Source: Chryseobacterium joostei
GTDB lineage: Bacteria > Bacteroidota > Bacteroidia > Flavobacteriales > Weeksellaceae
NCBI RefSeq assembly: GCF_003815775.1
Contig: NZ_CP033926.1
Coordinates: forward strand, 3,286,001 to 3,350,000
Direction of reading: 5' to 3'
Length of the DNA stretch: 64,000 nucleotides
Of the stretch, positions 1 through 64,000 are shown piece after piece. Numbering within the stretch: position 1 is the first letter of the stretch; each line of letters starts with the position of its first letter. A program made the translations under genes and the position numbers. A model generated the notes under the pieces. It saw nothing but the letters and a program-made list of their open reading frames with translations, was not told the DNA's origin and did not search any database.

Positions 1-795
1 AGTCGGCGTTTCGTTGGCAGGAAGCATCTGGATAAACTCAGCAGCTAATAATGCAGCATTTACCATTTTACCGTAAGCATAACCTGGGTGTACGCTTAAT
101 CCGTGGATTTTTACCACAGCTCCCGCAGCATTGAAGTTCTCATATTCCAATTCTCCAACTTCTCCACCGTCCATAGTATAGGCCCATTCAGCACCAAATT
201 TAGCTACATCAAACTTGTGTGCACCTCTTCCGATTTCTTCATCAGGAGTAAATCCTACAGCAATTCTTCCATGCTTAATCTCAGGGTGTGCAATCAGATA
301 TTCGGCAGCCGTTACAATTTCTGCACAACCAGCCTTGTCATCAGCACCAAGAAGAGTAGTCCCGTCTGTTGTGATTAACGTCTGACCAATATATTTTTTT
401 AGACTTTCAAATTTTGAAGAAGATAATGTGAATCCGGTAGTCTGGTTCAGTAGAAGATCATTTCCGTCATAATTTTCCCAAACCTGAGGTTTTACATTTT
501 CTCCGTTGAAGTCCGGTGATGTATCATAGTGTGAAATGAACCCAATTGTAGGTCTGTTATCATTTTCCAGGTTAGATGGAACATAGCCCATAATATACCC
601 GTTTTCATCAATTGAAACATCTTCCAGACCGATCGTTTTCAGCTCTTCTGTAATGTAATTGGCAATATCCCACTGGCGAGGAGTAGAAGGAGTAGCCTCA
701 CTTTCTGCATCACTGGTTGAATATATTTTTACATAGCTAAGAAAACGGTTCAGTAATTTCTCTTTCCATAATGGATTGAATTCTATTGTACTCAT
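1..795 (-). CDS. pepT: Peptidase T (tripeptide aminopeptidase), 5' part only
   Basis: Zinc aminopeptidase of the M20 family that removes the N-terminal residue of tripeptides in the cytoplasm. The gene runs off the left edge, so only about the first 265 codons are present. Visible family features are the metal-ligand region GFISHYDTSPDF, the LGADDKAG motif with the bridging Asp, and DEEIG with the catalytic Glu and a metal ligand, followed by the start of the dimerisation domain (VKIHGLSVHPGYAYGK). An in-frame ATG also exists at 807, but a TAACTTTG box (Bacteroidota -7 type) at about 818-825 would leave almost no leader for it, so I prefer 795. The family call is firm; the exact start is inference. 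Confidence 0.93.
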   Translation of the reverse strand, partial: MSTIEFNPLWKEKLLNRFLSYVKIYSTSDAESEATPSTPRQWDIANYITEELKTIGLEDVSIDENGYIMGYVPSNLENDNRPTIGFISHYDTSPDFNGENVKPQVWENYDGNDLLLNQTTGFTLSSSKFESLKKYIGQTLITTDGTTLLGADDKAGCAEIVTAAEYLIAHPEIKHGRIAVGFTPDEEIGRGAHKFDVAKFGAEWAYTMDGGEVGELEYENFNAAGAVVKIHGLSVHPGYAYGKMVNAALLAAEFIQMLPANETPT

Positions 796-957
796 CAGAT
801 TGATCATAAATTTTAACAAAGTTAGCAAATTTGGCGCTCAGAATACGTTATTTGCGACTGAATATCAATTATTGAAATTATAAATCAGATATAAATATTT
901 GAAAATCAAAATAGTGTTAGATTTGTATGTACAGTATACGAACTAGTTTAGTTTTAT

Positions 958-965
958 TATATTTG
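958..965 (+). promoter_or_regulatory. TAnnTTTG -7 promoter box of the HMG-CoA lyase gene
   Basis: TATATTTG matches the Bacteroidota -7 consensus TAnnTTTG and lies 19 bases before the ATG at 985, which would give a leader of roughly a dozen bases. No clear TTG at -33 is visible, so this is a partial match. Confidence 0.5.
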
Positions 966-984
966 AGAAAATCAAAAAGTAAAA

Positions 985-1833
985 ATGTTTCTTACCGAAT
1001 GTCCTAGAGATGCCATGCAGGGATGGGGAGAGTTTATCCCTACCAGTAAAAAAATAGATTATATCAACTCCTTAATGGATGTTGGCTTTGATGTATTGGA
1101 TTGTCTGAGCTTTGTATCTCCAAAAGCAATTCCACAGATGGCTGACTCTGATGAGGTGGCTGAAAATATTGATAAATCCCGTTCCAAGACAAAAGTTTCT
1201 GCCATTATTGGAAACTATAGAGGAGCTGAAAAAGCGTTGAAACATGAGTCGGTGGATATTCTTGGATTTCCATTCTCTATTTCTGAAACCTTTCAGCATA
1301 GAAATACCAATAAAAGTCAGGAAGAGGCTTTTGATGAAATCATTAAAATGCTGGAATTGGTAAAAAGTGAAGGAAAACAACTAAATATTTACTTCTCCAT
1401 GGCTTTTGGAAACCCTTATGGTGAAATGTGGAAGTGGGAAGATGTAGACCAATGGGCACAAAGATTTTCGGACATTGGTGTAAAAGATATTCTGCTTTCT
1501 GACACAACAGGAGTGGCAACACCGGAAACAATTGCTCTTTTATTTGAAAAAATCCCATCAAAATACCCTGAGATTAACTTCGGAGGACACTTTCATAATC
1601 GTTATGAGGAATCTTATTCAAAATTAAAAGCGGCCTACGACAAAGGTTGCAGAAGATTTGACAGTGCAATCAAGGGTATTGGAGGATGTCCCATGGCCAA
1701 GGATGATCTTGTAGGAAATATGCCTACGGAACAGGTGATTAATTTTATGAGTGTTGAAAAAGCAGACCATAAACTGAATCTGCTGAATTTTGAAAGCTCT
1801 TATAACAAGGCTAAGGATATTTTTCATTTTTAA
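985..1833 (+). CDS. mvaB: Hydroxymethylglutaryl-CoA lyase
   Basis: Splits HMG-CoA into acetoacetate and acetyl-CoA, the last step of leucine breakdown. The 282-residue protein is a TIM barrel of the HMGL family: the N-terminal ECPRDAMQG motif carries the catalytic Arg8 and metal-binding Asp9, GHFHN supplies the metal-ligand histidines 202 and 204, and GIGGCPMAKDD (Cys235) is the flexible catalytic-cysteine loop. Length is close to the short bacterial forms. No other leucine-degradation gene is adjacent; the nearest neighbour on this strand is a sulfurtransferase 114 bp downstream, separated by palindromic repeats. A related HMGL-like aldolase is the alternative, but the conserved GGCP loop favours HMG-CoA lyase. 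Confidence 0.9.
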   Translation: MFLTECPRDAMQGWGEFIPTSKKIDYINSLMDVGFDVLDCLSFVSPKAIPQMADSDEVAENIDKSRSKTKVSAIIGNYRGAEKALKHESVDILGFPFSISETFQHRNTNKSQEEAFDEIIKMLELVKSEGKQLNIYFSMAFGNPYGEMWKWEDVDQWAQRFSDIGVKDILLSDTTGVATPETIALLFEKIPSKYPEINFGGHFHNRYEESYSKLKAAYDKGCRRFDSAIKGIGGCPMAKDDLVGNMPTEQVINFMSVEKADHKLNLLNFESSYNKAKDIFHF

Positions 1834-1863
1834 ATAGTTATAAAAAATAAAAAAATCAATAGG

Positions 1864-1913
1864 AGCGGGCTTTAGCCCGCTTTACTATATTAATATACAC
1901 ATGGCTTTAGCCA
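1864..1913. repeat. Two palindromes sharing a GGC-TTTA-GCC core
   Basis: GCGGGCTTTAGCCCGC (1865-1880) forms a perfect 6-bp stem with loop TTTA, extended by one A-T pair. A second, smaller palindrome TGGCTTTAGCCA (1902-1913) has the same loop. They sit between the lyase and sulfurtransferase genes. The first could act as a weak terminator since it is followed by TTT, but two different-length stems with one conserved core look more like a dispersed palindromic repeat. Repeat status in the genome cannot be judged from one copy. Confidence 0.6.
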
Positions 1914-1947
1914 AAATTTAATTAAAATCAAACCAAAAATTAATACA

Positions 1948-2784
1948 ATGTCTCCAATAATTTCATCATCCGAGTTAAAGAAAAATTTTTCAGAAAACCT
2001 CATCATCATTGATGCAAGAGTCGGAAAAGATATCAAGCAAAGCTACCTGGAAAAGCACATTAAAGGAGCAAGATTCATTGATCTGGATAAAGATCTGGCT
2101 GAGATAGGAGAAAATGCCGCTTTTGGAGGAAGACACCCGCTTCCAAGTATTGAAAAATTTGCAACAACTCTTTCAAATCTTGGAATAGCTGAAAGTTCCC
2201 ACATTGTTATTTATGATGATAAAAACGGTTCTAATGCAGCTGCAAGAGCCTGGTGGATGCTAAGATCCTTTGGGTTGGAAAACGTACAGGTTCTTAGTGG
2301 AGGAATACAGTCTGCCGAAAAGGAAAGCATAGAATTTTCATCAGGAGAAGAAATATTTGAAAAAGCTCCATTGATTAAAAAAGAGGATTGGATATTTCCA
2401 ATTTCAAGCCTTGAAGAGGTTGAAAGTCAATTGAAAAGTAATTCCTCTACAGTTATTGATGTAAGGGATGCCTATAGATACAGAGGAGAATCTGAGCCTA
2501 TTGATTTGGTTGCAGGGCATATTCCGGGAGCTATCAATATTCCTTTTTCTGAAAATCTTGATGAAAATGGATTGTTCTTAAGCCCTGAAATTTTAAAAGA
2601 AAAATATCACGAATTACTGAAGAATAATCCTGAAAATCTGATTATTCATTGTGGATCCGGAGTTACGGCATGTCATACTATTTTAGCAATGGATTATGCA
2701 GGATTTCCAATACCGAAACTATATGTAGGCTCATGGAGCGAATGGAGCAGGAGAGAGGGAAAAGAAATAGCAAAAGAAATTTAA
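1948..2784 (+). CDS. sseA: 3-mercaptopyruvate sulfurtransferase (tandem rhodanese)
   Basis: Transfers sulfur from 3-mercaptopyruvate (or thiosulfate) to acceptors such as cyanide or thiols in the cytoplasm. Two rhodanese domains are visible: an inactive N-terminal one (about residues 5-125, IIDARVGKDI ... HIKGARFIDLD) and an active C-terminal one (about 155-278). The active loop is CGSGVTACH with Cys235; the CG[ST]GVT form is typical of mercaptopyruvate rather than thiosulfate sulfurtransferases. Full length for the family. A strong bidirectional terminator follows at 2818-2848. Confidence 0.9.
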   Translation: MSPIISSSELKKNFSENLIIIDARVGKDIKQSYLEKHIKGARFIDLDKDLAEIGENAAFGGRHPLPSIEKFATTLSNLGIAESSHIVIYDDKNGSNAAARAWWMLRSFGLENVQVLSGGIQSAEKESIEFSSGEEIFEKAPLIKKEDWIFPISSLEEVESQLKSNSSTVIDVRDAYRYRGESEPIDLVAGHIPGAINIPFSENLDENGLFLSPEILKEKYHELLKNNPENLIIHCGSGVTACHTILAMDYAGFPIPKLYVGSWSEWSRREGKEIAKEI

Positions 2785-2817
2785 AATAAACCCTAAGTTC
2801 TTGGTTTTAATGATACA

Positions 2818-2848
2818 AAAAAGGATGTCATAACCTGACATCCTTTTT
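2818..2848. terminator. Bidirectional rho-independent terminator
   Basis: A perfect 13-bp stem (left arm 2818-2830, right arm 2836-2848) around loop TAACC, with A-run on the left and T-run on the right. It lies between the convergent sulfurtransferase and SufT-like genes and can end transcription from both. Confidence 0.88.
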
Positions 2849-2902
2849 ATTTGAGTATACTATTGAACAATAGTATTTTTCTTTTTAGAAAATACCGAAA
2901 TT

Positions 2903-3229
2903 TTATAGCATTCCTAGTTCAAACTTAGCTTCTTCACTCATCATGTCCTTATTCCAGCTCGGTTCAAAAGTAAGTTCTAAATCAACACTCTTTACATTCT
3001 CTACTTCTGCTACCTTGTCCTTTACTTCCTGAGGAAGAGTCTCTGCCACGGGGCAGTTAGGAGTAGTAAGTGTCATTATAATTTTTACGTCAGCATCATC
3101 GGAGATCTGTACATCATAAATAAGCCCTAATTCGTAAATATCTACCGGAATTTCGGGGTCATATACGGTTTTTAGCACGCTGATGATTTCCTCACCAATG
3201 TCAGCAATTTGATCGTCTGTAAATTTCAT
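2903..3229 (-). CDS. DUF59/MIP18-family Fe-S assembly protein (SufT-like)
   Basis: A 108-residue stand-alone MIP18 (DUF59) domain protein, the family of SufT and PaaD, involved in maturing iron-sulfur proteins. Recognised by DPEIPVDIYELGLIYDV near residues 24-40 and TLTTPNCPVAETLP with the conserved Cys59. It starts 3 bases after the end of the exonuclease gene, so it is the last gene of a four-gene minus-strand operon. The main suf operon is 46 kb away in this window (48.9-53.6 kb); a functional link is inference from the family, not from position. Confidence 0.85.
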   Translation of the reverse strand: MKFTDDQIADIGEEIISVLKTVYDPEIPVDIYELGLIYDVQISDDADVKIIMTLTTPNCPVAETLPQEVKDKVAEVENVKSVDLELTFEPSWNKDMMSEEAKFELGML

Positions 3230-3232
3230 TTT

Positions 3233-3934
3233 TTAATCTAGATTGATATTCCTTTTCAACAAATCTTCCTGACGCATACGTCGGAAAATATTTGCCAAAG
3301 TTAAGACATCTTTTTCACAATAGTCAACAATTCGCTGCAAGTCTTTTTCTATGTAGTAAATTGATGAAACCATTGAGCCGTCGATATCATCCTTTGGAGT
3401 AGGAATACCAAAGACATGAGCCAATAATTCTAATGATACAAAACTTTTATAATCCCCAAACTTCCACAGTTCCATGGTATCTATATGAGGAACCTCCCAA
3501 GGTTTTTTTCCAAACATTTGGAACGGTGCGGGAGGCTGCATTCCATTGATGAGGTATCTTCTGGCAATCCATGGGAAGTCAAATTCTTTTCCATTGTGCG
3601 CACAGAGAATTACATTATGAAGCCTCGGGCTGTTGAAGACTTCTCCAAATTCCTGAAGCATCTTTTTTTCATCATGTCCTGAGAAGCTTTTAATTTTAAG
3701 AGTTTCATTCTTTTCAAGCATTCCGATGGTGATGCAGATGATTTTTCCAAATTCCGCCATAATTCCGGCCCTGTCATAGAATTCTTCTGCAGAAATATCT
3801 TCCTTTCTCTGGAATTTTGTTTTTTTGTCCCAGAGATACTGCTCGGTTTCTGATAATTCGTCCCAGGATCCAGCCTGTGGAACGGTCTCTATATCAAGGA
3901 ATAAGATTCTTTCTAATGGTATGTTCTGTATCAT
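3233..3934 (-). CDS. PolB-type predicted 3'-5' exonuclease
   Basis: DnaQ-fold exonuclease related to the proofreading domain of family B polymerases, found as a stand-alone protein in many bacteria. The three exonuclease motifs are visible: FLDIET (Asp14, Glu16), HNGKEFDFPW (ExoII Asp around residue 120), and YCEKDVLTL (ExoIII Tyr/Asp near 208). At 233 residues it is only the exonuclease domain, with no polymerase. It is cotranscribed with the gene for a DUF59 protein downstream (3-base gap) and with csaA upstream (16-base gap). Substrate and role are not known from the sequence. Confidence 0.82.
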   Translation of the reverse strand: MIQNIPLERILFLDIETVPQAGSWDELSETEQYLWDKKTKFQRKEDISAEEFYDRAGIMAEFGKIICITIGMLEKNETLKIKSFSGHDEKKMLQEFGEVFNSPRLHNVILCAHNGKEFDFPWIARRYLINGMQPPAPFQMFGKKPWEVPHIDTMELWKFGDYKSFVSLELLAHVFGIPTPKDDIDGSMVSSIYYIEKDLQRIVDYCEKDVLTLANIFRRMRQEDLLKRNINLD

Positions 3935-3950
3935 GTGTGTTTTTTATTTG

Positions 3951-4298
3951 CTATCCTACCTGCATTCCGTTTTTTGTGGGCAATGAGGGACTTAAAAGGG
4001 TGACATCTTTTTTGTCTTCTCCATATAATCCTAAGACCAAGCATTCACTAAAAAAGTTGGCAATCTGTTTTTTAGGGAAATTGACAACTGCTAAAATTTG
4101 TTTTCCCACCAGTTCTTCTTTTTCATAAAGAGAAGTGATCTGAGCTGCGGATTTTCTGATTCCCAGATCTCCAAAGTCTATTTCCAGCTGATAAGACGGG
4201 TTTCTTGCCTTTTCAAAATCATTTACTGAAAGGATGGTTCCACATCTGATGTCTATTTTTTCAAAATCTGCCCAAGTGATGTCTGGTTTTGTGGTCAT
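3951..4298 (-). CDS. csaA: CsaA-type tRNA-binding protein
   Basis: A 115-residue EMAP-II/tRNA-binding OB-fold protein. CsaA is described as a chaperone-like dimer that also binds tRNA. Family motifs: DIRCGTIL, KSAAQIT near residues 49-55, FPKKQIANFFSECLVLG and the C-terminal LLSPS ... NGMQVG. The start overlaps the stop of the preceding gene by ATGA (4295-4298), which indicates translational coupling. Confidence 0.88.
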   Translation of the reverse strand: MTTKPDITWADFEKIDIRCGTILSVNDFEKARNPSYQLEIDFGDLGIRKSAAQITSLYEKEELVGKQILAVVNFPKKQIANFFSECLVLGLYGEDKKDVTLLSPSLPTKNGMQVG

Positions 4299-4804
4299 GG
4301 TAATGCGTTAATTAAATGTTCTACTTCTGTTTTCTGTTCTTCATATTTTTGTTGTAAGACTGAGTTTTCACCCATTCTTTTATAATATTCCAAAGCCTTG
4401 TTTCCAAAGAATTTTTTATGAAAATCTGAAACCTCAGGGACCTTTGGGAAAACCTTATGAAAAAGCATCTCGTAATAGGCCTGAAACTCTCTTTCATTTT
4501 TGTCTTCGATCACCTGTCCGGGAGCCTTTTGTCTTACGTGAAGCATTTCGTGGGCTACCATATTCAGGACAAGATTCAGGTCAAAATCAAATAAATTTCT
4601 GGGAATCATTACGGTTTGTGGCCCGCCCAATTCTCCCTCTGCTGTAAGAAGCATTGAGGTGGGAGAAAGCTCTTCCCTGAATCCAAAACCCGCAAAATTT
4701 TCATGTTCCAGATTAAAGGAGTGAATCAGATACTTTGCGGCATCCAAAATCTGGTTATGTTCCTTGTAGGCATCAAGGTGTAGATGGATTTGCTCGAAAT
4801 TCAT
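4295..4804 (-). CDS. Putative zinc-dependent protein with HEMLH motif
   Basis: A 169-residue cytoplasmic protein of no family I recognise. Residues 84-93 read AHEMLHVRQK, an HExxH zinc-protease signature (His85, Glu86, His89), and a Glu in NEREFQAYYE about 20 residues later could be the third ligand, as in gluzincins and SprT-like proteins. There is no signal peptide or membrane segment. It is the first gene of the operon that continues with csaA, the exonuclease and the DUF59 protein. Metallopeptidase activity is inference from the motif alone. Confidence 0.72.
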   Translation of the reverse strand: MNFEQIHLHLDAYKEHNQILDAAKYLIHSFNLEHENFAGFGFREELSPTSMLLTAEGELGGPQTVMIPRNLFDFDLNLVLNMVAHEMLHVRQKAPGQVIEDKNEREFQAYYEMLFHKVFPKVPEVSDFHKKFFGNKALEYYKRMGENSVLQQKYEEQKTEVEHLINALP

Positions 4805-4997
4805 TGGGAATATGTTTTATAACAAATGTATTAAAATATTGAGAATATTAGTAATGTTTATAGAGGTGACAAATAGAGAATGATTAAATAATTTTTAAAT
4901 CCTACAATTGTATCCGTCCAATTAAAAAAATCTGTGTCTGTGCTTATTCATGTTATCTTCCGAAATTTACTTAAGATAAATATATAATAATAGACGC

Positions 4998-5867
4998 ATG
5001 AAAATCACAATAGTAGGTTATAAAAAAGAAGCGAGACTTTCTCAGGGAGTGGCGAATGATGAAGATACAGAACTCATTAATTTTTTAAAAGGCAAAGGGT
5101 TGGACGTTGTTCCCACAATCTGGAATGATGAAAATGTAAACTGGAGCAGTTTTGATGTGGCAATTATTAAATCTCCGTGGGACTACCATAACCATTTAGA
5201 AGAGTTTTTGGACTGGCTGGAACGTGTTGAGGATCTGGGTGTTAAAGTTTTAAACCCCGTAGAAATTATTACGTGGAACAGTGATAAACATTATCTCAAG
5301 GATATTTCTGAAAAGGGGCTTCCTGTAATTCCGGCAGAATATCTGGACAAAGATTCATCTTTTGATAATCATTTTTTTGATCTTTTTAAAACCGATAAAT
5401 TGGTGGTAAAACCTTGCGTAAGTGCAGGGGCACAAAATACGATCACAGTCAGTAAGGATAATTTTAATGAGCGATCCACAGAAATTGAACAGCTTCTGAA
5501 AGAGCAGGATTATATGGTACAACCATTTGTGGAGGAAATTAAAAATGGAGAATGGTCGTTCCTGTTTTTCAATGGAAAATATAGCCACTGTTCTTTAAAA
5601 ACTCCTAAAGAAGGTGATTTCAGAGTGCAGCACTATCATGGCGGAAGCATTAGCTATCCAGCCCCAGAGCCGCTGCATGTAGAACAGGCAGGAGCTTATT
5701 TAAAAAGCCTGCCACAATCAACACTTTATGCAAGAGTGGATGGTGTTTTAATTAATAATTCATTTTATTTAATGGAATTAGAGCTGATAGAACCCTATTT
5801 ATTTTTGAATGAAGATCATCACCTATTGGAAAACTATTATGAAGCATTAATGGAACTGGTTTCTTAA
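4998..5867 (+). CDS. Orphan ATP-grasp protein
   Basis: A 289-residue ATP-grasp enzyme of the RimK/glutathione-synthetase type. N-terminal pre-ATP-grasp region ends in IIKSPWDYH (residues near 57-64), a motif also seen in the DcsG-like cycloserine ligase group; VVKPCVSAGAQNT is the ATP-binding glycine loop, and YLMELELIEPYLF near the C terminus holds the Mg-binding Glu residues. ATP-grasp enzymes join a carboxylate to an amine or thiol through an acyl-phosphate. No biosynthetic neighbour is present, so the substrates cannot be guessed. Ligase fold is confident, role unknown. Confidence 0.8.
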   Translation: MKITIVGYKKEARLSQGVANDEDTELINFLKGKGLDVVPTIWNDENVNWSSFDVAIIKSPWDYHNHLEEFLDWLERVEDLGVKVLNPVEIITWNSDKHYLKDISEKGLPVIPAEYLDKDSSFDNHFFDLFKTDKLVVKPCVSAGAQNTITVSKDNFNERSTEIEQLLKEQDYMVQPFVEEIKNGEWSFLFFNGKYSHCSLKTPKEGDFRVQHYHGGSISYPAPEPLHVEQAGAYLKSLPQSTLYARVDGVLINNSFYLMELELIEPYLFLNEDHHLLENYYEALMELVS

Positions 5868-5913
5868 AAAAAGACTTGCCAATTTCCGTTTGAAGTGTTT
5901 TTCTATTGAAGAA

Positions 5914-6390
5914 CTACTTCATAATTTCAAATTTCATTATAGGCATCACAGGTGTATCATCTGCTGGATCGGTACTGCTTAAAAAAGTCAATCCCTCACT
6001 TGTTGCTTTTAAGATAAAACCGTTTTGGGGATAAACTGATTTTGGATTATTATTTTTTACCATATAGGTTATAGTTCCTGAAGTAATATCTTCATTCATC
6101 TTACATTTAATTTCCTTAATGATAAAGTTGGTTATTGTCTTTTCTTGTTTATTCGGTTTCTGAACATTGGTAATGATGGTGGATTGAAGCGGATCTATGA
6201 TTATTTCGGATGGAATATACATTTCAAAATTGTTCTTAGCTAAAACAATTTTATCTGAAACCAGCCTCATCTTTTGCATACATTGCTTGCTGATATCTTT
6301 CTGTAATTTAAAATTTTGGGCTGATAATGAGCATCCAATAAATAAAACGAAAATAATAAGATATCTATGAGAAAGAAAAAGATGGGACAT
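5914..6390 (-). CDS. Small exported protein of unknown function
   Basis: A 158-residue protein with an N-terminal hydrophobic segment LIIFVLFIGCSLSAQ that looks like a signal peptide with cleavage after the Ala of SAQ; the Cys in IGCSLSA may instead be read as a poor lipobox. The rest is polar and beta-rich, with two Cys (KQCMQK and IKCKMN) that could form a disulfide outside the cytoplasm. I recognise no domain. It is monocistronic and followed only by the convergent ATP-grasp gene. Confidence 0.7.
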   Translation of the reverse strand: MSHLFLSHRYLIIFVLFIGCSLSAQNFKLQKDISKQCMQKMRLVSDKIVLAKNNFEMYIPSEIIIDPLQSTIITNVQKPNKQEKTITNFIIKEIKCKMNEDITSGTITYMVKNNNPKSVYPQNGFILKATSEGLTFLSSTDPADDTPVMPIMKFEIMK

Positions 6391-6468
6391 AATGGTTATT
6401 GTTGTTAATTAAAATATATTCATAGAAGCCTCTTTGCTCCGTTAGCAATAATATGAAATTAAAATAAA

Positions 6469-6499
6469 AATAGGACCGAAAATCTATTTCGGTCCTATT
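6469..6499. terminator. Rho-independent terminator after the universal stress gene
   Basis: A perfect 13-bp stem, arms 6469-6481 and 6487-6499, loop ATCTA. On the minus strand it lies downstream of the universal stress gene and is followed by a T-run (A-run 6461-6470 on the plus strand). Confidence 0.85.
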
Positions 6500-6575
6500 A
6501 AACAAGATTAAGTGTAAAATTTAGCCTTTAAAGGCAAAAAGGATAATTCAAAAGTGTACAGATTTTTATTGATTC

Positions 6576-7400
6576 TTAATCTATGTTTAAAGGAATTGAT
6601 AATAAAGGCACTTTATTTTTGTACGCCATGATGGCGGTTTTGCTTCGGTGAAAAAGAGACTCCACAAGGTTGTATCTGTAAGGGATCATGGTAAGCAGAT
6701 CAGCATTGGTAAGCTTAACTTCTTCTTCGATGGCTTTGATGATTTCCATAGACTGGGTCATTTTAAAACTGTACTTAATATCGTCCATGTTGTATCCCGA
6801 ATTTAAGTCGATGTCTTCAATGACTTCTGTAAAATCCTCCAGACTTTCGCTTACATTGAATACCTCTATCTCGGAACTGAATTCACTGATGAAATAATAA
6901 ATATCATTCATGGCAGACCAGGTCATGGACTTGTGGTTATCATAAGCAAAAAGAATTTTTCGGATGCCTGTATATTCTATATGCCCGGGAACAATCAATA
7001 TAGGGGTTTTTATCCTGTGGATGGCTTTCGTTACTGTATTTCCCAATAGCCTTTGCTCAAGCGTTTTTTCTGCCATTCCCATAACAATGAAATCGCCCTT
7101 GGTGGTTTGTATACAATTATTAAGCTCTTCAATAAAGTTTCCTGAGGCCAGATAATATTCTGTTTCTATATTGTATAATGTACTGATTGTTTTTGCCTTA
7201 TCAGCAAGTTTTATTTGATTTTTAAGGGTTTGTTCATAAAAAAAATCAGTAGAAACCTGGGCATTCAAAGCATGAATGGAAATGCTCTGTAAGTTGAACA
7301 GAACGACCTTATATTGGTTCTCCTTAGCTATGGAGGCCGCATAATGAGTGGCATTTTCAGCTTCCTGAAAAAAATCTGTGCAGACAATTATAGTTTTCAT
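6576..7400 (-). CDS. Universal stress protein with two UspA domains
   Basis: A 274-residue tandem UspA protein. Domain 1 (about residues 1-140) begins MKTIIVCTDF and ends in the ATP-binding G-rich loop GNTVTKAIHRIKTPILIVPG; domain 2 (about 145-274) begins IRKILFAYD and has a degenerate second loop, HRSKTAIMAYKNKVPLLSIP. Such proteins help survival under nutrient or oxidative stress. The start has a TAGTTTTG promoter box 20 bases upstream and a paired direct repeat (7482-7513) that matches the one in front of the RND efflux operon, so it may be controlled by the neighbouring LytTR regulator. Confidence 0.9.
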   Translation of the reverse strand: MKTIIVCTDFFQEAENATHYAASIAKENQYKVVLFNLQSISIHALNAQVSTDFFYEQTLKNQIKLADKAKTISTLYNIETEYYLASGNFIEELNNCIQTTKGDFIVMGMAEKTLEQRLLGNTVTKAIHRIKTPILIVPGHIEYTGIRKILFAYDNHKSMTWSAMNDIYYFISEFSSEIEVFNVSESLEDFTEVIEDIDLNSGYNMDDIKYSFKMTQSMEIIKAIEEEVKLTNADLLTMIPYRYNLVESLFHRSKTAIMAYKNKVPLLSIPLNID

Positions 7401-7419
7401 TGTACCGGATTTGATACTG

Positions 7420-7427
7420 CAAAACTA
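7420..7427 (-). promoter_or_regulatory. TAnnTTTG promoter box of the universal stress gene
   Basis: On the minus strand TAGTTTTG lies 20 bases upstream of the ATG at 7400. This is an exact match to the Bacteroidota -7 consensus at the right distance for a short leader. No TTG is seen at the usual -33 spacing, which fits a promoter that needs an activator. Confidence 0.6.
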
Positions 7428-7481
7428 AGGCGGGATGCCTTTCTATCTCATTAAAAATATGGTGACATTGCATAAAGTGAT

Positions 7482-7513
7482 GATGAAATGTATTTTTCTG
7501 GTGATGAAACGTT
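7482..7513 (-). promoter_or_regulatory. Candidate LytTR operator: 21-bp-period direct repeat
   Basis: Reading the minus strand, AACGTTTCATC starts at 7513 and TACATTTCATC starts at 7492, exactly 21 bases apart (two helical turns). The pair points toward the universal stress gene; its proximal repeat ends 82 bases before that ATG. The same core occurs with the same spacing before the efflux operon (9647-9678). LytTR-domain regulators bind paired direct repeats of this layout, and a LytTR gene sits next door. Binding is inference. Confidence 0.6.
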
Positions 7514-7603
7514 GGCTTCCATTTGAACCTTTCTATTGTATGTTTCAGGTCGCGTTTTGGCGGTCTCGTTCAAAATAGGCCATTCCTTTCTAAAATCTAT
7601 TTC

Positions 7604-7611
7604 TATATTTA
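7604..7611 (+). promoter_or_regulatory. Probable promoter box of the kinase gene
   Basis: TATATTTA is one base off the TAnnTTTG consensus and is 20 bases upstream of the ATG at 7631. It supports that start over the longer open frame from 7523, which would begin upstream of the promoter. Confidence 0.4.
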
Positions 7612-7630
7612 CACTCACAAAGTCTCGGAT

Positions 7631-8749
7631 ATGAGTAGGGTTTCGACCATTAGAAAAAATATAGTACGGAGTAAAAAAATACTTTCTGCAATGAAAAGGA
7701 GGCTGGTGATCTGGGCTGTAGCTGTCATTGCTTTTTGTGGCTTTTCTTATCTGATTGACCCCTTTGATCCCGTTTGGCAAGGATACTTAGAGACTCCGTT
7801 GCAAATGGTAATTGAAGATGCCCTTTGGGTACTTCTTTTTTCGGTAATCATCTCAGAGGTTAGTATATTCATAGATTTGACCCTTAATAAGTTACTTCCT
7901 TGGAAAGATCGTACGATAAAGCGATTACTAATCCAGGGGTTTCTTCAGATTGTAGGAAGTGTCCTGATCGTTATGATCATTAATGCTATTGTAGATTGTA
8001 CCTCAGACAACTTGCCGGAAATGGATTCCAGAAAAGAATATACATTATTAGGGCAATGGGTAGCCACCAATATTGTGATATCCCTTATCATCAGTGGATT
8101 TAACACGGTGGATTATTTACTTCAAAACTGGAAAAAAACAGCCGTAGAAGCTGCCCAGCATAAAGTAAGGGCTTCCAAGCATAAGCAGGCAGCAATGGCC
8201 GCAGAACTTCAGGCACTTAAGCTACAGATAGACCCGCATTTTATCTTTAATAATCTCAGTGTTTTGTCGGAACTTATTTTGGAAGACCAGCAATTGGGGT
8301 ATGAATATTCAGAAAAATTTGCAAGAGTATATCGATATCTTCTGGTGAATTCCAAAAAAGACATCATTGTCGTAGAAGAGGAACTAAAGTTTTTGGATTC
8401 TTATATTTTCCTGATTGAAAAAAGAATTGGTGAGGGAGTAATATTTAAAATTGATATTCAGGATAAGTACAGATCTATGTACACCCTTCCATTATCCCTA
8501 CAGTTATTGGTTGAAAATGCAATAAAGCACAACCAAACCTCAAAGGCAAATCCACTGGAGATTCATGTATATACAAATTCTATCGGCGAACTGGTTGTTT
8601 CCAATACGTTTTTACCACTGATTAATAAGCCGGATTCCTCAGGAGTTGGCCTTACCAATATCATCACAAGATATGAGATTCTGGGGTACACAAAACCGAT
8701 AATAGAAAAAACTGAAGATAAATTTATTGTAAAACTTCCATTGATATGA
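7631..8749 (+). CDS. LytS/YpdA-type membrane sensor histidine kinase
   Basis: Sensor kinase of the His_kinase (PF06580) family that pairs with LytTR regulators. With the start at 7631 it has 372 residues: four hydrophobic segments (around residues 24-43, 62-82, 100-118 and 142-162), a coiled linker, then LQIDPHFIFNN with the phospho-accepting His near 203, and an ATPase domain with N-box LLVENAIKHN and G-box GVGLTNI. There is no separate sensory domain, so the signal is probably sensed in or near the membrane. The open frame extends to 7523, but a promoter box at 7604 argues against that. Its stop overlaps the regulator start by ATGA. Confidence 0.9.
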   Translation: MSRVSTIRKNIVRSKKILSAMKRRLVIWAVAVIAFCGFSYLIDPFDPVWQGYLETPLQMVIEDALWVLLFSVIISEVSIFIDLTLNKLLPWKDRTIKRLLIQGFLQIVGSVLIVMIINAIVDCTSDNLPEMDSRKEYTLLGQWVATNIVISLIISGFNTVDYLLQNWKKTAVEAAQHKVRASKHKQAAMAAELQALKLQIDPHFIFNNLSVLSELILEDQQLGYEYSEKFARVYRYLLVNSKKDIIVVEEELKFLDSYIFLIEKRIGEGVIFKIDIQDKYRSMYTLPLSLQLLVENAIKHNQTSKANPLEIHVYTNSIGELVVSNTFLPLINKPDSSGVGLTNIITRYEILGYTKPIIEKTEDKFIVKLPLI

Positions 8750-9510
8750 AGATTAATAAAATTTTAATAGTCGAGGATGAAAGGCCCAATGCAGATAGGC
8801 TGAAAAGACTATTGCTAAAGCTAAGACCCCATATTGAAATATTGTCCGTAGAAGATTCAATTACATCTACGGTAAACTGGTTGGAAAACAATGTGGTGCC
8901 GGATGTTATTATGATGGATGTTCGTCTGGCAGATGGGTTAAGTTTTGAGATCTTTAATAAACATGAAATTAAAAGTGCAGTAATATTCACAACAGCCTAT
9001 GATGAATATGCGGTACAGGCTTTTAAATATAACAGCATCGATTATCTTTTAAAACCTATAGATGAAGAAGAGTTGGATGCCGCTCTCAAGCGCTACGAAA
9101 CCTTTATGGAATCTGTTCCCGTAGTAGGCTCAGCAATAGAGGGCTTACTCAATTATATCCAGCCGAAAGATTATAGAAAACGTTTTCTCATTACACACCG
9201 TGATGGCTATAAAACGGTTTTAGCAGAAGACATTTTATACTTTTATACAGAACTGGGAATGAGTAAGGCAATGCTAAATACAGGTATTGTAGAGAATATT
9301 CCGCAAACATTGGAAGAGCTTGAAAAACAACTGGATCCGAAATTCTTTTTCAGGGCAAACAGACAATTTATAATCCATATAGATTCTGTAAAACAGATCT
9401 TCAATCACTTTAATGGTAAGCTTAAACTGGAACTCAGAAAACAACCGGAAATGGAAGTTATCGTAAGCAGAGAAAAAGCATCCATATTCAAATCCTGGAT
9501 GGATTATTAG
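8746..9510 (+). CDS. LytTR-family response regulator
   Basis: A 254-residue regulator with an N-terminal receiver domain (acidic pair in VEDE near residue 10-12, phospho-acceptor Asp58 in IMMDVRLADG, Thr83 in FTTAYDEYA, Lys103 in LLKPID) and a C-terminal LytTR DNA-binding domain (about 145-254, ending FFRANRQFIIHIDSV ... VIVSREKASIFKSWM). All phosphorylation residues are intact. Cotranscribed with the kinase (4-base overlap) and followed by a terminator, then by the RND operon. Candidate target sites are the direct repeats at 7482-7513 and 9647-9678. Confidence 0.93.
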   Translation: MKINKILIVEDERPNADRLKRLLLKLRPHIEILSVEDSITSTVNWLENNVVPDVIMMDVRLADGLSFEIFNKHEIKSAVIFTTAYDEYAVQAFKYNSIDYLLKPIDEEELDAALKRYETFMESVPVVGSAIEGLLNYIQPKDYRKRFLITHRDGYKTVLAEDILYFYTELGMSKAMLNTGIVENIPQTLEELEKQLDPKFFFRANRQFIIHIDSVKQIFNHFNGKLKLELRKQPEMEVIVSREKASIFKSWMDY

Positions 9511-9534
9511 TTAGAAAATAAACATACATTATAT

Positions 9535-9563
9535 AAAAAGCTGTCTTATTAAGGCAGCTTTTA
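9535..9563 (+). terminator. Terminator after the LytTR gene
   Basis: Stem of about 12 bp (arms 9535-9547 and 9551-9562, one G-T wobble) with a 3-base loop and T-rich tail. It separates the two-component pair from the efflux operon, so the latter needs its own promoter. Confidence 0.75.
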
Positions 9564-9646
9564 TCTTTTCCATACGTAAGCAAAAAGCGCTATTTAATGG
9601 TTCTGAATAGAGTGAAAAGCTCCCTTTCCTTTCATTTTTGGTATCA

Positions 9647-9678
9647 TACGCTTCACCTGCGATTAATTACGTTTCACC
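9647..9678 (+). promoter_or_regulatory. Candidate LytTR operator upstream of the efflux operon
   Basis: TACGCTTCACC (9647-9657) and TACGTTTCACC (9668-9678) are direct repeats that match at 10 of 11 positions and are exactly 21 bases apart, start to start. They end 68 bases before the ATG of the membrane fusion protein and about 34 bases before a degenerate -7 box (TATTTTG, 9713-9719). The weak core promoter and phased repeat fit a site for an activator, most simply the LytTR regulator encoded just upstream. Confidence 0.68.
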
Positions 9679-9746
9679 AGATTTTTAGATGAATATCCCT
9701 ATTATATGAATTTATTTTGCTGTTGTAAAATTTAAAATCAAATGTT

Positions 9747-10865
9747 ATGAATTACAGAAAAGGATATCTGGCACTTTCACTTACAGCAGCAGTAATACTG
9801 TACTCCTGTGGTTCTGGGAACGGTCAGGAAAATGCCCAACAGCAGCCGGCACTTCCTACCGACTTTATCCAGGTGAAATCCGGAAATGCAGATGTTTCTA
9901 CGGGATACCCGGGAAGTATAGAGGGACAGGATAATGTAGACATTAAGGCTCAGGTAACAGGATACCTGGAAGCTGTATATATAAAAGAGGGACAATACGT
10001 GAGCAAGGGGCAAACCTTATTTAGGATTAACCCATCCGTATATAATGAGCAGGTTAATACCAATGAAGCTGCATTAAAAGCCGCATTAGCTTCTCAGGAA
10101 ACAGCAAGACTAGAAGTTGAAAAATTAAGACCATTGGTAGAAGGAAAAGTTGTTTCCGATATGCAGCTGAAGACAGCACAGGCAAGTCTTAAGGCCGCAT
10201 CAGCACAAGTGGCACAAGCACAGTCTTCATTGGGTTCCTCAAAGATCAATGCGAACTTTACCTATATCAAGGCACCGGTGAGCGGATACATAGGAAGAAT
10301 CCCGAACAGGGTAGGAAACCTCATCAGTCCGTCTGACCCGTCTCCATTAACAACGCTTTCAAACATCAGTAGTGTAAATGTTTACTTCTCAATGAACGAA
10401 GCAGACTTTATTGCCCATAGCAGAGCTGCAGCTTCAGGTGGAAGTGTAGACAACGTAGAACTTGTTTTAGCAGACGGATCCACCTACTCATTCAAAGGAA
10501 AGCTGGAAAATGCCAGTGGAAACTTTGATAAAAATACAGGAAGTATTCAGATGAAAGCAGTTTTCCAAAATCCTGATAAGTTGCTAAGATCAGGAGGAAC
10601 CGCCAGAGTGATGCTTCACAATGCATTGGATGGGGTTGTCAGGCTTCCAAAGACTTCGGTAAAGGATATTCAGGATAAATTCTTTGTCTATAAACTTGAA
10701 GGTAAAGATAAAGTGAAGATGACTCAGATTGAAGTATCAGGAAGCACATCTCAGGATTACTTTGTAAAAAATGGAGTGAATGCAGGAGATAAAATTGCAA
10801 TCAATAGGATAGATGCCCTTACAGATGGGGCTCCGGTTGCAGCTAAAGTGATTCCTTCAAAATAA
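9747..10865 (+). CDS. RND efflux periplasmic adaptor (membrane fusion protein)
   Basis: AcrA/MexA-type lipoprotein that links the inner-membrane pump to the outer-membrane channel. Signal peptide with lipobox LYSC at residues near 18-21, then the lipoyl half-motif DIKAQVTGYLEAVYIKEGQYVSKGQTLFRI, a coiled-coil hairpin (about 100-165, NTNEAALKAAL ... KAASAQVAQAQSS), the second lipoyl half with IKAPVSGYIGRI, and beta-barrel and membrane-proximal domains. 372 residues, usual for the family. First gene of a three-gene operon with pump and outer-membrane factor, 29 bp before the pump gene. Confidence 0.94.
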   Translation: MNYRKGYLALSLTAAVILYSCGSGNGQENAQQQPALPTDFIQVKSGNADVSTGYPGSIEGQDNVDIKAQVTGYLEAVYIKEGQYVSKGQTLFRINPSVYNEQVNTNEAALKAALASQETARLEVEKLRPLVEGKVVSDMQLKTAQASLKAASAQVAQAQSSLGSSKINANFTYIKAPVSGYIGRIPNRVGNLISPSDPSPLTTLSNISSVNVYFSMNEADFIAHSRAAASGGSVDNVELVLADGSTYSFKGKLENASGNFDKNTGSIQMKAVFQNPDKLLRSGGTARVMLHNALDGVVRLPKTSVKDIQDKFFVYKLEGKDKVKMTQIEVSGSTSQDYFVKNGVNAGDKIAINRIDALTDGAPVAAKVIPSK

Positions 10866-10894
10866 TTTTATAATCATTCTTAGAAAATTCGAAA

Positions 10895-13800
10895 ATGTTA
10901 AAAAAGATAATAGATCGTCCGGTACTGGCGACAGTAATATCCCTTATTATTGTCATTTTGGGGATCATAGGACTGAACCAGCTGGCAGTTACCAGATTTC
11001 CGGATATTTCTCCACCCACTATTACGGTTTCCGGTTCTTATCCGGGAGGAAACAGTGAAACGGTCATTCGTTCCGTGGTAACTCCGTTAGAAGAACAAAT
11101 TAATGGAGTGGAAGACATGAGCTACATGAAATCCACAGCAAGTAATGATGGAACATTTACAATCTCTGTTATATTCAAGCAAGGAGTCAATGCCGATCAG
11201 GCAGCAGTCAATGTTCAGAACAGAGTACAGCAGGCCACTCCGATACTGCCTCAGGAGGTGGTAAGGATGGGATTAACAACCTCCAAGCAGCAGAACAGTA
11301 TGGTATTGATTTTCAATATTTATACTGAAGACAATAAACTGTATGACGAAACCTTTCTTCAGAACTATGCCAATATCAACCTTATCCCGCAGATCAAAAG
11401 GGTAAAAGGAGTAGGACAGGCACAGATTTTCGGAGTTAAGGATTATTCCATGAGAATTTGGCTTAATCCACAGAAGATGTCCTCTTATGGGCTTGAACCG
11501 TCAGATGTTTCCAATGCTATTGCAGATCACAGTTTAGAATCTGCTCCCGGTAAATTGGGTGAAGAATCTGATGCCGCTTTGGAATATGTTATCAGATATA
11601 AAGGGAAAAAGAATAAACCGGAACAATACGAAAATATCGTTGTTAAAAATGATGGCAGCAATGTAATCAGGCTTAAAGATGTGGCCCGTGTAGAATTTGG
11701 ATCCATCAATAACAGTGGAGATAACCTTTCCAATGGTAAAAATGCGGTTACGGTGGCCATTATGCAGACTACAGGATCCAATGCCAATGAAATTGAAATC
11801 GGAGTAAATAAAGCTATTGATCAATTATCGAAGTCATTTCCTCCTGGGATAAAATACACCAAGGTAATGAGCACCAAGGAAAGACTGGATGAAGCAACAG
11901 GACAAGTAAAATCTACCCTGATAGAAGCATTTATCCTAGTATTTATTGTGGTATTTATCTTTTTACAGGATTTCAGATCTACCATTATTCCTGCAATTGC
12001 AGTGCCTGTAGCCATTATTGGTACATTCTTCTTCCTTTTGGTATTAGGATTCACCATCAATGTATTGACATTGTTTGCCCTTGTACTGGCCATTGGGATT
12101 GTCGTCGATGATGCCATTGTAGTAGTGGAAGCCGTTCACAGTAATATGGAAGGAACAGACCTTTCAGGACGAGATGCCACCCACAAGGCGATGAGTGAAA
12201 TTACAGGAGCTGTTATTTCAATTACGCTGGTAATGTCTGCGGTATTCATTCCTATCGGGTTTATGTCAGGTTCGGCAGGATTATTTTATAAGCAGTTTGC
12301 CTATACATTAGCCATTGCCATTATTATTTCAGCAGTGAATGCCCTTACTTTAACACCGGCTTTATGTGCTGTATTTTTGAAAAACCATCATGCAGAAGAA
12401 AGCGGAAAACCAAAAGGTTTCGGGCAAAGATTTGCCGTTGCATTTAACGCAGGATTTAGTAACATGACAGACCGTTATGCAAAAGGAGTACGATTTTTAA
12501 TTGGACGCAAATGGATCGCAGCAGGTTTGGTAGCAGGGATTATAGGATTGTCAGCATGGCTTATGACAAGTACAACCAAGAGTTTTGTTCCAATGGAAGA
12601 TGACGGATTCTTTATCTATTCATTAAGTATGCCGCCAGGAACGGGATTAACAAAAACGACTGAGGTTTCCAATAAGATCAATGCCATTTTAAAAACAGTA
12701 GACGCTGTTGAGGAAAATACATCCATTACAGGATTCAACCTGTTGAGTAACAGTGCGGGACCAGCCTATGCCATGGGGTTTGTAAAATTAAAACCTAAAA
12801 AGGAAAGGGGTAGCGTTCAGGATATTGACGAAATCATGAATATCGTTAATGGAAAGTTGTCTGTAATCAAAGAAGGAAGTGTTATGAGTTTCAGAATGCC
12901 GCCGGTAGAAGGATATGGGGTGACAAATGATGCCGAGATTGTTCTTCAGGATCGTATGGGTAGAGATCCACAGGTTCTTAAGGCAAAGGCAGATGATGTA
13001 ATTGGGCAGTTAATGCAGGTTCCGGAAGTTGCCTACGCCTATACCATGTTTAGGGCAGATTATCCTCAGTTGGAGCTTGAAGTAAATGAAGATAAAGCGA
13101 AGCAGTTAGGAGTAAGCATTGCTAATTTATTGGGAACAGTACAGACCTATTTCTCAGGAGATCAGTCTCAGAACTTCTCAAGATTCGGAAAGTTCTATAG
13201 AGTAAATATAAAGGCTGACGGTGTTTTCAGAATGGATGAGCAGGCGTTCAATGATATTTTTGTCAAGAATAATAAAGGCGAAATGGTTCCCGCCAATACC
13301 TTAATCACTTTGAAAAAAGTATATGGTCCAGAATCCGTTCAGCGATATAATCTTTACAATTCTCTTAATATCAACGTGGTACCGAAACCAGGAATCAGTA
13401 ATGGAGCCTTGATGGATAAAATTGAACCTACATTGAATAAACTTCCATCCGACTACAGTTATGAATGGACAGGATTAAGTTTGGAAGAGAAATCAGCAGG
13501 AAGTCAGACTGTTGTCATTCTGGGATTATGTTTACTTTTCGTTTATCTGCTTCTTGCAGCCCAGTACGAAAGTTATATTCTTCCTTTGGCAGTAATGCTT
13601 TCCATCCCAACAGGAATTGTAGGAGCCTTCCTTGGAATAAAAGCGATAGGACTGGATAATAACATCTATGTACAGGTAGGATTAATCATGCTTATTGGTC
13701 TACTGGCCAAGAATGCAATCCTTATTGTAGAATTTGCTGTCCAAAGAAGAAAATCAGGACTTTCCATTCTAGATTCAGCATTGGAGGGAGCAAAGGCAAG

Positions 13801-14053
13801 GCTGCGCCCCATCATTATGACCTCACTGGCCTTTATTGTAGGGATGATTCCATTGATGATCTCTACCGGAGGAATGGCTTCAGGAAATAAATCCATCAGT
13901 GTAAGTGCTGCAATAGGAATGTTGAGCGGAGTTGTTCTGGGAGTATTTGTAATTCCTGTACTGTATATGTTCTTCCAATATCTGGATGAAAAATTTTCAT
14001 CCAAAAAGAAGTATCCCGTAATCCAAAATCAATTGACAAATGAAAATATTTAA
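10895..14053 (+). CDS. RND multidrug efflux permease (HAE1 type)
   Basis: Proton-driven inner-membrane pump of the AcrB/HAE1 family. 1052 residues with the usual twelve membrane helices in two halves, two large periplasmic loops and the N-terminal motif FPDISPPTITVSGSYPGGN. Helix 4 holds the proton-relay pair Asp405-Asp406 in IGIVVDDAIVVVEAV; GLLAKNAILIVEFA in the second half is the matching helix 10. It overlaps the outer-membrane factor gene by 14 bases. Substrates cannot be read from sequence; drugs, bile-like compounds or dyes are usual for the family. Confidence 0.95.
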   Translation: MLKKIIDRPVLATVISLIIVILGIIGLNQLAVTRFPDISPPTITVSGSYPGGNSETVIRSVVTPLEEQINGVEDMSYMKSTASNDGTFTISVIFKQGVNADQAAVNVQNRVQQATPILPQEVVRMGLTTSKQQNSMVLIFNIYTEDNKLYDETFLQNYANINLIPQIKRVKGVGQAQIFGVKDYSMRIWLNPQKMSSYGLEPSDVSNAIADHSLESAPGKLGEESDAALEYVIRYKGKKNKPEQYENIVVKNDGSNVIRLKDVARVEFGSINNSGDNLSNGKNAVTVAIMQTTGSNANEIEIGVNKAIDQLSKSFPPGIKYTKVMSTKERLDEATGQVKSTLIEAFILVFIVVFIFLQDFRSTIIPAIAVPVAIIGTFFFLLVLGFTINVLTLFALVLAIGIVVDDAIVVVEAVHSNMEGTDLSGRDATHKAMSEITGAVISITLVMSAVFIPIGFMSGSAGLFYKQFAYTLAIAIIISAVNALTLTPALCAVFLKNHHAEESGKPKGFGQRFAVAFNAGFSNMTDRYAKGVRFLIGRKWIAAGLVAGIIGLSAWLMTSTTKSFVPMEDDGFFIYSLSMPPGTGLTKTTEVSNKINAILKTVDAVEENTSITGFNLLSNSAGPAYAMGFVKLKPKKERGSVQDIDEIMNIVNGKLSVIKEGSVMSFRMPPVEGYGVTNDAEIVLQDRMGRDPQVLKAKADDVIGQLMQVPEVAYAYTMFRADYPQLELEVNEDKAKQLGVSIANLLGTVQTYFSGDQSQNFSRFGKFYRVNIKADGVFRMDEQAFNDIFVKNNKGEMVPANTLITLKKVYGPESVQRYNLYNSLNINVVPKPGISNGALMDKIEPTLNKLPSDYSYEWTGLSLEEKSAGSQTVVILGLCLLFVYLLLAAQYESYILPLAVMLSIPTGIVGAFLGIKAIGLDNNIYVQVGLIMLIGLLAKNAILIVEFAVQRRKSGLSILDSALEGAKARLRPIIMTSLAFIVGMIPLMISTGGMASGNKSISVSAAIGMLSGVVLGVFVIPVLYMFFQYLDEKFSSKKKYPVIQNQLTNENI

Positions 14054-15455
14054 TATAAAGAATTTCCTTATTTCAGGCGCAATGGCATCAGTACTGGTGT
14101 CCTGCGCCGTAGGGAAATCCTATACAAGAACAGATCTTCAGGTGCCGGAAACCTATAGAGAATCTGTGCAGGTAACAGGAGATACAATGGTGCTTCCATG
14201 GAAGACTTTCTTTAAGGATCCTAAGTTGATTGGCTTAATAGATAAAGCCTTAACACGAAATAACGAAGTGAATGTTGCCCTGAAAAACATAGAACAACTG
14301 AATCTTGTCTACAAACAGGCCAAGTTATCCCTAATGCCTACTTTGGACTTCACTGCTGGAGCCAACCGTAGCTGGGCATCCACAAATACCCTTAACGGAT
14401 CGCTGAATGAGCAGTTTGTAGGAACCAAGTATATGGATGACTTTAGTGCGGCCCTAAGACTTTCATGGGAAATTGATATCTGGGGGAAAGCCAAGATGCA
14501 GAAAGAATCTGCTGCTGCAGAGTATTTTGCCCAAAAGGAAAATCTAAATGCTGTAAAAAGCAGGATTATTGTTCAGGTAGCACAGGCTTATTATAGCCTG
14601 ATAAGCTTAGATGAGCAGTTGAAAATTGCAGAACAGAATATTGAATTAAGCAACAATACCCTTAAAATGATGGATCTTCAGTTTAAGGCAGGGCAGATTA
14701 ATTCATTGGCTGTGCAGCAGTCTGAAGCGCAGAAAAAGACTGCTGAACTATTGATTCCGTTGGCCAAGCAGAATATTTCCGTTCAGGAAAATGCACTGAG
14801 CATCCTTTGTGGAGAATATCCAGCTAAAATTGAAAGAGAAGGAAATCTGAAAATGATGATTCCTGAAAATAAACTTTTACAGGGTCTTCCCGCTCAGCTG
14901 TTAAGCCGAAGACCGGATCTAAAAGTAGCAGAATTTAATGTCATCAGTCTGAATGCAAAAACAGGATTGGCCAAAGCTGCGATGTACCCAAGTATCAGCC
15001 TGAGCCCACAGATTGGTGTGAATTCCAATAAATTTAGTTCATGGTTTGATATCCCGGGATCTATTACCAAGGCAGTTGCAGCAAATCTTGCCGCTCCTAT
15101 TTTTCAGAAAAAAGAATTAAAAACAGCTTATGAAACGGCTTTAATTGAACAGGAAAAAGCAGCAATTAACTTTAAACAATCAGTAATGACTGCTGTTGGA
15201 GAAGTTTCTGATGCCATGGCAAAGTCTCAGGGTTCATCAGAAAGACTACAGCTTTTAGAACAGAGAACGGCTATTTTAGATAAAGGCATCAATGATGCAC
15301 TAAAGCTGTATAAAAGCGGAATGGCAACCTATCTGGAAGTCATCACAGCCCAGAACAATAAGCTTCAGAATGATCTGGAGGCCATTAATGTTACCCTTGA
15401 AAGATTAAATGCTGAGGTTGACCTTTACAGGGCGCTTGGCGGTGGGGCAGAATAA
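14040..15455 (+). CDS. RND outer-membrane factor (TolC/OprM, NodT family lipoprotein)
   Basis: Outer-membrane channel of the tripartite pump. 471 residues: signal peptide with lipobox VLVSC (Cys near residue 22), then two OEP repeats with the long alpha-helical barrel segments; RRPDLKVAEFNVISLNAKTGLAKAAMYPSISLS is the conserved OprM-type signature. It overlaps the permease gene by 14 bases and is followed by a strong terminator at 15475, which closes the operon. Confidence 0.94.
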   Translation: MKIFNIKNFLISGAMASVLVSCAVGKSYTRTDLQVPETYRESVQVTGDTMVLPWKTFFKDPKLIGLIDKALTRNNEVNVALKNIEQLNLVYKQAKLSLMPTLDFTAGANRSWASTNTLNGSLNEQFVGTKYMDDFSAALRLSWEIDIWGKAKMQKESAAAEYFAQKENLNAVKSRIIVQVAQAYYSLISLDEQLKIAEQNIELSNNTLKMMDLQFKAGQINSLAVQQSEAQKKTAELLIPLAKQNISVQENALSILCGEYPAKIEREGNLKMMIPENKLLQGLPAQLLSRRPDLKVAEFNVISLNAKTGLAKAAMYPSISLSPQIGVNSNKFSSWFDIPGSITKAVAANLAAPIFQKKELKTAYETALIEQEKAAINFKQSVMTAVGEVSDAMAKSQGSSERLQLLEQRTAILDKGINDALKLYKSGMATYLEVITAQNNKLQNDLEAINVTLERLNAEVDLYRALGGGAE

Positions 15456-15474
15456 CATTTAAATAATGAATCAT

Positions 15475-15507
15475 AAAAGGAAGTTGTACCATGCAGCTTC
15501 CTTTTTT
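15475..15507 (+). terminator. Terminator of the efflux operon
   Basis: Stem with arms 15475-15486 and 15494-15505 (one wobble pair), loop of 7 bases and a run of six T. Confidence 0.82.
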
Positions 15508-15719
15508 CATTAAATCAAACTTTAAAATATAATATTGAGAAGTATTTTTGCTTTTTGTTTGAAAAATTTTCTTTGAGAGTGATTTTTTTACACTCATTAA
15601 ATCATATAGTTATAAAAAAATCTGCTTTTTTTAAAAAAACACATGCAAGATTTTTGAAAAAGAGGGTTTATATCAATGAGTACTCGAAATAATTAATGTT
15701 TAATGAAAAAAATAATGTA

Positions 15720-16295
15720 ATGAAGAAATTTACAGTATCTCAATTTTTGATAGCCATTTTACTTGTATTCACAGGTTTCACTTTCTACTCATGTAATAAT
15801 GACGGCCCGGAAATTCCGCCGGTAAAGCTGGATGATGTTAAAGGAAATTATAAAGGGAGACTGATTACCATACAGGGAAATGTAAAAACAGAAAAAATAA
15901 AGGATTTTAAAGTAAAAAAAGATACCATTGCCTTTGCAGAGTTTCCGGTAGATGAAATTGTGAAAACAGTAGTAAAGGATCCGGTAAAGGCAGAAGTGGC
16001 AATAAAAGCAATGGGAAAAGTGAAGTATGATCTTAAATATACAGCCTCGGTAAATACTTCCATTAATGCAGTAGAACTGCTTTTTGCGCCCAAGGTAATG
16101 GAAATCCTTATCCCTGTGGATGGAGTGACCAAAAAGACAGAAGTTATATTGGTAGCAAAGCAGAAAGGATTTTATGTAGGTTTGGACGGATCGTTGAGAT
16201 TTGCCCTGATAGCAGATAAGATTACCGTAGATGGTACAGTACTAGCCCCTTATGAAGCTATTAATTATAATTTTCCATTCTGTGTGAAGATGTAA
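15720..16295 (+). CDS. Lipoprotein of unknown function
   Basis: A 191-residue lipoprotein. The start at 15720 (MKKFTVSQF) is preferred over 15696, which adds an octapeptide that would spoil the signal. Hydrophobic segment FLIAILLVFTGFTFYSC ends in a clear lipobox; the mature part begins NNDGPEIPPVKLDDVKGNYKGRL. The pattern 'VKGxYxG' after an acidic linker resembles DUF4840-type Bacteroidota lipoproteins, but I cannot confirm the family. The C-terminal 60 residues are beta-rich. It is monocistronic, with a terminator at 16317. Confidence 0.72.
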   Translation: MKKFTVSQFLIAILLVFTGFTFYSCNNDGPEIPPVKLDDVKGNYKGRLITIQGNVKTEKIKDFKVKKDTIAFAEFPVDEIVKTVVKDPVKAEVAIKAMGKVKYDLKYTASVNTSINAVELLFAPKVMEILIPVDGVTKKTEVILVAKQKGFYVGLDGSLRFALIADKITVDGTVLAPYEAINYNFPFCVKM

Positions 16296-16316
16296 TGAAT
16301 AGTTACTACTATAAAT

Positions 16317-16347
16317 GGATTGCATTTATAAGATGCAATCTATTTTT
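16317..16347 (+). terminator. Terminator after the 15.7-kb lipoprotein
   Basis: Stem GATTGCAT/ATGCAATC (arms 16318-16325 and 16333-16340) plus one wobble pair, 7-base loop, then a short T-run. Confidence 0.65.
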
Positions 16348-16389
16348 GCTTTAAAATTTTAATCAATATATCGGATACTGGAGCAGTAC

Positions 16390-16956
16390 ATGGAAGAAAG
16401 TAAAGAACAGATTTTGGTAAAGCGCCTTCTGCAAAAGGAGGAAGCCGCCTGGAAAGAGCTTTTTGGAGCTTTTTCCGGTAATCTGACCTATGTATGTTCC
16501 CGATATGTGTCTGAAAGAGAGGATGTGCATGATGTCCTCCAAAACAGTTTTATCAAAATGTTCCGCTCGATAGAATCTTTTGAATATAGAGGAGGTGGTT
16601 CTTTGAAAGCCTGGATAACCCGGATTACAGTAAATGAATCCTTAAAGTACATCAAGCAGAAAGGAGACTTTAAATCAACTGTTGAGGTAGATGATCTTCC
16701 CGACCTTCCCAATGAAGAGGAACCAGATTTTGAGGAAATTCCAAAGGCTGATATTATGGAAATCATCCGGTCACTTCCGGATGGATACCGAACAGTCTTT
16801 AATCTGTATGTATTTGAACAAAAGAGTCATAAGGAAATTGCATTGTTGTTGGGAATTGCAGAAAACTCTTCTGCCTCACAGTTTCATCGTGCAAAAGGGC
16901 TGCTTGTTCAGAAAATAAAAGAGTTTAAAATGTCAAAAAAAGCACAATATGAATAA
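16390..16956 (+). CDS. ECF-type RNA polymerase sigma factor
   Basis: A 188-residue sigma-70 family protein of the extracytoplasmic-function class. Region 2 (about 25-90) reads DVHDVLQNSFIKMFRSI ... KAWITRITVNESLKYIK, and region 4 (about 125-180) reads LPDGYRTVFNLYVFEQKSHKEIALLLGI with the helix-turn-helix. Regions 1.1 and 3 are absent, as usual for this class. The last 8 bases overlap the start of the next gene, which encodes a membrane protein in the position normally taken by an anti-sigma factor. Confidence 0.93.
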   Translation: MEESKEQILVKRLLQKEEAAWKELFGAFSGNLTYVCSRYVSEREDVHDVLQNSFIKMFRSIESFEYRGGGSLKAWITRITVNESLKYIKQKGDFKSTVEVDDLPDLPNEEEPDFEEIPKADIMEIIRSLPDGYRTVFNLYVFEQKSHKEIALLLGIAENSSASQFHRAKGLLVQKIKEFKMSKKAQYE

Positions 16957-18349
16957 CGAATGGCTCAATACCCTGCGAAGCAGAATGGAAGACCATGAAG
17001 AGGGTGTTCCGGACGGGTTGTGGGATGACATTAGGGATGAATTGTTCTTAGAAGAAGAGAACAAGATCATGGCTGGTGTTGCTCCGGTAGTCAATGATGA
17101 GGTGGAAAAAGAAAAAGGAGGTGAAAATGCAGGATATAAATCCTTGTTTTATCGTATTGGAGGGATTGCAGCGGCGGCGGCTTTGGTTTTTATGATCGTG
17201 AAGATATTGCCACAAGAGGATAATAACAAGACTTTTTCAAAGAATCATCCCGATTTAAATAAGGGAGCCGATAGAAATTCAGTTTTAAAAGATTCAGAAG
17301 ATCAGGAAGATAATAATGTTGAGGGAAAGCCTATCATGGGTAATCCTCTTGTTCAAAATAATTTTAACGGAATAAGCTCAGAGAAAAGCATATCTACGAT
17401 AAATCCTGAAGATATAGGGAGAAAGGAGACCGTAAATAATGAAGAATCTCAGGTAATTATACACAATACTGATAGCGTAGAACCTTTCCGACAGGAGAAT
17501 AAAGCTTCATCAGCTTTGCCTTTGGCGAATGAAACGATAAAGGCTCAGATTGATGAAAAGGAAACAGATGAGGGTCTTTTTAAAAGGGAAAAAATAGAAG
17601 AAAAATATGCTGATCATAAGAAAAATAAGGCTTTAAAATCTCATAAAGATAAATCCTGGATGCTGAGCATGCTTACAGGCAATGCTTCTTCCAATTCTGC
17701 GGAACAACAGTTCCCCGGATATGCCTCTATGGATGGAAAACCCATGAATATTGAAGCAGTGTGGAGTGCCTCCGAGTATGTGGATGATCCTTTGACGGAA
17801 ATATTACTGGCCAACCAGAGTAAGCCTGTAGAAGCAAGAATACGGCATAAGGTTCCTGTAACATTCGGATTATCACTTTATTATAATTTGGGCAAAAGAT
17901 GGGGCATAGGAACGGGGCTGAACTACACAAAACTAGCTTCTGAGCTTCATTCAGGAACTAATGCTAATTATATTAAAGGAAATCAGACTGTTCATTATAT
18001 AGGAATTCCGGTTCAGGTCAATTACAATGTGATTCAGAAAGGAAAATTTACAGGATATGTAACAGGAGGTGCTTTGGTGGAGAAACAGGTAGCGGGAAGC
18101 ATTACAACCACCTATGTAGTGGATGATGAAGTAAAAGAGACTTCTAAGGAAAGTATTGATCACAAGCCTCTTCAGTTTTCGGTGAATACGGCTGTGGGAC
18201 TTCAGTTAAAAGTCATCAACCGATTGGGAATCTATGCAGAGCCGGGAATAGGATATCATTTTAAGGATGACAATTCTCCCAATACAATCTATAAGGAAAA
18301 ACCTTTGCATTTTAATGTGAAATTTGGAATCAGATTATTGATTGATTAG
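16949..18349 (+). CDS. Putative anti-sigma membrane protein with C-terminal beta-barrel-like domain
   Basis: A 466-residue protein translated with the sigma factor (8-base overlap). N-terminal 65 residues are acidic and cytoplasmic-like (WLNTLRSRMEDHEEGVPDGLWDDI, typical of Bacteroidota sigma partners). A single membrane segment spans about residues 67-87. A long charged, low-complexity linker (about 90-245) follows. The last 170 residues have alternating amphipathic strands (VTFGLSLYYNLG, WGIGTGLNYTKL, YIGIPVQVNYNV, FTGYVTGGALV, LGIYAEPGIGYHF, FNVKFGIRLLID) like OMP_b-brl outer-membrane domains. Anti-sigma role is inferred from position and the N terminus; no zinc anti-sigma motif is seen. 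Confidence 0.75.
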   Translation: MNNEWLNTLRSRMEDHEEGVPDGLWDDIRDELFLEEENKIMAGVAPVVNDEVEKEKGGENAGYKSLFYRIGGIAAAAALVFMIVKILPQEDNNKTFSKNHPDLNKGADRNSVLKDSEDQEDNNVEGKPIMGNPLVQNNFNGISSEKSISTINPEDIGRKETVNNEESQVIIHNTDSVEPFRQENKASSALPLANETIKAQIDEKETDEGLFKREKIEEKYADHKKNKALKSHKDKSWMLSMLTGNASSNSAEQQFPGYASMDGKPMNIEAVWSASEYVDDPLTEILLANQSKPVEARIRHKVPVTFGLSLYYNLGKRWGIGTGLNYTKLASELHSGTNANYIKGNQTVHYIGIPVQVNYNVIQKGKFTGYVTGGALVEKQVAGSITTTYVVDDEVKETSKESIDHKPLQFSVNTAVGLQLKVINRLGIYAEPGIGYHFKDDNSPNTIYKEKPLHFNVKFGIRLLID

Positions 18350-18396
18350 AGCACTAATAGCTCCTTACCAAGGACATCAAACTTAAATGTCAACAT

Positions 18397-19356
18397 ATGA
18401 AAACAAAACTAATTTTTTTAACGTTTTTATTGTTCAGTTTTCTGAATCTAAAAGCGCAATGTAATCCTACCATTACCAGTCCCAGACTTGGTGCTATATT
18501 TTCAGAGAAGATTCTGTTCTGCGAGGGAGAAGATGAGGTGCTTTCTACACAAACCTTTAGTACCTACCAATGGTACAAGCAGGAATGGACGTGGCAGACT
18601 CCCAATAATAACCCCTGGGTTGCCATTCCCGGAGCTACCTCACAACAATTAACCATTAATGGAGGAGATCAGCTGTTTTACTTCAAGGTAAAAGTTACCG
18701 ATGGTGATTGTGCAGCCGAAAGTCCGGCAGTGATGGCAGATGGCTATATGTATGGCCTTCCGGCTATGATCTCTACATTTATCCCCGGAACTTATGAAAT
18801 TACAGATACAGGAGAAGCTAATATCTGTGAAGGAGCTTCGGTAACGTTTGAAAACGTATTTCCTGTAGTGTACGGAACCCATACCTGGTTTAAATGCGTT
18901 CCCTCTACATCTGCTCCGTTTACAGGAGACCCATGTGTTATTCCTGGTGCAATAGGAGATACCTATAAGGCAGAAAAGAGTGGGAAATATGGCTTCTATG
19001 CTTGTACAGAATACTGTCCTAATCAATGCCAAATGTTAGATCCGTTTTCATTTGTACAGCTGAACTTTGGTAATTGGCCTTTCTGTGGAGATCTGGGTAC
19101 AGGAGAAATCAAACTGAAAAGTAATGCACTTAATATATACCCAAACCCCACAGCACAATTCCTTTATATTGGAAAAGAATCAGAGGTATATAAGGAGATT
19201 ACGATCATAGATATGTCCGGAAAACTGGTTCTGAAGAAAAATGATCACCAATATAAGCAACCTGTTGATGTAAGTCATTTGGTTCCGGGAAATTATATCA
19301 TTGTTTCCAAAAGTAAAAATGGAGAAGTCTATAGAAATAAATTTATAAAAAAATAG
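18397..19356 (+). CDS. Secreted protein with type IX secretion C-terminal sorting domain
   Basis: A 319-residue exported protein: signal peptide ending LNLKAQ (about residue 20), a Cys-rich middle with immunoglobulin-like pattern (TFSTYQWYKQE ... GDQLFYFKVKVTDGDC) and a typical type A T9SS sorting domain over the last 75 residues (LNIYPNPTAQFLYI ... ITIIDMSGKLVL ... VSHLVPGNYIIV ... NKFIKK). It would be exported by Sec, then by T9SS, and anchored or released at the surface. It lies 48 bp after the anti-sigma-like gene and may be part of that regulon. The function of the passenger is unknown. Confidence 0.85.
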   Translation: MKTKLIFLTFLLFSFLNLKAQCNPTITSPRLGAIFSEKILFCEGEDEVLSTQTFSTYQWYKQEWTWQTPNNNPWVAIPGATSQQLTINGGDQLFYFKVKVTDGDCAAESPAVMADGYMYGLPAMISTFIPGTYEITDTGEANICEGASVTFENVFPVVYGTHTWFKCVPSTSAPFTGDPCVIPGAIGDTYKAEKSGKYGFYACTEYCPNQCQMLDPFSFVQLNFGNWPFCGDLGTGEIKLKSNALNIYPNPTAQFLYIGKESEVYKEITIIDMSGKLVLKKNDHQYKQPVDVSHLVPGNYIIVSKSKNGEVYRNKFIKK

Positions 19357-19395
19357 GATTAAATAATCTTTTCGTTAGTTTTTAATAATGGTTTG

Positions 19396-19426
19396 AACGG
19401 CACATAATTTTGTGCCGTTTTTTTTT
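19396..19426 (+). terminator. Terminator after the T9SS cargo gene
   Basis: Perfect 9-bp stem AACGGCACA/TGTGCCGTT (19396-19404 and 19411-19419), 6-base loop and a run of more than seven T. Confidence 0.88.
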
Positions 19427-19471
19427 GTGATGATAATAGCTTTTTCACTCTATACATTTTTAAGTTATTGA

Positions 19472-19510
19472 TAATACGTCAATTTTTGGCGTGCCACAGG
19501 AATATATTTA
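19472..19510 (+). promoter_or_regulatory. Upstream motif shared with the gene at 24596 (copy 1)
   Basis: Aligned without gaps to 24496-24534, 27 of 39 bases are identical: TAATACGTC, then TTTTG-x-CGT, then ATATTT. It ends 28 bases before the ATG at 19539, where a promoter is expected; TATATTTA at its 3' end is one base off the -7 consensus. ACG and CGT in the left part are in inverted arrangement, so it may be a promoter plus operator. Confidence 0.5.
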
Positions 19511-19538
19511 TAAAACCTTAATTATTAAATATTAAAAA

Positions 19539-21368
19539 ATGAATTGTATAGAATTAAATGATCCGTTCACAGGAGAATGGACCTCTTTTTTAGAAACAAC
19601 GGAAACATATAATGGTAATCTGATTACAGATATTATGTGTGAGAAGAACGGTGAAATGTATAAGAAAATCAATAACAAATACTACCGTAGGATAATTCAC
19701 GATGGGAAAATTAATGTGAAATGGTTTGGAGCTTTAGGAAATGGAATCAATGATGAAGCCATTTATTTTAATAAAGCATTGGAATTTATCGCTGATATTG
19801 GTGGTGGAACTCTATTTGTCCCTGCCGGAAAATACAAATTGAGCCATGTGGATTGTTTAACTAAAAAATACTCAAATATTACCATATTGGCATATGACGC
19901 TGAGTTTATTCAACATTTGGGTACTCAAATTCAATTTCCTAACCCTACTCCAAAGGATCCAAATGGTATACTTAAGACATACGGAAGGTACAGAGCAGCA
20001 GATGGGATGTTTGTGTTTGATGCTCAGGTCTCTAACCAGACCGATGATTCCAACTCCATTAAGAATATTAAGTTTATAGGAGCTAAGTTTAGTGGTAATG
20101 TTAATGAAAAAGGTTTTGATGAATTACTTCATCTGGTTTGTATGCATGGTGTTTCTAATGTGACTTTTGAATATTGTTCTTTTGTGGGCTTTATGGGAGA
20201 TGGAGTAGCCGTTTGTAGAGGACTAAAGGAAGAAGAGAAAGGTGTTATCATCAGAGATGCTTATAATAGAGATGTTAATTTTTACAAATGTAATTTTGAT
20301 GGGGTAAATAATGATAACAGACAGGGAATCTCTTTATACTACTGTGATGGATTCAGTATTGATTTCTGCAATTTTGAAAATATTTGCAGACCCGATATGA
20401 TAGGAGCTGTTGATATAGAACCTGATACAGACAATACGATTTCAAGAAGAGGAGTGATTTCAAACTGCAGTTTTAGAAAGATTGGAGGGGCTAACGGGGC
20501 GGTTACTTTATTTTTGAGAAATTATAAAGGGACAGTAGAAAAAATTTCTCATTTAGGATATATTATTGATAATTGTGATTTTCAAGATGTGCTAGCTCCT
20601 TTGTCTGTAATAGGGAATGATATTTTTATGACGAAGACTTCAAACTATGGAGTGATATTCAAGAATAACAGAATCCTTAATACAGAAGGTGTTGGAGATT
20701 TAAGAAAAGCATATGGTGTATTATTCTATAACAATTTCTTCAAAAATGTGACTTCAGAAACCATGACGGTAATACGTGCTGATGGAGGTAAAAATATAAC
20801 TTTTGAGAAAAACACTTTTGATAATTTCAAAAATCCGGATGGACTGGCATTTGTTGGAACTACTAAAAATATAAATCTCATTGAGAATCAATTTTTTAAC
20901 TTCTCAGGTACATTTCTTACGATTAACGATCCCCATGGAATTGGAAAAATTGTAGAAAATGAATTTATATCTTCAGCAATCAATGTTCAATTTCCATTGG
21001 TTACTTCTTCTTCAGCAACTCCTGAAAAGCTTATCACCAGCATGGTAAAAGACAATGTTTATGGTCCCAATATTTCACCTGTAAACTTGTATTATTTCGT
21101 TAATGGAAATAATAATCCTACACTCGACAGTATTACTCCCAACAAGGTAATGTATGGCGAAAGTCAATCTCAGATGACAGGAACGATGCCAACAGGTTTT
21201 GTGGGAGACCCAACTGCTATAGTAAAAATGTCTCGTGAGAATATAGCGGACAATTACTACCCTCATGTGTATCAGACTTTATATCCATCTCCTAATAATC
21301 ATGGTAAAATTTGGAGAAGACAAGCTATGAATCAAACAACCTGGGGAAGTTTTATTGAAATTTCATAA
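19539..21368 (+). CDS. Tailspike-like right-handed beta-helix protein with pyocin-knob-like end
   Basis: A 609-residue protein without signal peptide. After a 58-residue head, residues 60-100 (VKWFGALGNGINDEAI ... GGTLFVPAGKYKL) match the N-terminal signature of pectate-lyase-3 beta-helices, common in phage tailspikes and polysaccharide depolymerases. The body to about residue 470 has short beta-helix coils (NVTFEYCSFVGF, VNFYKCNFDGV, FSIDFCNFENI, GVISNCSFRKI). The last 45 residues (NYYPHVYQTLYPS ... WRRQAMNQTTWGSF) resemble the pyocin-knob domain of phage tail fibres. No phage gene is near. Binding or cleaving a polysaccharide is likely; how it would leave the cell is unclear. Confidence 0.75.
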   Translation: MNCIELNDPFTGEWTSFLETTETYNGNLITDIMCEKNGEMYKKINNKYYRRIIHDGKINVKWFGALGNGINDEAIYFNKALEFIADIGGGTLFVPAGKYKLSHVDCLTKKYSNITILAYDAEFIQHLGTQIQFPNPTPKDPNGILKTYGRYRAADGMFVFDAQVSNQTDDSNSIKNIKFIGAKFSGNVNEKGFDELLHLVCMHGVSNVTFEYCSFVGFMGDGVAVCRGLKEEEKGVIIRDAYNRDVNFYKCNFDGVNNDNRQGISLYYCDGFSIDFCNFENICRPDMIGAVDIEPDTDNTISRRGVISNCSFRKIGGANGAVTLFLRNYKGTVEKISHLGYIIDNCDFQDVLAPLSVIGNDIFMTKTSNYGVIFKNNRILNTEGVGDLRKAYGVLFYNNFFKNVTSETMTVIRADGGKNITFEKNTFDNFKNPDGLAFVGTTKNINLIENQFFNFSGTFLTINDPHGIGKIVENEFISSAINVQFPLVTSSSATPEKLITSMVKDNVYGPNISPVNLYYFVNGNNNPTLDSITPNKVMYGESQSQMTGTMPTGFVGDPTAIVKMSRENIADNYYPHVYQTLYPSPNNHGKIWRRQAMNQTTWGSFIEIS

Positions 21369-21404
21369 CCATAACAGGAAAAATTTCACATAGATAGTAT
21401 ATAG

Positions 21405-21437
21405 ATCTTTCGGATTAATTTCCGGAAGATTTTTTTT
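21405..21437 (+). terminator. Terminator after the tailspike-like gene
   Basis: 10-bp stem with one wobble (21405-21414 and 21421-21430), loop TTAATT and seven T. Confidence 0.82.
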
Positions 21438-21534
21438 GTTTATTCTTTAATAAATTTGATTTTTAGAATATTATCAATTTAAATAAGTGTTTTTCAAAAT
21501 GAAATATTAATTACATTTACCTCAAAAACACACC

Positions 21535-23070
21535 ATGCTGATCAAAATTTATGGCAGCGCCATTCATGGAGTTGCTGCACAGACGATAACTATTGAAGTA
21601 AATGTGGATACCGGAGGAGTAGGGTACCACTTGGTTGGGCTTCCCGATAATGCCATTAAAGAAAGCAGTTACCGGATTTCTGCTGCATTGAAAAATGTGG
21701 GGTACAAAATCCCGGGAAAGAAAATCACCATTAATATGGCTCCGGCTGACCTTAGAAAAGAAGGATCTGCCTATGACCTCAGTATTGCGATTGGTATTCT
21801 GGCGGCATCAGATCAAATCTTGGCTGAAGAAATTCAGAATTACATTATTATGGGAGAACTTTCTCTGGACGGAAGTTTGCAGCCTATAAAAGGTGTTTTG
21901 CCTATTGCCATACAGGCCAGGGAAGAAGGATTTAAAGGAATTATTCTTCCCATACAAAATGCAAGGGAGGCTGCCATTGTTAATGATTTGGATATATATG
22001 GTGCAGAAAATATTAAGGAGGTCATCGATTTTTTTAATGAAGGAAAACCCATTGAAAAAGTTATTCTGGATACAAGAAAAGAATTTCATGAAAAGATTAA
22101 CGATTTTCCATTTGATTTTTCTGAAGTGAAAGGACAGGAAACAGCAAAAAGAGCAATGGAAGTTGCTGCTGCCGGCGGACACAATATCATTTTGATTGGT
22201 CCTCCGGGAAGTGGTAAAACAATGTTAGCCAAAAGGGTTCCCAGTATTTTACCTCCATTGACGCTGAAAGAGGCTTTAGAGACCACAAAAATACATTCTG
22301 TAGCAGGCAAAATAGGCACGGAGGCATCATTAATGACTGTTCGTCCCTATAGATCACCTCATCACACAATTTCTGACGTGGCGTTGGTGGGTGGTGGAAG
22401 CTATCCTCAGCCGGGAGAAATTTCTCTTGCTCATAATGGGGTATTATTTCTTGATGAAATGCCAGAATTTAAGCGAACAGTACTGGAAGTAATGAGACAA
22501 CCCCTAGAGGATCGGGAAGTCACCATTTCAAGAGCAAGGTTTACGGTAAATTATCCGGCAAATTTTATGCTTGTGGCTTCCATGAATCCCAGTCCCAGTG
22601 GATTTTTTCCGGATGATCCTAACAATACATCTTCTGTTTACGAAATGCAGCGCTACATGAATAAGCTTTCCGGACCATTGCTGGATAGGATAGACATTCA
22701 TATTGAAGTCCAGAAAGTAGAATTTGAGCAGCTTTCCGAGAAGAGAAAAGGCGAAAAAAGTAAGGATATAAGAGAAAGAGTACAAAAAGCAAGAGAAATT
22801 CAAAATGAGAGATATAAAAATCTTACGATCAGTAGTAATGCCCAGATCGGGCCCAAAGAAATTGAAGCATTTTGTGATTTGGACGAAACATCTTTCAGCC
22901 TTATAAAACTGGCAATGGAAAAGCTGAATCTTTCTGCCAGAGCATATGATAGGATTTTAAAAGTATCCCGCACCATTGCGGATCTTGAAGAATCTGACAA
23001 AATCCTTTCTCATCACGTTTCCGAAGCCATACAATACAGAAGCCTAGACCGAGAGTTTTGGAATGCTTAG
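21535..23070 (+). CDS. YifB/ComM-family Mg-chelatase-like AAA+ ATPase
   Basis: A 511-residue ATPase of the YifB family; the Haemophilus and Vibrio member ComM is a branch-migration helicase used in natural transformation. N-terminal Lon-like S5 fold (about 1-175, VGYHLVGLPDNAIKESSYRI), Walker A GPPGSGKTMLAKR near 222-234, Walker B VLFLDEMPEF near 303-312, and a C-terminal Mg-chelatase domain (ARAYDRILKVSRTIADL). Full length. Note that dprA, also a transformation gene, is in this window at 44.6 kb. An upstream TACATTTA box (about 21512) may be the promoter. Confidence 0.92.
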   Translation: MLIKIYGSAIHGVAAQTITIEVNVDTGGVGYHLVGLPDNAIKESSYRISAALKNVGYKIPGKKITINMAPADLRKEGSAYDLSIAIGILAASDQILAEEIQNYIIMGELSLDGSLQPIKGVLPIAIQAREEGFKGIILPIQNAREAAIVNDLDIYGAENIKEVIDFFNEGKPIEKVILDTRKEFHEKINDFPFDFSEVKGQETAKRAMEVAAAGGHNIILIGPPGSGKTMLAKRVPSILPPLTLKEALETTKIHSVAGKIGTEASLMTVRPYRSPHHTISDVALVGGGSYPQPGEISLAHNGVLFLDEMPEFKRTVLEVMRQPLEDREVTISRARFTVNYPANFMLVASMNPSPSGFFPDDPNNTSSVYEMQRYMNKLSGPLLDRIDIHIEVQKVEFEQLSEKRKGEKSKDIRERVQKAREIQNERYKNLTISSNAQIGPKEIEAFCDLDETSFSLIKLAMEKLNLSARAYDRILKVSRTIADLEESDKILSHHVSEAIQYRSLDREFWNA

Positions 23071-23106
23071 TAAAAATAATGCTTATCAATTCTTTGAAGC
23101 TAAAAA

Positions 23107-23130
23107 AACCAGACAAAAATTAGTCTGGTT
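23107..23130. terminator. Bidirectional terminator between convergent genes
   Basis: 8-bp stem AACCAGAC/GTCTGGTT (23107-23114 and 23123-23130) flanked by A-run on the left and T-rich sequence on the right. Confidence 0.78.
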
Positions 23131-23151
23131 TCTTTTATTTCTATTACAAGT

Positions 23152-24375
23152 TTAATTTACTGTCACTTTAATCACGTTTTGTACAGCAGGAATAGGATAT
23201 TGAGTTCCAACCTTTGAAATAACCATCGTTTCACTTTGTGGAGTTCCTCCGAATAAAGCCTGACGGTTTCCTGCTCCGGGATATTGGTCTACTCCGGTGC
23301 CGGAATCGAATAAAGCTGTTTTAGAACTAAGATCACCCTTTACAGTAGCATCAATATTTACCTCATTGGAATAAAACCAATCATTGGAAAAACCAAACAT
23401 GGTAACATAAGCAATCTTATCACCTGGATCTGCCTTGAAATTAGTCATGATCTTACTGCCCGGTGAAACAGGAGCATTTCCGGCAACGTAAATTCCTTTA
23501 ATACCCGGGAAAGATTGTAAGCTGCTTTGAAGTTTACTGACATTTCCAAACTGTGCAATTTCTTTTAACCCCATTCCATTATCTATTTTTCCTAATTCAT
23601 AAATTGGATTTTTATCCCCGCGATAAATTACGACCAAAGCCGGTGATAATCCTGTCATAATCCCTGTATTTGTATTAAGCTTTACTTTCATCTTATCAAT
23701 ATTTCCCATTTGGGCTATATCTGTAATTTCAGGATTGGATAAAGAGTTGGGAGTAAAGAACGGAGCGCTATTCAGCAGTTGAGAGCCATTGTAATTGGAA
23801 ACAGCCCAAACACCGGGAGAGAAAGGCGTTTCATTTGCTGTCCCGCCAGAAGTATTGGTAATGGTTAAAGTAAACTCAGACGTTATCTCATTGTAATTAA
23901 GGTTAAGTTTCATCAGCTGTGAGGCATTGATATTAGGAACCTGGGTGATAGGTTTGCTTTCGGTTTGTCCTGTTACATTATCTTTCGTTCCGTTATCCCA
24001 TAGCAATACGCTTGAAGAGACATCTCCGGTGATGGCTTTTCCATTGGTATCAAACAACTTTATTCCCGGCTGCTGAGAGGCAAAGAACCAATCTTTGGAA
24101 AGTCCATACATAGTAGCAAACATCAAAGATTGAGCTTTTCCTGCACTGAATTTAATAGATACAGATTGGCCCGGCATAATGACGGGAGCCGTTCCTGTTC
24201 CCTGAAAACTTCCGCTTTCTACAAAATCTTTAGGAGTAACAACATTTTCAAAACTGATGGTTCTTTGAGTAGACATGTCCATCATGTTATTATCCGAATC
24301 GCTGCAGGATGAAAGAGTAAATGCTGTCATAATTCCAGCTGCACATACTGTCATTTTAAAAAAGGTCTTTTTCAT
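23152..24375 (-). CDS. Spondin-domain lipoprotein
   Basis: A 407-residue lipoprotein with signal peptide and lipobox LSSC (Cys near residue 24). Two spondin-N-like domains are visible: residues about 38-190 (ISFENVVTPKDF ... GQSVSIKFSAGKAQSLMFATMYGLSKDWFFAS ... VLLWDNGTKDN) and about 240-400 (PGSKIMTNFKADPGDKIAYVTMFGFSNDWFYSN ... ALFDSGTGVDQYPG). The repeated 'TMYGxSxDWFxS' and 'LxDxGT' blocks show an internal duplication. In animals spondin-N is a metal-dependent surface-adhesion domain; the bacterial role is not known. Confidence 0.8.
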   Translation of the reverse strand: MKKTFFKMTVCAAGIMTAFTLSSCSDSDNNMMDMSTQRTISFENVVTPKDFVESGSFQGTGTAPVIMPGQSVSIKFSAGKAQSLMFATMYGLSKDWFFASQQPGIKLFDTNGKAITGDVSSSVLLWDNGTKDNVTGQTESKPITQVPNINASQLMKLNLNYNEITSEFTLTITNTSGGTANETPFSPGVWAVSNYNGSQLLNSAPFFTPNSLSNPEITDIAQMGNIDKMKVKLNTNTGIMTGLSPALVVIYRGDKNPIYELGKIDNGMGLKEIAQFGNVSKLQSSLQSFPGIKGIYVAGNAPVSPGSKIMTNFKADPGDKIAYVTMFGFSNDWFYSNEVNIDATVKGDLSSKTALFDSGTGVDQYPGAGNRQALFGGTPQSETMVISKVGTQYPIPAVQNVIKVTVN

Positions 24376-24495
24376 AAAAATAATTTTTTATAGTTGAAAG
24401 TATAGTCGCACGCTTTTAAAAATCCTGACAAAAAAGATTAAATACTTTTTAGAATAATGAAAACCAGATTGTTCAAGGAGATTTTATTTTGTAAA

Positions 24496-24534
24496 TAATA
24501 CGTCGAGTTTTGTCGTCGTATCGAGAGATATTTG
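24496..24534 (+). promoter_or_regulatory. Upstream motif shared with the tailspike-like gene (copy 2)
   Basis: Same motif as at 19472-19510 (27 of 39 identical, no gaps). It ends 61 bases before the ATG at 24596. The right end AGATATTTG is close to a TAnnTTTG box. TACGTCGAG and the GTCGTCGTA that follows form an imperfect inverted arrangement. Confidence 0.5.
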
Positions 24535-24595
24535 CTTCAGAATAAAAAAAGATATAGGTCATTTTTTATTAAATCAATAATCGGAATATTATTAA

Positions 24596-24868
24596 ATGAG
24601 TGATTTTATTGTATTAGCAAAGGATTTTGTGGCTAATGAAAGTGCAGTAGTAGATATTAAACCATTCGGGTTTGGAAGTACGTTAGTCTTTCAAAATAAG
24701 ACAGGGCAACTGGCAAAGTTCCTCTGGCAATCCAATGATGTAGAAAAGAAAGGTTATTTTAAAGAAGTAATGAATGATCTTGGAGTAAAAATAGCCCATT
24801 ACGACGGATTCATAACTGTTACAAATGGTGGTGGAGGGCAGCACTTAGAAGTTGAACTTTTAGGCTGA
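24596..24868 (+). CDS. Small cytoplasmic protein of unknown function
   Basis: A 90-residue protein with no signal peptide, membrane segment or family I recognise. It alternates short strands (FIVLAKDFVA, STLVFQNKTGQLAKFLW, GFITVTNGGGGQHLEVELL) with one helix (KKGYFKEVMNDLGVKIA), and ends with a Gly-rich turn NGGGGQ. It stands alone, with a 220-bp upstream region that carries the motif shared with the tailspike-like gene. The convergent neighbour ends 17 bases away. Reality of the gene is supported by its codon pattern and own upstream motif; function unknown. Confidence 0.7.
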   Translation: MSDFIVLAKDFVANESAVVDIKPFGFGSTLVFQNKTGQLAKFLWQSNDVEKKGYFKEVMNDLGVKIAHYDGFITVTNGGGGQHLEVELLG

Positions 24869-24885
24869 TGATGAATAAAAATGCA

Positions 24886-25365
24886 TTAAATCCCCTTTTT
24901 TCCATCCAAAATCATTTGAATCATTTTAATTTTTCGGGCTTCCCTGGTTTCGTTTTTTTTCGCCTCCTCAATCCATCGGATATACTCCTTTTTGTGGGTA
25001 TAGCTCATTTTATCGAATAATTCTTTTGCTTGGGGATTTTCATTAAAAATAAGGGCTATATCATTGGCAATATCAACCACACGTTCTTCTTTATCTTCAA
25101 TAAGACAAACGGAAACCTCATCTCCAAAGGTTTTTCCGAGTTGTTTTCTGACTTCCTGCGTTAGTCCCAGAATGTGGCAATCAGACTTCATTTTGGCCAA
25201 ACTTCCACGGTATTCAATCTTATTGTCAAATGTAGCCTTAATCTTTACTTGTCCCTTTGTATGAAATAGTTCTTCCGTAGAGAAAGGAAATTCTACAAAT
25301 GCAGCATTCATTTCTCCATTTTGCTTAATAACAGCAGTGAATTTTATAGGTGAATTCATGATCAA
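24886..25365 (-). CDS. YdeI/OmdA-family protein with DUF1905 domain
   Basis: A 159-residue cytoplasmic protein. N-terminal DUF1905 (about residues 5-88, FTAVIKQNGEMNAAFVEFPF ... GLTQEVRKQLGKTFGDEVSV) and a C-terminal bacteriocin-protection-type region (LFDKMSYTHKKEYIRWIEEAKKNETREARK, the YdeI/OmpD-associated signature). YdeI has been linked to resistance to cationic peptides in enterobacteria, but the biochemical role is unknown. Two ATGs are possible (25365 and 25359); the difference is two residues. Confidence 0.82.
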   Translation of the reverse strand: MIMNSPIKFTAVIKQNGEMNAAFVEFPFSTEELFHTKGQVKIKATFDNKIEYRGSLAKMKSDCHILGLTQEVRKQLGKTFGDEVSVCLIEDKEERVVDIANDIALIFNENPQAKELFDKMSYTHKKEYIRWIEEAKKNETREARKIKMIQMILDGKKGI

Positions 25366-25386
25366 TATTTTGCTATAAAAATAAAA

Positions 25387-25413
25387 AAACCGTGAAAGTA
25401 AATTTCACGGTTT
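25387..25413 (-). terminator. Terminator after the S46 peptidase gene
   Basis: Perfect 11-bp stem, arms 25387-25397 and 25403-25413, loop GTAAA; on the minus strand it is followed by a T-run. It lies 20 bases beyond the stop of the peptidase gene. Confidence 0.85.
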
Positions 25414-25433
25414 CAAAAATATATCAAATGAGA

Positions 25434-27638
25434 TTATTTTTTCTTTGTTTTCTTAGGTGTTGCTGTAGTACCTGAGTTTTTAGTTTTTGTATCAGCCGGA
25501 GTATTTTCATCTCTTACAAGCTTTAATTCATCAACTAATCTTCTTGCACCCGCATACTTGTCAATTGTCCAAAGAACAAAACGAACATCCACGTTGATTG
25601 TTTTCTGCCATTCAGGCTCGAATACGATATCTCCGCTTAATGCTTCGCTGTTTCCGTCAAATGCAATACCGATAAGGTTTCCATCTCCGTCAATTACCGG
25701 AGAACCAGAGTTACCACCTGTAATATCATTGTTAGAAAGGAAGTTTACAGGCATATAACCTTTAGCATCAGCGTACTGTCCGAAATCTTTAAGGTTGTAA
25801 AGATCAATCACTCTTTGAGGAAGATCAAACTCTTCGTCACCTTTCTTGTATTTTCCAACAAGACCAGACATATCAGTATAATAGTTATCAGTAACTCCGA
25901 AGTAGTTTCTGTCAGTTCTGATAGGAAGTTTATCTACAGTACCGTAAGTTAATCTCATAGTAGAGTTAGCATCCGGGTAAAATTTCTTTTCAGGCATAGC
26001 TTTTACTAGACCAGCTAAGAATAGACGGCTGTTTTTTGCAAAATTATCATCTACTTTAACGAATCTTTCATTGCTCATTTTCTGGTCTGCCGCAATACCG
26101 TTAGCCGCTTTCCAAAGTGGATCAGCATCAAGCTTTAATGCATCAGGATTCAATAAAAAGTTAGTAGCAGAAGTCTTATTAGCAAAGATTGAAGAATAAG
26201 CAAGGTTAGAAACAGTTTTTGCATCTAAACCTAAAATAGTAGCAGAAGCCACATCTTTGTTTACTCTTGCCTGATAAAGGCTAGTCATTGCAGCAAGCAT
26301 TTCTCCCTCTAAAGATGGGCTGAAAGTTTCGTAAGCAGCTTTAATAGCAGCTTCTGTTTTTGCTTTCATTGCCAATCTTCCCTGCATATCCTGAGCAGCA
26401 TAAGCCTTAAGCACAGAACCTACATTTAGAGCTAGAGAAGTATACTTTGCATTTCTTGAGAACTGAGCAGCATAGTTTTTTTCAACATTTCTGTCAGAAG
26501 TTTGCTTGTAGTAAGCTCCAATTTCTTCTAAAACACCATCATACATAGTGTTTCCTGGCATTGCTGCCCACGCTTTGAACGTTTCCTCTATTTTTTTCTT
26601 ATCAGTAATTGTTCCGTTTTTCTCTACGGCATCAATTGTTCCTTGTCTGTTTTTCCAATAGTTAGCTACAGAAGCATATTGAGAAGCATAGTTAAGTTGA
26701 GTTGCCTTATCCTTATCCATGTATTTCTTCATCACATCCATAGCAGTCTTAGAAGCCTCAACCCAAGCCGGGTAGTCTTTGTTTACCATTTGCTGAATTC
26801 CGTAAGAAGTCAGGTAACGGTTTGTTCTTCCAGGATATCCTAAGATCATTGAGAAATCACCAGGCTTAATTCCTTTAAGAGAAACCGGCAGGAAGTGCTT
26901 AGGCTTCAAAGGAGTATTGCTCGGAGAATATTCAGCAGGATTTCCTGCAGCGTCAGCATATACTCTGAATACTGTGAAATCTGCAGTATGTCTTGGCCAT
27001 TCCCAGTTATCAGTATCACCACCGAATTTTCCTAAAGAGGAAGGTGGAGCACCTACTAATCTGATGTCTTTGTAGTCTTGGTATACGAAATAATAAAATT
27101 CGTTTCCATTAAAGAAATCTTTTACAACTACAGTGTATTTTCCGTTCTCAGAGTTTTCTTTCTGAATTGCGCTTGTTTCAGCATCAATAACAGCTTTTCT
27201 CTCTGCTCCCGTCATATTGTTGTTTAGCTTGGAAGTGATTCTTTGAGTAGCATCATCCATTCTCACTAAAAATCTTACGTAAAGATCTTTTGCGTTGAAT
27301 TCGTCTTTCTGTTTCGTTGCCCAGAAACCATTTTTTAAATAGTCTTTCTCTGGAGTAGAAGCAGCAGCAACCGCACCATAACCGCAGTGGTGGTTCGTGA
27401 ATAAAAGTCCTTTATCAGAAACAATTTCACCTGTACAGAAACCACCGAAGCTTACGATAGCATCCTTTAAGCTAGAATTATTTACTGAATAAATTTCCTC
27501 AGGCGTTAGGTGTAGACCCTCTTTTTGCATATCAACACCGTTAAGTCTTTTGATGAGCATTAGCAGCCACATCCCCTCATCCGCCCTCATTTGAGCAAAG
27601 CCCAATAAGAAAGTGAATAGTAGAAATAGTCTTTTCAT
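25434..27638 (-). CDS. S46-family dipeptidyl peptidase, DPP7-like
   Basis: Periplasmic serine exopeptidase that cuts dipeptides from N termini. 734 residues: signal peptide ending near MRADEG, catalytic His in TNHHCGYG (His84), Asp in WPRHTADF (Asp220) and Ser in TGGNSGSPV (Ser644). Eighteen residues after the Ser, at the position that separates DPP7 from DPP11 in Porphyromonas (Gly versus Arg673), this protein has Gly662 (AFDGNSEA), which suggests a DPP7-type preference for hydrophobic P1 rather than acidic P1. The Lys/Thr-rich tail (last 20 residues) is not part of the fold. Monocistronic. Confidence 0.92.
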   Translation of the reverse strand: MKRLFLLFTFLLGFAQMRADEGMWLLMLIKRLNGVDMQKEGLHLTPEEIYSVNNSSLKDAIVSFGGFCTGEIVSDKGLLFTNHHCGYGAVAAASTPEKDYLKNGFWATKQKDEFNAKDLYVRFLVRMDDATQRITSKLNNNMTGAERKAVIDAETSAIQKENSENGKYTVVVKDFFNGNEFYYFVYQDYKDIRLVGAPPSSLGKFGGDTDNWEWPRHTADFTVFRVYADAAGNPAEYSPSNTPLKPKHFLPVSLKGIKPGDFSMILGYPGRTNRYLTSYGIQQMVNKDYPAWVEASKTAMDVMKKYMDKDKATQLNYASQYASVANYWKNRQGTIDAVEKNGTITDKKKIEETFKAWAAMPGNTMYDGVLEEIGAYYKQTSDRNVEKNYAAQFSRNAKYTSLALNVGSVLKAYAAQDMQGRLAMKAKTEAAIKAAYETFSPSLEGEMLAAMTSLYQARVNKDVASATILGLDAKTVSNLAYSSIFANKTSATNFLLNPDALKLDADPLWKAANGIAADQKMSNERFVKVDDNFAKNSRLFLAGLVKAMPEKKFYPDANSTMRLTYGTVDKLPIRTDRNYFGVTDNYYTDMSGLVGKYKKGDEEFDLPQRVIDLYNLKDFGQYADAKGYMPVNFLSNNDITGGNSGSPVIDGDGNLIGIAFDGNSEALSGDIVFEPEWQKTINVDVRFVLWTIDKYAGARRLVDELKLVRDENTPADTKTKNSGTTATPKKTKKK

Positions 27639-27724
27639 TTTATAAAAAAATTTTTGTGTCGCTAATTTACTAATTTTTACGAGATTCTGTCCCGGATTGG
27701 TATGAAAATGGGATGATAATCCGC

Positions 27725-28159
27725 ATGAAAAAGATACTATTATCCCTTTTTGCAGTTTTATTTTTAGGACTTGCTTTAAATTGTTCCGCAGTACCCGATA
27801 AAAATCCTTATCTCCAAAGACAATGGATGATGATTTCTTTCGGCGGATTTTCCAAAGAAGAATTAGTTGCCAATAAAGCTGAAGTTAATTTAACAGGCAA
27901 GATGGAAAATGGTGAAATTCAAGGGAGTGCCTTTATGGGATGTAACCGGATGTCATTTACTTTCGAATTTAAAAAAGACGGAAAAGTGAAAATTTCTCAA
28001 GGAGTAAGCACAATGAAAGCCTGTCAGAATATGAGTCTGGAAGCTTCTTTTCAGAAGAAATTGGAAACCATGACAAAATACACAATTGAGGGGCATTTTC
28101 TTACGCTGTCTGATGATAATGGAAACTCCATGAAGTTTGTTGCGGCAGATTGGGATTAA
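27725..28159 (+). CDS. META-domain (HslJ-like) lipoprotein
   Basis: A 144-residue lipoprotein. The start at 27725 (MKKILLSLF) is preferred over 27713. Lipobox-like LALNC at about residue 20 follows a good hydrophobic stretch. The mature part is a META domain: YLQRQWMMISFGGF ... GCNRMSFTFEFKKDGKVKIS ... MKACQNMSLEASFQKKLETMTKYTIEGHFLTLSDDNG, with the conserved GCNR and two Cys in the META signature. HslJ of E. coli is heat-induced and linked to novobiocin resistance; the role here is unknown. Confidence 0.82.
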   Translation: MKKILLSLFAVLFLGLALNCSAVPDKNPYLQRQWMMISFGGFSKEELVANKAEVNLTGKMENGEIQGSAFMGCNRMSFTFEFKKDGKVKISQGVSTMKACQNMSLEASFQKKLETMTKYTIEGHFLTLSDDNGNSMKFVAADWD

Positions 28160-28180
28160 TGTTTCGGGGTCGAAATATAA

Positions 28181-28208
28181 AAGTCCGCTGTATAGCGGAC
28201 TTCTTTTT
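28181..28208 (+). terminator. Terminator after the META-domain gene
   Basis: Perfect 9-bp stem AAGTCCGCT/AGCGGACTT (28181-28189 and 28194-28202), loop GTAT, then CTTTTT. Confidence 0.88.
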
Positions 28209-28232
28209 GGTTTGAAAAATCTAGTTTGGTTA

Positions 28233-28535
28233 TTAGCTTTTTGGGTTATTAGTTTTTGAGAGGTCACTAGTTTTTGGGAATAGTTTTTTTATTTCCTTGA
28301 GGGTTGCTGTATTGGGGAACCCAATCATTGTATTATTTGTGTTCCTAGAATTTTTTATTATGATTTACCTGTCTGTTGGGAATGGTTTTTTTTATGTCTT
28401 CAAGACTTGCTGTATTGGGAAGTAGCTGTCCTGAACCATTTCTTACGACGGCCTGTTAGCTCATTTTTTCTGGAGCCTGACAAAGTCCCATAAAGAGACC
28501 AAACAGGATTCCAAACAATAATAATATTTTTGCAT
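28233..28535 (-). pseudogene. Decayed small exported-lipoprotein gene with a duplicated module
   Basis: Minus-strand remains of a gene downstream of the orphan LytTR regulator. From about 28533 one frame reads a signal-peptide-like KILLLFGILFGLFMGLC followed by QAPEKMS and a stop; no ATG is in this frame (an ATG at 28535 is one base out of phase). Beyond the stop the same frame continues RNGSGQLLPNTASLEDIKKTIP and ends; after one more frame change there is FPNTATLKEIKKLFP. The two NTA[ST]L-x-[DE]IKK modules are about 100 bp apart (28277-28317 and 28380-28420 on the plus strand). Three lesions indicate a broken gene; the ancestral product is unknown. Confidence 0.55.
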
Positions 28536-28696
28536 AAATAACAGTTTTTAAATTACTAGTTGGAAATCATTTTCCATATGGATTTTGGGAAGACTAAATT
28601 ACTCCCATTCATAATCGAATAATAGAAAAATAGACCAACGACAGAAATAATCGACCAATGACAATTTGTGAATTATTATAGAAGTTCAATGGGTTG

Positions 28697-29404
28697 TTAA
28701 GGCTTAAAGAAAGAGAGATTGTCCTTATAGGCTCTGCCGATAGGAAGCTTGATGTGGTGTGTCAATTCTATTTCATGGCAATTTTTTCCACGGATGAGAT
28801 GGCGGGGTACAGCGTAGCTTCTATGTATTCTCACAAAAGAATCAAAAAAGCTTTTATGAAGAAGGTTACCTAAGGAATCCAGAATACAGTGTTTTTTTTC
28901 AAGGGTGATGATTCGGGTATAATCCTTTAATGCCTCCAGATAAAGGATGTCTGTTTTTCTAACCTGAAAAATATTTCCGCTTTCCTTTAGGTTAATGAAG
29001 TCCTGTCCCAGAATGGCATCATAGCATTCACATTTCTCTTTAACTTTAAAAAAGTCAAAAAGCTTTTGCATGGAATAGTGAAAACGTTCCGTGGTTAAAG
29101 GTTTTGTAATAAAATCAAGGGTGTCTATTTCAAAAACGCAGGCTGCCAGTTCGGGATGTGAGCTTACGAAGATGCAAGCGGGAACTTTATGGGCTAGTTT
29201 TCTGAGTTCCAGACCACTCATTCCCTTTAAATTGGTCTCAGTGATGAGAAGGTCAATGGGAAGTTCAAGATAGGGTATTGCCCTTTCAGCCGAATCGAAA
29301 GATGCGACAATTTCTATGTTCTCGTACTGTTTGATATAGTGATGAAGAACCAGTCTGTCCAGTTCATCATCATCAATAATCATACATCTAATATGGGTAA
29401 TCAT
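28697..29404 (-). CDS. Orphan LytTR response regulator with Glu at the phospho-acceptor site
   Basis: A 235-residue receiver plus LytTR protein. The acidic cluster (DDDE, 11-14), the Ser82 of FVSSHPELA and Lys101 of FITKP are in place, but the position of the phosphorylated Asp reads LLITETNLKGMSG: Glu56 replaces Asp. The LytTR domain (about 130-235; FQVRKTDILYLEALKDYTRIITL ... VRIHRSYAVPRHLI) is intact. No kinase is adjacent. Asp-to-Glu changes often mimic phosphorylation, so it may be constitutively active; this is inference. The downstream gene is the decayed lipoprotein gene. Confidence 0.88.
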   Translation of the reverse strand: MITHIRCMIIDDDELDRLVLHHYIKQYENIEIVASFDSAERAIPYLELPIDLLITETNLKGMSGLELRKLAHKVPACIFVSSHPELAACVFEIDTLDFITKPLTTERFHYSMQKLFDFFKVKEKCECYDAILGQDFINLKESGNIFQVRKTDILYLEALKDYTRIITLEKKHCILDSLGNLLHKSFFDSFVRIHRSYAVPRHLIRGKNCHEIELTHHIKLPIGRAYKDNLSFFKP

Positions 29405-29598
29405 GATCTTCTGGATATTAGTTTTTTAATTCAAATGTTTAAAAATCAGAAAATTGCTATATAAAGTTATTATTTTTTTATAAAACAATAGGGGTTAACC
29501 TTAAATTTATATTAAAAAATGTTATTAAATAAAAATTGATTTTGTTTTTTTTCTGAAAAATATTATCTTGTAAAAATCATAAACATAGACAGAACTTA

Positions 29599-30825
29599 AT
29601 GTTAGAAAAGAAAGAACATAATTATGAGAAAGCAGTCTTGGTGGGTATTATTACTCAAAATCAAGACGAAGAAAAACTGGTTGAGTACATGGATGAACTG
29701 GAGTTTTTGGCTTTCACTGCTGGAGCAACTGTAGAAAAACGCTTCACACAAAAATTAACACAGCCTGATTCCAAAACCTTTATTGGGAGCGGAAAAGCAC
29801 TCGAAATAAAAGAATACGTAAAAGAAAACGAAATAGGAACGGTAATTTTTGACGATGAACTTTCTCCTTCGCAGCTTAAAAACCTGGAAAGAGAAATGGA
29901 AGTTAAAATTTTGGATCGTACCAATCTTATTCTTGACATTTTTGCACAACGAGCGCAAACTTCTTATGCGAGAACTCAGGTAGAATTAGCTCAATATCAG
30001 TATCTTTTGCCTCGATTGACCAGAATGTGGACTCACTTGGAGCGTCAAAAAGGGGGGATCGGGATGAGAGGTCCCGGGGAAACGGAAATTGAGACTGACC
30101 GTCGTATTATTCGTGACAGAATCACTTTATTGAAAGATAAATTAAAGACTATTGACAAACAAATGGCCACTCAGCGTAACAATCGCGGAAAGGTTGTTCG
30201 TGCAGCTTTGGTAGGGTATACCAATGTTGGAAAATCTACTTTGATGAATTCTCTTTCAAAATCTGAGGTTTTTGCCGAAAATAAATTATTTGCAACGCTT
30301 GATACTACTGTACGAAAAGTGGTGATTGGAAACCTGCCATTTTTGCTTACCGATACTGTAGGATTTATCAGAAAATTACCTACCCAATTGGTAGAGTCAT
30401 TTAAATCTACGTTAGATGAGGTTCGTGAAGCAGATCTTCTGATTCATGTGGTAGATATTTCCCATGAAAGTTTTGAAGACCACATCGCTTCTGTTAATCA
30501 GATTTTAATGGATATCAACGCCCATCAGAAACCAATGATCATGGTGTTCAATAAAATTGATGATTTCAGCTATGAGAAGAAGGATGAAGATGATTTGACA
30601 CCTAGTTCAAAGAAAAATATTTCTCTTGAAGAATGGAAAAAAACATGGATGGCAAAATCCAAGTATCCTACGGTTTTCATATCTGCGCTTACAAAGGAAA
30701 ACTTCCCGGAAATGAAAAAGATGATCTATGATGAGGTCATGAAAATCCATATTTCAAGATTTCCTTACAACGATTTCCTTTTCGAGTATTTTGATGACGA
30801 AGAGGAAGAAGAAAACAACAATTAA
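29599..30825 (+). CDS. hflX: Ribosome-associated GTPase HflX
   Basis: GTPase that binds the 50S subunit and can split stalled or hibernating ribosomes. 408 residues: N-terminal HflX domain with GPGETEIETDRR near residues 155-166, then the G domain with G1 GYTNVGKST, G3 DTVGF, G4 NKID and G5 SALT. A C-terminal acidic tail (DDEEEEENNN) follows. The stop and the start of the next gene share a base (TAATG at 30823-30827), so the following DUF4919 gene is translationally coupled. Confidence 0.95.
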   Translation: MLEKKEHNYEKAVLVGIITQNQDEEKLVEYMDELEFLAFTAGATVEKRFTQKLTQPDSKTFIGSGKALEIKEYVKENEIGTVIFDDELSPSQLKNLEREMEVKILDRTNLILDIFAQRAQTSYARTQVELAQYQYLLPRLTRMWTHLERQKGGIGMRGPGETEIETDRRIIRDRITLLKDKLKTIDKQMATQRNNRGKVVRAALVGYTNVGKSTLMNSLSKSEVFAENKLFATLDTTVRKVVIGNLPFLLTDTVGFIRKLPTQLVESFKSTLDEVREADLLIHVVDISHESFEDHIASVNQILMDINAHQKPMIMVFNKIDDFSYEKKDEDDLTPSSKKNISLEEWKKTWMAKSKYPTVFISALTKENFPEMKKMIYDEVMKIHISRFPYNDFLFEYFDDEEEEENNN

Positions 30826-31454
30826 TGAAATATTACTTTTTTCTTTTATTCATGATGTTTTCGGTTTTTGGGTTCAGCCAGAAATCAAAAGTGGATTTTA
30901 AAGCTATCGAGAAAAGTTTCAATAATTCTGATTCTCCGTACAAGTATGAGAAACTTATTTTTAAGTACAAAGGCTATCCAAAGTCTCTGGACAGTATAGA
31001 AGCTCAATATCTTTATTACGGAAGAAATTTCAGGACTGATAAAGTAACTACTTCAGACGAGGCTTTCGCAAGTCTGGCAGAAGCCTTTAAGCAAAACAAC
31101 TTCGAAGAATGCATCAAGCAGGGAAAGACTTTGTATGATAAAGATCCTACGAATCTGGATATCCTGCTGATTCTTCTCAGGGCATACGATTCTGTAAAGG
31201 ATGGAAATAATTTTATGCACCACCTAAGCCAGTTCCGGTCACTTGCGGATGGAATAAAAAGCTCAGGAGATGGGAAGTCTGAAAAGACGGCCTATCTGGT
31301 AAATTCTGTAGGAGATGAATATATCTTGCTGAATATTCTGAATATAGGAAAGGATTATACAAGAGGATCAAAACCATCTAAAGACGGAATGTTTGATGTG
31401 TGGGAAAAGGAGGGGCAGAAAATCTATATTAAGGTCCTTTATTTAGATATTTAG
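30825..31454 (+). CDS. DUF4919-type exported protein
   Basis: A 209-residue protein with a signal peptide (YYFFLLFMMFSVFGFSQ, cleavage after residue about 19) and a helical, TPR-like middle (FASLAEAFKQNNFEECIKQGKTLYDKDPTNLDILLILLRAYDSVKD). The pattern matches DUF4919 proteins of Bacteroidota. Role unknown. One-base overlap with hflX, and 27 bases before the antiporter gene. Confidence 0.75.
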   Translation: MKYYFFLLFMMFSVFGFSQKSKVDFKAIEKSFNNSDSPYKYEKLIFKYKGYPKSLDSIEAQYLYYGRNFRTDKVTTSDEAFASLAEAFKQNNFEECIKQGKTLYDKDPTNLDILLILLRAYDSVKDGNNFMHHLSQFRSLADGIKSSGDGKSEKTAYLVNSVGDEYILLNILNIGKDYTRGSKPSKDGMFDVWEKEGQKIYIKVLYLDI

Positions 31455-31481
31455 AACTACAAATTAATTAAAAAATACTTA

Positions 31482-32768
31482 GTGGAATTATATTATTCAT
31501 TTTCAGCATTAATCGTACTAGCATCCATATTTGCCTATCTTAATTACAGATTCTTAAAACTTCCCAGTACCATCGGAATTATGGTGATTGCCATTGTGGT
31601 TTCCATTTTCCTGGTTATGTTTGGAGAAACGGTACTTCCAAGAACATTCGGACATCTTAATAATCTGATGGAAAGTATTGATTTTACAGAGATTCTGATG
31701 GGGGCCATGTTGAACTTTCTTCTCTTTGCAGGAGGAATTCATATTAACATTAATGACCTTAAAGAACAGTTCAGACCCGTACTGATATTTTCCACCGTTG
31801 GAGTTGTCATTTCAACTTTTGTGGTAGGTTTCGGTATGTTTTATCTGTTGCCTTATTTAGGAGTGAATCTGCCTTTTATCTACTGTCTGGTTTTTGGAGC
31901 TTTGATTTCGCCTACTGATCCGGTGGCGGTATTAAGTGTGCTGAAGCAGGCTAAGGTTTCCAAATCTCTGGAAACAAAAGTAGCAGGAGAATCGCTTTTC
32001 AATGATGGTATGGCAGTTGTGGTCTTTACAGTAGTTCTTCAGCTGGCGGTAGGAAAAGAAGTGGATCTGGGTGTTGAAAGTATTGGACTGCTTTTACTTA
32101 AAGAAGCTGGTGGAGGTATTCTACTAGGGGTTTTACTGGGTTGGGTTACCTCAAGGCTTATGCGCGAAGTGGATGATTATATTATATCTGTATTAGTGAC
32201 TCTTTCTGTTGTAATGGGTGGTTATCTTATTGCAAGACAGATGCATATTTCTGGACCATTAACGATGGTAGCAGCGGGATTATTCATGGGGAATTTCAAT
32301 AGAAGTTTCAAAATGAAGTCCGTGACCCAAGATTATCTGATTAAATTCTGGGAATTGATTGACGAAATTCTGAATGCCGTGTTATTCTTGTTTATAGGAT
32401 TTGAACTTTTGATGATTAAAGATCTGAAACACTTTATGATTCCTGGAGTATTGGCTATTGCTGTAGTTCTTTTTGCAAGGTTTATTTCAATCTGGGGACC
32501 TACGAAGTTTACATCCCTAAGAAGAAGCTTTAGCCCGCAAACCGTGAAAGTATTAGTTTGGGGAGGAATTCGAGGAGGAGTTTCCATAGCACTGGCAATG
32601 TCTATTCCTAAGAGTGAGTACAGTGAAATTATTCTAAGTATCACTTATTGTGTAGTTGTATTCTCAATTATTGTTCAGGGGCTTACCATTGCTAAGGTGG
32701 CAAATCCCAATAAAATTGCCAAGGAAGAGGAGGAGCAGGAAAACATTGCTCTGGAAGAGAAAGCTTAA
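31482..32768 (+). CDS. Na+/H+ antiporter, CPA1 (NhaP) type
   Basis: A 428-residue integral membrane protein with about 12 helices that exchanges sodium (or another cation) for protons. Family features: GALISPTDPVAVLSVLK (residues about 138-155), KVAGESLFNDGMAVVVF with the ion-binding Asp, and VWGGIRGGVSIALAMSIP near the C terminus. The start codon is GTG at 31482: there is no in-frame ATG before the first membrane segment. A short Glu-rich tail ends the protein. Confidence 0.9.
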   Translation: MELYYSFSALIVLASIFAYLNYRFLKLPSTIGIMVIAIVVSIFLVMFGETVLPRTFGHLNNLMESIDFTEILMGAMLNFLLFAGGIHININDLKEQFRPVLIFSTVGVVISTFVVGFGMFYLLPYLGVNLPFIYCLVFGALISPTDPVAVLSVLKQAKVSKSLETKVAGESLFNDGMAVVVFTVVLQLAVGKEVDLGVESIGLLLLKEAGGGILLGVLLGWVTSRLMREVDDYIISVLVTLSVVMGGYLIARQMHISGPLTMVAAGLFMGNFNRSFKMKSVTQDYLIKFWELIDEILNAVLFLFIGFELLMIKDLKHFMIPGVLAIAVVLFARFISIWGPTKFTSLRRSFSPQTVKVLVWGGIRGGVSIALAMSIPKSEYSEIILSITYCVVVFSIIVQGLTIAKVANPNKIAKEEEEQENIALEEKA

Positions 32769-32802
32769 TGTGTTGATAGTAAAAAATTAACAACAATTCA
32801 AA

Positions 32803-33522
32803 ATGAGCAGCATTGTTAAAGAAATAAAGGAGGCATTAGCCGTTTTATCCATACCTGAAAAAGCAGAATTCTTTCCAAGGTTTTTCAAAACAGGAAAAGG
32901 AGAATATGGTGAAGGAGACTTGTTTCTGGGAGTGAAAGTTCCTGATCAGAGAGCCGTAGCCAAGGAATACTACTCAAGACTCAATTTAGAAGAATTGAGT
33001 GAATTGCTTTCTTCAAAATATCATGAACATAGGCTGACAGCTCTTTTCATGCTCATCTCGAAGTTTGAGAAAACAAAAGAGAATACTATAAAAGATGAAG
33101 TTGTAAAATTTTATCTTAATCACCTTAAATATGTTAACAATTGGGATTTAGTAGATTCCAGCTGCTATAAGATTTTAGGAAGATATGCCTTTGAAAATAA
33201 GAAAGAAAGCATTTTGAGGGACCTTTCAGAAGCAGAGGAGATGTGGCATAAGAGAATTGCTGTGGTAGGAACAATGCATTACGTGAAAAAGGGATCTTAT
33301 GACCTTACCAAGGAATTTGTAACCAGAAACCTAAAGCATTCCCATGACCTGATGCATAAAGCAAATGGGTGGCTGCTTCGGGAAATGGGAAACAAAAATG
33401 AAAAAGAACTAATCAGTTATCTGAATATATATTATAAGGAAATACCGAGAACATGCCTGCGATATGCCATAGAAAAGCTGGATGAAGAAGTAAGGCAGGA
33501 TTATTTAAAAGGGCGTATTTAA
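32803..33522 (+). CDS. AlkD-like DNA alkylation repair protein
   Basis: A 239-residue all-helical HEAT-repeat protein of the AlkD family, which removes 3- and 7-alkylpurines from DNA without base flipping. The residues that matter in Bacillus AlkD have counterparts: NNWDLVD holds Trp114 and Asp118, MWHKRIAVV holds Arg151, and NGWLLREMG holds the second active-site Trp. It lies 34 bases after the antiporter gene, probably in the hflX transcription unit. Confidence 0.88.
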   Translation: MSSIVKEIKEALAVLSIPEKAEFFPRFFKTGKGEYGEGDLFLGVKVPDQRAVAKEYYSRLNLEELSELLSSKYHEHRLTALFMLISKFEKTKENTIKDEVVKFYLNHLKYVNNWDLVDSSCYKILGRYAFENKKESILRDLSEAEEMWHKRIAVVGTMHYVKKGSYDLTKEFVTRNLKHSHDLMHKANGWLLREMGNKNEKELISYLNIYYKEIPRTCLRYAIEKLDEEVRQDYLKGRI

Positions 33523-33563
33523 AAATAAAAGCCCCAGTAGTATCATTTCACTTCTTGAAAAAC

Positions 33564-33579
33564 TAGCTGAAAACAGCTA
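33564..33579 (+). terminator. Weak hairpin after the alkD-like gene
   Basis: 6-bp perfect stem TAGCTG/CAGCTA with AAAA loop, followed by TTTA only; a weak terminator at best. Confidence 0.35.
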
Positions 33580-33628
33580 TTTATGTCCAAAAAATCAAAG
33601 ATTGTAAGAGTTTAAGACCGAAATTGAG

Positions 33629-33636
33629 TAATTTTG
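33629..33636 (+). promoter_or_regulatory. TAnnTTTG promoter box that fixes the start at 33654
   Basis: TAATTTTG matches the consensus and lies 18 bases before the ATG at 33654. It is located inside the open frame that starts at 33624, which makes the upstream start unlikely. Confidence 0.5.
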
Positions 33637-33653
33637 CTGCCTTAAGCCCAATC

Positions 33654-34322
33654 ATGAAAAATATTCTTAAGTTATGTCTTCTGTTTCTACCCTTATTATT
33701 CCTGACAAGCTGTTTTGATATTCTGGATAAGATTAATCTAAAAGCTGACGGAACAGGAGAATATACTGTTATTCTTAATGCGAGTAAAAGCAAAACAAGA
33801 CTTGCTTCAATTTCAAAAATGGAAACCATTAATGGAAAAAAGGTTCCTAAAAAGTCAGAAATTGAAAATAAAATTAATGAAGCCTCTAAAATTTTCAAAG
33901 CAACACCAGGAATCAGTAATGTTAAAACCTCTGTGGATTTTGATAATTACATCATCAAGCTGAGTTGTAATTTTAAGAAAATTGAAAATATCAATGCCGG
34001 GCTAGAGAAGTTGAAGGCCCAGAATATGCTGGGTAAAATGATTCCAACACAGATCTACAGTCAGAATCTTGAAAAAAAGGTGTTGACGAGAAATAAAGTG
34101 AATACATTCAAAACGGATTACGACAAGATGAGCAAGGCAGACAAAGAAGTTTTTAATGGTGCCACATATACTTCCGTAATGCAATTCGAAAGCACGGTAA
34201 AATCCCAGACAAATAGCGCTTATATGCTTTCTCCAAATAAAAAAGCAGTAAAAATGGACGCTGATATCTTAGATGTAATTCTTCAGAAAAAACAATTACA
34301 AAACACAATTCTTTTCCAATAA
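33654..34322 (+). CDS. Lipoprotein of unknown function
   Basis: A 222-residue lipoprotein with signal peptide and lipobox FLTSC (Cys near residue 19). The mature part begins FDILDKINLKADGTGEYTVILNASKSKTRL, like many Bacteroidota 'TLxxDGSG' lipoproteins that have a beta-strand meander; residues 40-140 are Lys-rich and helical. No family recognised. It is followed at 17 bases by another exported protein and starts a three-gene block of unknown function. Confidence 0.72.
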   Translation: MKNILKLCLLFLPLLFLTSCFDILDKINLKADGTGEYTVILNASKSKTRLASISKMETINGKKVPKKSEIENKINEASKIFKATPGISNVKTSVDFDNYIIKLSCNFKKIENINAGLEKLKAQNMLGKMIPTQIYSQNLEKKVLTRNKVNTFKTDYDKMSKADKEVFNGATYTSVMQFESTVKSQTNSAYMLSPNKKAVKMDADILDVILQKKQLQNTILFQ

Positions 34323-34339
34323 ATTTCTAACATTCCACC

Positions 34340-36376
34340 ATGAAATCTATCGTATTAAAAACACAAATAATTTTTTTATTACTCTTTGGCTTTACCATAG
34401 CTTTGGCTCAAAATAGTATGAAAGTCCCAAATGACGCTATATTTTATATGGAAGTCAATGGGAAACAGCTTAATAATAAAATCAACTGGAACAAACTAAA
34501 TCCTTTATTGAATGAATTAAGTAAAAAAAGCAAAGAAAAGCTTTCATGGTCAGATTATTCCAAAACAGGAATCAAGTATGATGCTGTTCAATATCACTAT
34601 GCTAGTTTTAATGATTCTATTAAGACCTACAACACGCATTTTATCATTGATAATAAAGAAAAGTTTCAGGAGTTTATTAATTCTGTAAAGAGAAAAGGGC
34701 AGGAGGTATCAAAGAGAAATAACTATTCTTACGTAGATATCAATGATGATATTTTTATTGCATGGAATGGGAGCCGTGCGGCGCTTAGCATGATAAGTTA
34801 TACGAAGCCTTATAATGGTCTTTGGGCTGCGGAAGCTGTTGCAGACAGTGCAGTAGTAGCTATAGACAGCGTTGCAGTAGCAGTAGATGCCGTAGATGCT
34901 TATGCAGATGAGCCGGAAAAACCGTTTGATTATAAAGACGAAATAAAGAGCCTGAAAGAAGATATTCAATACCTGAAAGAAAGCATCAAAGATAACAATC
35001 GGGAAATCGCAAGAATTCAGAAAGACATCAAATACCTGCAAAAACATCATAAATATCCTAAAGAAAAAGAGAATGTTTTAACTCCGGAACAAGAAGAGGG
35101 AGAAGAAAGCTATGGCTCGGAGTATGAAGATGCCGAATCAGAAAAGGCTTACCAAAAAGAGCAGGATTCTATTCGCAGAGAAAACTTCAAGATTGTAAAA
35201 AAATATGCTGAAGATCATTTTGACAAATATTTCAGCTCTAACCTGGAAGTGGAAGCCTCTAAAGAAATGTTGACTTTCAGAGATGCGAATTCTGACGTTT
35301 TCGTTTATACAGATTATGGAAGAATCGTTAATGACGGAATCTACGGTAAAATGATGAATCGCTACGATTTTGGACAGGTTTTCCAGAAAATGTACAACTC
35401 AAATTCTGCATATAACCTGTATTTTGATAATGACAAAGTAAAGCTGATCAATAATTATCAGCACAAGAATACCGAGATTCAGAAAAATATTGCTTCAATT
35501 TACAAAGGCAAGAAAAATAAAAAGCTGCTGGAACTCATCAATGAAAAAAGCGTTGGTTACTATGCAGTTAATGTAAGTGGTGGTAAATGTTTTGATTTGA
35601 TGTACAGCCTTCTTCAGGATTCTGGAGACAGTGACAGTAAGTACAAAAAAGAGATGGAACTAATCATGGAGACCATGAAAATTGTTCTGGATGAAGAAGC
35701 TATTGCTAAAATTGCACCAGGAAACGGAATCTTCGTTTTAAATGAACTGAAATCCAAAAAAGTAGAATATACGGATTACGAATACGATGAGGATTATAAT
35801 GAAAAGGAAGTAAAGAAAACCAAAGATGTAGCGGTTCCTAACTTTACGTTCGCTTTTGCAACGGAAAATGAAGGCTACTGGAAACGTATTTTTAATCTAT
35901 TGATAACTAATAAAAAGCTGGCTAAAAAATTTACAAAAACAGGCGAGTTTTACTCTTTTAAAGAAAACGAAAAGACAGCAGGATACCTTGACCAATTGTT
36001 CTTTACAATAAAAGACGGTATTGTATATATAATGAGCTCTACAGAAAATATTCTTCCTACAACTCAATCTGATATTTCTAAAAAATGGGCAAAAGACTCT
36101 TCAAAATATCCTTTATCAGGAAGACTTGATCTGCAGAAGCTTTTAATTGGTTTAGATAAAGAGTTTAAAAGTCCTTCGGAAAGAAAAACATTGGATTTGT
36201 TTAGAAAAAATGTAGGTGAACTGTATTATAAAACTGAAGTAAAAGGAGAGAGCATACAAACAGAAATGAATTATAACATTAAAAATTCTTCTGAAAACAG
36301 TCTGATGTATTTCTTTGATCTGTTTAATGAGATTTTTAAAATAAAAGATTCGGAAAAAAAACCACAGATATTGTAG
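34340..36376 (+). CDS. Large exported protein with coiled-coil insert
   Basis: A 678-residue protein with a signal peptide (IIFLLLFGFTIALAQ, cleavage near residue 23). The N-terminal KVPNDAIFYMEVNGKQLNNKINW resembles the opening of DUF4836-type proteins. A charged coiled coil (about 200-240, KSLKEDIQYLKESIKDNNREIARIQK) and an acidic Glu-rich stretch are inserted before the second half. No enzymatic motif seen. Directly followed by a protein with the same opening pattern (36377), suggesting relatedness. Function unknown. Confidence 0.7.
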   Translation: MKSIVLKTQIIFLLLFGFTIALAQNSMKVPNDAIFYMEVNGKQLNNKINWNKLNPLLNELSKKSKEKLSWSDYSKTGIKYDAVQYHYASFNDSIKTYNTHFIIDNKEKFQEFINSVKRKGQEVSKRNNYSYVDINDDIFIAWNGSRAALSMISYTKPYNGLWAAEAVADSAVVAIDSVAVAVDAVDAYADEPEKPFDYKDEIKSLKEDIQYLKESIKDNNREIARIQKDIKYLQKHHKYPKEKENVLTPEQEEGEESYGSEYEDAESEKAYQKEQDSIRRENFKIVKKYAEDHFDKYFSSNLEVEASKEMLTFRDANSDVFVYTDYGRIVNDGIYGKMMNRYDFGQVFQKMYNSNSAYNLYFDNDKVKLINNYQHKNTEIQKNIASIYKGKKNKKLLELINEKSVGYYAVNVSGGKCFDLMYSLLQDSGDSDSKYKKEMELIMETMKIVLDEEAIAKIAPGNGIFVLNELKSKKVEYTDYEYDEDYNEKEVKKTKDVAVPNFTFAFATENEGYWKRIFNLLITNKKLAKKFTKTGEFYSFKENEKTAGYLDQLFFTIKDGIVYIMSSTENILPTTQSDISKKWAKDSSKYPLSGRLDLQKLLIGLDKEFKSPSERKTLDLFRKNVGELYYKTEVKGESIQTEMNYNIKNSSENSLMYFFDLFNEIFKIKDSEKKPQIL

Positions 36377-37612
36377 ATGAATAAAAAGAAAGTTATTGCC
36401 TCGTTTATTCTGTTACTGGCTGTTACGGCTTATTTTGTGCTTTTTTATAAGGATAAGAAGCTCAGGTTCATTCCTGAAAATGCTGATGCCGTTGTTTTAA
36501 TAGATGTAAAGAATCTGACGAGGCAATATATTTTCAGCCTGATCACCACCCCTTCACAATGGGGGAGTAAAACGAAAGGAAAAAGCTCAGCTTCTTTGAG
36601 AGAATCGGGGATCATAATCCCGGATTTTTTACAAATTTTCCACCTTAAAGGGACTGGGGTTTCAGATTGGTACAGTGTCCTAGAACTTAAGGATTCACAG
36701 AAATTTATTGCATTTTTAAAACAGCAAAAGTTTACCGATAAAGGGAAGAATGTTTTTCAAAAAGATCGTGTCTTTCTTAGTATAGAAGGTGAGAAATGTA
36801 TTGTAGGGACTTCCTATTCGGGTTTTGGGGCCATAAACAAGCAGATTTTTCAGGATTCACCAAAAAATATTTTAAATGCAGATCAGTTTACTCAAAATAC
36901 CACAGGGAGTGTTTCTTTTCTTTCAGGGCAGAAAATCCAAAATTTTTCTATTGAGCTAAAAGATGATGAAATTGAAATAAAAAACAATTCAAATCTGCAA
37001 TTTTTAAATACCATTGCTTCAAAAATTCAGAAAGGGAATCAATTTCTGGAGCTGGAACTAGACAAGGAAAACATCAGAAACTTTACCCGTTTTTTCAATA
37101 AAAACATTGCGGACTCCTCGCAATTTACTTCCTTAAAGGCCGCCTCAAATCTCGAACAGATAAATGACACCATTATCAGCTATGAATATGATGATAATTT
37201 CAATGAAGTTGAAAAGAAGAGCTTTCAAAAAATTACTCAACCGAATTACATCATTGACATCAAAAGTGATGATCCCAATAGAACATGGGAATATTTCCAG
37301 TCTAAAAAATGGATCAATGAAGAAAACCAATTCACAGCAATCCCTTTCTTGCCAAACGAAATCAGCCGAAATAGTAAAGGGATTATTATAAAATCAACCA
37401 GAAAGCCAGTATCACTATCTTCCCCGCAAAAAGAAAATTACATTCTCATCAGAAATAGTACTTTATTGTATTCTTCTTTGAAAACATTGAGTAACACCGA
37501 GAAAAAGATCATTTCTGACATCGATTACGTGTTGTATGTTAATAAATCAAAAGATTATTGGATGAAAATAAAAGCAAAAAATGGAGAATTACCCTTAATT
37601 TTACGATGGTAA
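36377..37612 (+). CDS. Exported or membrane-anchored protein of unknown function
   Basis: A 411-residue protein with a single N-terminal membrane anchor (IASFILLLAVTAYFVLFY, residues 9-26) and an extracytoplasmic body. It opens with LRFIPENADAVVLIDVKNLTRQYIF, parallel to the opening of the preceding protein, and shares the rest of its layout (SDWYSVLELKDSQKFIAFLKQQKF). The start codon follows the previous stop directly, so the two are cotranscribed and probably act together. No domain recognised. Confidence 0.7.
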   Translation: MNKKKVIASFILLLAVTAYFVLFYKDKKLRFIPENADAVVLIDVKNLTRQYIFSLITTPSQWGSKTKGKSSASLRESGIIIPDFLQIFHLKGTGVSDWYSVLELKDSQKFIAFLKQQKFTDKGKNVFQKDRVFLSIEGEKCIVGTSYSGFGAINKQIFQDSPKNILNADQFTQNTTGSVSFLSGQKIQNFSIELKDDEIEIKNNSNLQFLNTIASKIQKGNQFLELELDKENIRNFTRFFNKNIADSSQFTSLKAASNLEQINDTIISYEYDDNFNEVEKKSFQKITQPNYIIDIKSDDPNRTWEYFQSKKWINEENQFTAIPFLPNEISRNSKGIIIKSTRKPVSLSSPQKENYILIRNSTLLYSSLKTLSNTEKKIISDIDYVLYVNKSKDYWMKIKAKNGELPLILRW

Positions 37613-37640
37613 GTTTAAAAACCGGATAAAATCATCGTTA

Positions 37641-37979
37641 ATGGCTCTATCAGATATCGCATTGCTCAAAACCTTTACTCATTATTTTTTACATCTTGTT
37701 TTTCCTGTCTTTATTGCATTGGTTTTTTATCGTAAAAATTGGAAAAAAGCGTATTTTATTCTTCTTGCCACCATGTTGGTAGATCTGGACCATCTTTTTG
37801 CCAATCCGATCTTTGATCCGTCAAGAGAAAGTATAGGTTTTCATTTTTTACATTCTTATTACGCCATTGCGGTGTATTTTTTGCTGCTGTTCTTTAAAGG
37901 AAATATAAGAATTATAGGAATCGGGCTTCTGTTTCATATGTTCACAGATTATCAGGACTTTAATTTCTGGCCTCATTAA
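37641..37979 (+). CDS. Small membrane protein (DUF6122 type)
   Basis: A 112-residue protein with three or four membrane segments and conserved polar residues between them: HYFLHL, MLVDLDHLF, FHFLHSYY and GLLFHMFTDYQDF. Such spaced His and Asp residues recall the metal-binding pattern of YdjM-type membrane hydrolases. The family is probably DUF6122, function unknown. It lies 28 bases after the 36377 gene. Confidence 0.7.
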   Translation: MALSDIALLKTFTHYFLHLVFPVFIALVFYRKNWKKAYFILLATMLVDLDHLFANPIFDPSRESIGFHFLHSYYAIAVYFLLLFFKGNIRIIGIGLLFHMFTDYQDFNFWPH

Positions 37980-38045
37980 AATATTATTAATATTTTCTTT
38001 TAATATTTCAAAAGTTATAGATTTTTTGTATTTTGTAGTCGCTTT

Positions 38046-39116
38046 ATGAAACTTAGAGAACTTTTACATTATACCTATATTTTTCCTATCCTTGCTGTAG
38101 GGTACTACTTTTCCGGACTGATGGGAAGTGACGTTATTCATGATGTTATTGCCGGGATTTTACTTATTGGAAGCGTTTTATCGGCAGTGCATCATGCCGA
38201 AGTAGTTGCTCATAAAGTAGGGGAACCATTTGGTACCATTATTTTGGCGCTTTGTATCACCATTATTGAAGTTGCGCTTATCATCTCGCTGATGGTGGCC
38301 GGCGGAGATCAGGCGATCACGCTGGCAAGAGATACCGTTTTTGCCGCTGTTATGCTTATTCTTAACGGAATTTTAGGAATCTGTATTCTGGTAGGTGGCG
38401 TTAAATATCATGAACAGTTCTTTGCAAGAACTTCTGCCACCACTTATCTGGTGAGTATTGTTTCAATCCTTATCCTTACTTTGGTCCTTCCTAATTTTAC
38501 ATCAAGCGTCAATGGACCTTTCTATAATGAAGCCCAGCTTATTTTTATATCCATTGCCTGTCTTGTAATCTATGGTGTTTTCCTGATGGTACAGACCTTG
38601 CGCCACAGAAGCTATTTTATAGTTCCTGACGAACATCCTGAAGAACATTATATACCTACGTTAACTAAAACCCTTATAAGCTTTGTCTTTTTGGTGGTTT
38701 GCTTGGTTATTGTAGTTCTTATGGCAAAAGGTTTATCCGGAACCATTGAAGATATGGTACGAAGTCTGGGAGCACCAAAATCGCTTGTAGGAGTTATTAT
38801 TGCTGCTGTAGTTCTTCTTCCGGAGGGTGTTGCAGCCATTAGAGCAGCAAGAAGTAATCAGATTCAGTCTAGCTTAAATCTGGCACTAGGGTCAGCGCTT
38901 GCAAGTATTGGGCTTACCATTCCTGCAGTATCTACCGTTTGCATCATGTATGATATTCCTTTGGTTTTAGGATTGGATAAAAAAGATGTAATTTTGCTTT
39001 CCTTATCTGTATTTATTGTAATGCTTTCCTTGAGCCGTGGAAAAACCAATATCCTTTATGGAACAGTTCTATTGGTGAACCTGGCAGCCTATATATTTAC
39101 GGTGATTGTCCCTTAA
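38046..39116 (+). CDS. chaA: Ca2+/H+ antiporter, ChaA type
   Basis: A 356-residue member of the CaCA exchangers with ten to eleven helices. The two alpha repeats are visible: GEPFGTIILALCITIIEVALI (about 59-79) and GVIIAAVVLLPEGVAAIRAARSNQIQSSLNLALGSALASIGLTIP (about 246-290), each with the acidic ion ligand. ChaA in E. coli exchanges Ca2+, Na+ or K+ for protons at alkaline pH. Monocistronic. Confidence 0.9.
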   Translation: MKLRELLHYTYIFPILAVGYYFSGLMGSDVIHDVIAGILLIGSVLSAVHHAEVVAHKVGEPFGTIILALCITIIEVALIISLMVAGGDQAITLARDTVFAAVMLILNGILGICILVGGVKYHEQFFARTSATTYLVSIVSILILTLVLPNFTSSVNGPFYNEAQLIFISIACLVIYGVFLMVQTLRHRSYFIVPDEHPEEHYIPTLTKTLISFVFLVVCLVIVVLMAKGLSGTIEDMVRSLGAPKSLVGVIIAAVVLLPEGVAAIRAARSNQIQSSLNLALGSALASIGLTIPAVSTVCIMYDIPLVLGLDKKDVILLSLSVFIVMLSLSRGKTNILYGTVLLVNLAAYIFTVIVP

Positions 39117-39200
39117 AAGGTGAATTCACAAAGAATTTAAATTCTAAGAATAATGCTGTTTAATACGCTTTATCACATTTTTCAGATGGTTAAATAACAA

Positions 39201-39240
39201 AAAAGACCTACAATCTTTGTTCTGATTGTAAGCCCCTTTT
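39201..39240. terminator. Hairpin between convergent antiporter and fascin-like genes
   Basis: 7-bp stem TACAATC/GATTGTA (39209-39215 and 39224-39230), flanked by AAAAAAG on the left and CCCCTTTTTT on the right; it can serve either strand. Confidence 0.6.
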
Positions 39241-39260
39241 TTATAGACTGTATATTACTG

Positions 39261-39674
39261 TTAATCTTGAATTTCCCAAAGCTCTCCTTCTCCCTGATAG
39301 CCATTTTGCAGCCACATTTTATCAAATGCATGGCTAAGCGTTTTACCGACTTCTTTACCATAGCAGTTAAAAGAAACTTTATTAGGGCTATGTACTTTCA
39401 TTTCCCATTCTTCTCCTTCTCCCTGAATGCCTTTCTGAAGCCATAATTTATCAAAAGCATGACTTAAGTATAATCCATTCTCTTTGCTAATGCATTTTAG
39501 TGCGACTCTATTATTTGATAATTCTTCAAGAATAAAGACCTCGCCTAATCCCTGAATACCGTTTTGAAGGAAAACATTTCCATTTCCATGGCTTAAGAAT
39601 TTTCCTTTTTCTTTTCCTTGAGCTTGTAATAATACTACTGTAGCTGTTTTTACGTTTTCTTTAATGAGTTCCAT
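39261..39674 (-). CDS. Fascin-like beta-trefoil protein
   Basis: A 137-residue cytoplasmic-type protein built from three repeats of about 43 residues (cores at 24-49, 67-92 and 110-135) of the form G-x-x-LSHAFDK-x-WLQ-x-G-x-QGEGE-x-WE. Three repeats of this length with LSH and W/FLQ motifs match the beta-trefoil fold of fascin and hisactophilin. There is no signal peptide. Trefoils of this type bind actin, carbohydrate or other proteins; no ligand can be assigned. It stands alone, with 379 bp of non-coding DNA upstream. Confidence 0.78.
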   Translation of the reverse strand: MELIKENVKTATVVLLQAQGKEKGKFLSHGNGNVFLQNGIQGLGEVFILEELSNNRVALKCISKENGLYLSHAFDKLWLQKGIQGEGEEWEMKVHSPNKVSFNCYGKEVGKTLSHAFDKMWLQNGYQGEGELWEIQD

Positions 39675-40053
39675 GATTTCTGAGTTTTTTAGTTTCCTAC
39701 TCTAATTGCTTTTCGGATACCGCAATCAAAATTTGGTTTTAAGACGTCTTGAATAATTTTGATAAGGTAAAGGTAGAGATTAAAAATAGTTTTCGAATCA
39801 GTAGAAATACTTAAAAATCAGTTATTTGTGAAAGTAACGGAATGGTGAAATATTTTATTTTTTTTGATTATTGATGGACGTTTCCAACTTTTAATTAGAA
39901 ATAAGCTGTGGGTTAGTGATCAAAAAATTTTAAAAATTTCAGATGAAAAGATGCATAAATTTGAGTGATAATTTTTGAAAAGGGGATAGTATTGAATGTA
40001 GCAGAGGTTATAATAGAAAACCTGTTGTATTTCCAAATATATTATGTGTTTTG
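39675..40053. other. 379-bp non-coding region
   Basis: AT-rich spacer between two minus-strand genes. Near its left end, on the minus strand, lie GACGTC and ATTTTGATTGCGGTATCC, which loosely resemble the motif at 24496-24534 (TTTTG then CG-TATC). No ORF, hairpin terminator or consensus promoter is convincing in the remainder. Confidence 0.5.
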
Positions 40054-40434
40054 CTAAAGTCTTCTGGCTAATTCCATTTTAAAAGCCATCAATTTGGCAA
40101 TGTTTTCAGATTTATAAATCGCCATGTCTGCATTTTCACCTACAAAATTCTCTTCAATGGTGGTTCTCCATAGTTCCAGCCATCGGTCGAAGTGCTTTTG
40201 CTCCATCGCCTGAATTTCATTGATTGGAAAATGAACCCCCATAGGGTTGCCTTTATAACTCATCTGGCCAAAAAGAATAGATTCCCAAAAAGAATACATC
40301 TTGGGAAGATGTTTGTCCCAATCTACCTTGGCAACATCATTAAAAAAGAAACCAATGGTTTCATCCTTTATTACCTTTGTATAAAATGAATTGACAAGAT
40401 GTTCAATGTCTTCTCTTGATTCCAGCTTTTTCAT
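40054..40434 (-). CDS. Group III truncated haemoglobin
   Basis: A 126-residue 2-on-2 globin. Group III features: N-terminal DIEHLVNSFYTKV with B10 Tyr18, LPKMYSFWESILFG, and the proximal F8 His81 in MEQKHFDRWLELW. Group III globins are thought to handle oxygen, NO or peroxide; the physiological role varies. Monocistronic, with divergent KirBac gene upstream. Confidence 0.9.
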   Translation of the reverse strand: MKKLESREDIEHLVNSFYTKVIKDETIGFFFNDVAKVDWDKHLPKMYSFWESILFGQMSYKGNPMGVHFPINEIQAMEQKHFDRWLELWRTTIEENFVGENADMAIYKSENIAKLMAFKMELARRL

Positions 40435-40589
40435 GATTCAAATGTACTGCAAAATCAAATTGAATAAGTAATGATTCGATTGATAAAATTCATGAAAACA
40501 ATATTTTATCTTTGCATTTAGAATAGAGCAAAAGTCAAGGATAAAACTTTCTATTCTGATTAAACTATTAAAAAACAAATGATATAAAG

Positions 40590-41561
40590 ATGGCAAGAGG
40601 ATTCAGAAAAAAAATCCGTCAGAAAAATACTGAGAACAGTGGGTTTGGAAGCAATGCCTCAGGGAGATTCATCAATAAGGATGGGCTTCCAAATGTGAAG
40701 AGAACAGGCGTAAATGTTTTCAACAGGTTGAGCTGGTACCATACCATGCTGAATTTGTCGTCATTTCGCTTTATTTCTTATCTGGTCGTTGCTTATATCC
40801 TCATTAATCTTGTATTTGCAATGATCTATTACCTCATCGGGGTAGAGCATCTTACAGGAATAGACAAGAGTGATCCACTGAATGAGTTTATTGATGTGTT
40901 CTTTTTCAGCTCACAGACCTTTACTACAGTTGGCTATGGAAGAATTGCTCCGGTTGGTTTTATGGCGAGTTTGGTAGCTACTTTTGAAGCTTTTCTAGGA
41001 TTGCTTACCTTTGCCATTGCAACGGGACTTTTCTATGGGAGATTTTCAAGACCAAGGGCTTATTTAAGATTTTCTGATATAGCAGTGGTAGCCCCTTTTC
41101 AGGATTCTACCGCTTTAATGTTCAGATTAGCTCCTTATAAAAATAATGCACTTACGGACGCCGATGTCATTGTATCTACGGCTATTGAAGTGATTGAAAA
41201 TGATGTTCCCAAGAGTAATTTTTACAGACTGGATACTCATTTAAGCAAAATAAACACCTTAGCTCTGAATTGGACCGTTGTTCATAAAATTGATGAAAAT
41301 TCCCCGTTTTATGGGTTTTCAGAGAATGATTTTAATAATATTGATATTGAAATTATTGTACAGATACGTGCATTTGATGAAGTTTTTTCAAATACGGTAG
41401 TTCAAAGATCATCCTATGTTACAGGTGAGATTGTTTATGGTGCAAAATTTGTCCCGATGTATTATCCTAATAAAGGTAATCTTGCCACCATTTTAGATTT
41501 GGATAAGATCAATGAACATCAGAAAGCAGAACTTCCTGTTCAGGCAGGAAATAAAGAATAA
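40590..41561 (+). CDS. Inward-rectifier K+ channel (KirBac type)
   Basis: A 323-residue potassium channel subunit: a slide-helix region before the first membrane helix (about 62-85), pore helix and selectivity filter TFTTVGYG (residues 110-117), second helix (about 123-145), then the cytoplasmic immunoglobulin-like Kir domain (about 150-310; ALMFRLAPYKNNALTDADVIV, LNWTVVHKIDENSPFYG). Forms tetramers. The next gene starts directly after its stop. Confidence 0.92.
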   Translation: MARGFRKKIRQKNTENSGFGSNASGRFINKDGLPNVKRTGVNVFNRLSWYHTMLNLSSFRFISYLVVAYILINLVFAMIYYLIGVEHLTGIDKSDPLNEFIDVFFFSSQTFTTVGYGRIAPVGFMASLVATFEAFLGLLTFAIATGLFYGRFSRPRAYLRFSDIAVVAPFQDSTALMFRLAPYKNNALTDADVIVSTAIEVIENDVPKSNFYRLDTHLSKINTLALNWTVVHKIDENSPFYGFSENDFNNIDIEIIVQIRAFDEVFSNTVVQRSSYVTGEIVYGAKFVPMYYPNKGNLATILDLDKINEHQKAELPVQAGNKE

Positions 41562-42050
41562 ATGAATTTAGATTTTTATAAAAAGCAGGCTTTACAAAAG
41601 CAGAAAGAACATAAAAAGTTTTTGGATGGATTAAAGAAAAAACCACCCAAAAATCTTGATTATGTTGTGCAGGAAACCCATGATGAAGTTTTTGAAGAAA
41701 TAGACTGTTTACAGTGTGCGAATTGCTGTAAAACAACAGGACCTCTTTATACAGAAAAGGATATTGAACGTATCTCCAAGCATCTTCGTATGAAGTCCGC
41801 TGATTTTGAAGCTAAGTTTTTAAGGGTAGATGAAGATGATGACAAAGTATTGCAGAACCTTCCCTGTTTTTTCCTCAATAATGACAATACCTGTTCTATC
41901 TATGAAGTAAGACCAAAGGCCTGCAGAGAATATCCGCATACAGATCGTAAAAAAATTTATCAGATCAATCATTTGATGCTGAAGAATACGGTAATCTGTC
42001 CGGCGGCCTTTGTATTTGTAGAGAAAATGATGAAGAATATAGCCAAATAA
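41562..42050 (+). CDS. YkgJ-family cysteine-cluster protein
   Basis: A 162-residue protein of the zinc/iron-chelating YkgJ family. The cluster reads CLQCANCCK (residues about 47-55), with further cysteines in LPCFFLNNDNTCSIYEVRPKACREYP and VICPA. Such proteins hold a metal or Fe-S centre; function is not settled. No signal peptide. It follows the KirBac gene with no gap, so the two are cotranscribed. Confidence 0.88.
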   Translation: MNLDFYKKQALQKQKEHKKFLDGLKKKPPKNLDYVVQETHDEVFEEIDCLQCANCCKTTGPLYTEKDIERISKHLRMKSADFEAKFLRVDEDDDKVLQNLPCFFLNNDNTCSIYEVRPKACREYPHTDRKKIYQINHLMLKNTVICPAAFVFVEKMMKNIAK

Positions 42051-42228
42051 AGGCTTATTAATGGTGTGTTGATAGGATATGTTTTTACACTTAGTAGTAA
42101 AATTCGGGACTCAATATTGTTTTGCAAAATCCTCTTAAATAATTATAAAGTCCGTTAAATAAAATACTTACACATAATTTTATAAATGATGGCTCGTTTA
42201 CTTTAAACAATCATTTAAATATTACATT

Positions 42229-42537
42229 ATGAAAAAGTTAATTTTAACGGCGGCATTTACATTAGTCGGAGTAATCGCAGTATCAGCCCAAACAGACACG
42301 AAGAAGCCTACTGAAACCACGACTAATACCCAAACAACAACCCAAAATCCACCTCAAAAAGCTGAAGCCACAACAGAATGGAATACGTCTTCTACAACAA
42401 GTGGACAAAGTACAACAACGGGATCCTCCACAGCAAGTCCGGTAGCTGAAGCAACTACAAGCACGGGAACAGCAACGGAACCAACTACACCTGCAGAAGC
42501 TACAAAACAAGAAAAGAAATCTAAAAAGAAAAAGTGA
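42229..42537 (+). CDS. Exported Thr/Ser-rich low-complexity protein
   Basis: A 102-residue protein: signal peptide ending VSAQ (about residue 21), then about 75 residues almost made of Thr, Ser, Ala, Pro, Glu and Gln (TETTTNTQTTTQNPPQ ... STTSGQSTTTGSST), and a Lys-rich tail (QEKKSKKKK). No domain is expected. It is probably a periplasmic or surface protein with extended conformation. Followed by a strong terminator. Confidence 0.72.
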   Translation: MKKLILTAAFTLVGVIAVSAQTDTKKPTETTTNTQTTTQNPPQKAEATTEWNTSSTTSGQSTTTGSSTASPVAEATTSTGTATEPTTPAEATKQEKKSKKKK

Positions 42538-42562
42538 TCGTACTTTAGTAAACTCTAGTCGG

Positions 42563-42596
42563 AATCCTGAAATCTTGTATTTCAGGATTTTTTTTG
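42563..42596. terminator. Terminator between convergent genes
   Basis: Perfect 11-bp stem, arms 42563-42573 and 42579-42589, loop CTTGT, then a run of T. Also overlaps the 3' end of the minus-strand DUF1801 gene. Confidence 0.85.
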
Positions 42597-42950
42597 CCCG
42601 ATTTCTTCCTTTTTGAAGTCTACAATTCTATTAACCAAATCCAAAGGAATATTTTCATTGATAGGAAACTGTACAGCTCCCTTAGAAAATTTGTAGTTTC
42701 TTTCCTTAAAATCCTTTTCAAAATTTCTGATTCCCTCAGCGCCGGGATAGAATCCGATGTGTTTTTTATACCCTGCAAAATAAACCAGAGGTTTACCCAT
42801 ATATTTGAAAGCAGGCATTTGATATCCAATATATTCCTCAAGGTCCGATACCCGAGAGTGAATGGACCTTCTTAGCTCAAGAAGCTTTTCCTGAACATCT
42901 ATCGGGAACATAAGGATGTATTCGTCAATATCTTTAAAGGTATTTTTCAT
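42582..42950 (-). CDS. DUF1801/YdhG-type protein
   Basis: A 122-residue protein of the DUF1801 family (also called YdhG or iron-chaperone-like): MKNTFKDIDEYILMFP ... LLELRRSIHSRVSDLEEYIGYQMPAFKYMGKPLVYFAGYKKHIGFYPG. The open frame runs up to 43001, but the first 17 codons there would encode a hairpin terminator (42967-42991), so the start at 42950 is strongly favoured. Biochemical function unproven. Confidence 0.82.
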   Translation of the reverse strand: MKNTFKDIDEYILMFPIDVQEKLLELRRSIHSRVSDLEEYIGYQMPAFKYMGKPLVYFAGYKKHIGFYPGAEGIRNFEKDFKERNYKFSKGAVQFPINENIPLDLVNRIVDFKKEEIGQKKS

Positions 42951-42966
42951 TATTATAAAAATAAAA

Positions 42967-42991
42967 AAAGTGCTGCATATAGCAGCACTTT
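42967..42991 (-). terminator. Hairpin terminator upstream of the DUF1801 gene
   Basis: 10-bp stem with arms 42967-42976 and 42982-42991, loop ATATA, followed on the minus strand by a T-run. It is the second of two hairpins after gdhA. Confidence 0.72.
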
Positions 42992-43041
42992 CTCCTTTCA
43001 CTTTTTACTTTTTTCCCATTATCCCGGGAACAGGCTATATC

Positions 43042-43071
43042 AAAAAAGGTCGGGAGTTTTTCCCAACCTTT
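43042..43071 (-). terminator. Terminator of gdhA
   Basis: 11-bp stem with one wobble pair (arms 43045-43055 and 43061-43071) and a six-T tail on the minus strand, starting 11 bases after the gdhA stop. Confidence 0.8.
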
Positions 43072-43082
43072 GTTTTTTCATG

Positions 43083-44441
43083 TTACACAACTCCTTGAGC
43101 CAACATTGCTTCTGCTACTTTTACGAAGCCTGCAATATTTGCACCTTTTACGTAGTTTACATAGCCGTCTTCGTCTTTTCCGTAGTCTCTACAAGCTTTG
43201 TGGATACCGATCATGATCTCCTTTAATCTTGCATCTACCTCTTCAGAAGTCCAGTTAAGACGGATAGAGTTTTGCGTCATCTCTAAACCTGATGTTGCAA
43301 CACCTCCAGCATTGGAAGCCTTACCAGGAGAGAATAATACTTTATTGTCTAAGAAATAGTTAATAGCGTCTAGTGTAGAAGGCATGTTAGCTGCTTCAGT
43401 TACACAAACACATCCGTTTTCAACTAATTTTCTTGCATTATCTAAATCTAATTCGTTTTGAGTCGCAGATGGGAATGCTACATCACATTTTACTTCCCAA
43501 GGACGTTTTCCAGCGTGGAATTCAGCAGATGGATATTTTTTAGCATAGTCCTCAGCTCTGTTGTTTCCAGAAGCTCTAAGCTCTAATAAATAATCAATCT
43601 TTTCTCCGCTGATACCATCTTTATCATAGATGTATCCATCAGGACCAGAAAGAGTTACTACTTTTGCTCCAAGCTCAGTTGCCTTTTTGATAACTCCCCA
43701 AGCTACGTTTCCGAAACCTGATACAGTTACTATTTTCCCTTGGAAGTTCTCTCCAATTGTTTTAAGCATTTGCTCAGCGAAGTATACCACTCCGTATCCT
43801 GTAGCTTCAGGACGGATTAATGAACCTCCGTAAGCAAGACCTTTTCCTGTAAGAACTCCGGTAAATTCATTTCTGATTTTCTTGTACTGTCCAAATAAAT
43901 ATCCGATTTCTCTAGCTCCTACACCAATATCTCCTGCAGGGACGTCTGTTTCAGGACCAATGTGCTTACATAATTCTGTCATGAAAGCCTGGCAGAAACG
44001 CATTACTTCCATGTCAGATTTTCCTTGTGGATCGAAATCTGAACCTCCTTTACCACCACCCATTGGAAGAGTAGTTAAAGAGTTTTTAAACACTTGTTCG
44101 AAAGCTAAGAACTTAAGAACTGATAAGTTTACCGTAGGATGGAAACGGATTCCTCCTTTGTATGGACCAATAGCAGAGTTCATTTGAATTCTGAAGCCTC
44201 TGTTAACCTGAATCTCTCCTTTATCATCAACCCATGGAACTCTGAAAATAATAATTCTTTCAGCTTCAGCCATTCTTTCAAGCAGCTTCATTCCTGTATA
44301 TTCTTTTCTCGTAGCAATGAATGGAATTACAGTTACGGCAACTTCTTTTACAGCCTGTAAGAATTCCGGTTCATTAGGATTTTTTGCTTCAATTTTTGCA
44401 ATAAACTCTTGGATTTTCTGGTCAATATTATATTGTTCCAT
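43083..44441 (-). CDS. gdhA: NADP-type glutamate dehydrogenase
   Basis: Reductive amination of 2-oxoglutarate to glutamate; main ammonium-assimilating enzyme when ammonium is plentiful. 452 residues, hexameric type. Catalytic Lys region PMGGGKGGSDFDPQGKSDMEV near residues 126-146, cofactor-binding Rossmann loop VSGFGNVAWG near 242-251, and C-terminal PGKASNAGGVATSGLEMTQN. It has a full consensus promoter at 44468-44497. Confidence 0.96.
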   Translation of the reverse strand: MEQYNIDQKIQEFIAKIEAKNPNEPEFLQAVKEVAVTVIPFIATRKEYTGMKLLERMAEAERIIIFRVPWVDDKGEIQVNRGFRIQMNSAIGPYKGGIRFHPTVNLSVLKFLAFEQVFKNSLTTLPMGGGKGGSDFDPQGKSDMEVMRFCQAFMTELCKHIGPETDVPAGDIGVGAREIGYLFGQYKKIRNEFTGVLTGKGLAYGGSLIRPEATGYGVVYFAEQMLKTIGENFQGKIVTVSGFGNVAWGVIKKATELGAKVVTLSGPDGYIYDKDGISGEKIDYLLELRASGNNRAEDYAKKYPSAEFHAGKRPWEVKCDVAFPSATQNELDLDNARKLVENGCVCVTEAANMPSTLDAINYFLDNKVLFSPGKASNAGGVATSGLEMTQNSIRLNWTSEEVDARLKEIMIGIHKACRDYGKDEDGYVNYVKGANIAGFVKVAEAMLAQGVV

Positions 44442-44467
44442 ATATTAAGGTTGAATATTATTGTCAA

Positions 44468-44497
44468 CAAATTTAATTTTTTTTTCAAGATTCACAA
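44468..44497 (-). promoter_or_regulatory. Full Bacteroidota promoter of gdhA
   Basis: On the minus strand TTG (44497-44495), a 19-base spacer with an A-tract, then TAAATTTG (44475-44468), an exact match to the TTG-N19-TAnnTTTG consensus; the ATG is 26 bases further on. Confidence 0.75.
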
Positions 44498-44631
44498 CAC
44501 TCTATTTCAACATTGTTAAAAATTAAATAATAATGTTTCGGAATATTATTAAATTGATAATTAATGATCAAATTTTATTAAAAATGAAATGTTATGTATG
44601 AAATAATGCAATATTAAGAAATCATTAATTC

Positions 44632-45741
44632 TTAATTTGCAATAAATTGTCTCCCGGAAAATGATTTTACTTTCCCCAAAAGTTCCAATTCTAAAATTAT
44701 TGGTAAAATTTTATGAGAAGGAATATCGATTTTCTGTCCCAAATCATCCAAAGAAATCTGCGGATTCTCTTTAATACTTTGATAAATAAATTTTTGATTT
44801 TCAGTTAATTGTATTAAAGTCTCGCTATAGGGAAACAACTCTTCAATTTTTTCCTGAGGATTGTTCAGGCCAAGCATATTGATGAGATCTTTTACGGTTG
44901 AAATAGCGGTTGCTTTATTGTGGAAAATCAATTGATTACAGCCCTGGCTGCAGACGTCTGTAATTTTCCCAGGAAGAGCAAAAACATCTCTGTTATAATC
45001 ATTGGCAAAGGCTGCTGTACTCACAGATCCTCCTCCAAAACCAGTCTCTACAACTATAGTGGATGAGGAAATTCCAGCCACAATTCTGTTTCTCTGAATA
45101 AAGTTTTCCCGATCCGGCTTTCTTGATGAATTGAATTCTGTTAATAAAGCCCCTCCTTCCTGTACTATTTTTTCAGAAAGTTTTCTGTTTTTTGCCGGGT
45201 ATAAAAACTGAAATCCATGGGCGAGAACGGCTATGGTTGGCTTTTGGTGACGAATAGATTGTTCATGAACTTCCTTGTCTATCCCTAAAGCTAAACCGCT
45301 CACAGATGCATATGCTGCAGATTGGGTTGCCCCGAAAAAATCCTCAATAAATTGTTGGCCATAAGTTGTCATGTTTCGGGTGCCTACAATACTTAGTTTT
45401 TGAAGTGAGTCGTTGATGTTTCCTTTTTGATATAGAATAGCCGGTGCATCCATACATTCATTAAGGAGAGTGGGGGCTTCTCCCAGGTGTCTTAGCTTAA
45501 TCTGAATAGCATTCCTTTCGCAAAACTCAAGCTCTCTTTCTGCAAACTTCAGATGTTCTTCATTTCCAATGTCAGAAACAGTCTTAAGTCCCATTCCATC
45601 CAATTTTTTATACTCTTTCTTACCTCTTTTCCATGCTTCCTGAGCACTTCCAAAATTTCGGATAAGTTTGTGGAAATTGATGTCGCCAATATGGCTGCAT
45701 TCGCGTAGGGCAATTGCGTAAAAATATTCTTCGGAAATCAT
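44632..45741 (-). CDS. dprA: DNA-processing protein DprA
   Basis: Loads RecA on incoming single-stranded DNA during natural transformation. 369 residues: N-terminal SAM-like helices (REC SHIGDINFHKLIRNFGSAQEAW), a Rossmann domain (about 80-285; IVGTRNMTTYGQQF, ASVSGLALGIDKEVHEQ, ALPGKITDVCSQGCNQLI) and a C-terminal winged helix (about 305-369; QKFIYQSIKENPQISLDDLGQKIDIP). Full length. 33 bases after the rhomboid gene, so probably in one operon. Confidence 0.95.
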   Translation of the reverse strand: MISEEYFYAIALRECSHIGDINFHKLIRNFGSAQEAWKRGKKEYKKLDGMGLKTVSDIGNEEHLKFAERELEFCERNAIQIKLRHLGEAPTLLNECMDAPAILYQKGNINDSLQKLSIVGTRNMTTYGQQFIEDFFGATQSAAYASVSGLALGIDKEVHEQSIRHQKPTIAVLAHGFQFLYPAKNRKLSEKIVQEGGALLTEFNSSRKPDRENFIQRNRIVAGISSSTIVVETGFGGGSVSTAAFANDYNRDVFALPGKITDVCSQGCNQLIFHNKATAISTVKDLINMLGLNNPQEKIEELFPYSETLIQLTENQKFIYQSIKENPQISLDDLGQKIDIPSHKILPIILELELLGKVKSFSGRQFIAN

Positions 45742-45774
45742 GTGTGTTTTTTATCAAATGTAGTAAATTAAGTT

Positions 45775-46542
45775 TTATTTTCTTCTTAATTCATCCAAAT
45801 GATCCCAAATATCGTCTCTTTTTTTATAGGGTAATTCCAGAAAATCATCGGGATGGTTTTCCTTGTATTCCTGCCACAATTTATCGTCTTTTTCACTATA
45901 ATAATTAGGGAATTCCCAAATGAATCTTTTCTTTTTTTCACCTACATTCTTAAAAATAAAGGCAATAATGCTTCCCACTAATGCTCCGGAAAGGTGAGCC
46001 TGCCATGAAATTTTACTTGGCTCCTGCATATTATAGAAAAGCTCCTCAGGAAGCATTCCCCAAACCAAACTGCCATAATATAGTACAACCAGCATTGAAA
46101 TGGTAAGAAGCTTTGTATTCCACTTGAATACCCCACTAAAAAAGAGGAAGAAAGCAAGAACATAGACTACGCCGCTGGCTCCAATGGTACAGGTATACAT
46201 ATACTCGCCGGTCATGATGTCAATAGGAGGAAGAAGCCACACCAAAAATCCTGTTGCAATCCATCCTGTAATAAAAACCTTGTTAGCCACCATTGGATAA
46301 AATTGGTACAGCAAAAACATCAATGCAGCGATTGGAATGGAGTTCCCAATAATATGATCGATATTTCCATGTAATAATGGCGAAGTAAATATCCCAAGCA
46401 GCCCTTCAGGGACCAATGGAATGATGGCTCCGAAGCAACTTCCAAAAAAGCCCTGCATTTGTAAAAAATATCCGAACCACATTGCAGAAAGCATCAGCAA
46501 GGGGTATATAATTGCTTTTTTGGAGATTACATTTTTAAACAT
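45775..46542 (-). CDS. Rhomboid-family intramembrane serine protease
   Basis: A 255-residue membrane protease with six helices. Catalytic Ser123 is in TIGASGVVY and His183 in WQAHLSGALVG; Asn67 in HGNIDHIIGNS is the oxyanion residue. The cytoplasmic C-terminal tail of about 55 residues is charged (FPNYYSEKDDKLWQEYKENHPDDFLELPYK). Substrates unknown. It precedes dprA by 33 bases. Confidence 0.93.
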   Translation of the reverse strand: MFKNVISKKAIIYPLLMLSAMWFGYFLQMQGFFGSCFGAIIPLVPEGLLGIFTSPLLHGNIDHIIGNSIPIAALMFLLYQFYPMVANKVFITGWIATGFLVWLLPPIDIMTGEYMYTCTIGASGVVYVLAFFLFFSGVFKWNTKLLTISMLVVLYYGSLVWGMLPEELFYNMQEPSKISWQAHLSGALVGSIIAFIFKNVGEKKKRFIWEFPNYYSEKDDKLWQEYKENHPDDFLELPYKKRDDIWDHLDELRRK

Positions 46543-46762
46543 GAGGGTTGTACGTCAAATCAAAAGCCAAGGATAAATTTCGGAAAATTTGTCGATGAAT
46601 AGGTTGCTACCTCTCTGATTTTAAGACAAAAGGTATCAATTTTAACTTTTACGTCTATTATTTGGCATCAATTTTATTGAAGTATCTTGTTGCTAAGGGA
46701 TTAAACTTTAATGAAATTAGATACTTTAAGGCTAAATTTACCTTTAAAAAAAATTATATTAA

Positions 46763-46770
46763 TATTTTTG
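46763..46770 (+). promoter_or_regulatory. TAnnTTTG box before the first DUF3078 gene
   Basis: TATTTTTG matches the consensus, 22 bases before the ATG at 46792. Confidence 0.5.
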
Positions 46771-46791
46771 CATTGAAAATTATTTAGAGTA

Positions 46792-47718
46792 ATGAAGAAG
46801 TTTTTACTTATTCTTTCCTCTTTTGTGGGGATTTATGCCAGTGCGCAGGAAGAATTAAAAAAGGATTCCGTGAAAGCAGACACGGTAAAATACTGGTCAG
46901 TATTAGGAAAAAATACCTTGATGATTAATCAGGCTGCCTTTTCAAATTGGGTAGGAGGGGGAGCCAATAACGTTGGTTGGCTTGCCGGTATCAATTATAA
47001 TATCACCTATGAAAAAGATAATGATCTTTGGGAGAACATTATTATTCTTGGATACGGCCAGAATGATACCAAAGGGCAAGGAATAAGAAAAACCCAGGAC
47101 GTTATTAATGTTTCTACCAACTATGGGCGAAAGTTTTCCAAAAGCTGGTATTTATCCTTAGGTGCGGGTTTACAGTCTCAGTTTGCCGCAGGATATGAAG
47201 ATGGAAATAATCCCGAAGCAAAGAAAATTTCGAACTTTATGGCGCCTGGTTACGTTAACGTCGGTATGGGTATCACTTATAGGCCTAATGATGATCTGAC
47301 GGTGACTTTGCGTCCTACCAATGCCAGGTGGACTTTTGTAATGGATAAAGAACTTCAATTTGCCGGAAGTTATGGTTTGAAAAATGACGGGGATTCTTCA
47401 TTATTGCAGTTCGGTTTCTTGGGAACAGCCATATATAAGCTGAAAATAATGGAAGATATTTATTTGACAAATACGGCTTCGGTCTTTTCCAATTATCTGG
47501 ATCGTCCGGATAGATTGGCGCTGGCTTATGGAGCTCTTTTGAATTTAAAAGTGAATAAGTATATTTCTTCTAATATTACTTTGGATCTTTTGTATGATCA
47601 TAATCAGATCGCAAAAACCCAGCTAAAGCAAACATTAGGAATTGGTTTTGCTTATACTTTGGACAATGGGGTAAAGCGATCTGAGCGGAAAGACAGCCAA
47701 TGGTGGATAAAAAAATAA
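46792..47718 (+). CDS. DUF3078 outer-membrane protein, copy 1
   Basis: A 308-residue exported protein: signal peptide ending YASAQ (about residue 18), then a beta-rich body with regular Gly and aromatic residues (AFSNWVGGGANNVGWLAGINYNITYEKDNDLWENIIILGYGQND), matching DUF3078 and a probable beta-barrel. It is followed 223 bases later by a close paralogue (47942), identical in length within one residue; the terminators are also similar. Function unknown. Confidence 0.85.
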   Translation: MKKFLLILSSFVGIYASAQEELKKDSVKADTVKYWSVLGKNTLMINQAAFSNWVGGGANNVGWLAGINYNITYEKDNDLWENIIILGYGQNDTKGQGIRKTQDVINVSTNYGRKFSKSWYLSLGAGLQSQFAAGYEDGNNPEAKKISNFMAPGYVNVGMGITYRPNDDLTVTLRPTNARWTFVMDKELQFAGSYGLKNDGDSSLLQFGFLGTAIYKLKIMEDIYLTNTASVFSNYLDRPDRLALAYGALLNLKVNKYISSNITLDLLYDHNQIAKTQLKQTLGIGFAYTLDNGVKRSERKDSQWWIKK

Positions 47719-47746
47719 ATAAGGTTACAAATACTATATTTTAATT

Positions 47747-47776
47747 AAAAAGTGCTTCAGTTATGGGGTGCTTTTT
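47747..47776 (+). terminator. Terminator after DUF3078 copy 1
   Basis: 9-bp stem with two wobble pairs (47747-47755 and 47768-47776); its sequence resembles the perfect terminator after copy 2. Confidence 0.6.
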
Positions 47777-47917
47777 ATTTTTATTTTAAGTTGGTTTAAG
47801 TTTGGAGTTTAAAATCACGCTTTTTAAAATGCTAAATTTCATTGTGTTATAAAGAATATTTTTCTATTATTAAATTCATTTTAAAGTGAATTTTAATCAG
47901 GCATAAATTATTATTTA

Positions 47918-47925
47918 TACATTTG
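47918..47925 (+). promoter_or_regulatory. TAnnTTTG box before the second DUF3078 gene
   Basis: TACATTTG, an exact match, 17 bases before the ATG at 47942. Confidence 0.55.
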
Positions 47926-47941
47926 TAGGAAATCGTTAATT

Positions 47942-48865
47942 ATGAAAAAAGTTTTATTGATCGCTTCTATTTCTTTTGGAGCTTTTGCAATGGCTCAAGA
48001 GACTAAAACGGATGCTCCCGCAACAGATACCGTTAAAGCTTGGTCTATTCAAGGACAAAACACATTAATGCTTAATCAGGCGGCTTTTTCCAATTGGGTA
48101 GGAGGTGGAGCCAACAACGTAGGATGGCTTGCCGGTGTTAATTATAACCTGACTTATGAAAAAAATAAGGATCTTTGGGAAAATATCATTATTCTAGGGT
48201 ACGGACAAAACAATACACAAGGAACAGGAGTAAGAAAAACGCAGGATGTAATTAATCTTTCTACAAACTATGGTAGAGAGTTTGCTAAAAACTGGTATCT
48301 CTCTGGAGGAGTAGGTTTTCAAACCCAGTTTGCTCCAGGGTATGAAGATGGTAATAATCCTGATGCAAAGAAAATTTCAAACTTTATGGCCCCAGGTTAC
48401 CTAAATGTAGGGCTAGGGGTTACCTATCGTCCAAATGATAATTTTACAGTGACTATGCGTCCTGCAAATGCTAGATGGACTTTTGTTTTGGATAAGGATC
48501 TTCAGAAAGCGGGTACTTATGGCCTTAAAAATGATGGTGATTCTTCTCTTTTCCAGTTCGGTTTCTTGGGAACCGCGATGTATAAGTTGAAAATCATGGA
48601 GAATATCAGCCTACTTAATACCGCTTCTGTCTTCTCAAACTATCTGGATCATCCTGATAGATTGGTTCTTGGATATAGCGGAGTTTTAAGCATGAAGATC
48701 AATAAATACATTTCTACGAATGTAACTCTGGACTTATTGTATGACCACAACCAGATCTGGAAAACACAGTTGAAACAAACTCTAGGAGTAGGTTTGGCTT
48801 ATAACATTGATAATGGAAAGAAACGTTCAGATAATAAGGATAACCAAAGTTGGTTTAAGAAATAA
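47942..48865 (+). CDS. DUF3078 outer-membrane protein, copy 2
   Basis: A 307-residue paralogue of the preceding protein, with signal peptide ending FAMAQ (about residue 18) and almost the same body (for example LMLNQAAFSNWVGGGANNVGW and GYEDGNNPDAKKISNFMAPGYLNVG). Differences are concentrated in the signal peptide, the first 15 mature residues and the last strand. It has its own promoter box and a perfect terminator, so the two copies can be regulated separately. Function unknown. Confidence 0.86.
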   Translation: MKKVLLIASISFGAFAMAQETKTDAPATDTVKAWSIQGQNTLMLNQAAFSNWVGGGANNVGWLAGVNYNLTYEKNKDLWENIIILGYGQNNTQGTGVRKTQDVINLSTNYGREFAKNWYLSGGVGFQTQFAPGYEDGNNPDAKKISNFMAPGYLNVGLGVTYRPNDNFTVTMRPANARWTFVLDKDLQKAGTYGLKNDGDSSLFQFGFLGTAMYKLKIMENISLLNTASVFSNYLDHPDRLVLGYSGVLSMKINKYISTNVTLDLLYDHNQIWKTQLKQTLGVGLAYNIDNGKKRSDNKDNQSWFKK

Positions 48866-48886
48866 ATGTCAATATCATAACAATAA

Positions 48887-48913
48887 AAAAGCACTTCATT
48901 TTGAAGTGCTTTT
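48887..48913. terminator. Bidirectional terminator between DUF3078 copy 2 and sufD
   Basis: Perfect 12-bp stem, arms 48887-48898 and 48902-48913, loop TTT, with A-run and T-run on either side. Confidence 0.88.
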
Positions 48914-48934
48914 GTGTATCAATATATATAATTT

Positions 48935-50269
48935 TTAAAACTCTATATCTACTTCTAATTTCTCAGCCAATAGCTTTGAAATTTTCTCTTTTAAAGGCTC
49001 AATATCGATATTCTGCATCGCGTCATTGGCAAATGCATATAAAAGTAATGCCTGAGCTTTTTTCTTTGAGATTCCTCTAGCTCTAAGATAGAACAAGGCA
49101 TCTTCATTCAGCTGACCTACGGTACACCCATGAGAACACTTCACATCATCAGCAAAAATCTCCAATTGAGGTTTGGTATCAATGCTTGCTCCCTCACTTA
49201 GTAAAACGTTGTTATTCTGCTGATATGCATTCGTTTTTTGAGCTATTTTATCAACAAAAACCTTTCCGTTGAATACACCATGTGCATTTCCGTCAAAGAT
49301 TCCTTTATAGTTTTGATAACTTTCACAGTTCGGGAAGTTGTGGTGAACTGCTGTATGATGATCAACCAACTGATCTTTTCCAATAATAGTAATACCATTC
49401 ATGAATGAATTGATATTTGATCCATTATGAATGAAATCCAGGTTGTTTCTTACCAGTTTACCTCCGAAAGAGAAAGTATTTACAGTGGCTAAGCTGTCTT
49501 TCTCCTGTCTTGCAAAAGTACTGTCGATAAGGTATGATGTATTGTTATCATTCTGAAGCTTATGCCAATCAGCCTTTGCGTTAGGATAAGCGAAGATCTC
49601 GGTCACCGAGTTTGTCAATACATAAGTACTGTCAAAGTTATGGTGGCTTTCAATCACTTCTACTTTTGCCCCATCTTCTACGATCAATAAATTTCTCGTG
49701 TTGTAGAATGTATTTTCCTCTTGGTTTTGAGAAATATAGAAAACATGGATTGGTTTTTCAATCACCACATTTTTAGGAACTTTCAAGAAGAAACCATATT
49801 TGCAGTATGCAAGGTTTAAATTAGTGAAAGCTTGTTCTTTGGAAGCAATTGTATTGAAATATTTTTCAAAAACCTCTTTATGCTTATCATCATTCAATGC
49901 ATAATTGAATGAAAGGAACTCTACATTTTCAATAGAAACCTTTGAAAGCTCTTTGTGAAGCTTACCGTTTACAAAAACAATCCAATCGAAATTTTCCTCA
50001 CCCAGATGCAATTGATCGAACTGCTCCTTGGTGATGTTATGGTGCTCATTCGGAAAGAAATTATAATTTTTTTCCGTGATCTCCTTTAGATTGGTATATT
50101 TATATTCTTCGTCTTTCTTTGTCGGAAAACCAAGTTTCTCAAACTTTTGAAGAGCAGTTTTTCTATCATCATCCAGAAATCTGTGACGAAGACTCTCCAA
50201 AAACTCATTATGGTTTTCTATAATTTGTTCTTTTAATGCCATTACTGGTATATCTGTGGTTTGCACCAT
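48935..50269 (-). CDS. sufD: Fe-S assembly scaffold protein SufD
   Basis: Partner of SufB and SufC in the SufBC2D complex that builds Fe-S clusters. 444 residues. The core is the right-handed beta-helix, and the functional C-terminal segment reads DDVKCSHGCTVGQLNEDALFYLRARGISKKKAQALLLYAFA, with the His of SHG matching the cluster-site His of E. coli SufD. It is the last gene of the suf operon; 144 bp with a palindromic repeat separate it from sufC. Confidence 0.95.
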   Translation of the reverse strand: MVQTTDIPVMALKEQIIENHNEFLESLRHRFLDDDRKTALQKFEKLGFPTKKDEEYKYTNLKEITEKNYNFFPNEHHNITKEQFDQLHLGEENFDWIVFVNGKLHKELSKVSIENVEFLSFNYALNDDKHKEVFEKYFNTIASKEQAFTNLNLAYCKYGFFLKVPKNVVIEKPIHVFYISQNQEENTFYNTRNLLIVEDGAKVEVIESHHNFDSTYVLTNSVTEIFAYPNAKADWHKLQNDNNTSYLIDSTFARQEKDSLATVNTFSFGGKLVRNNLDFIHNGSNINSFMNGITIIGKDQLVDHHTAVHHNFPNCESYQNYKGIFDGNAHGVFNGKVFVDKIAQKTNAYQQNNNVLLSEGASIDTKPQLEIFADDVKCSHGCTVGQLNEDALFYLRARGISKKKAQALLLYAFANDAMQNIDIEPLKEKISKLLAEKLEVDIEF

Positions 50270-50296
50270 TTTTTCTTTTTATTTGAACTAAAATAT

Positions 50297-50374
50297 TGTC
50301 ATTCCAAGGAACAAGGAATCCAAATTTTTAATATTAGAGACTCTTTATTTTCCTCCGCTTCACTCAGAATGACA
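50297..50374. repeat. MITE/REP-like element with GTCATTC inverted ends
   Basis: A 78-bp non-coding segment between sufC and sufD begins TGTCATTC and ends GAATGACA, an 8-bp perfect inverted repeat; inside are CAAGGAACAAGGAATCC and CTCCGCTTCACTCAGAATG. This resembles the short dispersed GTCATTC...GAATGAC elements known in several bacterial genomes. Repeat status here cannot be confirmed from one copy. Confidence 0.6.
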
Positions 50375-50413
50375 GCGAAAAATTTTTGATCTCCGAAATA
50401 ATCGATTTCCTTC

Positions 50414-51157
50414 TTAGTTAAGAAGCCAGTCGTACCCTTTTTCTTCAAGCTCTAATGCTAAAGATTTATCACCTGTTTTGATGATTTTTCCGTTGGCAAG
50501 AACGTGAACGAAGTCAGGTTGGATATAGTTAAGCAATCTTTGATAGTGGGTAATCAAAAGAACTGCATTTCCTTCATTTTTAAAGTGATTTACTCCATCT
50601 GCAACGATTCTTAAAGCGTCGATATCTAATCCTGAATCTGTTTCATCAAGGATTGCTAATTTAGGATTAAGCATCATCATCTGGAATATTTCGTTTCTTT
50701 TCTTTTCACCTCCGGAGAATCCCTCGTTCAATGATCTAGAAAGGAAATCTTTTTTGATTCCTAGTTTTTCAGACTTCTCGCGGATTAATGCAAGCATTTC
50801 TTTTGCCGGCATTTCTGATAATCCGTTTGCTTTTCTTGTTTCGTTTAAAGCAGCTTTGATAAAGTTCGTTACAGAAACTCCCGGAATTTCCACTGGATAC
50901 TGGAAAGAAAGGAAGATTCCCTTATGTGCTCTGTCTTCCGGAGCATCTTCGCTGATGTCTTCTCCTTCGAAAAGGATTTCTCCACCAGTTACTTCGTAAT
51001 CTTCTTTTCCTGCAATAACAGAAGAAAGAGTGGATTTCCCTGCTCCGTTCGGCCCCATGATAGCGTGAACTTCGCCCGGCTTTATTTCAAGATTAATACC
51101 CTTTAATATTTCTGCGCCATCTTCAATTTTGGCGTGAAGGTTTTTAATTTCTAACAT
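50414..51157 (-). CDS. sufC: Fe-S assembly ATPase SufC
   Basis: ABC-type ATPase that powers the SufBC2D complex; cytoplasmic, without membrane partner. 247 residues. Walker [10 protein letters not shown] (about 35-43), ABC signature [11 protein letters not shown] (about 148-158), Walker [13 protein letters not shown] and switch His in LITHYQRLL. It follows the GNAT gene at 18 bases. Confidence 0.96.
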
Positions 51158-51175
51158 TTTATTTGCTTAAACAAA

Positions 51176-51682
51176 TTATTTTTGAATTCTATATACTAAA
51201 CTTTCAGGTTGACCAGGAACATCATCAAGTGTCCCAATTTGTGTCATGCCTGCCTTTTCCAAAACTTTAACAGAAGCTATATTGCTGGGACGGACAATGG
51301 CGAATATTTCGTCTTTATTGTCTTCATTAAACCCAAAATCTATAGTTTTCTTTGTGAATTCTGTTGCGTATCCCTTCCCCCATGCCTCGGAAGCAAAACG
51401 ATAGCCTAAATTCAATTTTTCTTCTTCTCCGTAGAATTTATAGCTTACTCCTCCAAAACCTATTATATTTTCTGGACTGTTCTTTTCAACAATGGCCCAG
51501 CTTCCAAAGTTATGCTTTTCCCAATGATCAAGCATTCTTGCAAATGTGATTTCTGCTTTTTCAAAACTCATTGGTCCACCTGGATTATGAATATTGGTTT
51601 GAGGGTCATGATTAATTTCAAAGAATCTTTCAAAATCTTCTTCTGTAGGTTTCCTTAAAATTAATCTTTCTGTAGCTATCAT
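51176..51682 (-). CDS. GNAT acetyltransferase (RimJ/RimL type) inside the suf operon
   Basis: A 168-residue acetyltransferase_3 domain protein: TERLILRKPTEEDFERFFEINHD, GFGGVSYKFYGEEEKLNLGYRFASEAWGKGYATE with the acetyl-CoA loop, and RPSNIASVKVLEKAGM. The family acetylates alpha-amines of proteins or small molecules; the substrate here is unknown. It lies between sufB (6 bp) and sufC (18 bp) on the same strand, so it is cotranscribed with them. No Suf role is known for such enzymes. Confidence 0.9.
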   Translation of the reverse strand: MIATERLILRKPTEEDFERFFEINHDPQTNIHNPGGPMSFEKAEITFARMLDHWEKHNFGSWAIVEKNSPENIIGFGGVSYKFYGEEEKLNLGYRFASEAWGKGYATEFTKKTIDFGFNEDNKDEIFAIVRPSNIASVKVLEKAGMTQIGTLDDVPGQPESLVYRIQK

Positions 51683-51688
51683 ATTGTT

Positions 51689-53137
51689 TTATCCAACTGA
51701 GCCTTCTAATGAAATTTCCAATAGTTTTTGTGCTTCAATAGCAAATTCCATCGGAAGCTTATTTAAAACTTCTTTACTGAAACCATTTACGATTAAAGCA
51801 ATTGCTCTTTCCGTATCAATCCCTCTTTGGTTACAGTAGAAAATTTGATCTTCTCCAATTTTTGAAGTGGTTGCTTCATGTTCCAATTGTGCAGTAGGAT
51901 CTTTAATCTCAATATACGGGAATGTGTGCGCTCCACACTCGTTACCCATCAATAAAGAGTCACACTGGGAGAAGTTTCTGGCTCCTTTTGCAGAAGGCAT
52001 TACTTTTACCAATCCTCTGTATGAGTTTTGTGATTTTCCTGCAGAAATACCTTTTGAAATGATCGTTGACTTGGTATTTTTTCCAATGTGGATCATTTTA
52101 GTACCTGTATCTGCATACTGGTGATTGTTGGTTACTGCAATAGAGTAAAACTCACCAATTGAATTGTCACCTTTAAGGATACAAGATGGATATTTCCATG
52201 TTACAGCAGAACCTGTTTCAACCTGAGTCCATGAGATTTTTGCATTTTTTTCGCAAAGTCCTCTTTTCGTCACAAAATTGAATACACCTCCTTTTCCTTC
52301 TTCATTACCTGGATACCAGTTCTGTACAGTTGAATATTTAATTTCTGCATTGTCAAGAGCAATCAGTTCCACCACTGCTGCGTGAAGCTGGTTTTCATCT
52401 CTTGAAGGTGCTGTACATCCTTCAAGGTAAGAAACATAACTACCTTCATCTGCAATTACAAGAGTTCTTTCAAACTGTCCTGTACCTGCTTGGTTAATAC
52501 GGAAGTAAGTAGAAAGTTCCATTGGGCATTTTACCCCTTTTGGAATATAGCAGAAACTTCCGTCAGAAAATACTGCGGAATTTAATGCTGCATAGAAATT
52601 ATCTCCTCTAGGAACTACTTTTCCAAGGTATTTTCTTACTAAATCTGGGTGATTCTTAATAGCCTCAGAGATTGAACAGAAAATAATTCCTTTTTCTGCC
52701 AAGGTATCCTGGAAAGTTGTTTTCACAGAAACTGAGTCTATTACGATATCTACGGCTACCCCTGAAAGTCTTTTTTGTTCCTCAATATTAATCCCTAGCT
52801 TTTCGAAGGTTTTCAATAATTCCGGATCTACCTGATCTAGGCTTTCTAGTTCAGGTTTAGACTTTGGTGCTGCGTAGTAACGGATAGCTTGAAAATCCGG
52901 CTTTTCATACTTGATGTTTGCCCAGTTAGGCTCAACCATTTTCAACCAGATTTTGAAAGATTCTAAACGCCATTCGGTCATCCATTCCGGCTCTTCTTTT
53001 TTAGCAGAGATGGCACGGACGATATCCTCATTTAAACCAATTGGGAAATCTTCATAATCAATTTTGGTTTCCCAACCGAATTCATATTTTTTATTTTCTA
53101 GATCGACTCTTAAATCGTCTTCAGTATATTTACTCAT
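51689..53137 (-). CDS. sufB: Fe-S assembly scaffold protein SufB
   Basis: Main scaffold of the SufBC2D complex. 482 residues, beta-helix core flanked by helical domains. The segment [23 protein letters not shown] contains the Cys that matches E. coli SufB Cys405, which is essential for cluster building; [19 protein letters not shown] is the conserved C-terminal motif. It is downstream of sufA and upstream of the GNAT gene. Confidence 0.96.
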
Positions 53138-53221
53138 TATTATTTTTTAGATTTCAGATTTTAGATTTCAAGGCTCAGAAATAAGTCTGAATCCAGGAAT
53201 CTGGTATCTTATGTCTTTTCT

Positions 53222-53551
53222 CTAAAGACTAAATGACTCTCCACATCCACATGTTCTGGATGCGTTCGGGTTGTTGAAAACAAACCCCTTTCCGTTCAAT
53301 CCTCCTGAGTATTCAAGAGTGGTTCCTGCTAAATAGAGGATGGATTTTTTATCTATAATAATTTTGATGTTATTATCTTCAAAAATCTGATCTGTGTCTG
53401 TTTTTTGGTTATCAAACTTTAAAACATACTCTAAACCAGAGCATCCGCCGCTTTTCACCCCAACTCTTATATAATCTTCAGCAGGGTTAAAACCATCTTC
53501 CGTCATAAGTTGGATGGCTTTTTCCTTTGCATAGTCTGATACTTTTATCAT
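53222..53551 (-). CDS. sufA: A-type Fe-S carrier (SufA/IscA family)
   Basis: A 109-residue HesB/IscA protein that carries clusters from the scaffold to target proteins. The three ligand cysteines are visible: GGCSGLEYVL (Cys37) and CGCGESF near the C terminus. It is the first gene of the suf operon; the promoter box TATTTTTG is at 53580-53587. SufS and SufE are not in this window. Confidence 0.92.
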   Translation of the reverse strand: MIKVSDYAKEKAIQLMTEDGFNPAEDYIRVGVKSGGCSGLEYVLKFDNQKTDTDQIFEDNNIKIIIDKKSILYLAGTTLEYSGGLNGKGFVFNNPNASRTCGCGESFSL

Positions 53552-53579
53552 TGTATTTATTTAGAATGATTTAATGACG

Positions 53580-53587
53580 CAAAAATA
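53580..53587 (-). promoter_or_regulatory. TAnnTTTG promoter box of the suf operon
   Basis: TATTTTTG on the minus strand, 28 bases upstream of the sufA ATG; exact consensus match. No Fur or IscR site is evident. Confidence 0.55.
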
Positions 53588-53696
53588 CGAACAAAAATCA
53601 GGATATAAAAATCAGCATTTTTATTTTATCGATTTTTATCATTGATGAGTTTAACCTTGGTAATGTTTTGAAATCCAAAACATAAATAGACTTAGA

Positions 53697-54551
53697 ATGA
53701 AAAAAATAGGTATTATCGCGCTGGCGCTCTTTATACAGCAGGTTTCCGCACAGACGAACAGATTTGTATATCAGGTAACAATGAAGCCGGATGCTGAAAA
53801 TAAAACTGATATTAAAACAGAAAATACATATCTTGATATTTCTCAGGAGAAATCAATTTTTTACTCTGAAAACAGAATTAAAAGGGATTCCATTATGCAG
53901 AAAGCTTTTCAAGGCGGTGGTGGAAGAGGAAATATCAACAGGGATCAGATGGAAAGTTTAAGAACCAACATCAATTATTCTGTGGAAAAAGATAAGACGA
54001 ATCAAAAGACTTATTTTAAAGATAGAATAGGACGTGATATTTATTCTTATGAAGAAGATAGACCATTGGCGTGGAAAATTTCCTCAGAAACAACTAAACT
54101 AGGAGAGTATAAGGTTCAAAAAGCTGAAACGGATTTTGCAGGAAGAAAATGGACGGCATGGTTTACTACAGACCTGCCTTATCAGGATGGACCTTATAAA
54201 TTTGGAGGATTGCCGGGTTTAATTGTAAAAGTGGAAGATGATAAAGGAGATTATTCTTTTGATTTAATGAAGAATTACAAGATTGCGGAGCTTCCAACAT
54301 TAAATCAGTTTGGAAATACTTTGAAAGTAAAAAGAACAGATTTTATTAAGCAACAGCAAAAATTTAAAACTGACCCAATGTCATTTATGAATCAAGGTGG
54401 TGGGCCTGGTGGAATGGCTGCTGTTACAAGAATTGGTGGAGGAAGAGGCCAAGGAGGAGGGAATCAAGATCCTGCTGATATGAGAAAACGAATGGAGGGG
54501 AGAGTAAAAGAGGAAGCCAAGAAGAATACGAATCCAATTGAATTACAATAA
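53697..54551 (+). CDS. GLPGLI-family exported protein
   Basis: A 284-residue protein with signal peptide (IGIIALALFIQQVSAQ, cleavage near 19). The namesake motif is in YKFGGLPGLIVKVEDDKGDYSF (about residues 165-186). Two low-complexity Gly/Arg-rich stretches (FQGGGGRGN near 75 and GGGPGGMAAVTRIGGGRGQGGG near 235) are unusual. Members are found only in Bacteroidota, probably at the cell surface or periplasm; function unknown. Monocistronic. Confidence 0.85.
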   Translation: MKKIGIIALALFIQQVSAQTNRFVYQVTMKPDAENKTDIKTENTYLDISQEKSIFYSENRIKRDSIMQKAFQGGGGRGNINRDQMESLRTNINYSVEKDKTNQKTYFKDRIGRDIYSYEEDRPLAWKISSETTKLGEYKVQKAETDFAGRKWTAWFTTDLPYQDGPYKFGGLPGLIVKVEDDKGDYSFDLMKNYKIAELPTLNQFGNTLKVKRTDFIKQQQKFKTDPMSFMNQGGGPGGMAAVTRIGGGRGQGGGNQDPADMRKRMEGRVKEEAKKNTNPIELQ

Positions 54552-54557
54552 ATAAAA

Positions 54558-54595
54558 ATAGGCTGTCTCACTTTTGAGGCAGCCTATTTTTTGTA
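54558..54595. terminator. Bidirectional terminator after the GLPGLI gene
   Basis: 14-bp stem with one wobble pair (54558-54571 and 54576-54589), loop CTTT, then T-run; A-run on the left. Confidence 0.85.
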
Positions 54596-54618
54596 TTTCT
54601 AAAGCTTTTAAAAACTAA

Positions 54619-55482
54619 TTATTTTAAAAGTTGGTTGAAAGTATCTCCTTGTCTGATATCTCCGGTATTATATCCTTTCATGAACCATTCCTTACGTTGT
54701 GCTGAAGATCCATGGGTAAAGCTTTCCTGATTAACATATCCTTGTGCTCTTTTTTGAATATTGTCATCACCCACTGCTTCTGCTGCATCTATTGCAGACT
54801 GAATATCTCCGGGTTCAAGAATCTGTTTGGAATCATTTGTACGTCTGGCCCAAACTCCGGCATAAAAATCTGCCTGTAATTCTGTAGCAACCGATACCTT
54901 GTTCATTTCTGTCTCCGAATATCTTCCGCTTCTTCTAAGGGCGTCTACTTTTTGCGTAGTCCCCAGAAGTGTCTGCACATGGTGTCCTATTTCATGAGCA
55001 AGGACATAGGCTACTGTAAATTCAGTGACTTTGGCTCCAAATCTCTGTTGAAGTTCATTAAAGAAACTCATATCCATATAAACTTTCTGGTCAGCAGGGC
55101 AATAAAAAGGTCCCATTGCAGACTGAGCAGTTCCACAAGCTGATTGTGTTGTCTCTTCAAAAAGGACTACAGCGGGTCTGGTATAGGTCATACCATTTTC
55201 CTTAAAGACTTGGTTCCAGGTTTGGTCATTCCATGTGGTCATCATGTCTACCATATCACCGATTTTTTTCTCATCGGCAGTAAGTTCTCTTTTTTCACCG
55301 GATCCTCCTGAGGTTTGTATGCTGCCGGAATTCAGTATACCGGAAGGATCACCTCCCAAAAAGAATACAATTGCAGCTATAATTAAAGTTCCGAGACCAC
55401 CGCCTACAATCATACCGCCACCTCCGCCTCCGGAGCCTCTGCGATCTTCAACGTTTCCGCCTCTGTCGTCTGTCCATCTCAT
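54619..55482 (-). CDS. YpfJ-type neutral zinc metallopeptidase
   Basis: A 287-residue membrane-anchored peptidase of the YpfJ family. Short Gly-rich N terminus, one membrane helix (about 24-43, MIVGGGLGTLIIAAIVFFLGG), then the protease domain with AHEIGHHVQ at about 161-169 and a further metal-ligand region ATELQADFYAGVWA. QSACGTAQSAMGPFYCP carries two Cys. Targets unknown; the family is widespread. Confidence 0.92.
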   Translation of the reverse strand: MRWTDDRGGNVEDRRGSGGGGGGMIVGGGLGTLIIAAIVFFLGGDPSGILNSGSIQTSGGSGEKRELTADEKKIGDMVDMMTTWNDQTWNQVFKENGMTYTRPAVVLFEETTQSACGTAQSAMGPFYCPADQKVYMDMSFFNELQQRFGAKVTEFTVAYVLAHEIGHHVQTLLGTTQKVDALRRSGRYSETEMNKVSVATELQADFYAGVWARRTNDSKQILEPGDIQSAIDAAEAVGDDNIQKRAQGYVNQESFTHGSSAQRKEWFMKGYNTGDIRQGDTFNQLLK

Positions 55483-55556
55483 AGTAATATCTTTTTTGTG
55501 AATTTAAATATTTTAAGTTAATCTATAAAAATTATTAGAACAAAATGTCTAGATTT

Positions 55557-57662
55557 TTATCGGTTAAGCTGTTTGGTTTTCAGCCAATAAGAAGTAGATT
55601 GATATGCTGAAATAGCATCATCTACCAGCTTTTGATCTGTATTTTTTAATAGCTTTTCATCATAATAAAGCTTAAACTCAGGAGCCAAAGTGCTTTTTTC
55701 CAGTTCTAAAGAGTATTGTTTTGCCTTTTTTACTGGTGAAATGATTGTTAAACGACCATCCTTTACAAATCCTAAATCCTGATAAGTAGCAATATAAGCC
55801 TTAGGCTGGAACTCTTTTTTGAAAACATCCTGCCCTAAGAATTTAGACTGGTAATTGAAGTTCAATAATCCAAAAAGAGTAGGCATTACATCAATCTGTG
55901 ACATTAATGCATCAAATTTCTGAGGCTGGATATATCCTTCCGAAAAGATCATAGCAGGAATTCTATATTTATCCATTGGAAGCTCCGTTTTTCCGGCGCT
56001 GGATGCACAGTGATCTGCAATGATCACAAAGACTGTGTTTTTATACCAATCCTGCTTTTTGGCCATATCAAAGAACAACTTTAGAGAGTAGTCTGTATAT
56101 TTTACACCTCCTTCACGGGATTTTGCGGTTCCCGGGATATCAATTCTTCCATCAGGGTAAGTGAATGGTCTGTGATTAGAAACAGTCATCCAGTGATTAA
56201 AGAATGGTTTTCCGGATTTTGCTTCAGCATTCATCACCTGAATTGCTTTTCTGGCCATATCTTCATCAGCAACTCCCCAAACGTTCGCGAAAGTAATTTC
56301 TTCCGGCTTAAAGTTATTTCTGTCTACAATTCCATAGCCATTTCCTCCGAAAAAGTCCTGCATATTATCGAAATAGCTGTATCCGCCATACAGGAATTTA
56401 ACATCATATCCTTTTGATTTGAATACATTTCCTGTTGTGAATTTATTTTTGTTGTCATCTCTTTTAATAATGCTTTCTCCGGCTGTAGGAGGGATGCAGA
56501 GCGTTAAAGCTTCCAGTCCGCGTACGGTTCTGTTTCCTGTAGCATAAAGATTGGTAAACATTAATGACTTTTCAGCAAGACTGTCCAGAAAAGGGGTGAT
56601 CTTCTGAGTATTTCCATAATGCTCCATAAAATCAGCAGAAAGACTTTCGATGGAAATCAGAACTACATTTTTCTTCGCTTCAGGTTGCTCAGCTACAATA
56701 TTCCTTGACAATGTCTGCTGTGGATATTGGCTTAGGAAGTTTTTTTCAGCCTGTTGCTGATTAAGTTGTGAATAAAACTGGAAATAATCCAGCTCATTAT
56801 GGGTAAAAGCCCAGTAGAACTTAGGAAGTCCGTTGGCTTCAATTTCATCGGCAAAAACATTGTCAGATTTAATCTGCATTAGTGATGGAAGCGCCAAGAA
56901 ACTTAATCCACAAAGGAGAATAAAGGATCCCAGCAGAATCATCTTTTGCTTAAAGTTGGGTAAATCCAGCAATTCATCCTTTGTTTTTTTATAAATAAAC
57001 CAAGTAATGGTAAGGGTTACGATAAGGATGGCAGAGAATAAAGGAACTACAGGATAGCTTTCCATGATATTTCCAATAACCTCGTTGGTATAAATCAGAT
57101 AATCTACTGCTATGAAGTTGTAACGAACTCCAAATTCATTGTAGAAGAAGTATTCACTTACTCCATTGAAAATGATGAGCAGAACATATAAAAGTAATGT
57201 GATGAAGTATAAAACATTACGTATCTTAATTCTCTGAGTAGGTAAGAAAAGCATTAATCCGAATAAAAATGTTTTTATTCCAACAAAGGTTAATGCTACT
57301 TCTGTTACAGAACCTCCATATTGTTTGAAGATATTGTTCGGAACAAGCCAGATATATAAAAAGAATAAGACGAATGCCCCAAATATAGTATACCCATAAG
57401 GTTTTTTATATTTTGAATTGGAAAGAAACAAGAAGTAGAGCGCAAGAATTGCACTGGCCAGAATGAATACAAGAATATCATTCACCAGCCCTACTAAAAG
57501 TACCTTGACAATTTCGAAAAATCCAAAACTAGCGGTAGTAATAGGATGAAAAAAGAATACGGTTCTTATTATCAATGAAATAATAAGATAAAAAACTCCT
57601 AAATATAGGAACGGTTTTACTTTTTTTAAAAACATGTATTGACTGTCTATATTAGTTTTCAC
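55557..57662 (-). CDS. LTA-synthase-family phosphoglycerol transferase/sulfatase
   Basis: A 701-residue membrane enzyme: five helices in the first 210 residues, then a periplasmic alkaline-phosphatase-superfamily domain (about 325-640). The metal and nucleophile region reads VVLISIESLSADFMEHYG ... ATGNRTVRGLEALTL with the nucleophile Thr in NRTVRG, and later FVIIADHCAS. In Gram-negatives such proteins modify glycans or lipids with phosphoglycerol, phosphoethanolamine or similar groups; the exact reaction here cannot be stated. An alternative ATG at 57632 would shorten the N terminus by ten residues. Confidence 0.85.
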   Translation of the reverse strand: MKTNIDSQYMFLKKVKPFLYLGVFYLIISLIIRTVFFFHPITTASFGFFEIVKVLLVGLVNDILVFILASAILALYFLFLSNSKYKKPYGYTIFGAFVLFFLYIWLVPNNIFKQYGGSVTEVALTFVGIKTFLFGLMLFLPTQRIKIRNVLYFITLLLYVLLIIFNGVSEYFFYNEFGVRYNFIAVDYLIYTNEVIGNIMESYPVVPLFSAILIVTLTITWFIYKKTKDELLDLPNFKQKMILLGSFILLCGLSFLALPSLMQIKSDNVFADEIEANGLPKFYWAFTHNELDYFQFYSQLNQQQAEKNFLSQYPQQTLSRNIVAEQPEAKKNVVLISIESLSADFMEHYGNTQKITPFLDSLAEKSLMFTNLYATGNRTVRGLEALTLCIPPTAGESIIKRDDNKNKFTTGNVFKSKGYDVKFLYGGYSYFDNMQDFFGGNGYGIVDRNNFKPEEITFANVWGVADEDMARKAIQVMNAEAKSGKPFFNHWMTVSNHRPFTYPDGRIDIPGTAKSREGGVKYTDYSLKLFFDMAKKQDWYKNTVFVIIADHCASSAGKTELPMDKYRIPAMIFSEGYIQPQKFDALMSQIDVMPTLFGLLNFNYQSKFLGQDVFKKEFQPKAYIATYQDLGFVKDGRLTIISPVKKAKQYSLELEKSTLAPEFKLYYDEKLLKNTDQKLVDDAISAYQSTSYWLKTKQLNR

Positions 57663-57792
57663 AAAGATAGTTTTTGTGTAGAACTTTTAATATAAAAAAA
57701 TCAAAACATAGCTTTTATTAATAAGATTTATGAGTTTTTTTAATCAGAATGAGGGCGTCAATTGAGATGAATGACCTTTGCCAAATAGTTCA

Positions 57793-57822
57793 ACAAAAAA
57801 GGACTATTAAAAAATAGTCCTT
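57793..57822 (-). terminator. Terminator after ribH
   Basis: 10-bp stem AAGGACTATT/AATAGTCCTT (57799-57808 and 57813-57822), AAAA loop, and a T-run on the minus strand. Confidence 0.82.
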
Positions 57823-57846
57823 GTGTATTGTTAAGGTGTGCAAAGG

Positions 57847-58365
57847 TTAAGGGTGTCCAAAACCGATATTTCCTTTTTTATCAGATAATTTCTTTTTGAA
57901 ATCAATCATTCTTAATGCTGTTACTGCTGCTTCAACACCTTTGTTTCCAAGATCACCACCGCTTCTTGCGATAGACTGCTCTTTTGTATCATCTGTAAGT
58001 ACACAGAAAATAGTAGGAGTGTCTGTCATAATGTTACAATCCTTAATTCCTTGTGCTACTGCGGAACATACATAATCGAAGTGAGGGGTTTCTCCACGAA
58101 TTACACATCCGATAGAGATCACAGCGTCATATTTTCTTTCTTTGCAAAGCTGCATGCTTGCATAGTTTAATTCAAAAGCTCCGGGAACAGGGAAAAGTTT
58201 AATATTTTCAGGTTTTACCCCTTCTTTCTCAAGGATTTCCAAAGCTGCATCACGAAGATTGTACGTTACAAAATCATTCCACTCAGAAAAAACAATGCCG
58301 ATAGAAAAATCTTCGGCATTAGTTATATGAAGTGGCTTGTAATCGGAAAGATTAACTGTTGCCAT
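57847..58365 (-). CDS. ribH: 6,7-dimethyl-8-ribityllumazine synthase
   Basis: Penultimate step of riboflavin synthesis. 172 residues. Substrate-binding FSEWNDFVTYNL (about 26-37), PGAFELNYAS (about 60-69) and GCVIRGETPHFDYVC with the catalytic His (about 85-99) are conserved. It starts 3 bases after the stop of the TPR-like gene, so the two are cotranscribed. No other rib gene is present. Confidence 0.95.
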   Translation of the reverse strand: MATVNLSDYKPLHITNAEDFSIGIVFSEWNDFVTYNLRDAALEILEKEGVKPENIKLFPVPGAFELNYASMQLCKERKYDAVISIGCVIRGETPHFDYVCSAVAQGIKDCNIMTDTPTIFCVLTDDTKEQSIARSGGDLGNKGVEAAVTALRMIDFKKKLSDKKGNIGFGHP

Positions 58366-58368
58366 TTT

Positions 58369-59076
58369 TTAATAATATTTAGTCATTTCAATATAAGAAT
58401 CAGACATTCCGTTGTCGTAGTCCTGATATTTCTCGTCAATTACAGAGAAGTATTTTTTAGCTTCTGCATTTTTCTTTAATCCTAATGCTACGATACCTGC
58501 TTTTCTTGTGAAGAAGTAAGTAGTATACGGATCATCAGATGCAGTCGCTGCTTTGTCTAATAATGATAAAGCTTCATCATTTTTGTTCAATCCTGATTTT
58601 GCGTCTGCCATAGCACCATATTTCATGGCTACTAAAGTTTTGTTGTCAGAAGAGAATTTATCTAAAAGATCGTAAGCTTCCTGGAATTTTCCTTCCTTGA
58701 ATTTTAATAGACCAGCATTGTAAGATGCAAGCTGACCAATGCTTGTTCCAGAATATTCGTTATATGTACCTACAAAACCTGGGTTTGCAGCAGATTTCCC
58801 ACCTAAAGCCTCTTTTTCTTTACCGTCTGTAAGGTTTTTCTGAGCAGCAAGGAAACTTTTCACAGCTTCAGCGTTTTTAGGAGCAACTACAAATTGTTTG
58901 TAGGCGAAGAATCCTAAAACCCCTAAAATCAAAGCTCCAAATACAACGCCTAGTGGCTTTGAGTATTTTTCAACAAATCTTTCAGTGTTTAAAGCTTCTC
59001 TGTCAAGGTCTTTAAAGAACTCAACCGTTTCTTTACCTTCTTGCTCGTTTTGAGCACTCTTTCCCAATTTTGCCAT
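58369..59076 (-). CDS. Membrane-anchored TPR protein (YfgM-like)
   Basis: A 235-residue protein with a short cytoplasmic head, one membrane helix (about 43-65, LGVVFGALILGVLGFFAYKQFVV) and a periplasmic helical domain with TPR-like repeats (SYNAGLLKFKEGKFQEAYDLLDKFS, ADAKSGLNKNDEALSLLDKA). The layout matches YfgM, an ancillary factor of the Sec translocon in E. coli, although similarity is structural rather than strict. Cotranscribed with ribH. Confidence 0.8.
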   Translation of the reverse strand: MAKLGKSAQNEQEGKETVEFFKDLDREALNTERFVEKYSKPLGVVFGALILGVLGFFAYKQFVVAPKNAEAVKSFLAAQKNLTDGKEKEALGGKSAANPGFVGTYNEYSGTSIGQLASYNAGLLKFKEGKFQEAYDLLDKFSSDNKTLVAMKYGAMADAKSGLNKNDEALSLLDKAATASDDPYTTYFFTRKAGIVALGLKKNAEAKKYFSVIDEKYQDYDNGMSDSYIEMTKYY

Positions 59077-59178
59077 AAGTTTTTAAAAATTGAAATGCAA
59101 ATTTAATTGTTTCTGAGAGATTTACAAAATACTTTGTTGGTATTATTATATAAATGTTGTGAAATTACCGTAAAAAAG

Positions 59179-59252
59179 CTTCAGCTCTGCTCAGGCTGAC
59201 ATTTCTAAAACGATTTGTTTTGTAACGATTGTCATGCTGAGCAGAGCCGAAG
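59179..59252. repeat. REP-like inverted repeat between apt and the TPR gene
   Basis: A 74-bp segment with long imperfect inverted arms: CTTCAGCTCTGCTCAG-GC-TGACA on the left and TGTCA-TG-CTGAGCAGAGCCGAAG on the right, around a 28-base AT-rich centre. CTGAGCAGAG is perfect on both sides. It resembles BIME/REP or MITE elements and the element in the suf operon (both have TGACA/TGTCA near the ends). Confidence 0.65.
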
Positions 59253-59270
59253 TGTATATTTATTTAAATC

Positions 59271-59807
59271 TTAATATTCCAGGATATGGTAAACGTCTGC
59301 ACCAAATTTCTTTAGTCTTTCATCTCCATTCAAGCCTTTCAGACCAATCAGGAAACTGAATTGAGAAACAATAGCTCCTTGTTTTTCTACTAATTTAGCA
59401 GCAGCTTCTGTAGTTCCGCCTGTTGCTAAAAGATCATCGTGAATAAGGATTCTTTGCCCTTTTTTGATTTGTCCTTCACGGGTTTCTATTTCAGCACTTC
59501 CGTATTCCAAATCATATTTTTCTGAAATGATAGGTGGAGGAAGCTTTCCTGCTTTTCTAATTAAGATAAACGGAACCTCCAAAGCAACGGCAATAGCAAT
59601 TCCGAATAGGTAACCGCGACTTTCTATTCCGCAAACTGCATCTACTTTACCTTTACTGAAAGCGGCAAGGTCTGCAATAACATCTTCGTAAAGTTTTGGA
59701 TCTAAAAAGATGGGCGAAATATCCTTGAATTGTATTCCGGGAATCGGAAAGTCTGGGATATTTTCAATTGTTTCTTCTAGTTTTTTGATCAGTTCTGCTG
59801 AAGCCAT
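59271..59807 (-). CDS. apt: Adenine phosphoribosyltransferase
   Basis: Salvages adenine to AMP with PRPP. 178 residues. FPIPGIQFKDISPI near the N terminus is the adenine-binding segment, GIESRGYLFG and the PRPP-binding motif RILIHDDLLATGGT (about 123-136) are conserved. It begins directly at the stop of the upstream lipoprotein gene, so the pair is cotranscribed. Confidence 0.96.
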   Translation of the reverse strand: MASAELIKKLEETIENIPDFPIPGIQFKDISPIFLDPKLYEDVIADLAAFSKGKVDAVCGIESRGYLFGIAIAVALEVPFILIRKAGKLPPPIISEKYDLEYGSAEIETREGQIKKGQRILIHDDLLATGGTTEAAAKLVEKQGAIVSQFSFLIGLKGLNGDERLKKFGADVYHILEY

Positions 59808-61013
59808 TTATGGGTTTATTTTATAGCTGGAAATTTTCCAGTCTCCGTTTACATTTTTAAGTCCGAAAGTTACTTTTAAGGATGTTGTTTTACCATTCTT
59901 ATCGGTAACATCATAGGTAGCGTTTACACTGGCTCCGTTAGGATTGGATGCACTTGTAGTAATGTTTTTTACACTTACATTTTTTACAGCCCCAAAACCA
60001 GAGTTTGGATTAGAGAAAGACTCGTAGCTTCCCCAGCTTGGGTTACTGGATGTTTCATAAGCTGCCTTTAAATTTTGAGAGCTTACGCTGTTTAAGAATT
60101 TGCTTACTGTATTTTTAGGATCTGCAGCCGGTTGTTTTGGTGTTGCGGGAGCTGCAGGAGTCGTTGTAGCGCCTGGTTCCGTTGTAGTAGGTATTGTTGC
60201 AGAAGGATTATTTGGATCCACTACTGCACTTGGCTGCTGTGTTACAGCTGTTGTATCAGTTTTAGGAACTGCAGGAACCTTTAAGGCAGCAGCATTTACA
60301 TCCAATCCAATTTTAGACATTTTGAAAGTCTTTGCAGTGGTTTTTACCGAAACAGTGATGTCAATTTTATTATCTACAACTTTTGAAGCCGGAATAGAGG
60401 AGAATTTAAGGTTGAATCCCTTAAAGTTATTATCCTGCATCAGGTTTTTAGCGGTAGAAAGTCTTACTCCATTGCTGAATACCTCTAATGTAGCTTCCAG
60501 ACCAGCACCCGTGAATGATACAGGATTTCCTGCAGCATCTACAAGTCTAGGTACAATTTGGATGGCTGTAGGTGCACCGTTTCCATCATCTCCGGTTGGT
60601 CTTGTATTAAGGCTTAATGCTCCGGCTTTTACATCATTAGGGTCACTTTCCTTAGCTTTATCATCTCCAAAGATGTTCATTTCTCCAAGAGATGGTGGGT
60701 CTGTACTTACCCATTCTATTCCGTTTTTCTGTGCAACTTCGTCAGCCAGTGTCATAATTTCAGGAACTTTCTTCCCGTTGATCAGTTTTCCAAGAGCTTT
60801 TAGCTCATTTACATCTCCATCTGCTTCTACGCCGAATGTTTTAAGGATATAAAGAGCTTCATTAAACTTAATCTGCTTAATGGTAGGTAGGCTAGAAGTC
60901 ATATCATTAATACTTGACTGCAGCGTTTTAGTATTCGTAGCATCTACATGATCTTTCTTACATGCTGTAAAAAGCAACAGACTGAAAACAAGTAGAAAAG
61001 AAAACTTTTTCAT
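59808..61013 (-). CDS. Lipoprotein with Pro/Thr-rich linker and NTF2-like end
   Basis: A 401-residue lipoprotein (lipobox LFTACKK, Cys18). Residues 20-100 are helical, 140-245 are beta-rich (IQIVPRLVDAAGNPVSFTGAGLEATLEVF, resembling a carbohydrate-binding or Ig-like fold), a Pro/Thr/Ala-rich linker runs over about 250-300, and the last 100 residues (VSKFLNSVSSQNLKAAYETSSNPSWGSYESF ... LKVTFGLKNVNGDWKISSYKINP) look like an NTF2-like or DUF4878-type domain. Function unknown. Cotranscribed with apt. Confidence 0.75.
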   Translation of the reverse strand: MKKFSFLLVFSLLLFTACKKDHVDATNTKTLQSSINDMTSSLPTIKQIKFNEALYILKTFGVEADGDVNELKALGKLINGKKVPEIMTLADEVAQKNGIEWVSTDPPSLGEMNIFGDDKAKESDPNDVKAGALSLNTRPTGDDGNGAPTAIQIVPRLVDAAGNPVSFTGAGLEATLEVFSNGVRLSTAKNLMQDNNFKGFNLKFSSIPASKVVDNKIDITVSVKTTAKTFKMSKIGLDVNAAALKVPAVPKTDTTAVTQQPSAVVDPNNPSATIPTTTEPGATTTPAAPATPKQPAADPKNTVSKFLNSVSSQNLKAAYETSSNPSWGSYESFSNPNSGFGAVKNVSVKNITTSASNPNGASVNATYDVTDKNGKTTSLKVTFGLKNVNGDWKISSYKINP

Positions 61014-61063
61014 TTTTATTTGGTTTGTTGCAAATTTAGTAAAACCTTTATTAATAGTAGATT

Positions 61064-62080
61064 TTATTTTTTGTTTTGTTTTTCCTGCAAATTACCCTTG
61101 AAAAAGCTGCTAAAGATGGTCTGCATATTAGGGAATGAAGGGTCTTGCCAGTATTGAGTTTTATAATTGCTTATTTCCGTATTGAATTTTACACTTTCCA
61201 TCTTATTTTCATTGCTAAAACTGATTTCTTTGGTGTAGAAGTTTTCATAGGTAATAACTTGATTATAGTCTTTCTCGCTTTTATGTTTTAGCTTAATAAA
61301 TTCTATTTCATTAAATTCAAGAAGGTCCTTGAGGGTTTTCTGAGAATTTTTTTCAAAAGCAATATTTTGAATACCTCTTAAATCAAAAAAACGGAATCCA
61401 AATAATGCAAATTCTTTTTTCTGAAGATATTCTCCTGTAAATTCTATTTCATCTTTTGAAGTCCCTTTAAGCTCTTTAATTCTTGTATTCTTCTTTTTAA
61501 ATTCTTCAAGGTTGCCTACTTTTTTTAGTTTAGGAGGATTCAGTGAGCTTCCGTAGTCCCAGCTTGCTGTTTGTTTTTTTTCCTCTTTTGGATCATTCAA
61601 TCTGTAAATTCTGTATTGTTCAATATTTGTACTTTTTAATTTCTTTGTTTTATTATCAAAAATATAAGTGATAATGCCATCAGCATAGCCGTTCAATTTA
61701 TTGTTGACCGTGACATAGGAGTTAAAATTTCCTTTTATTAAAATGTATTTCGCGGGTTTATTATTTTTGATAACAATGGTTTCAATCTCCTTTACCTGAT
61801 CATTGATTTTGATAATGGGTTGCTCAAAGTCTGAATAGGATAGGGTAGCAACGGGAAAGTTATTATAAACCAGTTGAAACTTTTCCTGTGAGGGAATTAA
61901 TGATTGTTTATCAATCTTCCCATCAATATCAGAATAAGCGAGTATACTTCCATCCTTGTCAAAAACCGAAACTTTAGGGAGAGGCTTATTACTTTTTTCG
62001 GAAATGAAAGTAATGGTCTGTGCATTGGTAAAGATGGAGATCAAACTAAAAATAATGTAGAACATGTAAATTCTTTTCAT
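61064..62080 (-). CDS. Exported protein with carboxypeptidase-regulatory-like domain
   Basis: A 338-residue exported protein: signal peptide ending FTNAQ (about residue 20), then ITFISEKSNKPLPKVSVFDKDGSILAYSDIDGKID, a CarboxypepD_reg-like Ig fold, and a large Lys-rich C-terminal part without a known domain (FNSYVTVNNKLNGYADGIITYIFDN). Similar proteins are common in Bacteroidota, but the role is unknown. Confidence 0.72.
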   Translation of the reverse strand: MKRIYMFYIIFSLISIFTNAQTITFISEKSNKPLPKVSVFDKDGSILAYSDIDGKIDKQSLIPSQEKFQLVYNNFPVATLSYSDFEQPIIKINDQVKEIETIVIKNNKPAKYILIKGNFNSYVTVNNKLNGYADGIITYIFDNKTKKLKSTNIEQYRIYRLNDPKEEKKQTASWDYGSSLNPPKLKKVGNLEEFKKKNTRIKELKGTSKDEIEFTGEYLQKKEFALFGFRFFDLRGIQNIAFEKNSQKTLKDLLEFNEIEFIKLKHKSEKDYNQVITYENFYTKEISFSNENKMESVKFNTEISNYKTQYWQDPSFPNMQTIFSSFFKGNLQEKQNKK

Positions 62081-62177
62081 AGAAGGACTTTATTTGGTGT
62101 TAAAGAATAAGACAGTTTTTAATATGAGGATGAAAAATGACTTTTCTAAAAGACAATTATTCACATCATGGCATAAA

Positions 62178-62212
62178 AAAAGACTGATTGTTTAACAATC
62201 AGTCTTTTCTCT
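62178..62212. terminator. Terminator between actF and the 61.1-kb gene
   Basis: Perfect 13-bp stem (62178-62190 and 62196-62208), loop TTTAA, flanked by A-run and T-rich sequence. On the minus strand it ends the actF transcript. Confidence 0.85.
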
Positions 62213-62232
62213 TTTTATTTTGTTACAAGTCC

Positions 62233-63564
62233 TTAGAAAGGATACTCATAAATTTCAGATTCGTGTAAGTATGGGTTTCCTGTAGGAATCAGCTTCAATT
62301 TAGATAAAGCGGAAAGAACAGTAAACATAAACAATCCAACTACGAATAGAAGAGCTCCCAGGATTAATATAAATACTTCAGGAGTTTTCCAGTATGGTCC
62401 TACCGTTCCTGGCATTACCATGTTGAAGTAATCTAAGATGTGTCCTAAGATAACTACTACAGCCATTACTGTTACTACTTTGTAGTTTCTCTTGATGCTG
62501 CTACTTACTAATACCAATAGTGGTAATAAGAAGTTTACAATCAGCATTGGTAAGAATGTAGTACCATAGTGTTGGAATCTTCCAAAGAAGTAGTTAACCT
62601 CTTCCGGAACGTTTGCATACCAATAAAGCATGAACTGAGCAAACCATGTATATGTCCAAAGCATACTTGTAGCGAAAAGGAATACTCCTAAATCGTGTAA
62701 GTGGTTGTCATTGAACTGTGGTAAATAACCATTTTTCTTAAGATAAACACTTAATAAAATGATTACAGCAATACCACTTGAAAGGCAGCTAACCATTGAA
62801 TACCAGATATACATTGTAGAATACCAGTGAGGGTCAATAGACATCAACCAGTCCCAAGCCCAAGCAGCAGAAGCAAATCCGAAGAATGCGATATATCCTA
62901 CTGCCCATCTGTAAAGCATTTGATACTCAACTTTAGATTTAGTATCGTCTACTTTTTTAGACTGAGCTTTAAGTTTCCATGCGAAGAAAGAAGCACCTAC
63001 TACATAGATGATCGTTCTGATAGCATAGAAAGGTATGTTTAAGAATCTTTTCTTTTCGAATAAAATTACGTCAAAGTGTGCAGATTCAGGATTCGTTAAT
63101 TCCGGATCCATCCAGTGGAATAGGTGGCCATTGTGAGTGATATTTAAGATCATCATAATAACCAGAATAGCACCTCCGTAAGGAATATAAGAAGCAATAG
63201 CTTCCATTACTCTTGTAATAATAATTGGCCAACCAGCGTGGGCAGCATGCTGAATACAGTAAAAAAACAATACAGCACAGCTTACTCCAAAGAAGAACAC
63301 AGCTACAAAGTGTAGCGATGCCAAAGGCTGGTTGTGGACTTGCATGGTAGCATGCTCTAGGTGAGCAGCATGGTCCTGCGGTCCAACCATTTCACTTGAG
63401 TGTGTAGGAGCGTCATGTCCAGAAGCATGAACAGCTTCCATCATGTGTTCTATTTGCTCAGTAGAAAGTCCTTTGTTCATAAAGAAACCAATACCAAACA
63501 GAACTAAACCTACAACAAGAAGTATGATAGAAGTTGATTTTAATTTTGGTGAAAAACTATACAT
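62233..63564 (-). CDS. actF: Alternative complex III subunit F (quinol:cytochrome c oxidoreductase)
   Basis: Membrane subunit of alternative complex III, which moves electrons from menaquinol to cytochrome c. 443 residues, about ten helices. Matching segments are WAWDWLMSIDPHWYSTMYIWY (about 226-246), MLWTYTWFAQFMLYWYANVPEE and the C-terminal MVMPGTVGPYWKTP. The first periplasmic loop (about residues 38-78) is strikingly His-rich. It lies 8 bases after the actE gene, so it is part of the act operon; later subunits are absent on this side, since a terminator follows. Confidence 0.9.
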   Translation of the reverse strand: MYSFSPKLKSTSIILLVVGLVLFGIGFFMNKGLSTEQIEHMMEAVHASGHDAPTHSSEMVGPQDHAAHLEHATMQVHNQPLASLHFVAVFFFGVSCAVLFFYCIQHAAHAGWPIIITRVMEAIASYIPYGGAILVIMMILNITHNGHLFHWMDPELTNPESAHFDVILFEKKRFLNIPFYAIRTIIYVVGASFFAWKLKAQSKKVDDTKSKVEYQMLYRWAVGYIAFFGFASAAWAWDWLMSIDPHWYSTMYIWYSMVSCLSSGIAVIILLSVYLKKNGYLPQFNDNHLHDLGVFLFATSMLWTYTWFAQFMLYWYANVPEEVNYFFGRFQHYGTTFLPMLIVNFLLPLLVLVSSSIKRNYKVVTVMAVVVILGHILDYFNMVMPGTVGPYWKTPEVFILILGALLFVVGLFMFTVLSALSKLKLIPTGNPYLHESEIYEYPF

Positions 63565-63572
63565 TTCTTTTC

Positions 63573-64000
63573 TTATTTTTTAGTTTCGGTAGTCGTTTCA
63601 GTTGCTGGTGCCGCCGCTGTAGCTGCTGCCGGTGCTGCTGCTCCTTTTTTGAAAGCACTCATCACATACATAGCCACTCTCCATCTATCTCCTGCGTTCA
63701 ATTGTCCCGCATAAGATCCCATTGCATTTCTACCGTTTGTTAATACATAATGAACAGATCCTACAGTAAGCTCTCTATCAGCATAGTTAGGTACTCCAGA
63801 GAATGCTCCTGTTTGTACAATTGGACCTTGTCCATCACCTCCTGTTCCGTGACATGCAGCACAAGTGTGGTCAAATAATACTTTTCCTCTTTCTAGATCC
63901 TTAGCTGCATTAGCCGGATTTAGAGGAGAAGCTGTCAGTTTTTTAGAAGCTTCATACCCTGCGTTGTACTCGTCAACATTCTTTGGTAATAAGCTTTCTT
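63573..64000 (-). CDS. actE: Alternative complex III cytochrome c subunit (ActE), partial
   Basis: C-terminal 141 codons of a mono-haem cytochrome c; the 5' part is outside the window. The haem motif reads CAACHG, at about 63848-63866, preceded by LERGKVLFDHT, and a downstream Met in NAMGSYAGQL is the likely axial ligand. The protein ends in an Ala/Thr-rich tail (AAPAAATAAAPATETTTETKK). Eight bases separate it from actF. Confidence 0.88.
   Translation of the reverse strand, partial: ESLLPKNVDEYNAGYEASKKLTASPLNPANAAKDLERGKVLFDHTCAACHGTGGDGQGPIVQTGAFSGVPNYADRELTVGSVHYVLTNGRNAMGSYAGQLNAGDRWRVAMYVMSAFKKGAAAPAAATAAAPATETTTETKK

Follow-up and report, generated by a model that had tools for sequence, protein, structure and literature searches.

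A phased three-part repeat upstream of an RND efflux operon in Chryseobacterium joostei, very probably the operator of the adjacent LytTR response regulator

The repeat in front of the RND efflux operon of Chryseobacterium joostei is, judged from sequence and its conservation, very probably where the neighbouring two-component regulator docks. We hold with good confidence that this LytTR regulator directly activates the pump and a stress gene, and probably itself, as a small local regulon; binding, activation, autoregulation and the signal are parts of this reading which we infer. The region 9626-9719 of the window (the whole stretch of 64,000 nucleotides analysed) would be the control region of the RND operon, with three LytTR half-sites brought onto one face of the helix by their 21-bp period. 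This putative operator would sit at a constant 33 nt from the predicted sigmaA -7 box downstream of it and be bound by the regulator encoded at 8746-9510. Phosphorylation of the regulator by the kinase would lead to co-operative occupancy of the array and recruitment of RNA polymerase. An array also precedes the divergent universal stress protein (USP) gene, and a weaker one the kinase-regulator operon, so that the sensor, its regulator, the pump and the stress protein may constitute a small self-contained, probably self-amplifying local regulon.

The features of the locus are compiled in Table 1. Adaptor, permease and outer-membrane factor follow each other in one row from 9747 to 15455, as in a tripartite RND efflux operon. 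The regulator combines a receiver (PF00072, 48.4 bits, curated cut-off 30.2) with a LytTR DNA-binding domain (PF04397, 61.3 bits, cut-off 22.6) and thus is a response regulator of the LytTR type. The adjoining kinase gene (PF06580, 68.2 bits, cut-off 25.2) overlaps the regulator gene. Receiver residues E10, D11, E12, D58 and K103 are kept in 20 out of 20 relatives, and the closest named relative of the regulator in the genome-contig scan, from C. aurantiacum F30, is 99% identical. The regulator structure used was a predicted model with a mean pLDDT of 79.4 and a pTM of 0.48, a value at which the arrangement of the domains is untrustworthy. Foldseek ranked full-length ComE (4cbv) first for this model (E 1.8e-13) and matched the LytTR domain 3d6w at a TM of 0.82 by target length, over that domain. 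A sequence search of the PDB with the single regulator gave 18 sequences with receiver-domain matches only; LytTR relatives were recovered by profile and fold searches.

Table 1. Genes and predicted regulatory features of the pump, USP and kinase-regulator locus (window positions).
Feature	Sequence	Position	Strand	Remarks
USP gene		6576..7400	-	PF00582
Predicted USP-promoter -7 box	TAGTTTTG	7420..7427	-	exact consensus; 33 nt past half-site 3
USP array half-site 3, degenerate	GCAATGTCACC	7461..7471	-	21-bp steps
USP array half-site 2	TACATTTCATC	7482..7492	-	21-bp steps
USP array half-site 1	AACGTTTCATC	7503..7513	-	21-bp steps
Kinase array, weak phased flanks		7518-7528 and 7560-7570	+	21-bp phase
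Kinase array, one strong half-site	TATGTTTCAGG	7539..7549	+	mostly TACGTTTCAnn in relatives
Predicted -7-like box, kinase-regulator promoter	TATATTTA	7604..7611	+	33 nt after 7570
Histidine kinase		7631..8749	+	PF06580; N-terminal half hydrophobic by eye
Response regulator, receiver and LytTR DNA-binding domain		8746..9510	+	PF00072, PF04397
Pump array half-site 1	TTCCTTTCATT	9626..9636	+	TTCAT invariant in 48/48 rows; 21 bp from half-site 2
Pump array half-site 2, repeat copy 1	TACGCTTCACC	9647..9657	+	AC and TTCA invariant in 48/48 rows
Pump array half-site 3, repeat copy 2	TACGTTTCACC	9668..9678	+	TTC in 48/48, TTCA in 46/48 rows
Predicted pump-promoter -7 box	TTATTTTG	9712..9719	+	33 nt past half-site 3 in 48/48 rows
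RND periplasmic adaptor (MFP)		9747..10865	+	TIGR01730, PF16576
RND permease (AcrB-type)		10895..14053	+	PF00873, TIGR00915
Outer-membrane efflux protein		14040..15455	+	PF02321, TIGR01845

The initial annotation had described a direct repeat at 9647 and 9668, 21 bp apart, and the letters bear this out exactly: TACGCTTCACC and TACGTTTCACC are separated by 21 bp from start to start and differ in 1 of 11 positions. It had taken the repeat for a pair and missed a third half-site, which lies 21 bp further upstream. The array therefore consists of three half-sites in 21-bp steps (9626, 9647 and 9668) with the invariant core TTC, and can be read as 11-nt repeats with 10-nt spacers or as 9-nt cores with spacers of 12; both are direct repeats of 9-11 nt with a period of about 21 bp, the format of LytTR operators. 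By eye, TACGTTTCA agrees with the broad LytTR consensus [TA][AC][CA]GTTN[AG][TG] at the first six positions and differs at the last two. In one flavobacterium the sigmaA -7 box is TAnnTTTG at -12 to -5, as given in the accessible part of PMC9723704, and TTATTTTG deviates from this consensus by one mismatch. The pump transcript is accordingly predicted from sequence to start near 9724; coordinate arithmetic centres the three half-sites at about -51, -72 and -93 relative to this predicted start.

When the intergenic region 9511-9746 was shuffled 5000 times with its dinucleotide composition kept, 0.54% of the shuffles had an 11-mer pair with at most one mismatch at exactly 21 bp, and 3.8% had one when seven spacings (10, 11, 20, 21, 22, 31 and 32) were allowed. 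At these rates the reported pair in the window alone is suggestive and undecisive, and the conservation data carry the case.

A scan of genome contigs resulted in 50 loci, of which 48 contained a clear relative of the regulator: 47 from Chryseobacterium and Elizabethkingia, the latter contributing one, and 1 from Sphingobacterium. L095 and L096 were dropped because their matches are not orthologues (24% identity; 65 residues matched). The pump alignment comprised 48 rows, the 47 loci plus the window, and was gapless and anchored on the pair. For L079 and L083 the automatic anchor had settled on half-sites 1 and 2, and their register was shifted by 21 bp by hand before counting. The Sphingobacterium locus L093, in which the pump is convergent and which holds only 109 bp upstream, stands outside these rows. 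According to the best tblastn segments, adaptor, permease and outer-membrane factor lie downstream of the regulator in the same orientation in 47/47 loci, with the outer-membrane gene truncated by the locus end in many loci and several genes of L089 matching only as fragments.

In all 47 loci the pair is located 67-70 bp before the adaptor ATG (L079 and L083 in corrected register). This includes nine loci (L048-L051, L053, L065, L070, L077 and L081) in which the gap between regulator and adaptor measures 1.05-1.34 kb versus 236 bp in the window. All six of these nine that were read contain a divergent gene starting with MKKF within the long gap, which in L048 encodes an outer-membrane beta-barrel by Pfam. 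Short plus-strand frames between regulator and adaptor, by eye resembling small multidrug resistance proteins, were seen at L079:6775-7107 and L094:6775-7140. Over the 48 rows the mean information was 1.65, 1.72 and 1.61 bits per base for half-sites 1, 2 and 3. The two spacers gave 1.19 and 1.54, the DNA downstream 1.26, and the 38 bases upstream of the array 0.47. The block is thus conserved from half-site 1 to the start codon and the half-sites most, with a sharp contrast only towards the upstream side, because the spacer between half-sites 2 and 3 and the downstream DNA are well conserved too. As the rows come mostly from one genus, these counts are inflated by shared descent. The initial annotation would have given up its proposal had the repeat been lost where kinase, regulator and pump are kept; the array was retained in 47/47 Chryseobacterium/Elizabethkingia loci and in 4/4 loci of another family.

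Strong arrays of this sequence are confined to the locus. Scoring with a matrix of 172 half-sites and 86 -7 boxes, from which the window and its near-twin L047 were left out, placed the pump array (49.2 bits) and the USP array (42.8 bits) at the top of the 64-kb window; the next independent site reached 1.0 bits and ten mononucleotide shuffles at most 4.1. Throughout the 4.89-Mb genome the pair pattern with 0-2 mismatches occurred at two sites only, both at the locus, and with up to 3 mismatches at 16 sites versus 7 for the reversed pattern. Other loose genome-wide pattern searches gave 13 versus 9 and 28 versus 22 sites. Such searches rise little above the reversed control, so the best hits alone were used; the six hits with 0-2 mismatches of the 28-versus-22 search include the pump array, the L114 array and two members of a dispersed TACAATTCGC type. 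A pair resembling AAATTTCATC...TACGTTTCACC that recurs in several genomes was considered as an extra target and dropped, its nearest counterpart in the own genome (L106) being located inside an open reading frame.

Among 98 genomes of the genus, regulator and adaptor orthologues (E below 1e-100) were found in the same 41. The pair pattern with at most one mismatch was present in 38 of these 41 (not in G009, G044 and G052) and in 4 of the 57 other genomes (G059, G071, G078 and G094), while the reversed control gave 0/98. The Fisher p of 4e-19 for this association is overstated, as the genomes are related and most of the sites are the locus itself. The 98-genome set consists partly of the same genomes as the locus set, so the two are not independent.

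The initial annotation placed a candidate site before the pump operon but was too narrow in scope, since similar sites precede the USP gene and, more weakly, the kinase-regulator operon. The USP pair is present in 42 out of 49 rows (48 loci plus the window), and TAnnTTTG follows at exactly 33 nt in 38 of the 42, the exceptions being L069, L080, L086 and L088. As in the pump array, where the 33 nt to the predicted -7 box hold in 48/48 rows, the position is a fixed one just upstream of the -35/-33 region of the predicted promoter. The pair is absent from seven rows (L076, L079, L083, L084, L085, L093 and L094), and in these seven loci no USP-gene match at E 1e-15 was found. A 9-mer pair matching the USP pair in quality at 21-bp spacing turned up in 2.6% of the shuffled versions of 7401-7630, so that this array likewise rests on conservation. 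In L071-L075 a USP-type array with its -7 box is retained on the minus strand at about 4675-4768; neither a USP gene nor a frame of more than 40 codons after the array on that strand was found in these loci. The retained array may serve a small RNA or the kinase promoter, or be a remnant.

The third array is probably, from its sequence, the autoregulation site of the kinase-regulator operon. In 41 of 48 rows it keeps the 33-nt distance to TATATTTA, in one case to TATCTTTA; seven rows depart from this (L069, L076, L079, L083, L084, L085 and L094). The count was obtained by choosing the best among all TAnnTTT[AG] candidates per row, a procedure biased towards a find. Its matrix score of 0.7 bits lies inside the range of the shuffles of the 64-kb window (maximum 4.1), so this score alone would not single the kinase array out.

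Three other explanations of the pump array were weighed. That it is a product of chance, or a functionless tandem duplication passively conserved, would agree with the occurrence of such a pair in 0.5-4% of intergenic shuffles. It is contradicted by the half-site cores and the 33-nt distance, which persist in 48/48 rows while the upstream DNA drifts, and by a second array of equal geometry; we consider it extremely improbable. Another regulator might bind the repeats, for example one of the 15 other LytTR-domain hits of the own genome (16 in total, 15 over the cut-off), the neighbouring system being merely close. A triple array of the CGTTTCAC type with the equal 33-nt geometry in front of a small multidrug resistance (SMR) gene beside another LytTR gene (L120) speaks for this, and the overlap of the cores between paralogues makes cross-talk possible. 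However, array, regulator and pump are co-inherited (41 of 98 genomes), and in the own genome the strong arrays of the pump/USP sequence do not occur outside the locus, which renders another regulator distinctly unlikely.

The array could also be the operator of the adjacent regulator with the opposite sign, the pump being repressed and derepressed on the signal. CoxC, a LytTR protein with three repeats, is a repressor in the accessible text of PMC11347149. Its repeats, however, overlap the -35 box, whereas a gap of 33 nt separates the end of half-site 3 of the pump array from the predicted -7 box; the array thus lies upstream of the -33 region, where activator sites are expected. Similar arrays before the own operon and the stress gene would also be better accommodated by activation. 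Repression thus appears unlikely, and by analogy with such sites the adjacent regulator probably acts as an activator of the pump rather than as its repressor.

The same geometry was encountered beyond the genus. A match at E 1e-60 or better turned up in 23 of the 246 genomes searched within the order. Seven of these, from family f3, belong to one genus (g10), which we infer to be Flavobacterium-like. In four loci of this family (L162, L163, L167 and L168) the pump adjoins the regulator, with regulators 53-54% and permeases 76-77% identical. All four contain TYCGTTTCAGT-N10-NNCGNTTGGGT followed by TTATTTTGC at exactly 33 nt; half-site 3 is altered (TTGGGT) and half-site 1 unrecognisable. In Sphingobacterium pump and regulator converge, and three TTC half-sites in 21-bp steps end 34 nt before TTATTTG, the final G thereby lying at the equal distance; this array was read from L217 with three offsets and a shortened -7 box allowed.

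Paralogous kinase-LytTR systems with regulators of 44-49% identity lie downstream of a different RND operon. The promoter of its adaptor has phased half-sites 33 nt (L128, L130 and L132) or 32 nt (L133, L171 and L172) before the -7 box; in L134, also of this cluster, the repeat is present without a match to the -7 box. Related regulators beside which no pump was found have arrays in front of genes of other kinds. In L160 three phased half-sites with the -7 candidate TTTCTTTG precede a catalase-family gene (PF00199), which is followed co-directionally by a second gene and a kinase-LytTR pair (L160:5412-9110). This system is possibly the oxidative-stress counterpart of the pump system. The array of L161 precedes a gene without Pfam match that is divergent from the kinase, and those of L137 and L139 precede the gene that, by position, is that of the kinase itself. 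A scan of 32 related loci for two half-sites and a -7 box at 32-34 nt detected arrays in 17 and none in the other 15 (L093, L129, L130, L131, L134, L135, L136, L138, L140, L141, L164, L165, L166, L169 and L170); in L093 and L130 the geometry is visible only under looser readings.

Spacing alone gives little for the other LytTR genes of the own genome. Intergenic 10-mer repeats around the 15 other LytTR loci peaked at 21 bp with 65 k-mer hits in 18 clusters, versus 12 hits and 6 clusters in 17 control stretches of the same genome. This peak is weak evidence. A dispersed 2 x 21-bp repeat in L118, which has no -7 box at 33 nt, accounts for 33 of these hits and 5 of these clusters, and the control stretches peak as well, at 14 bp (43 hits, 15 clusters). 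A generalisation to all LytTR genes of the genome by spacing was therefore rejected. The dispersed repeat is a tandem of two 21-bp units of the TACAATTCGC type, found at seven places that are all intergenic by frame calls, among them L118 (~C1:477358), C1:489392 and C1:1056149. Its spacer is conserved as well in the five L118 copies, and in the five copies checked no TAnnTTTG stands at 33 nt; it has the appearance of a repeat scattered between genes, not of LytTR sites.

With the full geometry, three arrays remain in the own genome beyond the pump, USP and kinase locus, one in L120 and two in L114. In L120 (7928-8442, near C1:708 kb) a set of three half-sites of the CGTTTCAC type with a 21-bp period ends 33 nt before TAATTTTG in front of the SMR gene (PF00893), which is convergent with another LytTR gene. 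By its sequence this is a candidate for a second LytTR-drug-efflux system. In L114 (3401-6232, near C1:3.23 Mb) pairs of the TACCATTCGG and TACCATTCAG types are located 33 and 32 nt before -7 boxes; the array at 33 nt fronts a gene for a 2TM protein upstream of the LytTR gene, the one at 32 nt a 2TM/His_kinase gene. L114 is a candidate self-regulating LytTR locus with a half-site sequence of its own.

RND pumps are a main route of intrinsic multidrug tolerance, and to our knowledge little has been learned about their induction in Bacteroidota. The map of pump, USP and kinase arrays names a putative operator, regulator and target set of inducible efflux in this phylum precisely, has a geometry that is transferable to related genomes, and is a possible key to other LytTR systems of Bacteroidota. 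We tentatively propose, at somewhat less than even likelihood, that Bacteroidota LytTR regulators share an operator grammar of two to three TTC half-sites (often TACNNTTCNNN) in strict steps of 21 bp. The last half-site would end 32-34 nt before the sigmaA -7 box, and the bases flanking TTC would distinguish one regulator from another. Were this true, the LytTR regulons of the phylum would be readable from sequence. The kinase-LytTR-RND modules of this locus, of its counterparts in the other family and in Sphingobacterium and of the paralogous clusters would then form a conserved family of self-amplifying inducible efflux systems.

Mutation of such modules could in that case explain an observation on F. 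johnsoniae coevolved with an antibiotic producer. As far as the accessible text of PMC10197871 goes, all five coevolved lines were mutated at this kind of gene, lines 2 and 5 in the LytTR gene FJOH_RS09515 and lines 1, 3 and 4 in the histidine kinase gene with the neighbouring tag FJOH_RS09520, and these mutations were absent from the monoculture lines. The same text reports other mutations in the coevolved lines, tolC among them, and its authors call the LytTR contribution unknown. Among the titles and abstract openings covered by our literature search, with most subscription journals outside its reach, no LytTR operator was described in Bacteroidota.

Among known LytTR systems, the first-ranked fold match of the regulator model, ComE of S. 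pneumoniae (4cbv), acts in competence. At 18% identity and a whole-chain TM of only 0.39 its domain arrangement is unmatched. In the YpdA/YpdB-yhjX system of E. coli, the kinase YpdA is of the LytS type and yhjX codes for a transporter. In the part of PMC4847170 available, LytTR sites are two 9-11-nt repeats with spacers of 11-13 nt and no common consensus, and YpdB binds a direct repeat of GGCATTTCAT and has one single target gene. The initial annotation had given this site correctly in its essentials, and YpdB is likewise a LytTR response regulator with tandem repeats. The pump array has the 21-bp period of such LytTR sites; the YpdB core CATTTCAT is also contained in the USP half-site TACATTTCATC. 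Unlike the pump array with its three half-sites and RND operon, the YpdB site has two, and its target is no RND operon.

For LytTR regulatory systems, the accessible text of PMC6193735 describes repeats of 9 bp, for the most part separated by 12 bp, that tend to lie 10 bp upstream of the -35 box, together with autoregulation. HdrRM and BrsRM of S. mutans resemble the pump system in such direct repeats shortly upstream of the promoter and autoregulate, but the partner of the regulator is an inhibitory membrane protein instead of a histidine kinase. Three direct repeats as in the pump array are reported in the available part of PMC11347149 for RcoM1, an activator with spacings of 12-13 bp and the core TTCNNGCA, which likewise begins with TTC, and for CoxC. 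In contrast to the two-component regulator studied here, both are one-component CO sensors, and CoxC represses. The layout shared with these published sites identifies the pump array as a LytTR operator by layout. This kind of operator is already known; added here are the phylum, the RND target, the triple arrangement that promoters of a single locus share, and a distance of strictly 33 nt to the -7 box of Bacteroidota.
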